The notes below the pieces were generated by a model. It saw only the letters and a program-made list of their open reading frames with translations. It was not told where the DNA came from and ran no database searches. From Sthenelais limicola (Eukaryota > Annelida > Polychaeta > Phyllodocida > Sigalionidae), in assembly GCA_942159475.1 (NCBI GenBank), contig OW804094.1:21495067-21559066 (forward strand): DNA of 64,000 nt. The letters run 5' to 3'. The translations under genes were made by a program, and so were the position numbers. Shown piece by piece: positions 1 to 64,000 of the stretch (the first letter of the stretch is position 1; each line of letters starts with the position of its first letter).

Positions 1-14
1 CATACCAGGGGTAC
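1..14 (-). CDS. CFAP43: CFAP43 exon 26, cut by window edge
   Basis: Acceptor CTTCCAG at 15-21 is followed by 14 coding bases that complete a Gly codon and read TPGM off the left edge. The phase matches exon 25. Confidence 0.6.
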
Positions 15-3000
15 CTGGAAGAAAAGGTTGTAAAACATTCCTGCATTTGAGAGAAAGCCAGCAAATAAACAGCTTCTCATGTGGTATTAAATTACCAATG
101 GAAAAAATCACACTTTGGGGGATATGTTTGATTTTAATGATTTAACTATGATTTTGTATAATTGACAAATTAAAAACTATTGCAAAGGTTTAAGATTTGT
201 ATCACATCTAGACCATTTAAACAGTGAAATCATGTCTTTAAGATTTTGTGATCAGGTTCATTTACAAGATAAAATTAAATCACATCCTTCTAAAGGCTGA
301 CGCACACATGGCCCATTTGGCTCCCTATTCCCCCACGATTTGGGTCTCCTTTTGAATTCTAAGATTTCATTTCAAACCATGGTTTATGTTATTTCAAAAA
401 CATAAATCAGGATTTGAAATGAAATCCTAAGATTCATCAGGAGACCCAAATCGTGGGGAAATAGGGAGCCAAATCGGCCATGTGTGCGTCAGCCTTAATT
501 GTAAAAATGATTGTAATGGCAATAAGTATGTATACAGAGCATGAGACCAACAGGTTTTCTTCCAAAGAAGAATGGCTCTGTACTGATTCCTTGTTGGTCA
601 CAATGTCTAATTTCAATGAAAACATACCATAGCAATTATGTAGATTTTGTGCAAGATTTCCATGCAGTTGTTTTTTGGATTAACTCAAGGGCATGACTTA
701 CCACGCTGTTTATCCTTTTCTGTTGTGTATCATAATCATTCATTTCATGTTTATATCTTTTTTTATTATTATCATTTCATTGAATACTATTTATTTCATT
801 GAATATCTATTTCATTGAATATCTAATTTTTTATTAAATTGCAATCTGAACAGCAACAGTATTCTGATATTTTGAATGTATGGTAATATTATGATTTCGC
901 TTTACAATAAATAAGTATTTAAGTCCTTTTCATTGAAACATTTTTTCACAAGGCATTCAATAAAGAACCGAATTCAAGGACACAGAGCAGTCAGAGAGAA
1001 AATGACCTCAAACTGGGGAAGGTTAATAGTTAAAATTGAAATCTTATTTTTCCAAAATATATGTTTGGATTTGGATATTTTTCAAATTCTGCACGAAACT
1101 GATGAGATATTTAAAGATACTCTAGATGTAACCATTTATCAATTATTAAAATCTCCAATCAGCTTATGACTAGATTAAACTCAGATACATACAAGAATCC
1201 TTCTTGGATAGCTATTTAACAATCAATACACTAACAACAATCTAAATATTATTACAACACTGCTATCAATATATCTACAGTGTTCCCGAAAAGACGTCGG
1301 CACGTCGGCAAAAGCCGACGTAAAATTTAATTGGCCGACGTATGCTCCTTTCACGTCGGCCACTTTGGCCGACGTCGTCGTCACCTCCAATGCCATAATT
1401 GATTTTATGTAAACGGGATTAATATTCTAATTACCTATACATAAATGCTGGTGAAACATATTTCTAAAGATGAGATCAAGCCGATATCAATGATGGTAAA
1501 CGCTACATCCAAGTAATTCATCATAACATCAGATAACATCAGATATACATAAATTGAGAGGCTTGCAGCATTATTATTAATTTCTTTTTCTGTTGTAGTA
1601 TTGTTTTGAGACAGTTTGCAATATATTTAAATTATATTTTGAAAACGTTATGTTAATTTTTTTTAAATGGATGAATAGGATACATACATTTCACTAAGCT
1701 CATACTTACTATTTGGCATGAAATCATAGGCCCTACACATGATAATGAGTGATCTTTGGTTAAAGCAAAGAGATTAGTATCTAAACTCTTTGTTTAAAGT
1801 AAAATATTTCCCCCTTACCTAAAAGTACATCGAAATTTCTGCGAATAATAAAGCTGTATTATGGGAACCAAACTTAACTGGGAAAACTATGTTGCATGAT
1901 ATTTAACCCCAAAAATACTGAAAATGCACCAGAGAGCAAGCAGAAATTCTTAGCTTCTGGGGCCCTAGGCGGGCCCCAGACCCCATGCCTAATGGGTTGA
2001 GATGTAGTAAAACCATGTTGTCCTGAAAGCCCTTGTTCATGCCCTTCTTTTGCAGAGGCACCATTTACCTCAGCAAAATCATATGGGGATTCAATGCCCT
2101 TTATGTTTCTTTGCCAATGTTGAAAAAATAGCCTGTGTCTATGACAAATGGCTGGCTTGTGGCTGGTTTACACAGGCCATATTGACCTATATATCATATG
2201 TCTATGAAATGGTTTCGGCCATAGGTGTTTTTTATGAGAATTTGCAGGTACCCTTACAATTTTTTTTGTAGGTAAAAAATGGCCTGCGTCAGTGACAAAT
2301 GGCCGACGTGGGGCTTGGCCACGTCGGCCACATTGGCCGGCGTCACTAAAAAGTTTTCGGGAACACTGTATCTAGGTGTTACATACTGAATAGCATTTCT
2401 TGAGTGAATGCACCTTATTACTAAGACTAACTTAGTCTCAAAAGGTCGCCTTTTGCATGTGTAATTCGTACATATATATTGCTGACAAGAGAGTAGTATT
2501 GTAAACATATCATACCAAGACTTCCACGTGTTGACGGTTGCTCTTTTCCTTCATTCTCAACATCTTCAGTCTCGTTCAGTTCATCTTCAGCCTTCAAAAC
2601 AGTTTGAATTTCAGTTAGTTTCAACTAAACAAGCCATACATGTAAGCAATATTTTGCCTTCAATTAGCATAGTCTCTTTTGCCATTTCTTACAAATTAAG
2701 GTAATGTGTCTATGCTCATGTTTGACTGAGAAATAGCCATACGTGTGCATCCTGTCAAACAATGTAAGTGCTTAGTTTTAAATGAGACATTACACAATGC
2801 AGCAATATCATCCATTTTGTCTTCATGCTTGAATATCATAAAAGAAGATGCACCAATTTTCAACTCTTTAGTCTTGTCAGGACCTTTATACTTGACAAGA
2901 CTAACAATAAGCAATGCTCATAGATCATGCAATCCACCAAGACAACGAGCTGCAAGTCTGAAGTGAATGGAAACTAAGCCAGTGAACACATGAGGTAATT

Positions 3001-6000
3001 AATGGGCTAACTCCACTGGGCTTTTCCATTGCTACAGTTGTTGCGACTTTCCTTTGCGACCTTCCTGATGCTACTTGCAACATGCAACAGTGGAAGTACC
3101 CAAGTTACAGAGCCGTAGAGCGTTGTAGCAACTGCTGTTGCCCCTCTCCAGCCACAAGAGGATAAAGTTAGATATTGCTGCTTTCCAAGCGGCTATATGT
3201 GATGTGTTTTAGGAAAATGAGTCATAAGTCGCAAATTATGGATTTTGACATATCACCATATATGGAAAGAGGAGATCAAGCCGACTCCAATGATAGTAAA
3301 CACTAGGACACCTAATCTTCTATATTTTTAGTTTGATATTTTTATTTTTGAAAAAAAAGTTTGCAATGTTTCATTGCATACGAAGGCCTTCAAAACGCAA
3401 GGATATATTTAAGACAATTTCCTGAAATTTGTTACATGGGTTTATATGATTATAAGTTCTAAACTCCCTAAAAATCAAACATTTCGATAAAGAGATCTTG
3501 TGAAAAAACACTTTAAAAAATATCAATTTTGCGACTTGTGACTCATTCTCCTGAAACACATCACATATCTGTGGCCCTGTAACTAGCTGATGCAGATTGT
3601 CACAACTGCCTGATGCTGGAGAAAAATTGTCGCAAAGGTCTGCCATCGCAGCAGTCGGCCAGTGGAGTTAGTGCATCCAGTACAGTCCGCTCCATATACC
3701 TTGGTGGTGAACCCAAGACCCAGGATATATAGGGAAGGCAGGGCTGAAAGTGGGCCATGGCAAAAGTACTGAAATAGTTCTGGCAAGTAGGAAAACACTT
3801 TCAGGCCCATCCAACCCCCAAAATAAGTGATTTTAATTATTTAATTGTTTGGAAGTTGCAAACAAATTTAGTTAATCAAACTTTCTAAAAAAGTTCTTGA
3901 AAATTTGAGAATTAAAAAAAAACATTTTAATCAAACTTTGAGAAATATTTCTTGAAAAATAAATTGAGAATTAAAAATGTGTTACGCTAGAAATGATGGA
4001 TTTGGGGATACAGGTCCTATGCTCAGTGGATACAGATCCCATGGCAGCCATTATCAAGCTATGTGGAACGAACTGTACACGACTACATGCAGAATATATA
4101 TTCATTGAATCAGTTCATATAGTTATTGTCTGAAACTGAACAAACGATAATATAAATAAACAATGATTAGGGCATAAAGCATATATATGGGATGGGGTAT
4201 GTATGATGGGATATTGACGTACTCCTCATGCTCAGTGATAAATAAACAATATGAGATATGCCATATAAAGGTATTGAACCCTTTATCAGGATAACAATGG
4301 ATTCCCTGAGGTAGGACAAAATGCAAAATGCAGCCGCCAGGAGGCAGCAGCTGCATGTGAGGTGTTGGGGGAGTGTGTTCTGTACAACACATGGATACCT
4401 CTGTTCCTGCCGCATTGGCTTCAACCGGCAAATATTTCTTCTGCAACTGATGCCGAATGTGTGCCTTATATGTAGAAGAACAATCGAGGAGATTACCTAA
4501 GGAGCACTTTTCAAGCGTGTTACTGGTAAATTGAGACACATCTTATAGCAAAGATAAACAAAGACCTTAGCTTTTAATTGAACATGTATCTATTATCTGT
4601 GAGGATTATATAAAAAAAGTTAATTTCTTAAACTACAAAGAGCTTCATTACATGAAGTCCTTCAGAGGGCACATTAAAGCCACATTCCCAGCTAATGTCC
4701 TTCAATCTCCAGTAGGAATAGTCACATAATACAAGAATAAGATAAGTAAATCTTTGGCTACTTTAGCTGAGAATGTAGGTTTAAGATCTATAACTATAGA
4801 CCTATAGTTGTGTACACTTTCCTAGTAGTCCCGGCTCTGTGAACTGTATACAAAGCTTACAATGACTAATTACTACTATAATTAAGTCAAGGCTAGATCT
4901 ATAGACCTGAAATGTGATGTGTTTCAGGAAAATGAGTCATAAGTCGCAAAATGGATATTTTTCAAAGTGTTTTTTCCACAAGATCTCTTTATTGAAATGT
5001 TCTGATTTTCAGAGGGTTTAGCACTTATAGTCATATAAATCCGTGTAACAAATCTCAGGACATTGTATATATATCAATGCGTTTTGAAGGTATTCATTTG
5101 AGTATATTTAGTTACTTTACTGGTTTACCCAGCCAGAAACATTGCAAACTTTTATTTTCAAAAATAAAAATATCAAACTTAAAATATAGGAATACATGTT
5201 AGGTACCCTAGTGTTTAGTATCATTGGAATCTGCTTGATCTCATCTTTTCAAATATTGTGATATCTCAAAATCCCTATTTTGCGACTTATGACTCATTTT
5301 CCTAAAACGGATCACAAATAATCTATAGATCTATAGACCTAGTTGTGTATATTTTCCTATTAGTACTCTGTGAACTCAAAGCTTACAATGACTTGTTACT
5401 CCTATAATTAAGTTGACACTCCACTGGTGCGATATCACTTGCGATTTATATCACATGCAACAAACAGTGATGCGATTATTCTGAATCTTTAAGAGACATA
5501 ATTCTCAACCTTTTTTCTTGTAAGGGATAAATTTAGTTTGCATGTGTATTGCACATCATATCGCATGTACCAGTGGAACCCTGCCCTAAGGTGCCTGACC
5601 TGGGATAGACAGCTGTATGAACAATCCAGAACATTTTTATTCCTCTCAGAATTCCTCCATCCCAGCTGCATGTTTACTACATGTTACAACAAGTGTTAAA
5701 GTTGCTGTATCCTTATATTAAGAACTAAACTGAACAAGAAATACTTACAGCTGTAGCATTGGGTTTCTGGTAGGTTTCTGCGAATTCCCTTCTGGCCTGA
5801 AATTAGTTGTTGCATAATGTATAAATACATTTCCTCAAGGAAGACTAAAATATTTCATGTATTATGGCTAGGAAATAGTAAATGAAAGTCAATGTAAAAA
5901 ATAAAAGTTGTGGTCAAGCTTTTTCTGAAAAAATAAGTTGTTTAATTAAATGGACACAAAATCACAAGTGTTACTTACGGCTAGATCAGCCAAGTCCAAT

Positions 6001-9000
6001 TCCCTGCGCACTTTAACAATCTCCAGCTTTTTCAGCTCTGTTTGGCTGCGTGGTTTCATGGGGTAGTTGTGCACTTCTAGTGTAGAATTGAAGGCCTGGA
6101 GGGAGGAAGATATACTGTTTAGCTCTGCCCACAAAACACTTGATAACCTACTGGTCTTCCTAGAGACATTGCTAGAAAATATGGCTATTATCTTTTGTCC
6201 ATACATGATCAATTTACAGAAAAAACCTTTCAGCTTTATAGCAACCAATGGAAGTTCAATAATCTATTAAATTAATCAATAAATCATCACTTATAATCAA
6301 TTATACATTTTAGTTAAATTCATAGGCAAATGGCCAATGAATGGCAACGTGTGATAACTAATAGGGCATGGGGCATGACTTTTACCAAGCATCCCACACT
6401 TTGATTGAAGTAGAAATGAAGATAAAGATTTTTCACTCAGCATTAGATAATATTTTTTTTTGTTTTTAAAGGGTTTTATTAGAACATACCTGCCATCTGG
6501 GCGTCTACATAGCTAAAACACTTCTTGAGTTAACCCACTTTTATAAAAAAAAAAAAAGAGAATTTTTTTTTTTTTTGGTGGAGGGGGGGGGGGGGGGGGG
6601 AACTTTCGATTTTTCTATCACCACTCTTTCTTTAATTAAAAAATCAATTCACTTCTCACAAGATAAAAACACCAATCGATCATTTTAACATAAACTACTC
6701 TGGCCTTCTTTTGACAATATGACAACCTATCGACCATAAGCATTAAAATATATAAATGTGATGTGTTTCAGGAAAATGAGTCATAAGTCGCAAAAAATAG
6801 ATTTTGAGATTCCCTTATATTTGAAAAGATGAGATCAAGCCGATTCCAATGATAGTAAACAGTCTAATAATCCAATAAATATTTCTAGATTTTGAGTTTG
6901 ATATTTTTATTTGGGAAAAAAAAGTTTGCAATATTTCTGGGGGGGTAGTGAACAGTAAAGTAACTTAATATAGCCCATATGAGGACCTTTAAAACGAAAG
7001 GATATATTACATACATCGTCATGAAATTTAGTACATCGATCGATATATAAGTGATAAGCTCTCCAAAAATCAAAACATTCCAATAAAGTGATCTTGTAAA
7101 ATAAACACTTTGAAAAATATTATTTTTGCGACTTATGACGCATTTTCCTGGAACACATCCCAAATGTGATAAAGAATTGAGATGTAAACTGTCACTGACC
7201 GTGATTCCACGCCCCTTGACGTCCATACCATCCCAGCACTCCTTTTTGATGAGATCTGCCAGGTACATCTTGGCCAAATTCTCAAACTCCTTCTCATCAC
7301 GGATCTGTAGTTTAGAGAATAAAGTTGAATCCAAAGATATGGAATATTTTTCAAACTGTCGCTGCAAAAGTCTGCAAGCATCAATAAGTTATGCCTCTCT
7401 TAATCAATTTTTCATTAGAAGAATTGCATTGATCAAATATCTAAAGGTTAAATATTGTTTTTAAAGCTTTTATTTACACTAGGTACAACAGGTATCCCCT
7501 TTTCGGGGTTTCTCACCCACCCCTAGTTGTTTTTTTGGTGTATGTAGGGGTACCATATGGGAGATGTAATATAATGTTAATAATTTCATAAATGTGTGTT
7601 AAAATGTATTTTATCACTATTCATTTTCATGAAATTAGATAACAAATCAACCAAATTAAATCAAACTAGATTAAAGTCCAATGTGTACTGACCCTGGCCA
7701 CTTCGGCCTCAGCCTCCGCGTGTAGTCGCGCCTGCTCCTCTACATCAAGATCAAACTCATGGCGGGCGAGCTTCTCTATTTCTGGCACATCCTGGTTTTC
7801 TGCCATCATGGCTTGTATCTACAGGAGGAAAGCAGTAAGTAAGTTGAATATTTGTATTTATCTTTACAAAAAAATTGTACATTCAGGTGATCCTATGTAT
7901 ATGTAGTGCCATACGGAAACCGCTGTTTCTATATACTACTCGCCTAACTTTATGTTACCCTGGTGGGAATATATGGGTCAGATTTTAGGAAAATGTACAA
8001 TTGGCAGCTGTATACATTTAATATATTCTGCTAAATTAGGCTGCAATTTGGCCAATACTAGGTAAATTCGAGTATATTCGGCATTGCATTGATTCTAGCA
8101 AAATGTTTGGTTAGGTTGAACTGTATTTTGAACTTTATTTTCGTCTGAAATTTGAGTTATTTGAGAAGATTGGCGAAGTTGAATTGTACATCTTCTGAAA
8201 ATCTGACCCATATATATTCCCATGAAATATTGGTCCCACCTTGTGTCCCAGAACTATAACAAGGTGGGACCAATATTTCATAGACCACTATTATTATGCT
8301 TTACTTCCCTTACCACAATGATTGTACAACACCAACTGAGGTAAACACTCTTCTGTGTGTCAGATTTATTAAATCATGTTCTCTCGGTGGTCTCTATTAA
8401 CTCAGAATAGTAATAGTAGACATTCGTCCTCTTATTCTTTCTCCTCCAACAAACGAACCAGCGGGTCACTACATTTTAATGGGGATCTGTCAAACGAACC
8501 AGCGGGTCACTACATTTTAATGGGGATCTGTCAAACGAACCAGCGGGTCACTACATTTTAATGGGGATCTGACAAGTATTTACTGTGACTTGAACTTTAA
8601 TGACAATTTTTGTGATTTTAAACAAAAATAGAACAACTTTACATGTTTTGTATTGAGAATATTTCAAAGTAGTAGTAATGTTTCACCTTGCGACGCATGT
8701 CACGAATCTCGGTTCTTAACTCTTTCTTGATGTGTGCATACTCCTGGTCCTCCTCTTTTATAGCCTGAAAGAGTTAATGAATGAGAGTTCATTGTTTGCC
8801 TCTTTTTTTATTTCATCATAAAGGCCAATACAAAAACACAATTAACTCCAAAATGAATGCTGTCTCTCACTTTGAACTTCCCTGTCACAGCCATATACAA
8901 TTTGGCCGGTATCTAGGCAATGAGTCAAAATGTCAAATATCTCCTTTATTATGGGCACAATTCCTCATAGCAGCTTATAACAGTGAAATAAATATAGAAC

Positions 9001-12000
9001 TGCAACTATGAGGTAGTATGAACATGTTTTCCTCATAGGCGCCCAAAGATGTCTTCTCAACACACGCGCTATCACTTGTTTGTTTTTCTAGTGGTTAGGA
9101 GGGAAAGGTGTACATACCACCTCCTAGTGCGATTACACACATATGTGATGTGTTTCAGGAAAATGAGTCATAAGTCGCAAAAAGGATATTCCTCAAAGTG
9201 ATTTCTTTATAAGATATCTTTGTTTGAATATTCTAATTTTTGGGGTACTTAATGCTGCTATTAACAATAATACGTGTACACAATTTCAGGGCAATGCATT
9301 AAATATGTCTATGCATTTCTAAGGCCATCTTATGAAGTATATTTAGGTACTGTATTAGTAATTATCCACCCAAAAATATTAATAACTTTTTTATTCAAAA
9401 ATAAAGATATCAAACTTAAAATATAGAAACACTACTTAGATGTCCTATTGTTTACTACGATTAGAATCAGCTTGATCTCAACTTTTCAAATATGGTGATA
9501 TTTCAAAATCCATATTTTGTGACTTGTGACTCATTTTCCTGAAACACATCACACTCACAGGCAGGTCCAGGCAGTGAGTGAGTGAGATTGGTTGCTTTAC
9601 GCCCTTATCAACATATTGAAAGGTTATATCAAGAGCGGGAGAGCTGAGAGGGAGGCAGTTTATGATCATACCCAGGAAATAGAGATAGAGAAGAAGGTAG
9701 AGAGAGACAGAGAAAAAGAGACAGAAAGGCACTTTATGGTCTTACCCAGGAAATAAGAGATAGAGAAGAAGGTAGAGAGAGACAGAGAAAAAGAGACACA
9801 AAGGCACTTTATGGTCTTACCCAGGGAATAGAGGTAGTGAAGAAGTGGAGAGAGAGACAAGAGAAAAAGAGACAGAAAGGCACTTTATGGTCTTACCCAG
9901 GACCACCAGGTCCAGGCATTAGGTAAACACCACCTATATTAGATGGATCCATTTACTGTATTTAACAGGAACACAGTAACTATGAACAAATGTGGACAAA
10001 ACTTTGCCACAACTAAGAACATTAGATTTTCTAGAACTTCTTCCCCATATGTGATCCGTTTTAGGAAAATGTGTCATAAGTCGCAAAATATGGATTTTGA
10101 GAAATCACCATAATTGAAAAGAAGAGATCTAGCTGATTCCAATGAGAGTAAACACTAGGACACCTAATAAGTATTTTTATATCTTAAGTTTGATCTTTTT
10201 ATGTTTGAAATGAAAATTTTGCAATGTTTCTGGATGGGTAATTACCAGTAAAGTAACTAAATATACTCAATACGAAGGCCTTAAAAACGCAGGGATATAT
10301 TTTATTCAATGTCCCGAAATTTGTGATATGGATTTATATGACTATAAGTGTTTAAACCCTTTAAAGATCAGAACATTTCAATAGAGAAATCTTGTAAAAA
10401 AGCACCCTGAAAAATATCAATTTTACGACTTATGACTCATTTTTCTGGAACATCACATATTTGGGGGATATCAAGAGATGAATAACTCACGTGTAACTCA
10501 GTGTCTTCCAGCCAGGTGGCGTCAGCATTGGGCGTAGGCGTGGGCGTTGAGTAGATGACGTCACTGTCCATTGCATTATCCAGAGCTTCAGATTTCTCGA
10601 TCTCCTCCTGATAATAGAATAGTTATTTACTATTAAAATGTGTCTACTGATTTAAACATGTTATATTGAAGCTGCATCTGAATTTTGTTGTGAAGCTCAA
10701 CAATCAATCCAATAGATATGCACCCTGAAAAGTCTTGCTAAAGACTGCAAGAAACTATAATACCTACAAAGCCTGCCAAGCTTTGAAATACTATGATGAG
10801 CTACTTATTACGTTCTACCCTACCACCTTTGTATCTCAAAAACACGATCATAAACCTTCAAACTTCAAATATATCACCAACCTTCACCCTGTCCCATTGT
10901 TGTTATATAGATTATTGCCATGAGACTAGAAATCACTTCCCAGAGTCTGCAGAAAAACTTATTTTTCAGATAGAACTTTACAATGAGCAGTACTAGCAGA
11001 TTAAATCCCCAGCAAAAACAACACAGAGACTCCATTGTTCTGGCACAATCTAAACCTTCACAAGCCTAAAAAGCCATATAGTTTGAATTGGCCACAAGTT
11101 CCATAGCATGTTCACAAAAGTTGCTCTTAATATACATGCAGGTTTGACGCTTTTAAAGGACTCTACCAAATGAGCATGCACTGACAGGTAAAGCATGTAT
11201 ATATTCTGTCTAATTTCATTTGAAGCCTTTGTACATGAGAGCGTGTCAAAAAAAATATCACCAATTAGTAGAAAGAAGCAAGGAGGGAGGTTATGGTGAT
11301 TGCTTATCAGGTAAAAGTAACTCAAGATCTTACTCCTCCTTCTTCTCCAGAGGGAGACACTTCTTCTCCAGAGGGAGAGTCTGAAGACTCCCTTGACTTT
11401 GCCTAAAACCAATACATGATGTCAAACATACAGTATGTAGGGTATACATTCACAGAGCAGTGTGTAGTTACATTCCATTTACCCTTCACAAAACACTTTA
11501 TATTCAGTAAGCTTTTATAAAGAACTCTTCAAGGGTAAACTGAAGGTTTTAGAAGTTTAGTTACTTTTGAGAGAAGGTCACATTATAATTATATTTATCC
11601 CAATGTCCTGTCAGCCTATTGACCTCATGTCACTCTCCAAGACAATTGACAAAGCATGGCAGACTGACTGATTCAGGGGTATAAGGCCCTGTGGCTGTTC
11701 AAGCAAGGGAGATAATGCTTTAATGGGAACAGATATTGTCATGGACCATTTGCAAAAGAACCATTTAAGGCCAAAAATGTTGAGGAGATATTCACATCGA
11801 TTGGTAACGTAAGATGGAATAACCGCACCCAACCTCAAAACGGAGGTTAATCATTTTATATCATTTTATTTCTCAACGTTTCGGTCTGATTGACCTTCGT
11901 CATATCAATTAATGTGACTCTCCAAGCTTTTTAAAGAAACTTCTGTGACCTTCTAAAAACCTACAGCTTAAAAGAAAGGGCCTGAATGGATGAGAGTTTC

Positions 12001-15000
12001 AAGCATCAGCTGAAAATAAGGTTCAGGTCCTGAATAAGTTAAAACAATTAACTGATTTTAAGTAGTATTTACCTTTTCCTTGAACTCGGCCTCTGAGAGA
12101 GGGCGTGTGCTCATGGCCGGGGGTGTCCAGTCCGATGTCTTGGAGATGTGGTCATCCTCTATCTGCTGCTCATGCAGGAGACTGGTCTGCTTGGCTCGCA
12201 TTGCCTCCACGGCAGACTTGACCTTTTGTTGGGCACTAGCAGAGAAACTGACATGACAGTCGCAAGGCAAGAAGAGAGCATTAAACACCAACAAGAAGTC
12301 TGACCAGCTGTGAAGTTGTTGCAGGAGAAGAATTTACAATCAAGAGAACTGGTAAGAAGAAGCTTAGTAAAAGTGACTGGTGTATGTATGTGTAAGGTGT
12401 GTATTTGTCCAATCATTGTTTATCAGTGAGGAGGTGGTGGTATGTTCTTTGTAACCAGAGGTGCCAACCTTATATGTAGTTGTGAAATTGTAATTATGCA
12501 TTGTTGAACATGACAAAGTTGAAATAACAAAATCTAGGATTATCAGGTTGTTATTTGAAGATGTTGTGTCCTTTTGGAAAGTTACAAACCTGAAAATATC
12601 TCTATAACTGCCTCAGAGTTCTGGGGTTATGCTCGCCAGATAAACTAGCAATAATTTCTAGCAATAATTTGGTAAATATTCTAGGGGTATTTTGACAATT
12701 TTTCAAATATTTTTTTCAACAAATATATAAAAATGGCAGAATGGTAAGGATTGGCACCTCCATGTTACTGTGGGGAGGCATGCATGTACTTCATAATTGG
12801 GGCACTTAGTTCACTGTCACCATAATATATATATATAATCCTATTATAGGCCAACCTATGTCTTGATTTCATTCCAGAACATTGTTATACAGCAGGTGTT
12901 ATAGTGTACAATTTATGTTTAATTGATTATTCTCATTGTTCATTCTTAACAGTTCCTGGTTTATAATTTCTTCATTAGTGGAAATTCTCTGTTATTGTAA
13001 TCTAGACATTCAAAGCTCAAAGTTTACAATTTGTTTTTTCTTCGGAAGTATCTCAAAGAGATAATGGCAGAATTGAATTATTATTCTAATGCGCTCTATG
13101 GTTAGAACTTTCAAGCAAAATTTCAACTTTCAACATGAAACAGAGAAATTCCTTAACCTATGTTAGATCACTAGCCGCCTCAGTCCTCTTGTTGATGTGG
13201 CATACATGCTGTATGAATTGTCCCCATACAAATAATGAAGTGCAGATTTATTTGATTAACAATTAAGTTGGAAAGGTTGTCTATGAAAGACCTGGTACCA
13301 TACCAGAAGATGAGTATAATCAGCATTTTAACTCAACTTGGAAATAAAGATGTTATTAAATTTGATTCAATTTAGATCATATTTCGAAAATATTGTATTT
13401 TCCCTGTCAGACTTTTTCAAAATGAGCCAAAAATTTTTTCAAGTAGCAGATTAAGATAAGACTTAGTGTTTACCAGCAGCACCTCAATGTCAGTTAATAA
13501 TCTTTTTTGTCCTACCCATTCTCCATTTACATTATTTTCTTAACTTTTTCTGCATAATTAATCTCCCGTATACTGCATGACCTTCATTAGTTGTATGAGG
13601 TGACTGCATCATGAACGTACCTTCAGGATATCATATGTTGAGAGAGGGTTAAACCTTGGACCCAGGAGGAGGTGAAAGTGTGGGTGGCAAGCGACTAATA
13701 AGCCTGGTGCCAGGTGCGTGGTGGTCTATTATATTAAACATGCACTTGGGGTGGAACTCTACCAATAAATACCACATTTGTACATTGATTGACAATCAGA
13801 TATTCCTTATCAATCACTTTCATTTAAAAATTATTTCATGCACTTTCACCTTTTTGAGGTTATTTATTTTTCTAATGCCAGGAAAGTTCTCATCTGGAAT
13901 CTGTCATCCAGAATTAGGTAGAATTAGGTAGTGCTTTATTGTGTGATTTTTTGTGAATATAAATTTAAATAAAAGTACAAATATGAAATTAAACAAAAAT
14001 AACTAAGAGCCATAGTGGGAGGCTAGCATTAAATGAACATTACTTGGAATAAGGTGTTATTCATATAACATTCAACAGGAGAATTTCAGAACAAACCCTT
14101 CTAAAGTTTGAGGATTGATGAAAAGGGTACACTATTGTTCCCAGGCTTTGCTCACTCTAGTACCATGCACTTACTTCCATGCAAAAGATGTGAGGACGCC
14201 GTCTTTGCCGCATGTCAACATTCTGGAGCCATCGGCGGAGAAGGTGCAGCTGATGGCACCCCCTGTCCTGTAGTGGTGGGGGTGGACGTTCACAGGGCGG
14301 TCCTGGAGGTATAAGTTTGTTTGTTACTATGGTTACCAGGAAAAGTAGCCATTGGACATTAAACCTTAGTCCCTGTCATGGGACAAAACAGCCGTCACCC
14401 ACTCCTGATTGTGAATGGGTAAGCTGGATTCTTGCATACCAAAAATTGGTAATAGATGTTTGACTACTCTTTAAATGCATAAAATTGGAGGATATCCATA
14501 CAAATTACTGAAAAAGGAAGTCTAACAATTCATTTACATTTAACAGGTCATACACGTGATTGATAACATTAGTTGTGACACATAGTAAGGTCACTATAAT
14601 CACCAAGGGGATAGTAACAAGATTGGGACAACCTATTATGGTAATGGGGTTGCATTTGCATGTTCTTTACTTTTTTTGTTACCGGGACTAGTTCATCTCA
14701 CTGGTGGTCTTCCCCCAGTACCTGGGGAGGGGGTATACCTGCATCCATGCCTGGGTTCAAACCCACAACATGCCACTCATGCCATGGTTGTAGCCTCGCC
14801 AAATACATATCATATGGGACAGATTTTCAGAAAATGTACAATTCGCCTTCACCAATCCTCTCAAATAACCCACACTTTAGACAGAAATGAGCTTCAAAAT
14901 GCAGTATAGCATAACAGAACTGATACTTTAAATCAATGTGATCCCAAATATACTCAAATATACCCGATATTCATCATTTTTTCAGCCAAATTTAGCAGAC

Positions 15001-18000
15001 TTTCCTAAATGTGTAGAGCTGCCAATTGTACATTTTCTGAAAATCTGACCCATAAGGTACTTCACATATGTACTTACCAGAGCAGACACAGCCCTAGTGC
15101 TTAGCATTCCATCAGCACCAAATGAGGCCATCCACTTGCCATGGGGAGAGAGCTTGGCGTAGCCACCAGCCAGACCATGGCCGGCAAACGACCCCTCGGC
15201 AACTAGAACATCATCCTCCATCTGCAGGTTTGTAACAGTCAGTATCATATCTAATCTTTCCCTGCACATCTAGATAGCTGGTATCAGCACACACCAACAC
15301 AGCGCTCCAATGCATTAATACTTAGTGGTTTACATGAAGAAATCATCCACATACACCTTTCAATGGAATTACGCAGACACAAACAACAAGAATAGGAAAT
15401 ACTTAAGAGAGAAAATGTTTTGTCTGTGCACTTTATAATATGTCAGTATTAAACTTTTCAGTACCATTAAGGCATAAAAGTTCAGTTGAATTAAAGTTTA
15501 TCATAATCATGAGATATATGAAGATGAGGTGTTTTGGTGGAATTATTTTTTTCATTGCAATCTTGAAAAGTTTACAGTGAAGTAGTTTTACTTGTATTTT
15601 TCAGCTATTTATATGGTAATTATAATAGCTTCATAAATATCTAAGAAAAATAAAAAGAAGAATGAAAGATTTATAAAAAGAAAAAAAAAGATAAAAAAAA
15701 GATTGTGGATATCATTGCAATGACATGATGCCTTAGAAATCTGCTCTTGATTATGAACATGCAGGACAGCTTGCTCTTCCTCTTGTTATGCTGATGAGGG
15801 CTTGTAATAATTATTGTTATAAAATAATTAGCTCTTATTGTTAAGTTTAATGTGACTACAGATAACAATTTACAGGAGCAACAGCTGCCTTGTTAACGTT
15901 TAAATGGTATGTTATGACTAAAACCATCAATTAAAAATAACAGAGCATAGGAGGTCTGTGCAATACCACTATATAGTTTCAGAATGTGTGTCATTTGTTT
16001 AAGTCATTCCTTTTTATATCATTAATTAAGTGCACAAGCTTGTGGTTGACTATACCACTCTCAAAATGAATGAGATTGGTTCATTGTTCATGCTCAGCTT
16101 TAACAAACTGCATCTCCCACAATAATTATTTTGGTGTCTTTTCACAATCATTCAAAGTTCAGTGTAAATTCAAGTAATTGCTAAATATTCACATCTAGAA
16201 ATAACAACCATGTTTAAAAAAAATAACCTGAAAGATAATCATCTTTTAAACTGTTTTGTTTAGTTCATAACCACATGCTTTTCCCTGTACCTAGCTTTGT
16301 GTAGATTCTTTATACATATATGAAGTACACATCTTTTATCATTCTTTCCACTCAATATTTGGCTGTGTATAATACAGTGAATAATTTCAGGCTTTTTCTG
16401 TAAAATTACCCTCATGACAACTCCCCGTAGCTTTGAAATTAAGCAGCAATTAATTTATTTTGTGTAGGAGTTTCTACAATTGAGAGAAAAATGTAATAAA
16501 GAAATGCAAAATTCTATTTCAACTAGTTTTAAAATAATTACCACAAAAGCGCGAAAGTAGGTCTTATCTTTAGAATTATAATTTCTTTTATCTATGAGCA
16601 ATTCAGCAAATTTCTAGTCAATACCTTAGGTTTCCTCTGAGGCAGATAGAACTTCTGCAGTTGCTTTGTTGAGGCACTGAAGGCCATGATAGTGTTTTCA
16701 GGGCCGAGACAACAACCGAACACAGACCCTGTGAATTTGAGGTTCATCTGCTTAATGTAATCTTCATCAAATGTCAGCTTCAGGTTGGCATATCTCTTCC
16801 CTGTTTCTACAAATGACAACAATAGAATATGGACGTGACACCTGATTTCTAACGACAAAAAAAGGATCCTGGGGCCAAAAATGTTACTGTCATTTTTGTA
16901 GATGTTTTGGGGGGAATAAAGGAATCTTCGGACTGAATAATAATAATAATACAAAAATATTAACTCTGTAATGGAAGAAAGTTGATAAGTTTTATTTCAG
17001 TTGTCAGATCTGAAAATGCAACACATTGGAAGATGTCGAGTCAAAGAACACTTTGAAGGGTAGAGATGCATGTGCATGAATTTCTGTTAATTTTAGTATA
17101 TTTTCTTTACCTAACCTTTCCGGACTCAGTGTTAATCTCCATATATATGTAGCTTACCTGTGTCTACGTTGAATGGAAGTTGAAAGTAGACTAATTTGTT
17201 GGCTGCGTTTCTGCTCTTGGTGGTGGAGGTGGAGGCACACACTGCCGTCAGTTTCTGTCCCTCCTCAAAGTAGGATGAGATGTCGATTATGGATCCTTCA
17301 ACATCTGAGGGGAAAGTTAAAGGCAATATTTGTCAAGAAACATTGTCAATGTCTGAATTTATGTAAAATAAACCAAGGGCAACATTTAGATTTTCCTTAA
17401 TTCTGACTAGGGATTTATCTAATATTCAATTTAACTACAAACATGACTATTGTAAAGTGGTCTCTGAACTTTATCCTTTTTCCTTTTTTTTTTAAAACCT
17501 GGACCCTTATCCTAATGGTTATTAACTATAACAATAGCCCTTATAACAACTAAGGAGTCCATGTTAACATGATGAAAGGAGGAGTAGATTGGGATGCAAC
17601 TACTTATGGTTTGTCCATACAATATCATTTCCAGTTGCACTTTATATTTGTTGACAAACCTAGACCCCGGCCAAACCTGCACATACACCTGTCTGCTGGC
17701 ACACCACATGACTGCCTTGGAAGACAGACCTACACTTTGTTATTTTAATCCCTATGATCCCAACTCAAGCAAATGAAGGCTTCTTCTCACCAACATGTCC
17801 AAGGGGAGCAAAGTTTTTAGATGGTCGTCCATCGAGCACGAACAAATGTCCATCATCAGAGCCGCTGAATAGGAATCTTCCGTTGAAGTTGAATCTGGAA
17901 AAGCAAAAAAAAACAATTATAAAAGGTGCATTTTGGGTTTTCTTTTAGAAGTTTATAAAATATAAAGAATAAAAGAAAGGCCTACATCTGCCTAAGTGGT

Positions 18001-21000
18001 TGGTAACTCCAGAATTTACAGTTTTAATCATTGTGAACCCCCATTACTAACTTGTTTCATGTTACTAAATTGCTCCCTGATTATGTATAAAAGGTGCGTT
18101 AACTTACACAAGGTGTTTAACAGGGCCTTGGTGCATGCGCAGTCTGTGGACCACACGGGGTTCCTCAATGTTGGTCAGATCCACAAAGTACAGGTAGCCA
18201 GAGGCTGTGCCCACCACTGCCATGTGCAAAAGTGGACTCACGGCCATCGCTGTGGCCTGAAAACATGTAAAACTAAATCAAATACCAAATATAATAAATC
18301 TTTCAGGACCAGCGATGCATTTTTTCAAGGACACAAAACACACTCAATAAAGCAATGATTTTGGTATTTTTATCCCAATCGGCAGTGGTGGTTGATAGAG
18401 TATAAACAAGTAACATCATAAAATGTAAACTTGTAATGAATCAGGGGTGACTGCTGTAGGCATGTAGTGCTTCTAGTGCGGTTGGGGGTTGGGCGTAACT
18501 CAGAGTAAAATAGGGCGTTCTGTGAACATTTTGACATAATAATCAGCCATTTTCGAAATATATGTCTGGGGCATAATTTTCAAGGCTTTTCAAAGATTGC
18601 ATTCAAAATTCAAGGTTTTTCACGACCTTGAATAGTTGAAATAAAATTCAAGGACTATTAAGAATTTCAAAAACCTTTTACAAACGCCTGAGGATAGAAA
18701 ACCTGTTGCTATAATAGTTGTACATACCTGCAGACCAATAGGCATGGCGGAGACTGGTTTTCCAGAGTTCATATTCCATATTTGCAGTTCTCCATCTTCA
18801 CGGACAGTGACACAAAGCTCAAGACCAGGAACAAGAGAATCCACACCGACAAACTCTCCATGGTGGATGTCAAAGAGGGTTGACATCTGGCCTCCATTTA
18901 CAGGCTCGTAGATATTGATTGTGCCCTGTGAAGTAGATGATAAACTTGCAAACATAAGTGACTTGAAATTTGCATGTACTTTATTGCATGTACTTCATAT
19001 ATATCATATACATCATTTCTACCAACTTCCAACATCCCATATGCTACTACCATTCTTTGCATATACTACTAACATTCTTTCCATATGCTACTGGCACACT
19101 TTCCATATACTACTACCAATGTTACTCGCACACTTTCCATATACTACTAGCAATGTTACTCGCACACTTTCCATATACTACTAGCAAGCTGTCCATATAT
19201 ACTACTAGCAAGCTGTCCATATACTACTAGCACACTTTCCATATACTACTTAGCAAGCTTTCAATATACTACTCACATTCTTTCCATATGCTACTACCAT
19301 TCTTTCCATATACTACTAGCACACTTTCCATATACTCCTATACTACTAGCAATGCTTTCCATATACTACTAGTACTCTTTCCATATACTACTAGCAATGC
19401 TTTCCATATACTACTAGCACACTTTCCATATACTCCTATACTACTAGCAATGCTTTCCATATACTACTAGTACTCTTTCCATATACTACTAGCAATGCTT
19501 TCCATATACTACTAGCACACTTTCCATATACTACTAGCAATGCTTTCCATATACTACTAACACACTTTCCATATACTCCTTATACTACTAGCAATGCTTT
19601 CCATATACTACTAGTACTCTTTCCATATACTACTAGCAATGCTTTCCATATACTACTAGCACACTTTCCATATACTCCTATACTACTAGCAATGCTTTCC
19701 ATATACTACTAGTACTCTTTCCATATACTACTAGCAATGCTTTCCATATACTACTAGCACACTTTCCATATACTACTAGCAATGCTTTCCATATACTACT
19801 AACACACTTTCCATATACTCCTTATACTACTAGCAATGCTTTCCATATACTACTAGCAATGCTTTCCATATACTACTAGCATGCTTTCCATATACTACTA
19901 GCACACTTTCCATATACTACTAGCAATGCTTTCCATATACTACTAACACACTTTCCATATACTCCTTATACTACTAGCAATGCTTTCCATATACTACTAG
20001 CATACTAGCAATGCTTTCCATATACTACTAGCACACTTTCCATATACTACTAACACACCTTCCATATACTACTAGCACACTTTCCATATACTACTATCAT
20101 ACTTTCCATATACTACTAGCATACTAGCAATGCTTTCCATATACTACTAGCACACTTTCCATATACTACTAGCACACCTTCCATATACTACTAGCACACC
20201 TTCCATATACTACTAGCACACTTTCCATATACTACTAGCACACTTTCCATATACTACTAACATACCTTCCATATACTACTAGCACACTTTCCATATACTC
20301 CTTATACTACTAGCAATGCTTTCCATATACTAGCAATGCTTTTCCTATACTACTAGCACACTTTCCATATACTCCTTATACTACTAGCAATGCTTTCCAT
20401 ATACTAGCAATGCTTTTCCTATACTACTAGCACACTTTCCATATACTCCTTATACTACTAGCAATGCTTTCCATATACTAGCAATGCTTTTCCTATACTA
20501 CTAGCACACTTTCCATACACTACTAAGCACAATTAATAATTTCTGATTAATTGACACTTCCTGGCACACCATGCAACATTCCTGATAGAGTGTTCCACAA
20601 AATCTGATGCTTTGAATTTAGGAAATCGTACCCCAATCCATTCAATTAAGATATCCCTTAGCCTCTTCCCACTCATTAATATAGATAGGATTGGCTTGAA
20701 ATCAACTGACCATCCAATAATATAAATATTTTGTGTATTATCAAATTCCAATCAGATTTACCTGATGGCCTTTGGATTCAGCAATCATGTTTTGTGGAGC
20801 ACAAACTTTAATGAATAACCAAATATGGCAAGCTTACCCTCCTTGAGCCTAGAGTGAGTTGGCTGTGAGGCCCATTCCAGCACATGGCCGTCACTGGGTT
20901 GCCCACATGGAAGGCAGACTTGACCTTCACATTGTCAGGGGTCAACTCGAGGAGACGCAGGATGCCATCTTCTCCAGCAGCATACAGCCCCTCCTTGTGG

Positions 21001-24000
21001 AGACTGAGGCAGTTAGTAGCTCCCTCAAACAGACTGTTTCCAGGCTCCCCACTGACGAATGATTGTGCTTCAAGGTAAAACATCAACATATTGTCAATAT
21101 CTTGCACAGTCTTGATTTGTTTAATTGCACTTAACTATAGGGTCAACAACACTGATTAGTCTCTACCTATTGTTTCAACACAAGAACTTAAGGCAGTAAT
21201 CCACTGGTGCAATATGATATGTGATATATGTCTCATGCAACAACAAAATGATCTGATAATTCTGAGTTTTTTCCTCCAGAATTATCACTTTTTTACAAGC
21301 GATAAAAGATACTTTCTTCATCGCATGTACTTCAGATTTTGTGACATGCTGTATGTATGCCACCCATATTGTGCCAGTGGCAAATATACTGCCTTTAAGC
21401 ATAGAAATATTCAAACAATAAATGCTAGATTGACATTTTTGAATGCTATTTATTATTTAAGAATATTTAGAACCTGAAAGAGGGTCTTATATAAGTGTAT
21501 GATAGATTACTAGAAATAAGGATAAGGATAATCTCCTCTATGGAACATATCAAAACCATTTTCTAGGAAGATGTAATTATTATTTTTTACTTTCCTATTT
21601 AAGTTTTCCTTTCAGTATTTAGGTGATATTTGATAAAGATGTTGATCTTGTCACCAATGTGTCTGGTGTGTATTAGATGGTGGGTTAATATCTGTAATAC
21701 AAAGTGAGTTTTCAGTGTATCTTGATTCGTGGCGAAGCAGCTGCCTACTAGTTGATTACAACGCATGTGACCAAGCAACACACTGTGATTCCACTCTAAT
21801 TATCTTAAGCTATATACATGTTGTTAAATTCTTTGTGTTCATTCACTGAAAAGATTGGTTTCAAAGCTTATCTGTTTCTGATTTAACCTCAGTGGATCGT
21901 TTTCTAAGTGATGGGGACTTGTATTGTGTAATGGGGCAAGGCGGCGACAAATTATTTTGTTGCCCATTAACATCAGTTCATTTCATGTTTGCAATGAAAA
22001 CGCAAATGGAGGAGTGTCAGATGTGTTGCCACATTCTCTGGAAACTGTTGATTCTGTATGGATATTTCTTGCAACAAATTAGTGGGCAACAATAAAATTT
22101 GTCGGCGCCGTTTTTCGCTCTAGTGGAGTCACCCTATTATGGGGCCTCGGTTCTTGCCATAATAGCCCCAACAATTGTGACCTAATTGAAACTAAGTGAT
22201 ATTTATCCAAGCAAGTGTCCTTCACCTAAATTGTATTGCACCTCAAGGACATGTGACCTACATGTGCCCTCCACACGTGACCTACATGTGCCCTCCATGT
22301 GACCTACATAACTGCAACGACATGGTTGGTGTTTGCATGCTCCATAGAGATATTCAAGCGGTTATTTTACTGTTGGCAGTCTGTATCTCCCTGATGAGTT
22401 GATCTTCACTGGTCAGATCAGAAAGTGTTTTGTCTTTAGGTAGCCAAACATCGCTTCTCATGCCAAAGCCACTTTGTGAGTGGAGCGCTGACCCTGGAGT
22501 GGTTCTGCCTGCCCGTGTGAACTGCATCCTGCTTAGAGAACCGGTTCCCCGGACAGAACCAGTTCCCAAGACAGCAGATGTACTTGTTCCACCTCGCATA
22601 CCCACACCAGCAGGCACGTCGCTATGCTGTCTTGGACCTATCTTGTCCGCCGTTGATGAGCTGACGAGTTTGGATTTGCTCCTTGTCTTGGCAAATTTGG
22701 TAGCTCTAGATTTGCTCCAAGTTCTTGAGGGAGAGTATTCTTCATCTTCACTTAACTCTAGGTTGTATTCACCTACCATATTAAACACTGTGTTTTACAA
22801 TTCCATCTCAAATTTACTGTATTGTAGTAAGGGTTTATAATGTATACAACCCCACTTTCAAGGAACAAAGAATTTCTTGCGGGTAGTGATCTGACTGCAG
22901 GAATATGAACTGGATGAATGATCACACTGGGGTCCCTGGGGCCGTGAGTGGAGGCCCACTATAACAATGGACACTTGGAAGGTTTTGTTCCCAGACATCC
23001 AAGATTTTGTATAATATATATACCATAATTATAGCGTGCAACAATGCTAAGTTAAAAACAATATTAATAATTATAATATAATGAGCCTCAAACTTCTGTG
23101 GCTCAAAATAAATGAAACATGGAAGTTTTTCCTTCATAGAGTTGATAATTCCCCAAAAGATATTTCTGAGGATAATAAAATAAAAAAGGCAGTCGTTTGG
23201 TCTTTTAATACCAACGAGCACTGCTCCTTACTCGTTGGTATTAAATAAAACTGCAGTTGTATGTGTATTTCACTTACCAACTCAATCATATCTATTATAT
23301 ATTGCAGTCTGACCTTGGGATAAGATACATTTACCATATGGAAGTCAATAAGGGACACCGATCTCCACTCATGAAGACTAAGATCAATCAATCAATAAGA
23401 AGCAGTTTGGGAGCAATATAAAGGGCCTAGTCCACTAAGGCGATTCTCGTGCGATTCTCACAGGATTTAGTGCAAAAGAGTCCTCTGCGACGCAAAATCA
23501 CATGAGAATCGGCTTGGTGGACTAGGGCATTTAGTCCTACAGATACTAAGTTTTCACTGAGGGGCGAGCGTTAGTAGAGTTAGCATGAGCACAGCACGCA
23601 AGCACGACTAGTAGTAGGCCACCCAGCCACCTACTCGTATCTTTTTTCTTGAGAATTCCTCCCTTTTTGGCCGGGCTTTCCTGCCCCACGCTGTCCTGGG
23701 CCATGGTTACTTTCCTTCCTTTGTTCACAGACGCTGCAAGTTCAGATTCATTATGAAGAAAAACACCGAGTCAGCATGCATTCAATAGTCTGTCTGCAGT
23801 TGAGATGATTTTTCTTTTTTTGGGGGGTGGGGGGTGGAGAGGGGGCCCCCCGAAGTAAATACAAGTGGAAATAGGAATTTGTCAGCCCGACACAATAGAA
23901 TATAGCAGTCACCCACACAGTGCATTCCCCATCAATGACCAGAACTTGTATAATATATATCCATCAACCCATCATGCCGTAAAGTCAGAAAAGAGTAGCA

Positions 24001-26588
24001 ACCTCATTAACCACAGTGTCCTTGTACCACATGTGACCTTGGAAAACTGTATTTTTATGACCAATTTTTTAATCATAGTAACTTTGATTTCGGGATTAAA
24101 TTTGCTATTCAAAGAAAAGAAGAATATTCCAAGAAATTTTGCGATATGGTCGTTTGAAAGTATAAGTGAGATGATTTTTTCCATAATTTATTTTTACAAT
24201 TTTAATGTTTATTTTTAATGAAATAATGGAGTGTTTATATCCATCCTAGCTAGGGTGAAATTGTGACCAAGCATAAGCCTCAGTTCATCCAGGCAGGCCA
24301 CACATAGTCCAATAGCACTGCAGTCTATTTATATTCAATGTAGGTAACAGTTAGACCCTGTCCACACACAGCCGATTTGCCTCCCGATTGCCTCCCGATT
24401 TGGGTCTCCTGATGAATCCTTTAATCTCATTTCAAAATCCTGGTTTATGTTTTTGAAGTAACATACAGCAGGGTTAGAAATGAAATCCTAGGATTCATCG
24501 GGAGATCCAAATCGTGGGGCAATCGGGAGCCAAATCGGCTGTGTGTGGGCAGGGTCTTAATGTCCCTTTTCCACGACTGTTGATACATACCCTATTGCTT
24601 TCTACTTAACTCCCAGAACCAAATTAAGGCCATATTAACAGAGGTTTTTTTGCAACTCATAACAATAATAAATGTACATAAAACAAGAAATTAATGATCT
24701 AATTTTTACATTTTACATTCAAATCATATCGTATTCCGTCACCACTAAAAACAAGTTAGTTCTTCTAATACTTTTTCTCCGGGAAACATCTATGACCAAA
24801 TTTTCTACACCAGTTAGAATTACATTCTAACTTTACCTGCTCTAGCTATACAAGTAGTGAGTTTGGGCATACAGATTACAGATTAATTGATTACCGTCTA
24901 AATCTGAAGTCTGGCGTCCAAATTTCAAAGTTGTGTCTTCCAGAGAGAGGACGCTTTGTTGTCGGGCGAGGCCGGGGTTACAGAGCAGCTTAACAGTGTA
25001 GAACTCGCCGTCCACCTGGGCAAATAGCAAGACCAGATGGATCAGATTTTCAGGAGATGTACAATTGGCAGATCTACATATTTAGTAAATTCTGCTAAAT
25101 TAAGACTGAAAAATTGGCAATAGTAGGTATATCTGAGTATATTTGGTATTGAGTTGATTTAAAGGGTGTGTTTGGTTGAGTTAAACTGAATTTTGAACAA
25201 GATTATTGTCTTAAATTTGTGTTATTTGAAAGGATTGTTGAAGACAAATTGTACATTTTCTGAAAATCTGACCCACGTAATAAGAGACTGATGTCTCACA
25301 GAATGATATATATATAAGTGTTTTAATTTCCATTTAGTTACAATACAAAAAATCTGGAAAAAGGAATTCTCTTCCTGTGTTTACACAGTTCTTCTAAGAG
25401 TGCCTTACAATTTTGGAATTCGAAATAATCTTTCCCCCATCAAGATATATTAACATTTTACATTTTTCATACTAATCGCAATTATTTTACCCTATATAAT
25501 GAGCCACGAGTCGCAAAAAAATATATGATATACATATTATTTATACGGGATTTGCACCATCCCCGTGAGCGGTTTTTCAGTTGGCCCATGCAGTTAAATT
25601 TTGATGAACAAATGATGAAATTTGGCAGGAGATTTCACTATTGTAGGAATTTCTCAAAAACACTTAGAATAAATGTTAATGAGAAGAAGTCTTACCCTGA
25701 GGACCTGGCCACCTGTGCAGCCCACAATGATATCTCCTGTAGGCAGCCAGACATGGGACTGTGGCGCCGCCCTAGTGTAGGGATCCGTATACTCCTCAAA
25801 CTGCTCTGCTTCTACACCTGTATAGGGAACCAGAGAGGAATTATAGACACTTTTACAGTAAGATTTAAACCCTGCACACACACAGCCGATTTTGCTCCCG
25901 ATTGCCCCCCTATTTTTGTCTCCCGATAAATCCTATGATTTTATTTCAAGTCCTGGTTTACGATTTTGAAATAACATCAAATGAAATCCTAGGATTCATT
26001 GGAAGACCAAAATCGGGGGATAATCGGGAGCCAAATCGGCAGTGTGTGTCCATGGCTTTACCTAAGTAGGCAACAGGGCAAGTTATGTGTTATAGTGCCC
26101 ACACTTTAACATTTGTAAACGCTGTTGCTGTTTATCGTGATAAAGTATGAAAAGGGCTCTTGAGACCTTAAATCGTCATGGCCTTTTCTTAGATCGACAA
26201 AGGCATGCCAGTGACAAATGTATGACAAAAACACTTTCTTAGCCTGACAAATCGACAAAGACCTTACTAGTCCTTAGCGACAAAAATTCGGCCAGTTTAC
26301 GATAATTTAAAACGACGAACAACAAAGGAATTTAGTGACAATTGCTGTTGCTTGGTAGCAACGCGATAAATTAGACCCCCCCCCCCCCCCAACCCCTTGG
26401 TAGCCCTGTGAAAATGTACCAGTATTGTCATCTTAGTTTTACTTTATTATAACCCATCTCCCCATTTTAAATTGTCTTTCCCTCTCTCCCTTTTCAATTT
26501 TAAATAAATAATTTTATTTGGGCTTAATTTAGACTGACATCTATATTCCATGGTTCCTACTTTTCTCTTGTGACAAAAATCAAGGATA

Positions 26589-26620
<32 letters not shown>

Positions 26621-29600
26621 AGGATATATAAGGACTTTCAAGATCAGGGATAAAGTTTTTCAAGGACCGATGATTTTGATATTACTGTAACTCTTACCAA
26701 TGTTTCCGATGAAATATCTTCTGTGAACAGGCATTTTATAAATACATGCCTGGCGTACAATTGTCAAGGCTTTTCAATGTTTTTGTGCAAAATTCAAGTA
26801 ATTTGAAGGCCTTGAAAATTCCCTCTCTCTCAAGTCGTTTAATCTCTCTAGCTCGATGTATTCAATTGGCACAAAGTAATTCTTCAACTACTTTTACTTA
26901 CTTCTCAATTTAGCACTATCAAGTTTGTTGTCTAAAATCTATAATATCACTAAGTTATATATGTACAAATATCTCTGCTACCAACTCAGTGAGTGGTTTC
27001 ATCCAGCTCTGTGAGTATGTCTATTACTAACTCCAGTCTAGTCTCTGTAATTCAGTCATGAAAACAAATTGCAAACATGCAAACACGTCGCAAAAGAACT
27101 AAACATAACAACCATCTACAATTCCACATCTTACAAAACCTTTTTTCAGTTGCGGACTAGCTGCAGGTGTTTCTGAAATTGTGAAAATCAATACTAATTT
27201 CTGCAATATTTGTCTTTCAATGACATTAACTTTCGGGAACTAAAATGATTTAATTATATCCTTGCAGTCTAGGCTCAGAGTTGAAAGAGTCGCTCCAAAC
27301 TGAGGGAAAGCCTCTCGCTCCAAAACGCAAAATGCCATTAAAATGCCATTAGGACGCCTACTCCAAGCCGGGGAAACCAGTAGCGCAGTAGGCGTCCAAT
27401 CACTGACATACCATTCTTATCTGAACTGAGAGGCTCTGAACCTAGACTGCTCTAGCGGCAATACTTAACGTAATTACTTCAATATGTATACATTCATGTA
27501 TTATATATGCAACTTTAGAGGTCTTTATCCAGTCATTTTTTTATTATTTTTTATTAGAAACGTTTATTAATCGATACACAAAATAATATGACAATATACA
27601 ATCCATTCTTGCAAGTACAGTGACATGTGTATAATTGGTAGGAAATGAGCCTCAGTTTTAACCGTTTGAACGGTTAAATCTGGTTGAGTGGCTGTTACCT
27701 TTTGGTTCGATAAACTGTGACTTGTTTTATGCATGTAACAACACAAATAGAAAGAGACTAGCTAAGAGAAGGAACTAGGAGAGAACTACGATGATAGGAT
27801 GAGGGGTGAGAGATAGTCCTGAGGATATTTACAGTTTTAAGAGAATATAGGTAACATACATTCAGCCTTGGTTAAGGCTGTGAAGACCTTATAATCGTTT
27901 ATGTTTCTTGTGTCAACATCGAGGTTGTTCCATAATAACACAGTTTTTCTTTGGACACTTTGGTCATAAGCCACAATGTTTGGCCTATTAGAGAACAGCA
28001 CTGGTGCCTGCCACTGTCTGGCCTGTCTTACATTTTGATCAACAAAGGCTGGTTTTTTGCTTCGTCTAAAGGCAAAGTTTCAGATATATGAGCCATCGAT
28101 CCTACTGTCTACTAACTTTGGTACACTGGCTATTCCGTGAATAAGAAGTGTATTCGTTAACTTTGGGACCTTGAGTGCAATTTTTAGGCACTTGTTTTGT
28201 AAAATTTGCAGTTTATCAATGTACCTTGCTGCACATCCGCTGTAGATAACGTCACCGTAATCTAACAATGGGAGCATAAATACCTTGTAAATTCTTAGAA
28301 GAACCTGTGGTGGCACCAGTTTAGAAATTCTCTTGAGGAGGTACATTTTATGACTCACATTTTTATGGGTAGATCGCACTTGTATATCATATTTGAGATT
28401 GGCGTCATTAATAAGAACCAACCTTTAACACCAGCAATGGAGGATTTTGGCACATCAATGGTGACCCTGGACATGCGCGTCGAGGCCCTGGTTGGGATAT
28501 CGCGCGCCTCATTGTCGGCCTCTTCTACGTCAATAGCTGGTAACTTGATTTTCCTGAATAATAATAGTCAATGAAAAACATATTATTTCCTGAAGTCAAC
28601 TTCTTCCCATTCTGGCCAGGTTATTAAGAAATAATAAGGATACATCAAAAAGCAATAAGTATGGCAAGGGTTCTCGAGATAGATGAGTAGTATTCTTTGT
28701 GTTCAAATAAATGGTGCTTTGGTTGTTATTGTTATCCCTGGGAAAAACATGAATTATAGCGCAGTGGTCTAATTTGCTGGCTTTTGATCCCGATCGAGGC
28801 CTGGACCGAGGAATGTGATTGTGAGTGCTTTGGGTTCCAACCCTCGGTGTGCTACTTCTCCTCCACCCAAGGGCCTGCCGTGGCTGGCTGTGACACAACA
28901 CACCTTAAACATCCATTGCTGCTGTTCAAAAAGAGTAGGGTAAAAGACCAGTTAACCAGCTGCACCAGGAGTTAATGGAAGACCATGCCTTAGGAGCTAC
29001 TACCCCAGGGGTTAGGGGAAGACCAGCTTTTGAAGCTGAACTAAATAGTCTGGTAAAACACCATACAACAATAGATGGTAATGGCAGACCAGTTATATAA
29101 CTAAACATCCTTCTGAGACAATACAAAAAAACGACAACATAGAGAATACCTTAGAGTAATATATTGAATTTTTCTCGAAGAGAATACTAATCCTTCGTCA
29201 CATGATCCACAATGAGGCGGACAGTAGTGAAACCACGTTCAAGCTCAGAGTAGGAATACAATGTTTCTAAATCTATACATCATACGATACATTACAGAAT
29301 GTGGAAAAAATGTGGGAAAAAAATTAACACAACTACACAAAAATCTTATTACTCTTAATCGCTCTGCTAGTCCAGGTAGAGACACGTCCGATAGAGATAC
29401 GTCCAATGACTGTTTAAGCTAAGATACGATTTGTAAATCTAGATGTGACCCAGCTGAAATATCCATACTATAGTATTAAATGTGCCAACATCTCAACATC
29501 CAACAGAAGACGATATGTGATGTGTTTCAGGAAAATGAGTCACAAGTCGTAACATTGGTGCTTTTCAAAGTCGTTTAAACATAGAGGATCTCTTTGTTGG

Positions 29601-32600
29601 AATATATTAATTTTAGGAGTGTCTAGTCCTTGTGGTTGTATGAATACATATACCAAATTTCAAGACTGTTCATTAATTATATCAGTGCGTTTCTTAGTTC
29701 ATCTCATTGAGTATATTTAGCTACTTTACTGGTTATTATCTACCCAGATATGTTACAAACGTTTTTTTCAAAAATAAAAATATCTAACTGAAAAGATAAA
29801 AGTACTTATTAGATGTCCTTAATGTTTATATTCATTGGAATCACCTTGATCTCCTCTTTTCAATTATGGTGATATCTCAAAATCCATATTTTGCGACTTA
29901 TGACTCATTTTCCTGAAACGGATCACATAATGTACTACGAACATCATGAACTTTAAACAACGCGAACAAAGAACAATATGATCACAATCACAGTAACTAT
30001 AAACAATGCGAACAAAGAACAATATATGACCACAGTCACTCCGGAACCAACATCTGAAGGACTAATTAATATTTTTACCACATCTGTCTTCATCAAGGTT
30101 TAAATATGAACACCAAAAACTATAGTTCCACAATAGGAGCAACTCGTATGAATTGTCACAGAAGTTTATTTGTAGCATCAATTAATTCCATTTTCATTTC
30201 AAGAGAACCCTGGAAGATCTATTTGTAGAAGTGGATGGCCCGATTTTGTATGCTATGTGTCTGAATAAAAGTTGTTAATAATAATAATAATAAACATTGA
30301 AACTACTCCCAATAGTATTTTTAGAAACATCTAAGCACGAATAATAAGGCGTTACTTCAGCCATAGTACAAGTACCATTTTAGAGAAAATTTCTATTAGA
30401 TGTAGTCGCATTTATGATATATTATATATATATCTTTTTAATACTTTTATTGACAAAATTCACATTCGTGATACGTTTCATTTGTGGATATATGGTATTT
30501 ACGATTTGATATCTAGACACCTTATGTTTTTTTGTTTATTTCACCTTATGTACACAGCTGCAACAAAATGTGTTATTGGTATTTTGTCTATATTCGGATG
30601 GCAGTAAACTGCAAGCTAAAAAGCAGGTATTCCAATGGTTGCCCTAGAATACACTAATAATATCACAATAAGAACAGTCAGACAGTACGTTATATGAGAT
30701 AGCTATAATGCTCGTTTATTTTATTGTGGAACCACAATAAAATTAGTTGTGACAACATGTGGACGACATCTATAGCAGAGCGCCTGCACTTACTCTGAAC
30801 TTCCTCCTATAGTAATGCTACAAGGAAAAGGCAGCGTTAAAATCCACTTTCTTTCCATCTATAATCACAATCAGAGCCTGGAAACATGCGGGAGTTATCT
30901 ATAATCTGTGGACTGATCTCAACATTTTAAGATTCCATTTTTATGTCCTTTGGAATAAATTAGGTGAAAACATTTGTCTCCATCTTTTGGGTAATTATTT
31001 TAAAGATAGAAGTAATTAAAATTGTATTCAAATACAAAATTATAGTTTAATCGACATTATCCGTCTCGATCGATTTACTATTGGCTTGGTATGGAGTTTT
31101 TGCAAATCAGTTGGTCCCAGAAAAAATTCTAACTTGAGACAAATATGTCATGAAGATTACATTACTATTAGTCAAAGTTGCTAGCGCACCCCCGAAAAAA
31201 ATGACAAAAATGGAAATTTGGCTTTGATAAGAAAGCAACAACACATGTATAATTATATGAAACAAAATATAACAATTTTTTTTTCACCATTTCCAATATC
31301 AAAATTTTCAGGTAATGATAAAAGAATCGAGAACAAAAATCATTCCGTTCATTTTGTTCCATCATTAAACTAATTAATTGTAAAGAGACTGAGGTTTATT
31401 ATATAACTAGTCGGAAAATTGTTCTGCTAGGTGAAGAAAGTATGTATAAGCAATTAAAGCTTATCGATACTAGAATAATTAGACCTGATGAATTAAATAT
31501 ATCATGTAGCATTATAATGTCAACGAAAATTAAAGTTAAATTATGTGGTAGAAAATGTTTTGTACTTGGCAAATGAGAATTATCGCATGTGATGTGAAAC
31601 TAAGAAAAAAAATAGTTGCTAGGTTTAGACCCTGCACACACACAGCCGAATAACCTCCCGATTTCCCCCCGATTTAAGTCTCCCCATAAATCCTATGATT
31701 TCATTTCAAGTCCTGGTTTATGTTTTTGAAATGACATCAACCAGGGTTGGAAATGAAATCCTAGGATTCATTGGAAGACCAAAATCGGAGCGCAATCGGG
31801 AGGCAAATCGGCTGTGTGTGTACAGGGCTTTAGCTGGGAATAATGTAGCTTCAAGTGGCGACTCACTTCTTTTGGATGAGGTATAAATCGCTGCTGCACT
31901 CAATGTTCCACACGCCCAGCTCTTTCTCTGTGGTGATGCACACTTGCCGCCAGTTGGCCGGGTTAAAGGACACGGACGTGGGAATCTCATGACTCACGTC
32001 AGCCTGACACAGCCTGACGCCAGTTGTATATTTCCTGCAATAAACCAGCAGAAAGTGGCTGAGAATTTTACCAGAATAGGAGACATTGCATGTTTCATTG
32101 CATATGTATGTTACAGTATTATAAAACCAGCAGAAGTTGGCTGAGAATTTTACCAGAATAGGAGACATTGCATGTATCATTCCAAATGTCTGTTACAGTG
32201 TTATAAAACCAGCAGAAGTTGGCTGAGAAATTTACCAGAATAGGAGACATTGCATGTATCATTCCAAATGTCTGTTACAGTGTTATAAAACCAGCAGAAG
32301 TTGGCTGAGAAATTTACCAAAATAGGAGACATTGCATGTCTCATTGCACATGTCTGTTACAGTTTTATAAAACGAGCAGAAGTTGGCTGAAAATTTTACC
32401 AGAATAGTAGACATTGCATGTTTCATTGCATATGTCTGTTACAGTTTTATAAAACGAGCAGAAGTTGGCTGAGAAGTTTACCAGAATAGGAGACATTGCA
32501 TGTTTCATTGCATATGTCTGTTACAGTGTTATAAAACCAGCAGAAGTTGGCTGAGAAATTTACCAAAATAGGAGTGAGTGAGTGAGTGAGATTGGTTGCT

Positions 32601-34737
32601 TTACGCCCTTATCAACACTTTGAAGGTTATATCAAGGGCGGGAGAGCAGAGAGGGAGGCAGTTTAGGATCATACCCAGGAAATAGAGATAGGAGACATTG
32701 CATGTCTCATTGCACATGTCTGTTAGAGTGTATGCTGTATTTTTAAATCTAATTATATTATCTAACTCATAAATTCCTTCCAATGATCCACGTCAATCGA
32801 AGTTTTTATATATTTAAAGTACTCAAATATGATAAGGAAGTACTGGACCTTTGTTCATTATAGAGAAATAAATGATTCAAGCAATTTTATCTGTGAATAT
32901 AGTGTAGAAAATAGACTATAGTTCTCTTGGGTCGGGGGCAAGACCAAGGGCAACTCTACAGGTGGAGGTGGCGGGACCTGAGCTGTTCTCACCATATGAT
33001 GACTTGGTATTCCGGAACTCCGGAGATTGTGGCCAAATATTCGCAGGTGGAGAAGACCAGTGAAATGTACTCCAGTGAAGCTCCTCCTACAATAGAACAT
33101 GTGAGCAGCTGATTAATAACACAAATATATTTCAAAAGATAGATTAACTATTGACAAATGGTATTCTAAATTTGGATCTTATATATCTATTATTATTATA
33201 AATAATAATAATAATAAATTTTTATTTCCATAAGCCATTAACAAAGGTAAATATAAGTGGGGAATCGAGGTTGAATGTAAAAAATGGAAAAAGGAGTATT
33301 ATCTGTAAATACCCCTGAATTATTCTGACATTCCGATCTGGATAACTTAATATATCTAAATTGCAGTAAACACGTAATATAAATGAAAAAGAATATATAG
33401 ATCTATGTAAGGTAGCATTTGCAGTACGTGTCCTGATTGAAAAAAAAACCATTTATTTATCAATTTCCCACATAAAGTTATTCAAGTTACTAACCTTCCA
33501 ATACGTGCACCAAAGACAACGATGGATATTCATAGACATAGATTTTGGGGTCAAGACCAAGATCACTGAAAGCGACAATTTTATTCATGGGATGAACTGA
33601 AATGGCGCCGATGCCATCGCCTGGCGAGGGCAGGATTTGTTCTTCACCTCCTGCCTTCACAAATTTTAAGTTATTTCCACACTTATAGCAGATGGTGTCG
33701 CGAGTGATGTAGTCTGCTCGCCCGCCTTCATACCCCTGGGCCCAGCTGAAATAGAAAACAGTAAAATTTCAATGTGTCTTCCCTTGTGGCTTTTCACAGT
33801 TTATTTTTAACCCACGTCTCAAGAAAGAATTTAATTGCTGGATATAATTATGTGATATTTCTTCATTATAGTATATAGTAGCCTACTCGCCCACCCAACC
33901 TACCAATACCATGGCATGTGAATGCCCAGTTGCCAATTTGTTATTTTTATTTTTAAAAATTCTATAGATCTACCGGTAAAATGACAAAACCCAATGTCCT
34001 GTTAATTATATGGGGGAGATAAAAAAAGAAGTCCTCCAAAATATTATCAACATCAATATTTATTATAAGAACATGGCAATTAAGAGAAAGAGTTCATAGA
34101 CAGGGGAATAAAGGGGTTGACACTTTTGATGTGAGCAGGTAATAAATAGGCTTAATAAATACTAGGTCTAGGTATATTTATAATAACATATATGTCTATG
34201 ATATCCATCAGTATCAGATTGTATGATTGGGCCACTTGAGGGGGTTAAACGTTGAGGGTTTCAGGTAATAATTATAAATAAATTTTTATTTCCATGTAGG
34301 CCTACCGTAACATTTACAATAGTTGTCATACATTAACAATGTCAATGATTGTGTCAATGAAATCAATATCTAGGCCTAGCCTAGAAGAAAGAACGAAACA
34401 AGAAAATTGTGGAAATAGGATAGAAATAGATATATGAGGGCTGTTTAACCGTTTTCTCATCGTATCACGATGTACTCAGAGCACAGCCTTTCTCTGGAGC
34501 GATATCTAAGTTCAACGTTGTGGACAACACTGTGATTGTCCAGATTGTCTGCGTCGGTCAGTTATCGGTGTACACAACTACAACTTCAAGTGAACTGAAG
34601 ACGTGGACCACAATACGGAAAGGTGGCGGATCGAGGAAACATGCCTGGTATTTTGAACATGATCGATTTATCAAGACACTAGTGCTTTTAAAAAGGACGT
34701 GTACTTACGACAATTCTAGAGTCCCAACCGTATCCAT
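1..34737 (-). CDS. CFAP43: CFAP43 (WDR96-like), 26 exons seen, 3' end off the left edge
   Basis: Axonemal protein of motile cilia and flagella; in known orthologues it works with CFAP44 in the tether of the inner dynein arms. Exons (minus strand, 5' to 3'): 34737-34709, 33745-33495, 33086-32993, 32034-31867, 28553-28423, 25817-25696, 25015-24895, 21067-20838, 18925-18728, 18256-18108, 17894-17791, 17304-17158, 16806-16625, 15221-15078, 14302-14175, 12235-12073, 11402-11334, 10607-10491, 8764-8687, 7818-7693, 7304-7200, 6095-5979, 5796-5749, 4464-4399, 2624-2516, 14-1. Every junction is GT-AG and phases agree throughout, giving 3210 nt = 1070 codons with no stop. The first ~730 residues are WD-repeat-like beta-propeller sequence (for example SFNPANWRQVC and VWLPTGDIIVGC, matching the family); the rest is charged helical/coiled-coil sequence. 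Human CFAP43 is about 1665 aa, so the C-terminal third is missing here. Confidence 0.95.
293..496. mobile_element. Foldback-D copy 1
   Basis: Almost perfect palindrome: AAGGCTGACGCACACATGGC at one end and its complement at the other, with GGGTCTCC/GGAGACCC inside. ORFs across it are artefacts. Confidence 0.85.
1278..2368. mobile_element. Non-autonomous DNA transposon, CAGTGTTCCC ends
   Basis: Inverted ends CAGTGTTCCCGAAAA and TTTTCGGGAACACTG, flanked by a 6-bp TATCTA duplication (1272-1277 and 2369-2374). Subterminal regions carry clusters of the motif GACGTCGGC/GCCGACGTC. No transposase. The end sequence resembles hAT elements but the duplication is 6 rather than 8 bp. Confidence 0.75.
2516..2624 (-). 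CDS. CFAP43: CFAP43 exon 25
   Basis: 109 nt, phase 0 to 1. Encodes LKLTEIQTVLKAEDELNETE and EQPSTRGSLG, an acidic linker resembling the Glu-rich stretch before the C-terminal coiled coil of orthologues. Acceptor TTGTTTAG, donor GTATGA. Confidence 0.8.
3008..3670. mobile_element. Inverted-repeat element (TAACTCCACTGG ends) carrying a nested TG-B
   Basis: Ends TAACTCCACTGG and CCAGTGGAGTTA, with GCGAC/GTCGC repeats inside. TG-B copy 1 splits it. Confidence 0.65.
3198..3565 (+). mobile_element. TG-B element copy 1, nested in another foldback
   Basis: Ends TGTGATGTGTTTTAGG and CCTGAAACACATCACA, TA duplication; inner GAGTCATAAGTCGCAAA near each end. Sits inside the inverted-repeat element 3008-3670. 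Confidence 0.85.
4399..4464 (-). CDS. CFAP43: CFAP43 exon 24 (probable)
   Basis: 66 nt, phase 0-0. Encodes AHIRHQLQKKYLPVEANAAG plus TE. The acceptor (CATATAAG) has only a modest pyrimidine tract and the donor is GTATCC, so this is the least certain exon. It keeps frame whether included or skipped. Confidence 0.6.
4913..5316 (-). mobile_element. TG-B element copy 2
   Basis: Ends TGTGATGTGTTTCAGG and CCTAAAACGGATCACA; AA duplication. Confidence 0.85.
5420..5577. mobile_element. Foldback with TCCACTGGTGC ends
   Basis: Ends TCCACTGGTGCGATAT and ATATCGCATGTACCAGTGGA with palindromic ATATCGCATG/CATGCGATAT motifs. About 158 bp. Confidence 0.7.
5749..5796 (-). CDS. CFAP43: CFAP43 exon 23
   Basis: 48 nt, phase 0-0. 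Encodes ARREFAETYQKPNATA. Acceptor AATTTCAG, donor GTAAGT. Confidence 0.85.
5979..6095 (-). CDS. CFAP43: CFAP43 exon 22
   Basis: 117 nt, phase 0-0. Encodes VHNYPMKPRSQTELKKLEIV and RRELDLADLA; orthologues have 'VxNYPLREKSRTELEE'. Confidence 0.95.
6543..6601. repeat. Homopolymer cluster (A, T, G runs)
   Basis: Runs of A, T and about 20 G in 60 bp, in a CFAP43 intron. Likely error-prone in assembly. Confidence 0.9.
6757..7162 (+). mobile_element. TG-B element copy 3
   Basis: Ends TGTGATGTGTTTCAGG and CCTGGAACACATCCCA; AA duplication. Confidence 0.85.
7200..7304 (-). CDS. CFAP43: CFAP43 exon 21
   Basis: 105 nt, phase 0-0. Encodes MYLADLIKKECWDGMDVKGR, containing the family hallmark IKKECWDxMxVKGR. 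Its donor is about 40 bp from the end of TG-B copy 3. Confidence 0.96.
7693..7818 (-). CDS. CFAP43: CFAP43 exon 20
   Basis: 126 nt, phase 0-0. Encodes DVPEIEKLARHEFDLDVEEQ, a motif like the conserved LPxLExLxRQEFxLDxDE segment of the family, then ARLHAEAEAEVAR. Confidence 0.94.
7974..8210 (-). mobile_element. TG-A element copy 1
   Basis: 237 bp, ends TGGGTCAGATTTT and TCTGACCCA, flanked by TA. Minus orientation (GCAGCT... side first). Confidence 0.85.
8450..8571. repeat. Three tandem copies of a 41-bp unit
   Basis: Unit starts CAAACGAACCAGCGGGTCAC and ends TGGGGATCTG; copies appear identical. Confidence 0.9.
8687..8764 (-). CDS. CFAP43: CFAP43 exon 19
   Basis: 78 nt, phase 0-0. Encodes AIKEEDQEYAHIKKELRTEI plus RDMRRK, strongly helical and coiled-coil-like. 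Acceptor CTCTTTCAG. Confidence 0.92.
9144..9553 (-). mobile_element. TG-B element copy 4
   Basis: Ends TGTGATGTGTTTCAGG and CCTGAAACACATCACA. Confidence 0.85.
9569..9912 (+). repeat. Microsatellite-linked minisatellite element H, copy 1
   Basis: Starts with GTGAGTGAGTGA, then TTGCTTTACGCCCTTATCAA, a GGGCGGGAGAGC-like stretch, then three units of about 85 bp ending in ACTTTATGGTCTTACCCAGG. Non-coding. Confidence 0.75.
10050..10457 (+). mobile_element. TG-B element copy 5
   Basis: Ends TGTGATCCGTTTTAGG and TCTGGAACATCACA; TA duplication. Confidence 0.85.
10491..10607 (-). CDS. CFAP43: CFAP43 exon 18
   Basis: 117 nt, phase 0-0. Encodes SEALDNAMDSDVIYSTPTPT and ATWLEDTELH. Acceptor TATTATCAG, donor GTGAGT. 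Confidence 0.9.
11334..11402 (-). CDS. CFAP43: CFAP43 exon 17, small acidic exon with internal repeat
   Basis: 69 nt, phase 0-0. Encodes 23 residues containing SPSGEEV then SPSGEEG, an almost exact 21-nt tandem duplication. Acceptor GTTTTAG, donor GTAAGA. A phase-0 exon of this kind could be skipped without frameshift. Confidence 0.75.
12073..12235 (-). CDS. CFAP43: CFAP43 exon 16
   Basis: 163 nt. Encodes AQQKVKSAVEAMRAKQTSLL and then STRPLSEAEFKEK; the switch from propeller to charged helical sequence occurs here. Confidence 0.92.
12236..14174. other. CFAP43 intron without recognisable elements
   Basis: AT-rich unique-looking sequence. I see no exon, repeat family member or RNA gene here. 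Confidence 0.5.
14175..14302 (-). CDS. CFAP43: CFAP43 exon 15
   Basis: 128 nt. Encodes GGAISCTFSADGSRMLTCGK and DGVLTSFAWK, the last clear propeller blade. Confidence 0.94.
14815..15052 (+). mobile_element. TG-A element copy 2
   Basis: Ends TGGGACAGATTTTCAG and CTGAAAATCTGACCCA; TA target duplication. Confidence 0.85.
15078..15221 (-). CDS. CFAP43: CFAP43 exon 14
   Basis: 144 nt, phase 0-0. Encodes GGYAKLSPHGKWMASFGADG, a WD-type strand set. A TG-A element (14815-15052) ends 25 bp from the donor. Confidence 0.93.
15222..16624. other. CFAP43 intron without recognisable elements
   Basis: AT-rich with short A/G runs near 15640-15710; nothing else seen. Confidence 0.5.
16625..16806 (-). CDS. 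CFAP43: CFAP43 exon 13
   Basis: 182 nt. Encodes MNLKFTGSVFGCCLGPENTI and SASTKQLQKFYLP. Acceptor TTTGTAG, donor GTATTG (weak). Confidence 0.93.
17158..17304 (-). CDS. CFAP43: CFAP43 exon 12
   Basis: 147 nt. Encodes EEGQKLTAVCASTSTTKSRN and NKLVYFQLPFNVDT. Acceptor CCCCTCAG, donor GTAAGC. Confidence 0.94.
17791..17894 (-). CDS. CFAP43: CFAP43 exon 11
   Basis: 104 nt. Encodes FNFNGRFLFSGSDDGHLFVL and DGRPSKNFAPLGHV, matching the family 'VGTAEGNVFILDARPSKSFQVLG'. Confidence 0.96.
18108..18256 (-). CDS. CFAP43: CFAP43 exon 10
   Basis: 149 nt. Encodes MAVVGTASGYLYFVDLTN and EEPRVVHRLRMHQGPVKHL; the family has 'AAVGTEDGSVYFISV...PQVVHK'. Confidence 0.95.
18728..18925 (-). CDS. CFAP43: CFAP43 exon 9
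   Basis: 198 nt, phase 0-0. Encodes GTINIYEPVNGGQMSTLFDI and CVTVREDGELQIWNMNSGKP, a clear WD blade. A 1.5-kb minisatellite begins about 40-60 bp upstream of its acceptor. Confidence 0.95.
18985..20522. repeat. 1.5-kb minisatellite in a CFAP43 intron
   Basis: Some 60 or more units of about 22 bp built from CTTTCCATATACTACTAGCA with variants (ACAC/AATG ends, CTCCTATACTACTAG insertions). Occupies nearly the whole intron between exons 8 and 9. No spacers of unique sequence, so not a CRISPR. Confidence 0.95.
20838..21067 (-). CDS. CFAP43: CFAP43 exon 8
   Basis: 230 nt. Encodes HKEGLYAAGEDGILRLLEL and NPVTAMCWNGPHSQLTLGS, a propeller blade. The acceptor was chosen by phase: TTGAAG|CA completes the GAC G|CA junction, whereas the nearby GTCAG acceptor breaks frame. 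Confidence 0.9.
21192..21393. mobile_element. Foldback with GGCAGTAATCCACTGG ends
   Basis: Ends GGCAGTAATCCACTGGTGC and GTGCCAGTGGCAAATATACTGCC (imperfect). Related to the 5420 copy. Inside the CFAP43 intron that hosts the nested gene. Confidence 0.65.
22354..23704 (-). CDS. Candidate two-exon gene nested in a CFAP43 intron, function unknown
   Basis: Exon 1 is 23704-23635 and exon 2 is 22772-22354, giving a predicted 162-aa protein. The ATG at 23704 has an excellent context (GTAACCATGG). Exon 1 encodes MAQDSVGQESPAKKGGILKK plus KDT; the donor GTAGGT is in phase with the acceptor TATGGTAG. Exon 2 encodes an acidic stretch (LELSEDEEYSPSRTW), a basic Ser/Lys/Arg stretch (KFAKTRSKSKLVSS), a Gly/Thr/Ser-rich stretch, and an end reading DLTSEDQLIREIQTANSKIT before the stop. 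No transmembrane segment or domain was recognised. It cannot be a CFAP43 exon: exons 7 and 8 join in frame without it. The acceptor's pyrimidine tract is poor. If exon 1 is not spliced, it runs into a hydrophobic tail (WLGGLLLVVLACC) and stops at about 23546. Confidence 0.45.
23423..23528. mobile_element. Small MITE, CCTAGTCCAC ends
   Basis: Ends GGGCCTAGTCCACTAAGGCG and CTTGGTGGACTAGGGC, with GATTCTC/GAGAATC inside; 106 bp, in the intron of the candidate nested gene. Confidence 0.65.
24352..24559. mobile_element. Foldback-D copy 2
   Basis: Ends TAGACCCTGTCCACACACAG and CTGTGTGTGGGCAGGGTCTTA; same core as copy 1. Confidence 0.85.
24895..25015 (-). CDS. CFAP43: CFAP43 exon 7
   Basis: 121 nt. 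Encodes VDGEFYTVKLLCNPGLARQQ and a short hydrophilic run. Acceptor CAG at 25016. The next intron (21068-24894) hosts the candidate nested gene. Confidence 0.93.
25038..25275 (-). mobile_element. TG-A element copy 3
   Basis: Ends TGGATCAGATTTTCAG and CTGAAAATCTGACCCA; 22 bp upstream of the CFAP43 exon 7 acceptor. No clear target duplication. Confidence 0.8.
25696..25817 (-). CDS. CFAP43: CFAP43 exon 6
   Basis: 122 nt. Encodes SHVWLPTGDIIVGCTGGQVL, matching the family motif 'CWTPTSDLYIGCEEGHLL'. Acceptor TATACAG, donor GTAAGA. Confidence 0.94.
25863..26061. mobile_element. Foldback-D copy 3
   Basis: Begins AAACCCTGCACACACACAGC; palindromic with CCGATT/AATCGG motifs. Lies 46 bp upstream of CFAP43 exon 6. 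Confidence 0.8.
26587..26616. repeat. Poly-T run of about 26
   Basis: Flanked by similar sequence (CAAGGATAT on each side), in a CFAP43 intron; may be the A-tail of an old retroinsertion on the minus strand. Confidence 0.6.
27265..27449. mobile_element. MITE with CAGTCTAGGCTCAGAG ends
   Basis: Ends CAGTCTAGGCTCAGAG and CTCTGAACCTAGACTG; GGACGCCTACTCC/TAGGCGTCC palindrome inside. Confidence 0.7.
27838..28423 (-). mobile_element. LINE (non-LTR retrotransposon) 3' fragment, RT thumb and C-terminal region
   Basis: Translates as NLKYDIQVRSTHKNVSHKMY, LLRIYKVFMLPLLDYGDVIY, LQILQNKCLKIALKVPK, matching the end of reverse transcriptase (VxxKLYLLRRI...Y..ILPLLDYG...LQNRAxRI). It then continues in the same frame past a TGA (28077-28079) to PVLFSNRPNIVAYDQSVQRK and WNNLDVDTRNI before TAA at 27838. 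The 5' end is truncated at exon 5 of CFAP43 and the stop shows decay. Confidence 0.8.
28423..28553 (-). CDS. CFAP43: CFAP43 exon 5
   Basis: 131 nt. Encodes KIKLPAIDVEEADNEARDIP and a basic/hydrophilic stretch ending GVK+G. The donor (GTTGGT) falls at the first bases of a 5'-truncated LINE fragment, so the splice site may be LINE-derived. Confidence 0.85.
28754..28850 (+). repeat. Possible tRNA-derived SINE remnant
   Basis: TAGCGCAGTGGTCTAA resembles an RNA polymerase III A box and GGGTTCCAACCC a B box about 75 bp later. The spacing is long and the cloverleaf does not fold well. Confidence 0.35.
29516..29927 (-). mobile_element. TG-B element copy 6
   Basis: Ends TGTGATGTGTTTCAGG and CCTGAAACGGATCACA; TA duplication. 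Confidence 0.85.
29928..31623. other. CFAP43 intron segment, no recognisable gene
   Basis: Contains a short repeated CAATGCGAACAAAGAACAAT motif (about 29958-30025) and AT-rich sequence; no further family member recognised. Confidence 0.45.
31624..31832. mobile_element. Foldback-D copy 4
   Basis: Begins TTAGACCCTGCACACACACA; palindromic, ends TGTGTACAGGGCTTTA. Located 34 bp from the donor of CFAP43 exon 4. Confidence 0.85.
31867..32034 (-). CDS. CFAP43: CFAP43 exon 4
   Basis: 168 nt. Encodes SVSFNPANWRQVCITTEKEL and GVWNIE, a highly diagnostic CFAP43 segment. Its 3' splice site sits at the edge of an 82-bp minisatellite (32040-32575). Confidence 0.95.
32040..32575. repeat. 82-bp minisatellite beside CFAP43 exon 4
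   Basis: About 6.5 units starting ATAAAACCAGCAGAAGTTGG. On the minus strand each unit reads a pyrimidine-leaning stretch ending ACTGTAACAG. It begins 6 bp from the exon 4 acceptor. Confidence 0.9.
32574..32690 (+). repeat. Element H, copy 2 (short)
   Basis: GTGAGTGAGTGAG followed by TTGCTTTACGCCCTTATCAA and CCCAGGAAATAGAGATAGG. Inserted at the end of the 82-bp minisatellite. Confidence 0.75.
32993..33086 (-). CDS. CFAP43: CFAP43 exon 3
   Basis: 94 nt, phase 1 to 2. Encodes EYISLVFSTCEYLATISGVP and then EYQVIIW, a WD-type blade. Acceptor ATTGTAG, donor GTGAGA. Confidence 0.92.
33087..33494. other. CFAP43 intron 2, no element recognised
   Basis: AT-rich; an ATT/TAA run near 33190-33220 only. 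Confidence 0.5.
33495..33745 (-). CDS. CFAP43: CFAP43 exon 2
   Basis: 251 nt. Contains RDTICYKCGN and KIVAFSDLGLDPKIYVYEYP, the first propeller strands and close to the vertebrate family pattern (SNTICYPCGN...VAFSDR). Acceptor TTTCAG, donor GTTAGT. Confidence 0.93.
34709..34737 (-). CDS. CFAP43: CFAP43 exon 1 (start codon)
   Basis: Encodes MDTVGTLEL plus two bases of a Ser codon, then the donor GTAAGT. An ATG 42 bases upstream (34779) meets an in-frame stop after six codons, so 34737 is the start chosen. Joining to exon 2 gives ...LELSWAQGYEGG, which fits the family N-terminus. Confidence 0.85.
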
Positions 34738-35019
34738 ATTTGAAAGTGATTGAAAGAAATCAGACCAATATTGATGCCATGTATCCGACCCACATCAGCT
34801 AAACTTGGTCCTGTTGCTAAGTACGCTTCTCGTCACTTCTCACGTTCACGGCGAGACGTCGCGGGACTTGACGTTCAAGGTCAAGGTCAGTCAATGTCTG
34901 ATCACGTGATCACGTACAAGGCCGTAATGGCGGAATAGGCAAAGTTGGGTGACAACCGGTGTGGTCTTTTGGATTTTACATATATTTTATGCGACTATAC
35001 TTGAGGAAACGCCATCGAC
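34738..35019. promoter_or_regulatory. Divergent CFAP43/STARD7 promoter
   Basis: The two start codons face away from each other across 282 bp that is richer in G+C and CpG than its surroundings. Visible motifs: CCAAT at 34765-34769; GTTGCTA at 34813-34819, resembling a half RFX X-box, the usual control element of cilium genes; TCAAGGTCAAGGTCA at 34875-34889, two overlapping extended nuclear-receptor half-sites (ERR/NR5A type); the palindromic E-box ATCACGTGAT at 34901-34910; and GTAATGGCGGA at 34924-34934, like a YY1 site, a common initiator of TATA-less housekeeping promoters. No TATA box. Motif functions are inferred. Confidence 0.7.
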
Positions 35020-35498
35020 ATGGCTTCCAGAGGACTTTCGCAGGTTCCGAGGGAGGTAAAGCATAAAATTGCGTGCTTGAAAACGTGTCCCAATGGAATT
35101 ACCTATAAAACTTTCAGAAACATGTGCACGGGAAGGGAGTCCGTCATTGGTAACCAAAATTGGACTTGGTCTCAGACGTCAAAGTTAAAATTAGCTTGGC
35201 AACGATTTCAGTCGAGTCCTCAGGGATGCCAGATGAGATCTGTCTTTCACCAAGCGAATGACTACCTAAATGTGATTGCTTTGCTGTTTGCAAGGCAGTG
35301 TAATGCCATAGCCGCCCTGCGAATTCGTCGAGGTGCGCAGATCGCCAGTCTCTATTCGCGTCTCTACGACAAGCAGACGATAAAATATGTTGTTGAAAAA
35401 TGTCACCACAACTCCCAGAAAAAGTCCCTCACATTTCTACTCGGGGCTGTGATGTTTGCCTGGGATCAACAGAAGTTCAGTGAAAGTGAAATAAGAAC
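35020..35498 (+). CDS. STARD7: STARD7 exon 1
   Basis: 479 nt; start in good context (ATCGACATGGCT). Encodes the N-terminal region with a hydrophobic stretch [13 protein letters not shown] near its end, ahead of the START domain. Donor AC|GTAAGA. Confidence 0.93.
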
Positions 35499-38400
35499 GT
35501 AAGAATTTATTTAATGTTATTTGTCCTGGCTTTGAGTTTGATCAGATCCAGGGGCAGGGCCCTTTAAGTCTTACATAAAATAGGGACCACTCATCATACC
35601 GCCCATGGTTCAAGGGCCCTTAATTGCTTAAATAAGACCCGTTTTCATTGAACATAAGGATTCGGAGTCTCGGTTATAGGCTTAGTGTCATGATATGTGC
35701 AGGAGTCCGAGTAGACCTTGTTGAAGTTGTATGTTGCTTATTGAAGTTATGCCTTTAATAAAGCGACATACAACTTCAACAAGATAAAGCCTTTATCTCT
35801 GTATGAGTATCCCTATCAGCAAATTAACCCAAGCTGTGAGCTCTGCCTTGATTTTGAATATTCAATATTATATTCTAGCTAATTCATAGTAATTGTTTAT
35901 TTCTCCTTGGCTTGAATGAATTAAAACAGTCACTTTAATATGACATATTATATAAAATAAATATAGGCCTACATACATTTATTAGAATACAGATATGCGT
36001 AGTTTGTTAAAATGTAATATGTATATGGTTGTTATTTGAATGTGTAGTATAGGAGACGGAAATGCCCCCAAAATAGTGTTATTTTACGAAAAAAATCCCC
36101 AATACTCGGACTGCCCACAAGACTGCTAAGAGTAAGAGTCAGACTAGCTGAATCTCTTCTCACGATTTTCGTATTTATTCTCATATATATAATATACTAA
36201 TAGACAGATATGGAGGACCATTATTATTTGGAATGTCAGGTGCTATCTGTTGAAGAACATAAATGAAATCTTCTTTTAGTTGCAATAATTTAGTTTCATG
36301 TATTAGAAGGCTAAGTAGCACTACAACGATATCCACAAGTCCTAGTCTTCAGTATAATTAGTTACTCTAGGGGAGGTATTGCATTCTCCTGTACAACATT
36401 GTGTTCCATGGTATCATGTATTCGTGTGAAGTGAACCTTATCATTAGATATTGGCACTGCTATACGTGTCTGAATATTAACATGCATATATCATCTTAGA
36501 CTTAGTGAGATACGTTGTACCTGCCAAGCCTAAGCCTTTTAATCTTTCTCATAACTTGTTACCTGCTGAGCCAGTGCTCAGTCACATCGATCCAGGCTAT
36601 CTATAATATTAATTGATTATTAATTAATTAAATATGGTTCAGATTTATTTTTTAATAAATGACATAATCATAACAACTATTGTCTTAAAACGAGATGTAC
36701 TATCTCCTCCATACACTACTAAAAAAATGTTGGCATGAAATTTATCAAATAGGTTTTGTTTTTGGATTGGAATATGAGTCAAATCGCCTGATAATGTACA
36801 ATTCGCCTCCACCAATCCTTTCAAATATCCCGAATTTAAGACAAAATTCAGGTTCAAAATACAGTTCAACATAACGGAACTGATATTATGAATCAACTTA
36901 ATATCAAATATAATCAAATATAGCTTATTATATTTATCATGTTTCAGTCTAATTTTGCAGAATTTGATCAAAGTGTAGAGCTGTCAATTGTACATTTTCT
37001 GACGATCTGACCCATATACTTATTTGCCAAGTTTTACAGGTAAAGTAAGAGGATGACAAATGGGTAAGCAGGCTTCTGGATAAGATCCAGCTCTTCCAGC
37101 CGTTACCTTAAAAGAATAGTTTGCTAGGCTTAGCCGCTACAAGAGGAGCGAACTACATGAAGAACTACTTTATATAATTTAATATTAAAATAAAACACCA
37201 AAGTACAATATGTGATGTGTTTCAGGAAAATGAGTCATAAGTCGCAAAAAATGGATTTTGTGATATCATATTTGAAAAGATGAGATCAAGCCGATTCCAA
37301 TGATAGTAAACAGTCTAATAATCTTATAAGTATTTCTAGATTTTAAGTTTGATATTTTCACTTTTGAAAAAAGAGTTTCCAATATATCTGGGGGTCTATA
37401 AACAGTAAAGTTACTAAATGTAGTCCATATGAGGACCTTTAAAACTAAAGGATGTATTATAAAGATTGTCCTGAAATTTGATACACCAATTGATATAAGG
37501 CTAAGTGATGAACTCTCTAAAAATCAGAACATTCCAATAATGGGATCTTGTTAAAAAAAAACACCTTGAAAAATATTAATTTTGCGACTTATGACTCATT
37601 TTCCGGAAACACAGCACATATAATAAAGCTCAATAATGCAGAGCACATAGTTACAGTTGTACATAATAACTGTTCATAATATCAGAGGTGACATTGATTT
37701 CAATTTCCTCAGATTTTACTAATCTACGAAACGATACATATATAATAATAAGAAATGCTGACTGATCATAGTACCACTATGTACTCTAAATGTATTGCTA
37801 TATATCATGTGGTTGAAAAGGCTTTTAGTTAGGCATCAATCATTCATATTGCAGAAATACGCATTACCTGGAAACTGTTTATGTTCATGGATGATGCGTT
37901 ACGGTTATAGGTTAATATGCACATATACCCCCTGTTAACACTCCCCACCTAGGAAAAACTACCCTTAGTCCCTACCAACTACAAACTGTTTGACCTTGCC
38001 TAATTTTGCGGGTTATTACTTTTACCAAAAGAAAAGCTAATAAATACAGAAAAAACAAGTCTTCCTAACCAGGAAAGGAGCCCTTAAAAGGCACATTTCC
38101 CTTGCTTAAAACAACTATTCTTACGAAATAGACATCTATTTCAGGTTCTGGGGTGGATCCATAGAAAGGTTACGCATTGCGTAAACCCTATCTTACTCTA
38201 TAGTAGGATAGGGTTTACGCAATGCGTAACCTTTCTATGGATCCACCCCTGGAAGGTGGTTTCCTTTAAAAAAAAAATAAAAAAAAAATGTTACCACCCC
38301 CTACCTAGTTTTCAGCTATATAAATGGGAAACAAACCCATTATTCTGTTTGGCCTAATTTTATTTTCCATTGTTTCCCTAGAGCTACTGAAGAGCTAACC

Positions 38401-41400
38401 TCCCTGAACCCTGAGGCTGCTGTTCACGCCAAGGATCAGTTAGGAGACCGGCTGGGCGGCGAGTGGGAGCAGGTTATTAACAGGGACCATCTAGCAGCCT
38501 GGAGGAAGCCCATTCCAGACTCCTACCTGTTTGAATACAAGGGTAAGTTCTGTTAAAGCATCTACTTCTACGAAGATCTATACATTTAACAGACATGGCG
38601 AAAGCTTTAGAACTTTCACCGGACAGGAGGACCGGTGAAAAGGAACTTTCACCAGTCCTCCAAAGGTTTCCCTAGTCCTACAAAGTTTCTCCTACGTTTA
38701 ATACACAATTTTCCCCGGACAGGAGGACCGGTGAAACTTCAACAGTCAAAGAAATGTCTACATATTGATGATTATGGACAACATTGGTATTAAACTGATT
38801 ATACCTAGTCTTAAAGACTGGGTACATGTATGTTAACTTTAGAATCATTTGCATATGAAAATGTAATAATATTAAAATTGTCAAAAGTTGAAAGGAAATA
38901 TAAACAATTATATATGAATGTAACGGGTTGATTAATTCATTTGCGTCTTCTTTAAAGTGTTCCCCGTAGAAAAGTTACCCTTCTGTTATAGGGTCCATAT
39001 CATACTTTTAGATCTGGCGGTTCAATGTTAGAAAGATTCAGAAATCGAGAAGGATACTTAAATTGGTTGAAATAGAAAATCAGGTACAACGTGTAAGCCA
39101 CCTCCCTCCTAACATTACATGAAACCACTTCTATTAACAGTGCCGGTCCTGGGTATGACCATAAAGTGCCTTTCTGTCTCTTTTCTCTGTCTCTCTCTCC
39201 CTTCTTCTCTATCTCTATTTCCTGGGTAAGATCATAAAGTGCCTTTCTATCTCTTTTCTCTGTCTCTCTCTCCCTTCTTCTCTATCTCTATTTCCTGGGT
39301 ATGACCATAAAGTGCCTTTCTGTCTCTTTTTCTCTGTCACTCTCTTTCCCTTCTTCACTATCTCTATTTCCTGGGTAAGATCATAAACTGCCTCCCTCCC
39401 AGCTCTCCGGCCCTTGATATAACCATATTAAATGTGTTGATAAGGGCGTAAAGCAACCAATCTCACTCCCTCACTCCCTCTCAGCTCTCCCGCCCTTGAT
39501 ATACCCATCTTAAATGTGTTGATAAGGGCGTAAAGCAACCAATCTCACTCACTCCCTCCCAGCTCTCCCGCCCTTGATATAACCATATTAAATGTGTTGA
39601 TAAGGGAGTAAGCAACCAATCTCACTCACTCACTCTATTTACAGTGTACGGATCATTCAAGGATATCCCAGCTCGTGCTTTCTTCAATGTACAGGTAGGT
39701 TCAGAGTCCAGAGTGTGTCCGTTAACTATCCATCCTTGAGGACCTCTCATCCAGAGTGGCACCATGTCCCCACAGTGTAAAGTACATGTTCTCGTACTGG
39801 ATTATTAGTTGCGAGAACATGTACTTTAATATATGGGTCAGATTTTCAGCAAATGTACAATACACCTACAGCAATCCTCTCAAATAACCCAAATTTCAGA
39901 CCGAAATAAAGTTCAAAATACAGTTCAACCTAACTAGACAGATTGCTAGAATCAATGCAATGCCGAATATACTCGAATTTACCTAGTATTGACCAAATTG
40001 CAGCCTAATTTAGCAGAATTTACTAAATGTGTAGATCTTCCGATTGTATATTTTCTGACGATCTTACCCATATATAGTGGTTTGTCTGGCCTGTACTGCC
40101 TAACGATTTCTCCGCTTCTGATCAACAAATTTATAACACACAGTTGTGGAAAGTTAGGTCTACATGTACGAACAGTTTCATCTATGTAAAGTAGTTAAAT
40201 GTCCTTTTGGTGCTCCGCAACACTCTCGCACTAACATATCACTGTTTGTGTATCATCTGAAAAATATGCTGTCTTTTAAGATTATATCTCAGCTTCATAT
40301 CAACATGTAGTCATAACGTAAACATGATTTGTAATAACTGGAAACTCTGGTTGATGAACTTATAAACTTCATAAATATATTATTTATATAAACTTTTCTT
40401 TATATATTTATTCTCGCACTGAAGTTCATCACACTGCCATCTAGTGTTGATGAGCAGGCCTAAATAAGATATCTTCCCGGTTATAATATGTGTATGATAG
40501 GCCTAATATTGATTGTTAAGACCCTGCATACACACAGCCGATTTGCCCCCGATTTAGGTCTTCTGGTGAATCCTATGATTTCATTTCCAAATCTGGTTTA
40601 TGCCATTTCAAAAACATAAGCAAGGATAGGAAATGAAATCAGAGAATTCATCGGGAGACCCAAATCGGGGGGGGGGGGGCAATCGGGAGGCAAGGCTGTG
40701 TGTATACAGGGCTTAATGTTCATCATGCTTATAGCAATGAATAAGACTAATTCTGATTTATCTTTTTACTTTGTTCAGACTGACTTGGAGTACAGGAAGA
40801 AGTGGGACAAGCTCGTCATCCATTTAAATCTCATCGATCAAGACGAAGACTCTGGATCTGAAGTAATTCAATGGGTCACTCATTTCCCGGTAGGTGATAA
40901 TCGGTCTTATTTGTTTGGTAAATTAATTCACAAAAATAGGCGTATTAATCCTTTGATCTAAAAACCAAAATCTTTGTTAGTCCCGCTTTAGATATTGACG
41001 TGCTTGGATACCTCTTCAAAATCACGATTGTTACACAGGTTTTAAAAGGAAATATATTGCAATTTCATGGAATAAACCGTTTAACCTGAATGACTTTTCT
41101 TTATTACAGTATCCTATGTACAGCAGGGAATACATTTTCCTTAGGAAATACATGGTAGGTGTTGAAATCATATTCTTATATTCTAGAGAACCGCATTATA
41201 ATGCGTTCTTCTTGACTCCGCAGTTGAAGCGCTACTAATTTAAGAGATACTGGGTAATAAATTGAACCAGACAAATACAGATTACAGTACACAATGTACA
41301 TGAGATTATTTTCCCTTTAAACTACATGGTAGCATCTTGGACCAACAAGGAGAGATTTCACTTGCTCCGTCTCATTTATACAATGTACATAAGATACTAA

Positions 41401-44400
41401 TTACAAAAAGATGACATTTTTTAAAAAAAATTTAATGATTTTATTTACTTTTACATTAAAAAAAAATATTGTGTTGGAGTTTTTGTTTTGTGTTAATAAA
41501 TATCATTACCACATAATGCGAACCTAAATGTGTGTCTTGTTAAATGCCTCCTTAATTAAGGGAATTGTGTTTTGGTACTGCACAGGTTGATCAAGATAAG
41601 AAACTGATGATCTTTATGTCTCATGGAACGAGTCACCCCAAGTGTCCCATCATCGACAAGTATGTGCGCGTACACACTTATAAATCCAACATGATCATCA
41701 GACCACACACGGGCTTCGATGAGGTGAGGCTTTCATTAAATTACTTTCCCAAAATATCTGATTTACAGACATGGCGAAAACTTTAGAACTTTCACCGGTC
41801 CTCCTAAGGTTTCACCAGTCCTCCAAAGGTTTTTTCAACGTTTCATAGACCTTTAACACTGGACAGTCGGACCTGAGACACTTTAGTTTCACCGGTCCGA
41901 CATGTTTTTCACCGGTCAAGGACCGCGGTCCGGCAGGTTTCGCCATGTCTGGATTTATGTTTAACTTTAGAATAGGATGAACCTATCCTTTATTTGACTA
42001 GTTCTTGATTTGCAAAAGGTAGGTTTGTGTTACCATATTTGGGATTAATTCATTGTGACTGTTCACATAGTTTCAATAAAGAGAATTAATGAGATTATAG
42101 TAAGAACAAAATACAAAAGTGACGTTCAGAAAATATGTACAATGATCTTGCAGTATTGAAGACCATTGTAATATTGAAGTTTAACCTATCACCTTAAGTT
42201 TAATCTCATTTCATTCCACCTCCATATTGTACAATGTAACAAAATGCTATCAATAAAAGCAACATAAACCACCTTATCATACAACCCAATGCTATCTCGC
42301 AAATAGCCATAACAGTATACCTGATCCCTGCCTTCTGTTATTTCCCCTGGTTAAATAAAATATTTTAAACAAAATCAATATCATGATAAAGTCTTAACCT
42401 CAAGAATAGATCTACCTTTTCTGAGGATGTCTCAAGCATATGCCCATGGCAACAACAATTGTTGCCAGGTGATGTTCTGCAGTTGTGGTAGCTAACTTAA
42501 CTTCAAGAATAAATCTACCCTTTTCTGAGAGGTCCTAGGTATGACCATAAAGTGCCTTTCTGTCTCTTTCCTCTGTCACTCTCTCCCTTCTTCTCTATCT
42601 CTATTTCCTGGGTATGACCATGAAGTGCCTTTCTGTCTCTTTCCTCTGTCACTCTCTCCCTTCTTCCCTGTCTCTATTTCCTGGGTATGATCATAAACTG
42701 CCTTTCTGTCTCTTTCCTCTGTCACTCTCTCCCTTCTTCCCTGTCTCTATTTCCTGGGTATGATCATAAACTGCCTCCCTCTCAGCTCTCCCGCCCTTGA
42801 TATAACCATATTAAATGTGTTGATAAGGGCGTAAAGCAACCATTCTCACTCACTCACTCACTCACTCACTCACTCACTCACTCACTCACTCACTCACTCA
42901 CTCACTCACTCACTCACTCACTCTCACTCACTCACTCACTCACTCACTCTCACTCACTCACTCACTCACTCACTCACTCACTCTCACTCACTCACTCACA
43001 CTCACTCACTCACACTCACTCACTCACTCACTCACTCACTCACTTACTCACTCTACCCTTTTCTGAGGATATCTGTTTATGATGCTTAATATTGCACTTC
43101 AGAACGGCTTTGACTACGTGCTGACGTATTATGACGACCCGCAGGCCACCTTCCCCTCAGCCTGTGTCAAGTGGATGGCCGCCAAAGGTAAGACGCACAG
43201 ATTTAAATATAGACGTAGAAGACATGGGTCAGATTTTCAGAAAATGTACAATTCAACTTCACCAATTCTCTCAAATCACCCAAATTTCAGACAAAAATAA
43301 AGTTCAAAATACAGTTCAACCTAACCTAACAGATTGCTAGAATCAATGCAAAATCAATGCAATGCCAAATATACTTGAATTTACCCAGTATTGACCAAAT
43401 TGCAGCCTAATTTAACAGAATTTACTAAATGTGTACAGCTGCCAATTGTACATTTTCTGAAAATCTGACCTACATATAGAAGTAGATGACAATGTCACTT
43501 TCGCCGATGGCTGAAAGTGATTATCTACTCTTGGTTCAATGTTTGTTGCTTCTTACAATAATTATTTTCATGACGTTAAATGGCTTATAAGTTTACTGGT
43601 GTTGAGTCTATTTGCTCCGGCTGCAGTTTCGCCTGATTTATATTATTAAGTTCTTAGTACTCTATATGTTAGATTTATGTCGTCATTTTATTCATATTTT
43701 AATTTTGCTCTGTATAGTTACTCTCTTATATCATAGCAAACCCATATTCCTTTATAAAGGCAACAGATGGAAGGGCTGGATTATTTCCAGAAGCCTGTCC
43801 ACCCTTTTGTCGTGCCTCTTATGAATGTAAAAACTTTGACAAATAAACGATTTATCAATTCAATATATTGTAATATTGTTCCAGAATAAAATAATTAAAT
43901 AGAAAGTAAAACTGACAAATAAACGATTTATCCATTTCATGTATTGCAATATTGTTCCAGAATAAAATATTTAAATAGAAAGTAGAACTGACAAATAAAC
44001 AATTTATCGATTCAATGTATTTGTGATATTGTTCCAGAATAAAATATTCAAATACAAAGTAAAACTGACAAATAAACAATTTATCCATTTTATATATATT
44101 GTATACTGTAAACGTATCAATGTTCGCACAGTATTTATTTTCGCGCACCCACCTTTGTGCGCGAAAATAAATCCTGCTCGAAAGGTATAATTATTGCATA
44201 AACAATGTGTGATACTTCCTTGCTGCGGGAATTTAAATCCCCGTGAAAAGGTGTCAAAGTACTTAGTGCGCGAAAATAAATACGTTTACAGTATTGTATA
44301 TTAGGGAGTTTCGACACCGCTCACCTATCCGCAACCGTATCCGTATCCTTATTACTTTAGGGATGCGTGGTCAGGTCGGCACCCAAGGTGGTGGTCTCTG

Positions 44401-44899
44401 ACCGGGTCTCCGACGCTATAGCAGTGTTTTTTTTAACCATGCTTTCTGCGATAAAGGTGTTAACTATCACCAAACTTGCTAGGCAAGGACAACAACATGT
44501 TTAATATTGTTCCCAAACCTTTTTTTTAAATGTAAAATAGCTAGATAGTTCGTCATAATACTTAGGTATAATCCCCGCAACAGGTGCCGTTCTTACGTAT
44601 AATCCTCAGTGGGGCCGGTATCAACCCTCATTACCTATGCACAACCTGACATAGTGACCTAATTCCGCGCCGATACGTACGGGTTTGCTCCTGAGGTGCG
44701 TCTGTCGAAACTCCCTATTGTTCCAGAATAAACTTATTTAAATGGAAAGAGCCTATTACTGACGATTAATGTGTTTACTACAGGTGTGCCTGATTTCGTG
44801 GACAAGCTGCACCGTGCCGCACAGCACCTTCATGAGGCAGGGCAGCGGGACAGAGAGGAGCAGAGCGAGGGGGACGACTCAGACCGGCTCCCCATGTGA
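35020..44899 (+). CDS. STARD7: STARD7, START-domain phosphatidylcholine transfer protein (8 exons, complete)
   Basis: Carries phosphatidylcholine to mitochondria in known orthologues. Exons: 35020-35498, 38382-38542, 39645-39694, 40779-40889, 41110-41154, 41586-41723, 43103-43187, 44784-44899. All junctions are GT-AG with consistent phase; 1185 nt, 394 aa (human 370 aa). The N-terminal ~160 residues (exon 1) start basic and low in acid ([20 protein letters not shown]), plausible for mitochondrial targeting. The START domain runs from about residue 180: [79 protein letters not shown]. These match the STARD7 signature (WRRPIPNSHLYEY, YRKKWDALVIKLEVIE, WVTHFPYPMYSRDYVYVRR, VIRPHKSFDENGFDYLLTY). 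The tail is acidic, ending DSDRLPM. Head-to-head with CFAP43. Confidence 0.97.
36775..37014 (+). mobile_element. TG-A element copy 4
   Basis: Ends TGAGTCAAATCGCC and GATCTGACCCA; TA duplication. In STARD7 intron 1. Confidence 0.8.
37211..37618 (+). mobile_element. TG-B element copy 7
   Basis: Ends TGTGATGTGTTTCAGG and CCGGAAACACAGCACA; TA duplication. In STARD7 intron 1. Confidence 0.85.
37945..38370. repeat. Dispersed repeat F, copy 1 (interrupted)
   Basis: Shares blocks with 46000-46310, including AAATACAGAAAAAACA, GGTGGTTT and CTAGTTTTCAGC, in the same order. Ends about 10 bp before STARD7 exon 2. Confidence 0.6.
38151..38248. repeat. 98-bp near-perfect palindrome
   Basis: Arms of 42 bp (starting GGGTGGATCCATAGAAAGGT) around a 14-bp loop. 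It interrupts a dispersed repeat also found at about 46000-46310 without the palindrome, and is flanked by TGG on both sides, so it is probably a foldback transposon. Confidence 0.85.
38382..38542 (+). CDS. STARD7: STARD7 exon 2
   Basis: 161 nt. Encodes the first START helix and strand ([27 protein letters not shown]). Acceptor TTTCCCTAG, donor G|GTAAGT. Confidence 0.97.
38593..38745. repeat. Truncated relative of the 41768 foldback
   Basis: Starts CAGACATGGCGAAAGCTTTA and carries the same CACCGG and GTCCTCC repeats, but no right end was found. Confidence 0.6.
39130..39640 (-). repeat. Element H, copy 3 (reverse, expanded)
   Basis: Three ~85-bp core units, then three copies of the TTGATAAGGGCGTAAAGCAA part, then a CACT run ending against the STARD7 exon 3 acceptor. 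Confidence 0.75.
39645..39694 (+). CDS. STARD7: STARD7 exon 3
   Basis: 50 nt. Encodes [17 protein letters not shown]. Its acceptor (CTATTTACAG) lies directly after a CACT microsatellite that forms the end of a repeat element. Confidence 0.96.
39834..40070 (+). mobile_element. TG-A element copy 5
   Basis: Ends TGGGTCAGATTTTCAG and GATCTTACCCA; TA duplication. Immediately left lies a small hairpin (ACATGTTCTCG...CGAGAACATGT, about 39785-39822). Confidence 0.8.
40515..40715. mobile_element. Foldback-D copy 5
   Basis: Begins TTAAGACCCTGCATACACAC, ends ACAGGGCTTAA, in the intron before STARD7 exon 4. Interrupted by a G run near 40668. Confidence 0.85.
40779..40889 (+). CDS. STARD7: STARD7 exon 4
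   Basis: 111 nt, phase 0-0. Encodes [20 protein letters not shown] and [13 protein letters not shown]. Acceptor TTTGTTCAG, donor GTAGGT. Confidence 0.97.
41110..41154 (+). CDS. STARD7: STARD7 exon 5
   Basis: 45 nt, phase 0-0. Encodes [15 protein letters not shown], the invariant PYPMYSR core of the family. Confidence 0.97.
41586..41723 (+). CDS. STARD7: STARD7 exon 6
   Basis: 138 nt, phase 0-0. Encodes [20 protein letters not shown] and [15 protein letters not shown]. Acceptor GCACAG, donor GTGAGG. Confidence 0.97.
41768..41951. mobile_element. Foldback with CAGACATGGCGAAA ends
   Basis: Ends CAGACATGGCGAAA and TTTCGCCATGTCTG; interior rich in CACCGGTCC repeats. A one-ended relative lies at about 38593-38745. 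Confidence 0.75.
42536..43055 (-). repeat. Element H, copy 4 (reverse) with long CACT microsatellite
   Basis: Three core units with CTATTTCCTGGGTATGA, then TTGATAAGGGCGTAAAGCAA, then about 210 bp of CACT repeats (42845-43055). Lies just upstream of STARD7 exon 7. Confidence 0.8.
43103..43187 (+). CDS. STARD7: STARD7 exon 7
   Basis: 85 nt. Encodes [20 protein letters not shown] and CVKWMAAK. Acceptor TTGCACTTCAG, donor G|GTAAGA. A TG-A copy starts 38 bp into the following intron. Confidence 0.97.
43225..43472 (+). mobile_element. TG-A element copy 6
   Basis: Ends TGGGTCAGATTTTCAG and CTGAAAATCTGACCTA; CA duplication. In STARD7 intron 7. Confidence 0.85.
43838..44104. repeat. Tandem repeat, period about 78 bp
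   Basis: Three to four units starting TGACAAATAAACGATTTATC and containing TTGTTCCAGAATAAAATA. A last partial unit resumes at 44717, so the two elements at 44105-44716 split the array. Confidence 0.75.
44105..44292. mobile_element. MITE with ACTGTAAACGTA ends
   Basis: Ends ACTGTAAACGTAT and ATACGTTTACAGT, with TTTATTTTCGCGCAC and its complement inside. Confidence 0.7.
44303..44716. mobile_element. Inverted-repeat element with AGGGAGTTTCGACA ends
   Basis: Ends AGGGAGTTTCGACA and TGTCGAAACTCCCT with a possible ATT duplication. No coding capacity. Just upstream of STARD7 exon 8. Confidence 0.7.
44784..44899 (+). CDS. STARD7: STARD7 exon 8 (stop)
   Basis: 116 nt. Encodes [20 protein letters not shown] and an acidic tail ([14 protein letters not shown]) ending in TGA. 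The C-terminal START helix is conserved; the tail differs from the vertebrate tail. Confidence 0.95.
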
Positions 44900-45046
44900 T
44901 AATTACACTCTTCTCTTATGAAGCCAAACCAGTTTCTCTCCTCGTTAACTCTTTACATCTCATCATCTTACATCTTAACGCCAACATGTGTTTGTGTAGA
45001 CTATCATAAGATCAGCAATGGTTGGAACTGTTAACTCAGTTGTATG

Positions 45047-45286
45047 TGGGTCAGATTCTCGGAAAATGTACAAATGGCAGCTCTATACATTTAGTAAATT
45101 CTGCTAAATTCTGCTAAAAATAATTATGAATACCGAGTATATCTGAGTATATTTGGTTTTGTGTTGGTTTAATACATCTGTTCTGCTATGTTAAACTATA
45201 TTTTGGACCTTATTTTTGTCTTAAATGTGGGTTATTCGAGAGGATTGGTGAAGGCGAATTGTACATTTTTGTGAAAATCTGACCCA
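45047..45286 (-). mobile_element. TG-A element copy 7
   Basis: Ends TGGGTCAGATTCTC and AAAATCTGACCCA; TG duplication. Just downstream of STARD7, so probably in its 3' UTR or flank. Confidence 0.85.
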
Positions 45287-45688
45287 TGTATGTGACTGAA
45301 TATTTTCCGAGGTTCTTTGTACATTTTAGTAGTGATTTGTAACCTTTATAAGGTTTGCTCTAGAGTATATAAGAACAAAGGTCCATCCTCCGTGGACGTA
45401 TTACATCAATGTCGCATAAACTGATTTCTTGATTTTCCAAGCTTTGACTTTAAATGAAGAGTTGAGTAGATTTTGCAAAAGTTGAATTTTTAGGTTCAAC
45501 CTGGGAAGTCTTGGCTGTTGATATACCATGGTGTGTATGGTATATATTTGTTCTTCAAATTCAGTATCAGAGAACGACGGTTTTGGCATAGTAAGGGAAA
45601 TTGCACACAAATAGCTTCTGCCTTTGTGCTAGGAGGCCAGTAAACCTGGAACTAAATTCATTGCTTTACTTCGTCATATGACACAACA

Positions 45689-45804
45689 CAGTCTTGGCTC
45701 AAGAGTCCCGTCAAACTGAGGGGGAAATCTCTCACCCCTGACCACAAAATCCTAGTGCATCATTAACATGCCAATCTTATTTTATATGTTCTGAGCGTAG
45801 ACTG
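45689..45804. mobile_element. Diverged relative of the 27265 MITE
   Basis: Begins CAGTCTTGGCTCAAGAGTC and ends TCTGAGCGTAGACTG; shares the AAACTGAGGG-type interior with the 27265 copy. Confidence 0.5.
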
Positions 45805-47660
45805 AAATTTCTTTTGTATTTTTTTCCTTTTACATTTAGAGAGGTCACTCCTTGTTTCGTCAAACCAACCTAGACTGGAACAACATTTTACTGTTTTTCT
45901 CGGAATCGTTGATTCTGAGCTGAAAGTATGCAATGGAAGGAGACGACTATAATAAGGCCAAGAAAAAAAATAGGTGTTTCAGATTCCCTCCCCCCCCCCC
46001 CCCCCTACCTAGAAAAACCTTCCCCTACCTAAAATTTTTTTTACCATACCTGATTTTTGTTGTTTTTTTTTTCAAAAAAAGCTAGGCCTAATAAAAGCAG
46101 AAAAAACAGGTTTTCATAACCCAGAACTGTCAAAAGGCTCATGTTAAAAACTACTGTTATTATAATAATAAAATGGACATTTTTCAGTTCCTGGGAGGTG
46201 GTTTTACTAAAAAGGAAAAAAATTTTACCATTCCCCCCCACCCCAAGCTAGTTTTCAGCCAGATAAATCGGAAACACACCTATTATTTTTTTTGCCTAAA
46301 TGTATTTAACCACGATGGTATTTATCGTGATATGAACCTGGGGAGAGTTCGTCCAACAAGTATTACATTTCCCTCATCAATCACTATTGACTTCTTACCA
46401 CGACAGTTGTCTCGCATTAATTAATTACCACACATTGTCCAGAACAGGGATGAAAGTGTAGCCATCGCAAAAATGCTGAAATATTTCTGGCCAGAGGAAA
46501 AGCAGGGGAAAATTTAAAAGTTATTTTGATGATTTTAATCTTTGAAAGTTTCGATGAAATATGAACAAAAAAATTATGAAATGTTTCTGAAAATTGGTTT
46601 TAAATTTTAGGTTAAAAATTGCAATTGAAATTGGGTGTAATTGGACAATTTTCTTGTTTCAAAACATTTCAGTAGAAATACTGAAGACTTTTATCCCTTT
46701 GACTCGCCCTCGTTATGCACGCTATGTTTTTTTTTGTTTTTTTTTACGCTCGTATTGTTATCCATCCGCTCGTCTATTTGCCCCTCTTGCCCAATGTGCC
46801 ATATATATCTCTAAATTCTAAGGTTGTTAGTAGATTGATAACACAATTTTCCTCCTTTACATGTAAAAAGAAACACGGCACAAATTAATCCGTCTCTGGA
46901 AATATCTCTTGATGTGAACTTATCATGCATGATCTCCGATACTCATTATTATCAATATTTCTTAAACAACCCAAAAATATATTATATTTCTGATTGATTG
47001 AAAAGTTGTTATTTGACATTGCATCTTCATGATCTTCCAACAGACTGTAAACTTATTGCATGAATAGTTAAGTATTGACAAGAATAATAATGTTACTTTA
47101 AATGGTATAATAATCAAATGACAGGAATAAGGAAATAGGTATTAAATTATCTGATACCGATGATAAAATGAAGTACAATAATTTATTTACACAATAAATT
47201 TATGATTAAGATTGAAAATAAGGCTATAAAAAACTTCACCTGCACAATATATATCAGTTTCAAATTACTCAAAAGGTTATAAAGGTTTGACAAAACTCCA
47301 AAAGACGCTTTAAACACCTGATAACCAACATCCTTACTATTCAACTCCACGGTTGGAAGGAAATATTAATCCATTACTATGATATATCTGTTTAATGGCT
47401 AGACATATCTGTGGCCTGTCTACTTCTACCTACCATGAACCCGGGTTGGGGCAAGATTATGTCCCAATGATATTTAACTTGCTTCAAGCAACATTTGTGA
47501 TCCATACTATCCTCAGATTTACACTCATTCAAGGTCTGACAACATGATATTCATGTTTCGTCCTGTTTTACAGTACAGTAAAACTCCTGTATTGGGGAGT
47601 GGACACTGCTGCCCGTCATGGTGAAATGTCCGTGTAGAAGAGAGGTTGTTATAATGGATA
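45805..47660. other. Intergenic stretch after STARD7
   Basis: Apart from dispersed repeat F copy 2 and the C run before it, nothing recognised. The STARD7 polyadenylation site was not placed with confidence. Confidence 0.4.
46000..46310. repeat. Dispersed repeat F, copy 2
   Basis: Uninterrupted counterpart of 37945-38370; follows a run of about 17 C at 45989-46005. Confidence 0.6.
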
Positions 47661-47893
47661 TGGGTCAGATTTTCAGAAAATGTACAATTCAACTTCACCA
47701 ATCTTCTCAAATAACCCTAATTTCAGACAAAAATTAGGTTCAAAATACAATTCAATCTAACCAAACAGATTGCTGGAGTCAATGCAATGCCAAATATACT
47801 AGAATTTACCTAGTATTGACCAAATTGCAGCCTAATTTAGCAGAATTTACTAAATGTGTAGAGCTGCCAATTGTACATTTTCTGAAAATCTCA
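47661..47893 (+). mobile_element. TG-A element copy 8 (one end degraded)
   Basis: Left end TGGGTCAGATTTTCAG; right end has decayed to CTGAAAATCTCAGCC. Confidence 0.75.
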
Positions 47894-48149
47894 GCCTTAT
47901 GTTCTGTATGGGGACTGACCCTAATTGTCCTGAATAGTGAGTTGTTCCTAAGGAGAGGTTTTAGTTACTATACCAGCTATGTTACAGTTGAATCTAGTTG
48001 TAACTGCTGAAGTCAAACGTTTGTATAAATATATTCAGTTAAAGCATTACACATCTCACATGCTGGCTCAAATGATTGAACATTTACAATATTTGAATAA
48101 TGTTCCAGTCATCTCCAGTAAGTTTGTTGAATCACTCGAGGTACCCATA

Positions 48150-48381
48150 TGAGTCAGATTTTCAGAAAATGTACAATTCGCCTTCACCAATCCTCTCAAA
48201 TAACATTAAGATAGAAATGAGCTTCAAAATGCAGTTTAACGTGGCAAAACATATAATATAAATCAACGTGATTCCAAATATATTCAGATATACCCGATAT
48301 TTATCATTTTTCAGCCTAATTCAGCAAGATTTCCTAAATGTGTGGAGCTGTCAATTGTACATTTTCTGAAAATCTGACCCA
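48150..48381 (+). mobile_element. TG-A element copy 9
   Basis: Ends TGAGTCAGATTTTCAG and CTGAAAATCTGACCCA. Confidence 0.8.
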
Positions 48382-49579
48382 CATGTAATATTGACCTTTC
48401 AACTGCGAAATATTCATACGTTTTGCCCAAACCCAGGAGTTGCCGAACAATGTAGCAGTTTATAATTGCAGATTGAATTACTCAAGACGGTCTGGCTGGC
48501 CCTGATGCCAGTAATAACTGATTTAGAATGATGTCGCACTCACTTGGAAATTATACTTTAGTATGGTCAATATGATTCCCTTTGAGATGTTCCCACTAAA
48601 TGGGCGGGTTTTTTTTGACAATTTCTTTCATAGGAAATGCTGCATTGATTACTGTATATATAATATGATGTATATTTTATAATGAGGGATGGAACCATTG
48701 CTAGGTTCCTTTGTTATCAATAAATGTGTATAGAGTGGAATGGTTCACATGTCGCGTGCCTGTACGTCCCTGAGAGGAGTTTCTTAAAGACCTTTATTCC
48801 ACTAAACCCGATTTTCTCATCCGACCAACTTTGGAAATCGTGCCCCATGCCCAAATCAAGTTCCATTCATTATTATTGGATCAGCTTGATATTGACTGAC
48901 CGTCTGATATTAATTAAATGGGTGTTATCCGATTTAGGATTTCAACACGATCTACTTGATAGTCATCTTTATTCAAAACTAGGGTTTGGTGAAACAGGGT
49001 CTTAATTACTCTTGTGGACAAAGGGCCGTGACCGATTTTGTTTCATACCATATTATGTAAAAATGATGGTTTTGTTTCATGAAGGTTGCCCGTTCTATGC
49101 GGCTCCTTTTGGTTATGCAAATGAATATAAAAATACTATAAAAGAAGACGTGGATATTACAGTTTGTCGCTATGACATTACCTCTCATGAAACCAGTGAT
49201 AACTAATACGGTACCGGTTTTATTCGAGTTTTTTTTGTGTGAATCTATTATTCTCAAGCTAATAAAGAGCTTGTTATGAGAAAAGAAGTGTTCTGTGTTG
49301 TCATTGAAGTAGGTCTTAATTATCATCATCCTTTTATTGGCTAGCATCACACAAAGGTATTAGGCCACTTTGTTAGTGTGGAAATTTCTATTTTTCATTC
49401 TATCTCATGGTAGACGGGCCTTCCTCAGGACCATACCCGTACCTAAGACATTGAAATGAGGTCACTATGTCAGTGTCCAGATGTCCAGAGGTGTGTGGCA
49501 CCAGAGTAGACAATCGTTACAACAAAGAACTCTTAAATTAAATAGGATATTATATTATTGGGCGGATAATGAAACTTTT

Positions 49580-49850
49580 GGCTATTTGAAAAGCCTTCGC
49601 CGACACCATACCCACCCGCCACCATGGCAGCCATGTAGTCGTGGCCGTCTACATGGCACGCCGAGTAACGTTTGGAAGGGATGATCCCATTGGCTGAGAG
49701 CCTAGCTGAAGGTTGATGTAACGCGCCCTGTGATTGGCCGATTTTTTTCCGTATAAACCCTCCATGAAAAGCCGAGTGTTACTGAAGTTGCCTTGTTCGC
49801 TTGCCATGTGTTTGTACTGTGGTAAATACGACTCGGGGAACCGGTTATTA
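49580..49850 (+). promoter_or_regulatory. Orphan promoter-like segment
   Basis: CpG-richer than its surroundings, with GCCACCATGGCAGCC at 49618 (YY1/Kozak-like, but the ATG meets TAG after four codons), two ATTGGC (inverted CCAAT) sites at about 49690 and 49735, and GTATAAACCC at about 49752. The ORF downstream (49801-50154) resembles nothing I know; the segment could be a promoter with a non-coding first exon (donor-like AAG|GTATTT near 50107). Confidence 0.3.
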
Positions 49851-50596
49851 TTCAGTTATGATACCAGAAAGACCCTGTTGTATTGGAGTTAATCTCAGTC
49901 TATGGGTTTTCCCTAGGCCTGGAGACATTCTGAGATGTTTCTGGCAATTGGAAGTCGGGAAGCAGCATTTTCACACGATCGAGAGACAGTCTGGATACAA
50001 GTTGGTAGTTCTAGAGTGTGTGGGCATGGCTAAAATCGAAAGTGCTATGACTGAGCCATATGATATGGCCACAATAACGCCTCGTCGTCCAGAAAGTATC
50101 CGCACAAGGTATTTATTTGTAGGAAGTAAATGGGTTATATTTCAACGCTTTTAGATTGTTTTTATTTTAAATTTCCGACGAATTACCCTCCACCCACCCG
50201 TCGCTTCACCCCACGTCCCACCCGGGCCTCGGCGCTGTTTATACCTTATTTTGAAAATAATCATACCCCGTTACCATGGAAACGCTTATATTTTCTATAC
50301 CAAGGGTGATCTCACTTGTGTCTTTGGAAAAAAAGATTTCTATGACCTTAAGGTACACTTATGCCAAAGGGGACATTTGTAGCATGACTTGAAGTATAAA
50401 GTCACTTAACCCACCCACTATACTAATGGATGTTTTGATGGATTGCCCACAGGCCTATTATTTTTGCAGTTGTGATTCTTACTTCCTAAACATTATCTAA
50501 GGAGGTTGATTACAGTAATGGTTATGTACATTGGTTCTACAAGGGCCCCACATGACTATCGATTTTAAGAGTTAAAACAATCAACATGTACACACA

Positions 50597-50809
50597 TGGG
50601 TCAGATTTTTAGAAAATGTGCAATTCACCTTCACCAACCCTTTCAAATAACCCACATTTAAGACCAAAATGAGCTTCAAAATACTTTAGATCAATGCGAT
50701 ACCAAATATACTCAGATATACCCAGTATTCATAATTTTTTAGCCAAATTTAACAGAATTTCCTAAATGTGTAGATCTGCAAATTGTACATTTTCTGAAAA
50801 TCTGACCCA
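50597..50809 (+). mobile_element. TG-A element copy 10
   Basis: 213 bp; ends TGGGTCAGATTTTTAG and CTGAAAATCTGACCCA; CA duplication. Confidence 0.85.
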
Positions 50810-51692
50810 CAGACGATTTAAATAGGTTAAAAATCTTCTTTTTCTTATGTACTGATGTCATGGTAAGGCATTTATAGCAACCACATTCCCAGGTGACGAG
50901 GGATTGGCAGTTGACCTAGGACGTAAAATGTGCATAGACAAGTGGTTAATATATGTATTGCAAGCCATTGTTTGTTTTAAATGTGTTTATTCAGCCAGAG
51001 ACATTATGTTTTCATACACTATTCTCAGTATTAGCTGAGGGGAAAAGATTAACATTATAGGTTCGATACATCAAGATATAATTCTACAAATATGTGGCTA
51101 TGTATATATATACAATCGATTATAAAATAAGATATTTCAGGGAAAAACAAAAAGTCAATTTAATCATAAATAAAGAGATAAAATCGAAGCTAAAGGCTTA
51201 AGATCCATCACCTGGATATAATCATCGTTGTACTACTGACCAAGGAGATACAAAATAAATCGAAAACATATTTCTACACACAAAAACATGTTTCTGAAAC
51301 CATTTAGATCAAGATCAATGTCATTACATCGAGAACAGAAAGGGCTATAATAGATTGTCGGGATCTGGAATCTTCCAGATATTTATTGTTCCCTGAAAGG
51401 CGTTTGATTCCGATTATTTATTCATATGATTAATCTACTGGAGAACGGATGTTTATGAGTTAGTCCACATCATATAAATATGCCCAGAAGCAACTCGGTA
51501 GGATGAATTGACGAAGGAAAAATAACGTAGAGTATTGGAGTGGTATTTATTCCTGGTTGGTGGTAAGTGAAGTTAGAGGGAGGGAGAGATAGGCATTTGT
51601 GGGAGGGTGGCTAACCCAGTCTCACATGGGGCCCTGCGAGGGGAACACGTGCACTCAGGCACGGGTATCCCTGCTTGGACGGTGAAGTCGTC
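50810..51692. other. Intergenic stretch, nothing recognised
   Basis: No coding, RNA or repeat signal that I could support. Confidence 0.4.
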
Positions 51693-52045
51693 CAATAGGG
51701 GATTTGCATAGCCGCCATTTTGAATCTTGATTCGCATTGAATTATAGGAGTAATGGTACAGTATAAGATCTATAGAAAACATAGTATCTTTAGCTTGGGA
51801 TATTTATCAGTACTCTAATGTCAATATCCATGTGTTTTACATGTTTCTTTAACACACAACTTCATCTTTCCCATCATGCATTTGGTTTGTATAGATCATT
51901 CACACAAGCTATGATATTAGTGAGAATATTCTTGCAATTTTCCATGAAATTCTTGCTAAATATTTCTATGTAGATTTGAACTGAATCTATCCCAGCATGC
52001 ACTGCAGTAGACATGCGCAGTGAGACATGCAACTCCCCTATCAAT
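51693..52045. repeat. Dispersed repeat G, copy 1
   Basis: Contains GGGATTTGCATAGCCGCCAT, CCATGTGTTTTACATGTTTC and CATCCCAGCATG-type blocks shared with 61409-61700. The ends AATAGGGGAT and CCCCTATCAATA suggest an inverted-repeat element. Confidence 0.7.
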
Positions 52046-52501
52046 AGGTAATTACAATCAGTATGGCTTGAGCCAGCATGCAGGTAACATGTAATGGTAT
52101 TGAAATTTTAGGTAGGTATCCTTATGTAACAATAATGTATAACATAAGTATGTATTACCCATGTTCATAAGTCCTCTTATGAAGGACCTCGATCGGTTCA
52201 AAGAAGTCAACATAGGTTCACAGAAGAATCTTCACCTGATTAGAGAGGCGACTGACTATATAATTATAATTCATACGACAAAGCTTCCACAGGTTTTTAA
52301 ATTTAATCCAGATTGTTCCAAACCATCCCTGGTGGGTTTGTCCCAGTAATCGGTTTTTACCTTAGGCTCAGGTCGGATTTTTAGTATTCAGATGCTTGGG
52401 ACTGAAGTTCTCTGCATCCATCATACCGATTTCATAATATCTTCATAATATCCCCCCCCCCCTCAAAATTCAAGAGATTGATCAAGGCGTAAGCATACAT
52501 T

Positions 52502-52824
52502 TGTGATGTGTTTCAAGAAAATGAGTCATAAGTCGCAAAATTGATATTTTTCAAAGTGTTTTTCTTACATTATATCTCTTTATTGAAATGTTCTGATTTT
52601 TTGAGGGTCTAGTACTTATAGTCATATGAATCCATGCAACAAATTTTAGGACATTCTATTAAATATATCCTTGCGTTTTGAAGGGTTTTGTGTGGAGTAT
52701 ATTAAATTACTTTACTGGTAATTACCCATCCAGTAACATTGAACACTTTTTTTTTCAAAAATAAAAATATCAAACTTAAAACATTTTTTGCGACTTATGA
52801 CTCATTTTCCTAAAACGGATCACA
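52502..52824 (-). mobile_element. TG-B element copy 8 (internally deleted)
   Basis: 323 bp; ends TGTGATGTGTTTCAAG and CCTAAAACGGATCACA; TT duplication. Confidence 0.85.
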
Positions 52825-53099
52825 TTTATTGGATCCCTACATTGGTGTAATGTAAGTTGCAAATTGTATTCTCGTTGTCACAATTTATTCAAGTACTTTC
52901 GAGGAAATATATCAGTGTATTTCATAGTTTAACTAACTTTGGTCTTGCATCATTGAAGCACTACATAATATAAATGATGCACAAAATTAGCTTTCATGTC
53001 CAATTTCTGTCCTCTAAATTGATGGTCTACAACTCATGGCACCTGAGTTGAGAGTGTATCGTTATGCGCCATGGTTATACGTAGGCCTAGATGCATATA

Positions 53100-53338
53100 T
53101 GGGTCAGATTTTCAGAAAATGTACAATTGGTAGCTGTACACATTTAGTAAATTCTGCTAAATTAGGCTCCAATTTGGTCAATACTATAGGTAAATTCGAG
53201 AATATTCGGCATTGCATTGATTCTAGCAATCTGTTTGGTTAGGTTAAACTGTATTTTGAACTTTATTTTCATCTGAAATTTGGGTTATTTGAGAGGATTG
53301 GCGAAGTAGAATTGTACATTTTCTGAAAATCTGACCCA
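53100..53338 (-). mobile_element. TG-A element copy 11
   Basis: Ends TGGGTCAGATTTTCAG and CTGAAAATCTGACCCA; TA duplication. Confidence 0.85.
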
Positions 53339-53575
53339 TATACCAACATTTTCTTTGACAAATTAACCGATCCCTTTCTTGCATTCATCTCTAAAAATGC
53401 ATTATTGTACATATTATATCGGTAGATATTGAATATATATAATGACTGAAAATTTCCTCGATTATAGATAGTTAAAGGGTTTGAAGAGTAAGAAAAATAA
53501 ATAATATTTATAAATGGATTTGTGCGTGATACCCCGTGGATTAGTATAATATCAGGGACCATGATGTGACACACA

Positions 53576-53819
53576 TGGGTCAGATTTTCAGAAAATGTAC
53601 AATTCGCCTTCATCAATCCTCTCAAAAAACCCACATTTAATTAAGACAAAAATCAGCTTCAAAATGCAGTTTAACATATCAGAACTGATACTTTAAATCA
53701 ATGCGATACCACATATATACTCAGATATACCCGGTATTCATAATTTGTTCAGCCTAATTTAGCAGAAATTTCTACATGTGTAGAGCTGCCAATTGTACAT
53801 TTTCTGAAAATCTGATCCA
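53576..53819 (+). mobile_element. TG-A element copy 12
   Basis: Ends TGGGTCAGATTTTCAG and CTGAAAATCTGATCCA; CA duplication. Most of it is repeated as part of the 277-bp direct repeat at 55754. Confidence 0.85.
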
Positions 53820-53878
53820 CATAATGCACTATAGAAATTAATTAGTGGTGGCGATGCGGCACTTTATCCCCTCAAATG
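53602..53878. repeat. 277-bp direct repeat, left copy
   Basis: Appears base-for-base identical to 55754-56030. It holds most of a TG-A element and about 58 bp beyond it (TAATGCACTATAGAAATTAA onward). Confidence 0.85.
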
Positions 53879-54194
53879 TGCGCCGCATTGTTAGATGCAG
53901 AAGGCGGGATCATTAGGAAGGGAAGCAGTATCCCATAACACCCCATTATTATACCACTACGCCACCTGTCCGCCACTATATATAATCCCTTTCAATCCCT
54001 CAACCGGCCTCATTCCATTTCCAATCACTTACGAGTCAACAGCTACCTCTAACTATATTTTTGGGTATTTGGTCACCGGTGGATACCAGTCGCACCAGCA
54101 GCGCTGGGAAAGATTCAGGCGACCTATATAATACTGCTGGCTTTGCTGTCGTGCTATATCAGTTTGTACACTATATACGCACATCGGCTTCACA

Positions 54195-55325
54195 ATGGGT
54201 AGAGGTAACACTTCTAGAAAGACTCCGAAGACGAAGGCCCCGGCCACTAAAGCAAGTACCGGTACACGCCTTACAATGCATGCATTGGATGAAAGGATTA
54301 ATACTGTGGGCACCGAGATTGCCGGTGTCAAAGACGACGTGCATATGCTCCATTCTAAAATTGATACGCTCATCGCCACATCATTGAGACAGACCGCAAA
54401 TGAGAATTTGCAACAGAGCCATGTACATCCAGCCCAGAATTCACCGCCGGGGAGCTCAGGTCCGAGCCCCGAGGCACCCAGGCCTCCACGCCATAGCAGC
54501 CCCAGGCGCCATGCCGAGCACCTGCACCTCCATGACCGGTTCGCCGCACCTGAGGTGCTTAGGAAGCGCCTAGAGGCAGACGACTACTATGAGCGGGAGG
54601 CAGAAAGGGAGAAATTCGCTAGAGGACTATATGGTAAGGCCCATGTCATGCAAAATTTTCATGCTGCCAGTATAACCGCTAAACCATTCATGTACATTGA
54701 CAATGAGACCGAACGCACAGTGAAACAAAAGATAGACGCTAGAAATAATATGTCGCAAATGCAATACATAAATGCCTGCCTTGCTCTTTTACAAGATAAC
54801 CGTGCATATAAACCTAGAGACTATTCACATATCATGTCCCATGTAATGGATGTCACGCAGGACGCACTAGAGCGCCCTTGGCACCAGGTGAGACGCTGGT
54901 CTCAATATGTGTGGGATCAGGTAGAAGCGGGCCTACTTACCTGGGACGACCAAATGCGCATTTACCAGCACAGAGTGCGCATATCTTTTACAAATGGCGG
55001 CAACGCCGGCTCCAGTAAGAATGACAGGGTAGACACAAATTGTTCTAGTGCTAGCAACAGTCAAACGGAGGTATTGTGTTGTATGTTTAATAATGCACAG
55101 AAAATTGCCTGCTCGCATAATGATACTCATAGTGAAAATGGAATAAAGTTCATGCACATTTGCTCCTATTGTGACAGCGTAGGGAAGTCCTGCCAACATG
55201 CCTTCTCCAAATGTATAAGAAGGCAAAATGCTACTAATCAATCTAAAGTGTCAAATTCCAGCTACAACAGCGGCCAGCCCTCTGGTCAACGGAGCCAAGG
55301 ACAGCAGCTCTCAAAAAACGGGTAG
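54195..55325 (+). CDS. Retrotransposon gag-like ORF
   Basis: 376 codons uninterrupted. N-terminal basic Lys/Thr stretch, a coiled-coil-like part (HALDERINTVGTEIAGVKDD), a Pro/His/Arg-rich linker, a conserved-looking alpha-helical core (YKPRDYSHIMSHVMDVTQDA, WHQVRRWSQYVWDQVEAGLL), and a Cys/His cluster (CSYCDSVGKSCQHAFSKC) that could be a zinc knuckle variant. Ends Q-Q-L-S-K-N-G-stop, with the shift site in the K-N codons. Base composition is richer in GC than the surroundings. Confidence 0.65.
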   Translation: MGRGNTSRKTPKTKAPATKASTGTRLTMHALDERINTVGTEIAGVKDDVHMLHSKIDTLIATSLRQTANENLQQSHVHPAQNSPPGSSGPSPEAPRPPRHSSPRRHAEHLHLHDRFAAPEVLRKRLEADDYYEREAEREKFARGLYGKAHVMQNFHAASITAKPFMYIDNETERTVKQKIDARNNMSQMQYINACLALLQDNRAYKPRDYSHIMSHVMDVTQDALERPWHQVRRWSQYVWDQVEAGLLTWDDQMRIYQHRVRISFTNGGNAGSSKNDRVDTNCSSASNSQTEVLCCMFNNAQKIACSHNDTHSENGIKFMHICSYCDSVGKSCQHAFSKCIRRQNATNQSKVSNSSYNSGQPSGQRSQGQQLSKNG

Positions 55326-55357
55326 AGGGCGGGGATAGACCATGGCGCCCCCCGCCC
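55313..55357 (+). promoter_or_regulatory. -1 ribosomal frameshift signal between gag-like and pol-like frames
   Basis: Slippery heptamer A AAA AAC at 55313-55319 in the gag frame, a 7-nt spacer, then GGGCGGGG (55327-55334) perfectly complementary to CCCCGCCC (55350-55357) with a 15-nt loop. The -1 frame is open from here into the downstream ORF. This is the standard architecture of programmed -1 frameshifting. Confidence 0.75.
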
Positions 55358-55792
55358 ATAGGACCAGCAGCTACAGACAATACCGGCATAGCACTCACTA
55401 CACGGGAGCACGACGACGAATCTGCACCCTATTGTGAGGCACATACAGGTAACGCGATTGGCGGCGAGTCTGACCTGTTAGGTATGAACGTTTTCTTTGA
55501 AAATGCCATTGACATGTGTAATAGTGAATCAAATGAAACATCTATTGATCTCGGGCCATACGCTACAGCCTCATACAGGCAACGCTACTGGCCAAGCATT
55601 GCTAATCTCAATTCTGATAAATTGCAAGCTATTTATGACGCTACTAGAATCACAGGCCTACCTAATAGCCTGTCAGCTAGAGTAGAAGTACCTTCCAAAC
55701 TCAATTTAGACGCCTGGGCACGATACCTTCATTCGCCTTCATCAATCCTCTCAATTCGCCTTCATCAATCCTCTCAAAAAACCCACATTTAA
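55319..55792 (+). pseudogene. 5' remnant of pol-like ORF
   Basis: Read in the -1 frame after the slippery site. It passes through an acidic stretch (TTREHDDESAPYCEAHTG) and reaches SLSARVEVPSKLNLDAWARY before running into TG-A transposon sequence. The last ~20 codons are transposon-derived. It lacks every catalytic domain, so it is non-functional. Confidence 0.6.
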
Positions 55793-56030
55793 TTAAGACA
55801 AAAATCAGCTTCAAAATGCAGTTTAACATATCAGAACTGATACTTTAAATCAATGCGATACCACATATATACTCAGATATACCCGGTATTCATAATTTGT
55901 TCAGCCTAATTTAGCAGAAATTTCTACATGTGTAGAGCTGCCAATTGTACATTTTCTGAAAATCTGATCCACATAATGCACTATAGAAATTAATTAGTGG
56001 TGGCGATGCGGCACTTTATCCCCTCAAATG
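55754..56030. repeat. 277-bp direct repeat, right copy
   Basis: Same length and sequence as the left copy. Preceded by an extra stutter of its first ~23 bases (ATTCGCCTTCATCAATCCTC twice in a row), a mark of template switching or tandem duplication. Confidence 0.85.
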
Positions 56031-56338
56031 CTACCATGTAACTCAAAGAACGTTACTATCGTTGGAATCGGCTACACATTTAGTGTGAATTAGGCTGCAT
56101 TTTGGTCAATACTAGGTAAATTCGAGTATATTTGGCATTGCATTGATTCTAGCAATCTGTTTGGTTATGTTGAACTGAATTTTGAACTTTATTTTCGTCT
56201 GAAATTTGGGTTATTTGAGAAAATTGGTGAGGTTGAATTGTACATTTTCTGAAAATCCCACTATAGAAATTAATTAGACGTGGCGATGCGGCACCTTATC
56301 CCCTCAAATGCTACCATGTAACTCAAAAGAACGTTACG
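55980..56338. repeat. Second tandem duplication containing partial TG-A
   Basis: The ~75 bp starting ACTATAGAAATTAATTAG and ending CTCAAA(A)GAACGTTAC occurs at about 55980-56055 and again at 56264-56338. Between them lies a TG-A fragment in minus orientation (about 56065-56255). Confidence 0.7.
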
Positions 56339-56431
56339 TTCTTCAGACGTAGGTTAAAAAAATGCACTATAGAAAGCAAAATATTATTATGGAACACAAC
56401 AATCGCACTTAAACTATTAATAGTGTCATGA

Positions 56432-56578
56432 TCAATCACGAGGGGAGTATGGCATTCCATGGCAGAGTGTTGACCGTTTTCGGTAGTTGGTAATGGCGTC
56501 GAAACGTATCAGAGGTCCACATGCATGTTCTTTGGGAATGTGCCAGCAAGTTCCGTCATCAATCTTGTAATCAACTGC
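56432..56578 (-). CDS. PAN-gene exon i: PAN module 3, second half, stop
   Basis: 147 nt. Encodes AVDYKIDDGTCWHIPKEHAC and STLCHGMPYSPRD then TGA. Acceptor TTTTTACAG. A splice donor before the stop was not seen, so this is taken as the last exon. Confidence 0.7.
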   Translation of the reverse strand, partial: AVDYKIDDGTCWHIPKEHACGPLIRFDAITNYRKRSTLCHGMPYSPRD

Positions 56579-56605
56579 CTGTAAAAATGAGCGATAATTA
56601 AGGTT

Positions 56606-56668
<63 letters not shown>

Positions 56669-59600
56669 ATATATTATATACCCGATTTTGTTTGGTGTGG
56701 AATAAAACCGCTAGAATAGTTTCAAGAATGCCAAAATGTATTTAAAATAGAAAAATTTAATCCCAAAGACCATAATGGACAACTATAATATGGATTATCA
56801 GAAATTCCAAAATTCCGAAATTACATATTATTTCAGTTACAATTCAATCTAACCCTCTAATTTGATATGTTGGTTCATGGACTATCAAAGATTCTGTAGA
56901 ATGAAGGCTAACATCAATTCAATGACATTGTATTGGATGTCCTTGAGTCAGATTTTCAGAAAATGTACAATTCGCCTTCACCAATCCTCTCAAATAACTC
57001 ACATTTAAGATAGAAATGAGCTTCAAAATGCAGTTTAACGTGGCAAAACAGATAATATAAATCAACGTGATACCAAATATATTCTATATTCAGATATACC
57101 CGTATTTATCATTTTTTCAGCCTAATTCAGCAAGATTTCCTAAATGTGTAGAGCTGCCAATTGCACATTTTCTGAAAATCTGACCCACTTACTGCACATT
57201 CTCGGCTGGCATCACACGTCTGTATACACGAGGATCTAGAATGAGACCCAGTGAGGAATATTCCCCCCTTCTGCTGATATCCAACACTCATTGAAGAATA
57301 ACCCTGAGGATGACCCGGCTTGTGTATTCCTACATTAATATAAGATTAAATAAACTAAAACCATTTGTCACTACCGGCAATTACTGATTTTTAATTGGAT
57401 TGGTTTAAAATAATGCCAGTCCTATATTAGATCCGGAGACAAATGTGATCCGTTTTAGGATAATTAGTCATAAGTCGCAAAATATGGATTTTGAGATATT
57501 CCCATATTTGAAAAGAGGAGATCAAGCTGATTCCAATGAGAGTAAACACTAGGACACCTGATATGTATTTCTATATTTTAAGTTTGATATTTCTATATTT
57601 TGCAAAAAATAAGTTTACAATGTTTCTGGATGGGTAATTACCAGTAAAGTATCTAAATATACTCCATATGAAGGCCTTCAAAACGCAAGGATATATTTAA
57701 TACAATATCCTGAACTTTGTTACATAGATTCATATGATAGTCATAGATTCATATGACTATAAGTGCTACACCCTCCAAGGATCAGAACATTTGAATAAAG
57801 AAATCTTGTGAATAAAACACTTTGAAAAATATCAATTTTGCGACTTGTGACTCATTTCCCTGAAACACATCCCAAATGTACCAATGAATTACATACCGCA
57901 GTCCTTTTTCCTGCAATGTGTTGTGGTCGGCAACGGAACAAGGGTGTTACAAGCTGATGAGCTTGAATGGAACCAGCAAATAGCTCCTTCGTAGTCATAA
58001 TCAATACCCTGAATAAATTGATTCATGATCATCATTCAGGCATAAATGTTGGCAACTATATATTTCCGACTGTCTACTGAAAAGAGGCTATATCACACTA
58101 GTTCACAAAATTAATGATAGCTATGCGCCTGGTTTCGAACTGGAGTCAAATTTAAGTCTAATCCACAGTTGAACATTTACCTGTTATCTGTCGAAAGAAA
58201 ACAATCCTCGTAAATGTCTATAAATACAGATAATTTCATTCAATGTCAATGTCAATTTAAGAACAATGGATTTTGAATTTTCCTCCATGGAGGTTAGAGA
58301 CAAATTGAATAGTATGGAAAGCCATTTATACATGTTATGAATTAACCCCAAACCGGGAGAATTAGTAGGCTAACCCGGAAAATGACTGACGATTTCACCA
58401 TTGAAAATGCATGTGAACGGGGGAATTTCGTTCCGGGTTAGCCTAGAATTAGAAACCAAATCGGAAACTTCCTAAAATTCCCAAATTGTGCTTTTTAATA
58501 TTTAGCTAATCTTCCCTTTCCATCATTTCTACTTAGACTTCATCAATTCCTGACTGGGGCATAGCTTTTGTTAATTCACTCCAATCTGGCATCTAATTCT
58601 CTAGACACCCTGCTACTTCAAAAAAACACTAGGCCTACCTAGTAGGCACATTCCGGATTGGCCGCCGAGCTGTGCCAATTTTCCCGAAATAGGATGCCAG
58701 TTCACTGAGAAAAAGGCTAATCAGGAATATGGTTAGGTAAATTAGGAAAAGTATTACTAAAGTTCTGTACATTTGGGTTATATGTATAAATGGCTTTCCA
58801 TAGTATGGCGTGGATGGATCTCAACAACACTTCGATATTGACGTATATGGAGCAGCTTATCCCATCATCAGATTTTTCATTGATGGAAATTGTTTATATA
58901 ATGTAACGATGAATGATGTAAAACTCACAACTTTTATCCTAACTTTTATCCTGGTTACATGACTGTTGACAGGAAATAATATGACGCGTTTCTGTCTTAT
59001 ACCTATAAGCACCACTCACATGGTAACCCGGAAAACAGGAGTCAAACCAAGCATCTGCACCTTTAAAAACATAATTTTTCTGTAATGCATCTCACTCTTC
59101 AGCAAAATATATCCCCTTTCTTTTTGGCAATGTCAATATGGAAAAGCAATGAGAAAAAAGAAGAAACTAGGAAAAAATACATTACCAGCATCCCCATGAC
59201 ATGTTGTCTTCATAAAATGGTCAGTCCATTGTTGCTCTTCTAAATGGGTTTGGTGCAGTTCATCAAAGTAATAACAACTACCCGACGAGAAATCCACTGC
59301 TCTATTAGTGAAAACAAGAAATAACTCGTGAAAAATCTGCGTTAGAATATATTATACAGACTTATGAATGCATTAAAACCGATTAACCGTTTAGGATTTT
59401 TAAACCTTGATATACCCCACAGATTGTATACCTTTACTCCGCACTCGTTTAATTATTCAAACATTTTCTTAATAATTACTTTATTATGCTAATTATAACT
59501 TCAGCCTGTGATACCAAAGAAAAATCTATTGTTATGTTACATGATATAATATTCTTGAAAAAAGAATTATCTATTATATTCTGGAGAAAGTTCAATGAAG

Positions 59601-62600
59601 ATGGGGAACTATAGGTAAAGTGAAATCAGACATGGATACTCTGTGACTCAACGGACCTGTTTTTATTTTATACTAATTTTAGTATTTTTATCTTATATCC
59701 AAAATTAAAAACAAAATTAAAAATGTTCTTAAGGAATATACTGGTCGAATAGACAATGCACTGAGTAGTTCGCGCACATGACACCAGATGGCGTATGTGT
59801 ACTACATCCAGAAATTGTTAATTTGTTGATTTCTCGCCAGGTGGTGATACTGTAATGTCATTTATTTTTTACTGACGCTCACTAAACTGCAATGATTTTG
59901 AATTCCTTAATGTTAAATTATGAACTTGAACGATTTTTGTATACATGATAACTTTTATTTATTTTTTCATGATATGCTGAGAATTATTATCTGTAAATGA
60001 TGAAATGCTATCAATAAAAATACAATACAATACCTAAACTAATTATAATATTATTAATTATCATTATCATTCAGTAAATTGATATCAATATCATATTTCA
60101 AAACTCCTTATTTCTCTAACACCTGTCATTGTATAATCATTCATGTGAAGTAACACCTAATAAATCAGTCTTAAGGTGGGATCCCACTGGCTCGCTTGTA
60201 TCTGTGCTCATGGCTCGCTCTTGCTGCGCTTGTTTATAGTGTGCTTGTCATTCGCTCTAGGTCCGCTTTTATTTTTAGCGCAAGACGAGCGCAGAGCGAT
60301 TCTACTGTTCCGCTTCTTTCCTTATGAAATCAATGGTAAATCACTTTGTGCGCTCACACTGCGCTCTTAGACCGCTTCTTTAACAGGTAGAAAGAGCGTT
60401 GTGTTGCTGCGCTCATATCAAACACAACAGATATGAGCGCAACGTCCTGCGCTCTCCCAAAGAAGCGCACAGAAGAGCGTATAGAAAGCGTAATTACCGA
60501 ATTTATTAGACCGCTCTGGTTTCGCTCTCACTTCGCTTGTTAGGCGCTCTGGGAAAATAAAAGAGCGGATGAAGAGCGGTCCAAAAGAGCGAGCCAGTGG
60601 AATCGCAGCCTATAGGTGGGGTCCCACTGGATCGCTTGTATCTGCGCTCATTGCTCGCTCTTGCTGCACTTGTTTATAGTGTGCTTGTCATTCGCTCTTC
60701 ATCCGCTAATATTTTGAGCGCAATACAAGTGCAGAGAGATTCTACTGGGATTCTACTGGTGCACTTCTTTCCCATATGAAATCAATAGCAAATGCGTTTG
60801 TGCGCTCTCCCTACACTCTTGGTCCGCTACTTTAACAGGTAGAAAGAGCGTTGTGTTGCTGCGCTCAAATCAAACACAGCAGATATGAGCGCAACGTCCT
60901 GCGCTCTTCTACAGAAGCGCAAATAGGCACTTTTTAGAGCGTACAGATAGCGCAGTAACCGATTCCATTAGACCGCTCTGGTTTTGCTCAATCTTCGCTT
61001 GTTATGCGCTCAAGATAATAAAAAAGAGCGGGCTATGAGCGGTCTAAAAGATCGAGCCAGTGGAATCACAGCCTTAGTCTGTACATCACTCAGAAGTTGG
61101 ACTCATCTTTATCATCTCTCTATTTTTTTGGGGAGTATATAATATACCAGAACTAACACTCTTATATATATATAAGAATGTCCTATTCACCTACAATAGC
61201 TGTGGCCAAGACAGAATTTCTTACAATCGTCCTCCGTATTGATATTAGTTGGTACAAGGACACCACCTGCACTATGTTGACCTTCAAACTTCAGGAAGGG
61301 CCCAGGACATCCTAGATGTAATACATAAATGATTATAATTATAATTATCCACAGCATTCTAGTATGAATGGTATGAAGGCATTTACAGCTACAATTTACA
61401 GTTATAATATGGGATTTGCATAGCCGCCATTTTGAATCTTGATTCGCATGGAATGATGGGACTAATGGTACAGTCTAAAATCTATAGAAAACATATCGTA
61501 TTGAGCATGGAATATCAATGGTCTAATGTCAATATCCATGTGTTATACATGTTTCTTAATGCAAGTCCCCACCTTTCCCATCATGCATTTGTTTTTCATA
61601 GATGATTTATACAAGCTATGATATCGGTGCAAACATTCTTGCAATTTTCGAGAAAATCCATCCCAGCATGCAATGCAGTAGACATCCCCTATTATAGGGG
61701 TTAAGTTGAAATTTGAATTTATAAGTACTTACCCTCATCTGGAATATGCATTGTAGGAGGAGTTGTGCTCCGAAAATGAGTCACTCGCGGTTGGTTTGTG
61801 AAGGGGTTGTGTGTGGGGGCCATGGTTTGTGGAGGTAGTGTGGGAGCAGCTCGTGGTGGCAACGTGGCTGCTGCAACTGCAGCTAATGTTGCAGTTGCCT
61901 GTGCAACTGTCTGGGGGGCCTGTGTTGCATCACCTGGGTCAGATTTGTACAAGAAAATGTACAATTGGCAGCTCTACACATTTAGGGAATTCTGCCAAAT
62001 TAGGCTGGCAAATGATGAATACCAGGTATATTTGGTATCACATTGATTTAAATATCAGTTCTGTTATGTTAAACGGCATTTTGAAGCTGATTTTTGTCTT
62101 AAAGAGATAAACCACTGTCATATGCACTGCTGCAGGCGGGAGTTCAAGGAACTAATGCATGAAAAATAAGGAGTGACAATAATTTTTACAAACTTTGTCT
62201 TGAGAAAGACCATGGTTGGGGGATAACAAAAAGCAAAACAAAATGGATCTCAGCATATTTTTTTTTCATTCTAGAGACCATCAAAGTTTAGTATTTAAGT
62301 ATGTGGGGAAAATGGATATTTTCTCAGTTTTTCCAAGATTTCAGACAAACAAATAACATTTTTCAGTTGAAATGACTTCTAAACATAGCCACTATACAGG
62401 TTTACCCTCATGCATGAAAGAACAGGGTATCAACATATTTTGAAAGATATTATTCAGCATTGAAAATCTTCAATATTCCTGTTTTTAACTCATCTGGATG
62501 CAGATTCAGTTGAAAAACTTTTTTAAAAAGTCGGTGACCCCCATTTTTTATTGCTTGAGAGGGTAAAGGAATTTGTTAGCTATGCCTATAAAGATTTTTA

Positions 62601-63843
62601 GGAAAATATTATTTTCAATTATTTTATTATACTGAAAAAACGAAAAAAAATTGTCCTTTTCTCATAGACTTCTATAGTGAACAACCATAAATTTCAGGGC
62701 TCCCTGAATTGAAATTAACCCGGTGACATATTGTTTTTATTGGCATTTTGAATTCACATAACCTTGTTCTTTCATGAGGCAAAGTTTAAACAAAATGTTA
62801 TTTTCAGTTTTTTTCCCAGTTGAACTGTGGTTTATCTCTTTAAATATGTGATCCGTTTTAGGAAAATGAGTCATAAGTCGCAAAATATGGATTTTGAGAT
62901 ATCCCCATATTTGAAAAGATGAGATCAAGCCGATTCCAATGATAGTAAACAGTCTAATAATCTAATAAGTATTTCTAGATTTTAAGTTTGATATTTTCCT
63001 TTTTCAATAAAACAGTTTCCAATATTTCTGGGGGTCAATAAACAGTAAAGTAACTAAATGCAGTCCATATGAGGACCTTTAAAACGAAAGGATATATTAC
63101 ATAGATTGTCCTGAAATGTGATACATCGATTGATATAGCTATGACTGATAAACCCTAAAAAATATAGAACATTCCAAAAAATGTGATCTTGTGAAAATAA
63201 AAACTTTGAAAAATATCAATTTTGCGACTTATGACTCATTTTCCTGAAACACATCACATATGGGCTATTTGAGAGGATTAGTGAAGACGAATTGTACATT
63301 TTCTGAAAAATTGACCCACCTGCTGGGATGACTTCTGGTAGTTCAGGAACTTCATCGCTCTCGGTGTCTGCGTCACCTGTTCACAAGATTTTTGATTAAT
63401 TGTCTGTGAGGAGTGACTCAAAAAATTGTCCCTCCAATTACTTGCATAAATATATGCCTTAAACCATGATTTTTGTTTTGTTCAGTAATAACTATGTCGA
63501 CAATACTTACAATCGGTACGTCGTACCACACATGGTGTGTCCTGAAAGAATTTTATTCCATGACCTCCATGCCCTCCTCCATGTCCTCCCCCATGTCCTC
63601 CTCCATGCCCATGGGCCAACGCATTTAAAATTCCGTTCAGGTTAATTCCATTGTCACATAAATTGGCAAAATCTGTAGGCACACCCAGGTCGTCGGGGCA
63701 CACTGCCCTTGTTACAGTAAACATTGGCTTCCACCATGGATTAGGGGTTTCAGAAGAATACACACAAATTGCATATTGGCACAGTCTCTCTGTATCTGTA
63801 GCGGCGTCCACATCACAAACAATCTGGCCAGGCTTTGTACACC
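56432..63843 (-). CDS. Secreted-type protein with Gly-His tract and PAN/apple-like modules (partial, 5' end off right edge)
   Basis: Exons (5' to 3'): 63843-63511, 63376-63320, 61933-61733, 61311-61191, 59301-59186, 59060-59020, 58008-57897, 57329-57193, 56578-56432. Splice phases are consistent. Order of regions: a Cys-rich module (GCTKPGQIVCDVDAATDTE, six Cys in ~55 residues); a Gly-His tract; a short acidic piece; a 66-residue Ala/Thr/Pro linker; then Cys-rich PAN/apple-like modules. Module 1 has DDCKKFCLGHSYCRAVDFSS + GSCYYF; module 2 has GIDYDYEGAICWF; module 3 has SSCIQTCDASRECA + AVDYKIDDGTCWH, i.e. the PAN pattern C-x3-C-x4-C-xAVDY...C. Such modules bind proteins or sugars outside the cell. 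No membrane segment is seen. I do not recognise an orthologue. The module-2 first exon is uncertain (see findings). Confidence 0.7.
56612..56676. repeat. TA microsatellite
   Basis: About 65 bp of TA repeats with two small breaks, 33 bp upstream of the acceptor of PAN-gene exon i. Confidence 0.95.
56944..57187 (+). mobile_element. TG-A element abutting a PAN-gene donor site
   Basis: Ends TGAGTCAGATTTTCAG and CTGAAAATCTGACCCA; CT duplication. In the gene's sense the element starts five bases after the exon h boundary (GTAAG|TGGGTCAG). Confidence 0.85.
57193..57329 (-). CDS. PAN-gene exon h: PAN module 3, first half
   Basis: 137 nt. Encodes GIHKPGHPQGYSSMSVGYQQ and SSCIQTCDASRECA. Acceptor AATGTAG. 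In the donor GTAAGT the first five bases are host sequence and the sixth is the first base of a TG-A element. Confidence 0.75.
57444..57874 (+). mobile_element. TG-B element copy 9
   Basis: Ends TGTGATCCGTTTTAGG and CCTGAAACACATCCCA; AA duplication. Ends 22 bp before the donor of PAN-gene exon g. Confidence 0.85.
57897..58008 (-). CDS. PAN-gene exon g: PAN module 2, second half
   Basis: 112 nt. Encodes GIDYDYEGAICWFHSSSSAC and TTTHCRKKDC, parallel to exon i. Acceptor TTTATTCAG, donor GTATGT. Confidence 0.75.
59020..59060 (-). CDS. PAN-gene exon f: PAN module 2, first half (boundary uncertain)
   Basis: 41 nt if the strong donor CAT|GTGAGT is used, encoding ADAWFDSCFPGYH in the right phase for exon g. 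The frame stays open past this donor as VSGAYRYKTETRHIISCQQS + CNQDKS, which looks like the missing Cys pair of the module, but then meets TAG at about 58945. Confidence 0.5.
59186..59301 (-). CDS. PAN-gene exon e: PAN module 1, second half
   Basis: 116 nt. Encodes AVDFSSGSCYYFDELHQTHL and KTTCHGDAG. Acceptor CACTAATAG, donor GTAATG. Confidence 0.75.
60175..60612. mobile_element. GCGCTC-rich foldback, copy 1
   Basis: Ends GGTGGGATCCCACTGGCTCG and CGAGCCAGTGGAATCGCAGCC. The interior is full of GCGCTC/GAGCGC motifs in both orientations. ORFs across it are artefacts. Confidence 0.8.
60615..61074. mobile_element. GCGCTC-rich foldback, copy 2 (tandem)
   Basis: Begins GGTGGGGTCCCACTGGATCG, ends GAGCCAGTGGAATCACAGCC. 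Same family and orientation as copy 1, 2-3 bp away. Confidence 0.8.
61191..61311 (-). CDS. PAN-gene exon d: PAN module 1, first half
   Basis: 121 nt. Encodes GCPGPFLKFEGQHSAGGVL and TEDDCKKFCLGHSYC, the opening of a PAN/apple-like fold. Acceptor CATCTAG, donor GTGAAT. Confidence 0.75.
61409..61700. repeat. Dispersed repeat G, copy 2
   Basis: Same block order as 51693-52045, ending GACATCCCCTATTATAG. Lies between PAN-gene exons c and d. Confidence 0.7.
61733..61933 (-). CDS. PAN-gene exon c: Ala/Thr/Pro linker
   Basis: 201 nt. Encodes GDATQAPQTVAQATATLAAV, PPRAAPTLPPQTMAPTHNP and TTPPTMHIPDE, a likely O-glycosylated stalk. Acceptor CTGACCCAG is the end of the same TG-A element; donor GTAAGT. 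Confidence 0.7.
62100..62845. mobile_element. Foldback-C element nested in TG-A
   Basis: Inverted ends AAAGAGATAAACCAC and GTGGTTTATCTCTTT. No coding capacity seen. Inserted into the TG-A copy that forms the intron. Confidence 0.7.
62847..63258 (+). mobile_element. TG-B element copy 10, nested inside the intron TG-A
   Basis: Ends TGTGATCCGTTTTAGG and CCTGAAACACATCACA; TA duplication. Confidence 0.85.
63320..63376 (-). CDS. PAN-gene exon b: short acidic exon
   Basis: 57 nt. Encodes CDADTESDEVPELPEVIPAG across its junctions. Acceptor GTGAACAG; its donor G|GTGGGTCA is made by one base of target duplication plus the end of a TG-A element. Confidence 0.65.
63511..63843 (-). CDS. PAN-gene exon a: Cys-rich module plus Gly-His tract
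   Basis: 333 nt, phase 1 in, phase 1 out. Encodes GCTKPGQIVCDVDAATDTER, CQYAICVYSSETPNPWWKP, then HGHGGGHGGGHGGGHGGHG, then FFQDTPCVVRRTD. Acceptor ATGTTTCAG, donor GTAAGT. A TG-B copy lies 24 bp upstream of the acceptor. Confidence 0.75.
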
Positions 63844-63867
63844 CTGAAACATGGAATACATTTCATA

Positions 63868-64000
63868 TGTGATCCGTTTTAGGAAAATAAGTCATAAGTC
63901 GCACAAATGGATTTTGAGATATTATTATATTTGAAAAGATGAGACCAATTCGATTCCAATGATAGTAAACAGTCTAATAATCTAATAAGTATTTCTAGAT
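63868..64000 (+). mobile_element. TG-B element copy 11, cut by window edge
   Basis: Starts TGTGATCCGTTTTAGG and follows the TG-B + orientation to the window end. Confidence 0.8.

Follow-up and report, generated by a model that had tools for sequence, protein, structure and literature searches.

In the annelid Sthenelais limicola, the insertion of a transposon of the TG-A family into a coding exon, accompanied by duplication of the dinucleotide GG, very probably gave the inserted sequence the form of an intron, the splicing of which is predicted. The site is located in the window, namely the whole 64,000-nucleotide stretch of contig OW804094.1 that was analysed, and belongs to a gene that lies on the minus strand and extends across the window's right end. 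The intron between exons b and c (61934..63319, minus strand; 1386 bp), which is absent from both paralogues of the gene, is constructed of one G, a TG-A element carrying two later inserts, and another G. On the minus strand, exon b ends with GCAG and the intron starts with GTGGGTCA, while the intron ends with TGACCCAG and exon c starts with GTGATG; these borders and element ends, which had been described in the initial annotation, are present in the sequence. Alignment to other TG-A copies divides the founding element into a 5' part that starts with TGGGTCA (63261..63318, minus strand) and a 3' part that ends with TGACCCA (61935..62103, minus strand), and both intron ends align to the TG-A inverted repeat of ~29 bp. 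GG is found on each side of the element, the borders read GT...AG and the phase-1 frame is intact, while reading through the intron leads to an in-frame stop soon past exon b.

The exons of the host gene, all on the minus strand, were delimited as follows. Exon a (63511..63843) was recognised by its open frame and by splice-site letters with phase 1 borders, and displays 91.6-95.2% DNA identity to the two paralogues. Exon b (63320..63376) comprises 57 bp and is joined without a break to exon c in the two paralogues, whereas exon c (61733..61933), which also has an open frame, shows 93.5-96.0% DNA identity to them. Exon d (61191..61311) constitutes the first half of a PAN domain, the second half of which is the stretch 59300-59199 (PAN_1 E 7.7e-7 for the two together, above its cut-off). 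When exons a, b, c and d are joined with exon e0, which lies beyond the window (L009), the translation is one open frame with every junction in phase 1, and the frame that had been claimed to stay intact after removal of the element plus one duplication is thus open over five exons. Farther downstream, the exon pair g/h gives PAN_1 E 0.0014, below the cut-off, and in the weaker pair f/f2 the stretch 58008-57904 resembles exon h, the second PAN-like half (E 0.008). The GC content of exon b is 54% but its GC3 only 39%, a pattern like that of exons a, c and d. A protein database search with 310 aa of the host gene gave no match at E <= 0.1 among 8000 candidates that were scored.

The absence of the intron from orthologous loci of related species had been proposed as a check, and this comparison was run on paralogues within the same genome instead. 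A protein search of the genome (1.13 Gb) revealed two paralogues of the host gene, on C6 and C9, with 77-95% identity per exon, and in both of them exons b and c form a single uninterrupted exon (L032 and L033). At the insertion site the C9 paralogue reads CCAGCAGGTGATGC, which is exactly the predicted empty site, and its stretch CCAGCAGGTGATGCAACACAGG equals the window sequence once the element and a single GG are taken out; the C6 paralogue reads CCAGCAGATGTTGCAACACAGG at the same site. Both copies are empty, that on C9 letter-perfectly. Moreover, the introns between exons a and b and between exons c and d are kept in both paralogues, which speaks against loss of the intron via reverse transcription.

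The founding element was afterwards split by two other repeats, the ends of which are approximate. The foldback-C insert (62845..63260, minus strand) has matches of 85-89% elsewhere in the window, and the TG-B insert (62105..62843, minus strand), recognised by comparison with composite copies, occupies a TTAA of TG-A. At four further loci (L002-L005), TG-B interrupts TG-A at the same point, and foldback-C is absent from these composites. Among the four, the similarity is 96.6-99.0% in the TG-B parts but only 82.6-88.8% in the TG-A parts, from which it follows that TG-B inserts independently at one and the same TTAA of TG-A copies that are already old; the order that had been claimed, TG-A first and the inserts of TG-B and foldback-C later, is supported by the same figures. 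The four composites had also suggested that TG-A and TG-B move as one unit of ~980 bp, which was ruled out by these two ranges. TG-B hence seems to be a TTAA-targeting element that picks one spot of another repeat over and over. Among the copies aligned, the TG-A of the intron is closest (92.4%) to L007, a copy of ~227 bp that has no TG-B, and the size of the founder, previously given as ~240 bp, is corrected to about 230 bp. As a side observation, foldback-C is an element of ~415 bp with inverted ends, of which roughly ten copies or pieces occur in the window (e.g. at 36 kb-38 kb, 6.7-7.2 kb and 62.8-63.3 kb).

TG-A is abundant in the window and in the genome. The motif TGGGTCA occurs 21 times in the window, against 8.3 expected, and none of 100 shuffles reached 21; by our own count the window holds 15 other copies or fragments of TG-A, which agrees with the number reported at first. 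AGG followed by the 29-bp TG-A end, with <=3 mismatches, was found 49,112 times on the forward and 49,111 times on the reverse strand of the 1.13-Gb genome, with 0 for the control, and 52 of the matches in the genome are exact. The perfect TG-A inverted repeat was searched for in viral contigs and gave 0 matches. Among 20 stretches chosen by position, 12 have no TG-A, while one 10-kb stretch chosen in that manner (L027; C5:25000001-25010000) harbors nine near-full copies, which indicates that TG-A is strongly clustered.

The target duplication was determined on 40 near-full-length copies from the window and the sampled stretches, 34 of which have intact ends. The 2-bp flanks match in 24 of these 34 and the 3-bp flanks in none, so TG-A duplicates 2 bp. 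With its terminal inverted repeats TGGGTCA...TGACCCA of ~29 bp and this duplication, TG-A is a MITE, i.e. a short (~230 bp), non-autonomous, inverted-repeat DNA transposon. The 24 matched duplications consist of TA (10), TG/CA (7), TT/AA (4), TC/GA (2) and CT/AG (1), and GG, which was looked for among them, was found in 0. Accordingly, of the GG target duplication that had been claimed for the intron, the 2-bp length is typical of the family, but the dinucleotide itself is a rare one. A bare match of 2-bp flanks, for which the chance is 1 in 16, is weak alone, and it is the empty sites of the paralogues that, at the level of sequence, prove the duplication of GG. The outer neighbours of the element are TA or CA on the left in 16 of 23 cases and TA or TG on the right in 18 of 23, and the pattern YR-NN-YR is present at 13 of the 23 sites, compared with 1 in 16 by even chance.

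In the mechanism proposed here, TG-A would have inserted at CAG^GTG inside exon b+c of the window copy, which lies on C1, with duplication of GG. One duplicated G together with the first T of TG-A would then create the donor GT (CAG|GTGGGT), which fits the general donor consensus, while the last A of TG-A and the other duplicated G would create the acceptor AG (CCCAG|G). Splicing out G+TG-A+G would restore the original mRNA letter for letter, so that the inserted sequence could have functioned as an intron immediately and in either orientation; since the ends of TG-A are inverted repeats, orientation should not matter, but only the duplication on the coding strand. The subsequent insertions of TG-B and foldback-C would have lengthened the intron to 1386 bp. 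We infer that the GT...AG sites of the window intron are used by the spliceosome and that a transposase provided in trans mobilised TG-A. A TG-A copy at 53100-53338, likewise framed by two Gs, has stops in every frame, which means that the protein would normally be disrupted if the element were retained. The acceptor side of TG-A reads TTTTCT...CTGACCCAG, and at two loci, L057 and L069, the right end of the element is pyrimidine-rich (84% vs 63% in the common form), which may represent a subfamily with a better acceptor or a later improvement.

A search for further introns with TG-A at both ends had also been suggested, and three with support from homology were found among 74 sites chosen for AGG or CAGG at the edge of TG-A, 38 of which have GG on both sides. 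Fifty-six of the 74 were read as 600-bp loci, comprising all 52 exact matches and 4 one-mismatch matches from those listed; the right end of TG-A was located in 51 of them with <=6 errors allowed, and the 5 without it were dropped. GG stands on both sides in 19 of these 51 loci, and one more (L075) has it on the other strand. In addition, a gap pattern that pairs CAGG at one edge with GGT at the opposite edge yielded 23 sites, 18 of them new, and two 130-bp flanks were read per new site. Homology across the joined flanks was observed at only 2 of the 38 GG/GG sites.

The first of these two is an intron of an axonemal dynein heavy chain (L069, C8:12219056-12219655; GG/GG, phase 0), where the element lies between SDACLALLQ and VPILVRHPEK. 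The joined flanks match Pfam DHC_N1 with E 3.5e-25, the junction is ungapped in the 3 PDB alignments listed of ten matches, and a contiguous match of 43%, containing one stop, exists elsewhere in the genome. The second (L112/L113, C5:18365041-18365284; GG/GG, phase 2) places the element inside the CxxCxC motif of a VWC domain, for which Pfam VWC gives E 3.6e-5 and 24.4 bits, below the 27.6 cut-off; its best PDB match is von Willebrand factor (E 0.0047), and a 57% match on C4 runs through the site uninterrupted. The third case (L048, C3:33099717-33100316, site C3:33099866; phase 1) carries GG to the left of the element and GA to its right, and belongs to a family without a Pfam match, as the search of its peptide against Pfam gave no family. 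Paralogues of 88, 87 and 74% contain this peptide without interruption, and the two paralogues read at the DNA level have GCAGATACACC at the site, which is thereby empty with GA. The duplication was probably GA originally, the left copy now being GG, and a change from GA to GG makes the GT donor, so that a rescue of the donor by one mutation is possible. The only PDB matches of the peptide were designed repeat proteins, which were taken as noise. Six other candidates (L120/L121, with an 85-aa open frame, L042, L046, L049, L059 and L096) were without convincing homology and were left out of the count.

Four TG-A introns are therefore at hand, that of the window gene and L048 in phase 1, the dynein intron in phase 0 and the VWC intron in phase 2. 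They are similar introns at non-homologous places, with a similarity that is bounded by the splice sites, and absence from close relatives was found in the C6 and C9 copies and in two paralogues of L048; for the dynein and VWC cases the contiguous matches are only more distant ones, of 43% and 57%. On these comparisons, TG-A shows the behaviour of an animal introner family.

Several other explanations of the window intron were weighed. It is unlikely that the copy on C1 is a decaying gene in which TG-A sits unspliced in a dead exon. The dN/dS among the three copies is 0.63-0.68, i.e. weak purifying selection, which would agree with decay, and an intact frame is not improbable under substitutions alone; in a simulation of 12-36 random substitutions, the probability of staying free of stops was 36-69%, and the frame by itself is therefore weak proof of a working copy. 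Decay is nevertheless opposed by the facts that all five joined exons are open, that the splice-site letters are in place and that a like arrangement is seen in the dynein heavy chain. It is also opposed by the lengths of the joined exons a-d, open in all three copies, which differ by 24 and 3 bp, all multiples of 3. The C6 matches of the protein search contain one TAA, in the e0 match, and one TGA, outside the joined exons a-d; the latter, when joined, translate without a stop.

Very unlikely, too, is the idea that exon b is no exon, and that TG-A landed on the CAG|G acceptor of an old a-c intron and duplicated it before exon c. The two paralogues have b and c as a single open exon, preceded by the kept acceptor AACAG|GTGAC, and the gaps of 9, 6 and 3 bp in an exon b that is open in all three copies support it as coding, as does its GC3 pattern. 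What lends this idea some credit is that a join of exon a to exon c is also in frame, that the empty site contains CAG|G, and that exon b is short and fast-evolving, 3.7% of all 57-bp stretches in the window being equally GC-rich and free of stops in that frame. Exon b shows an identity of just 75-80% among the copies, compared with 90-96% for the neighbouring introns a-b and c-d, and is for this reason regarded as a fast-evolving linker. A corresponding event may have occurred at L078 (C9:39181023-39181622), where a GG/GG TG-A stands apparently directly before an amidase exon (Pfam E 6.1e-11 for the matching stretch) and may have landed on an existing 3' splice site, taking over the acceptor while keeping its function. 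Discarding exon b nonetheless fails to explain the dynein, VWC and L048 cases. Finally, that the TG-A insertion is older than the gene duplications and was precisely lost from the other copies is most improbable, because, although C6 and C9 are closer to each other upstream of exon a (96.8%, against 72-74% for either to the window copy, over a short region, part of which is repeat in the window), a precise loss would be required while the flanking introns remain, and the intron would still originate from a TG-A insertion.

Insertion of TG-A into an exon thus remains the preferred reading, and it can be set beside several known systems. Exon insertions of maize Ds/dSpm and C. elegans Tc1 are removed by the spliceosome, often leaving residues or using nearby cryptic sites, whereas the removal of TG-A would be letter-perfect. 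TG-A shares with MITEs its short length, the lack of coding sequence, the long inverted repeats and the very high copy number. According to the available portion of PMC9860276, DNA-transposon introners resemble TG-A in that many similar elements are present per genome, some of them being exactly introns at unrelated places, and in their inverted repeats, target duplication and splice sites common to element and duplication. The same portion describes varied modes of such splice-site sharing and quotes duplications of 3-9 bp for earlier introner families, from which TG-A differs by its shorter duplication of 2 bp, by splice sites that are both half element and half duplication, by copies that, as read, lie mostly outside recognisable coding sequence, and by its animal host, with which the PAN, VWC and axonemal dynein genes and the size of the genome agree. 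As far as the accessible part of PMC7789003 goes, the introner elements of Amoebophrya likewise form introns that end in inverted repeats and are bordered on the exon side by short direct repeats, but their splice sites are mostly non-canonical and the direct repeats measure 3-5 nt, in contrast with the GT...AG borders and 2 bp of TG-A. In the open-licence literature on introners, no description of a TG-A-like family was recognised, which is no proof of absence.

The origin of spliceosomal introns is a long-standing question, and clear recent intron gains that can be compared with an empty site are rare in animals; PMC9860276, in the part available, reports introners from only two animal groups in a large survey. 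Here a single genome contains the site with the insert along with two empty ones, the founding family and further cases, which makes the mechanism directly testable, in particular how TG...CA ends and a 2-bp duplication together form donor and acceptor, and whether an unsuitable duplication (GA) is mended by a single mutation. On balance we favour the view that TG-A is a high-copy animal introner that may account for many introns (tens or more). Its favoured target YR-NN-YR, combined with a GG duplication, would correspond to CAGGTR, the proto-splice site itself, and would give a ready GT...AG in either orientation and any phase, other duplications being rescuable by one point mutation, as at L048.

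Another TG-A copy in the same host gene (window 56944-57187, minus strand; duplication AG) starts 5 bp past a likely donor GCA|GTAAG, so that the sixth base of the donor is the first T of the element. This copy was rejected as the founder of its intron, since the PAN-like exon pairs d/e, g/h and f/f2 appear to be interrupted at roughly one common position within the domain and the intron that holds it accordingly looks older. Nearby, a 397-aa open frame on the plus strand (window 54132-55325) resembles, by eye, part of a retroelement.
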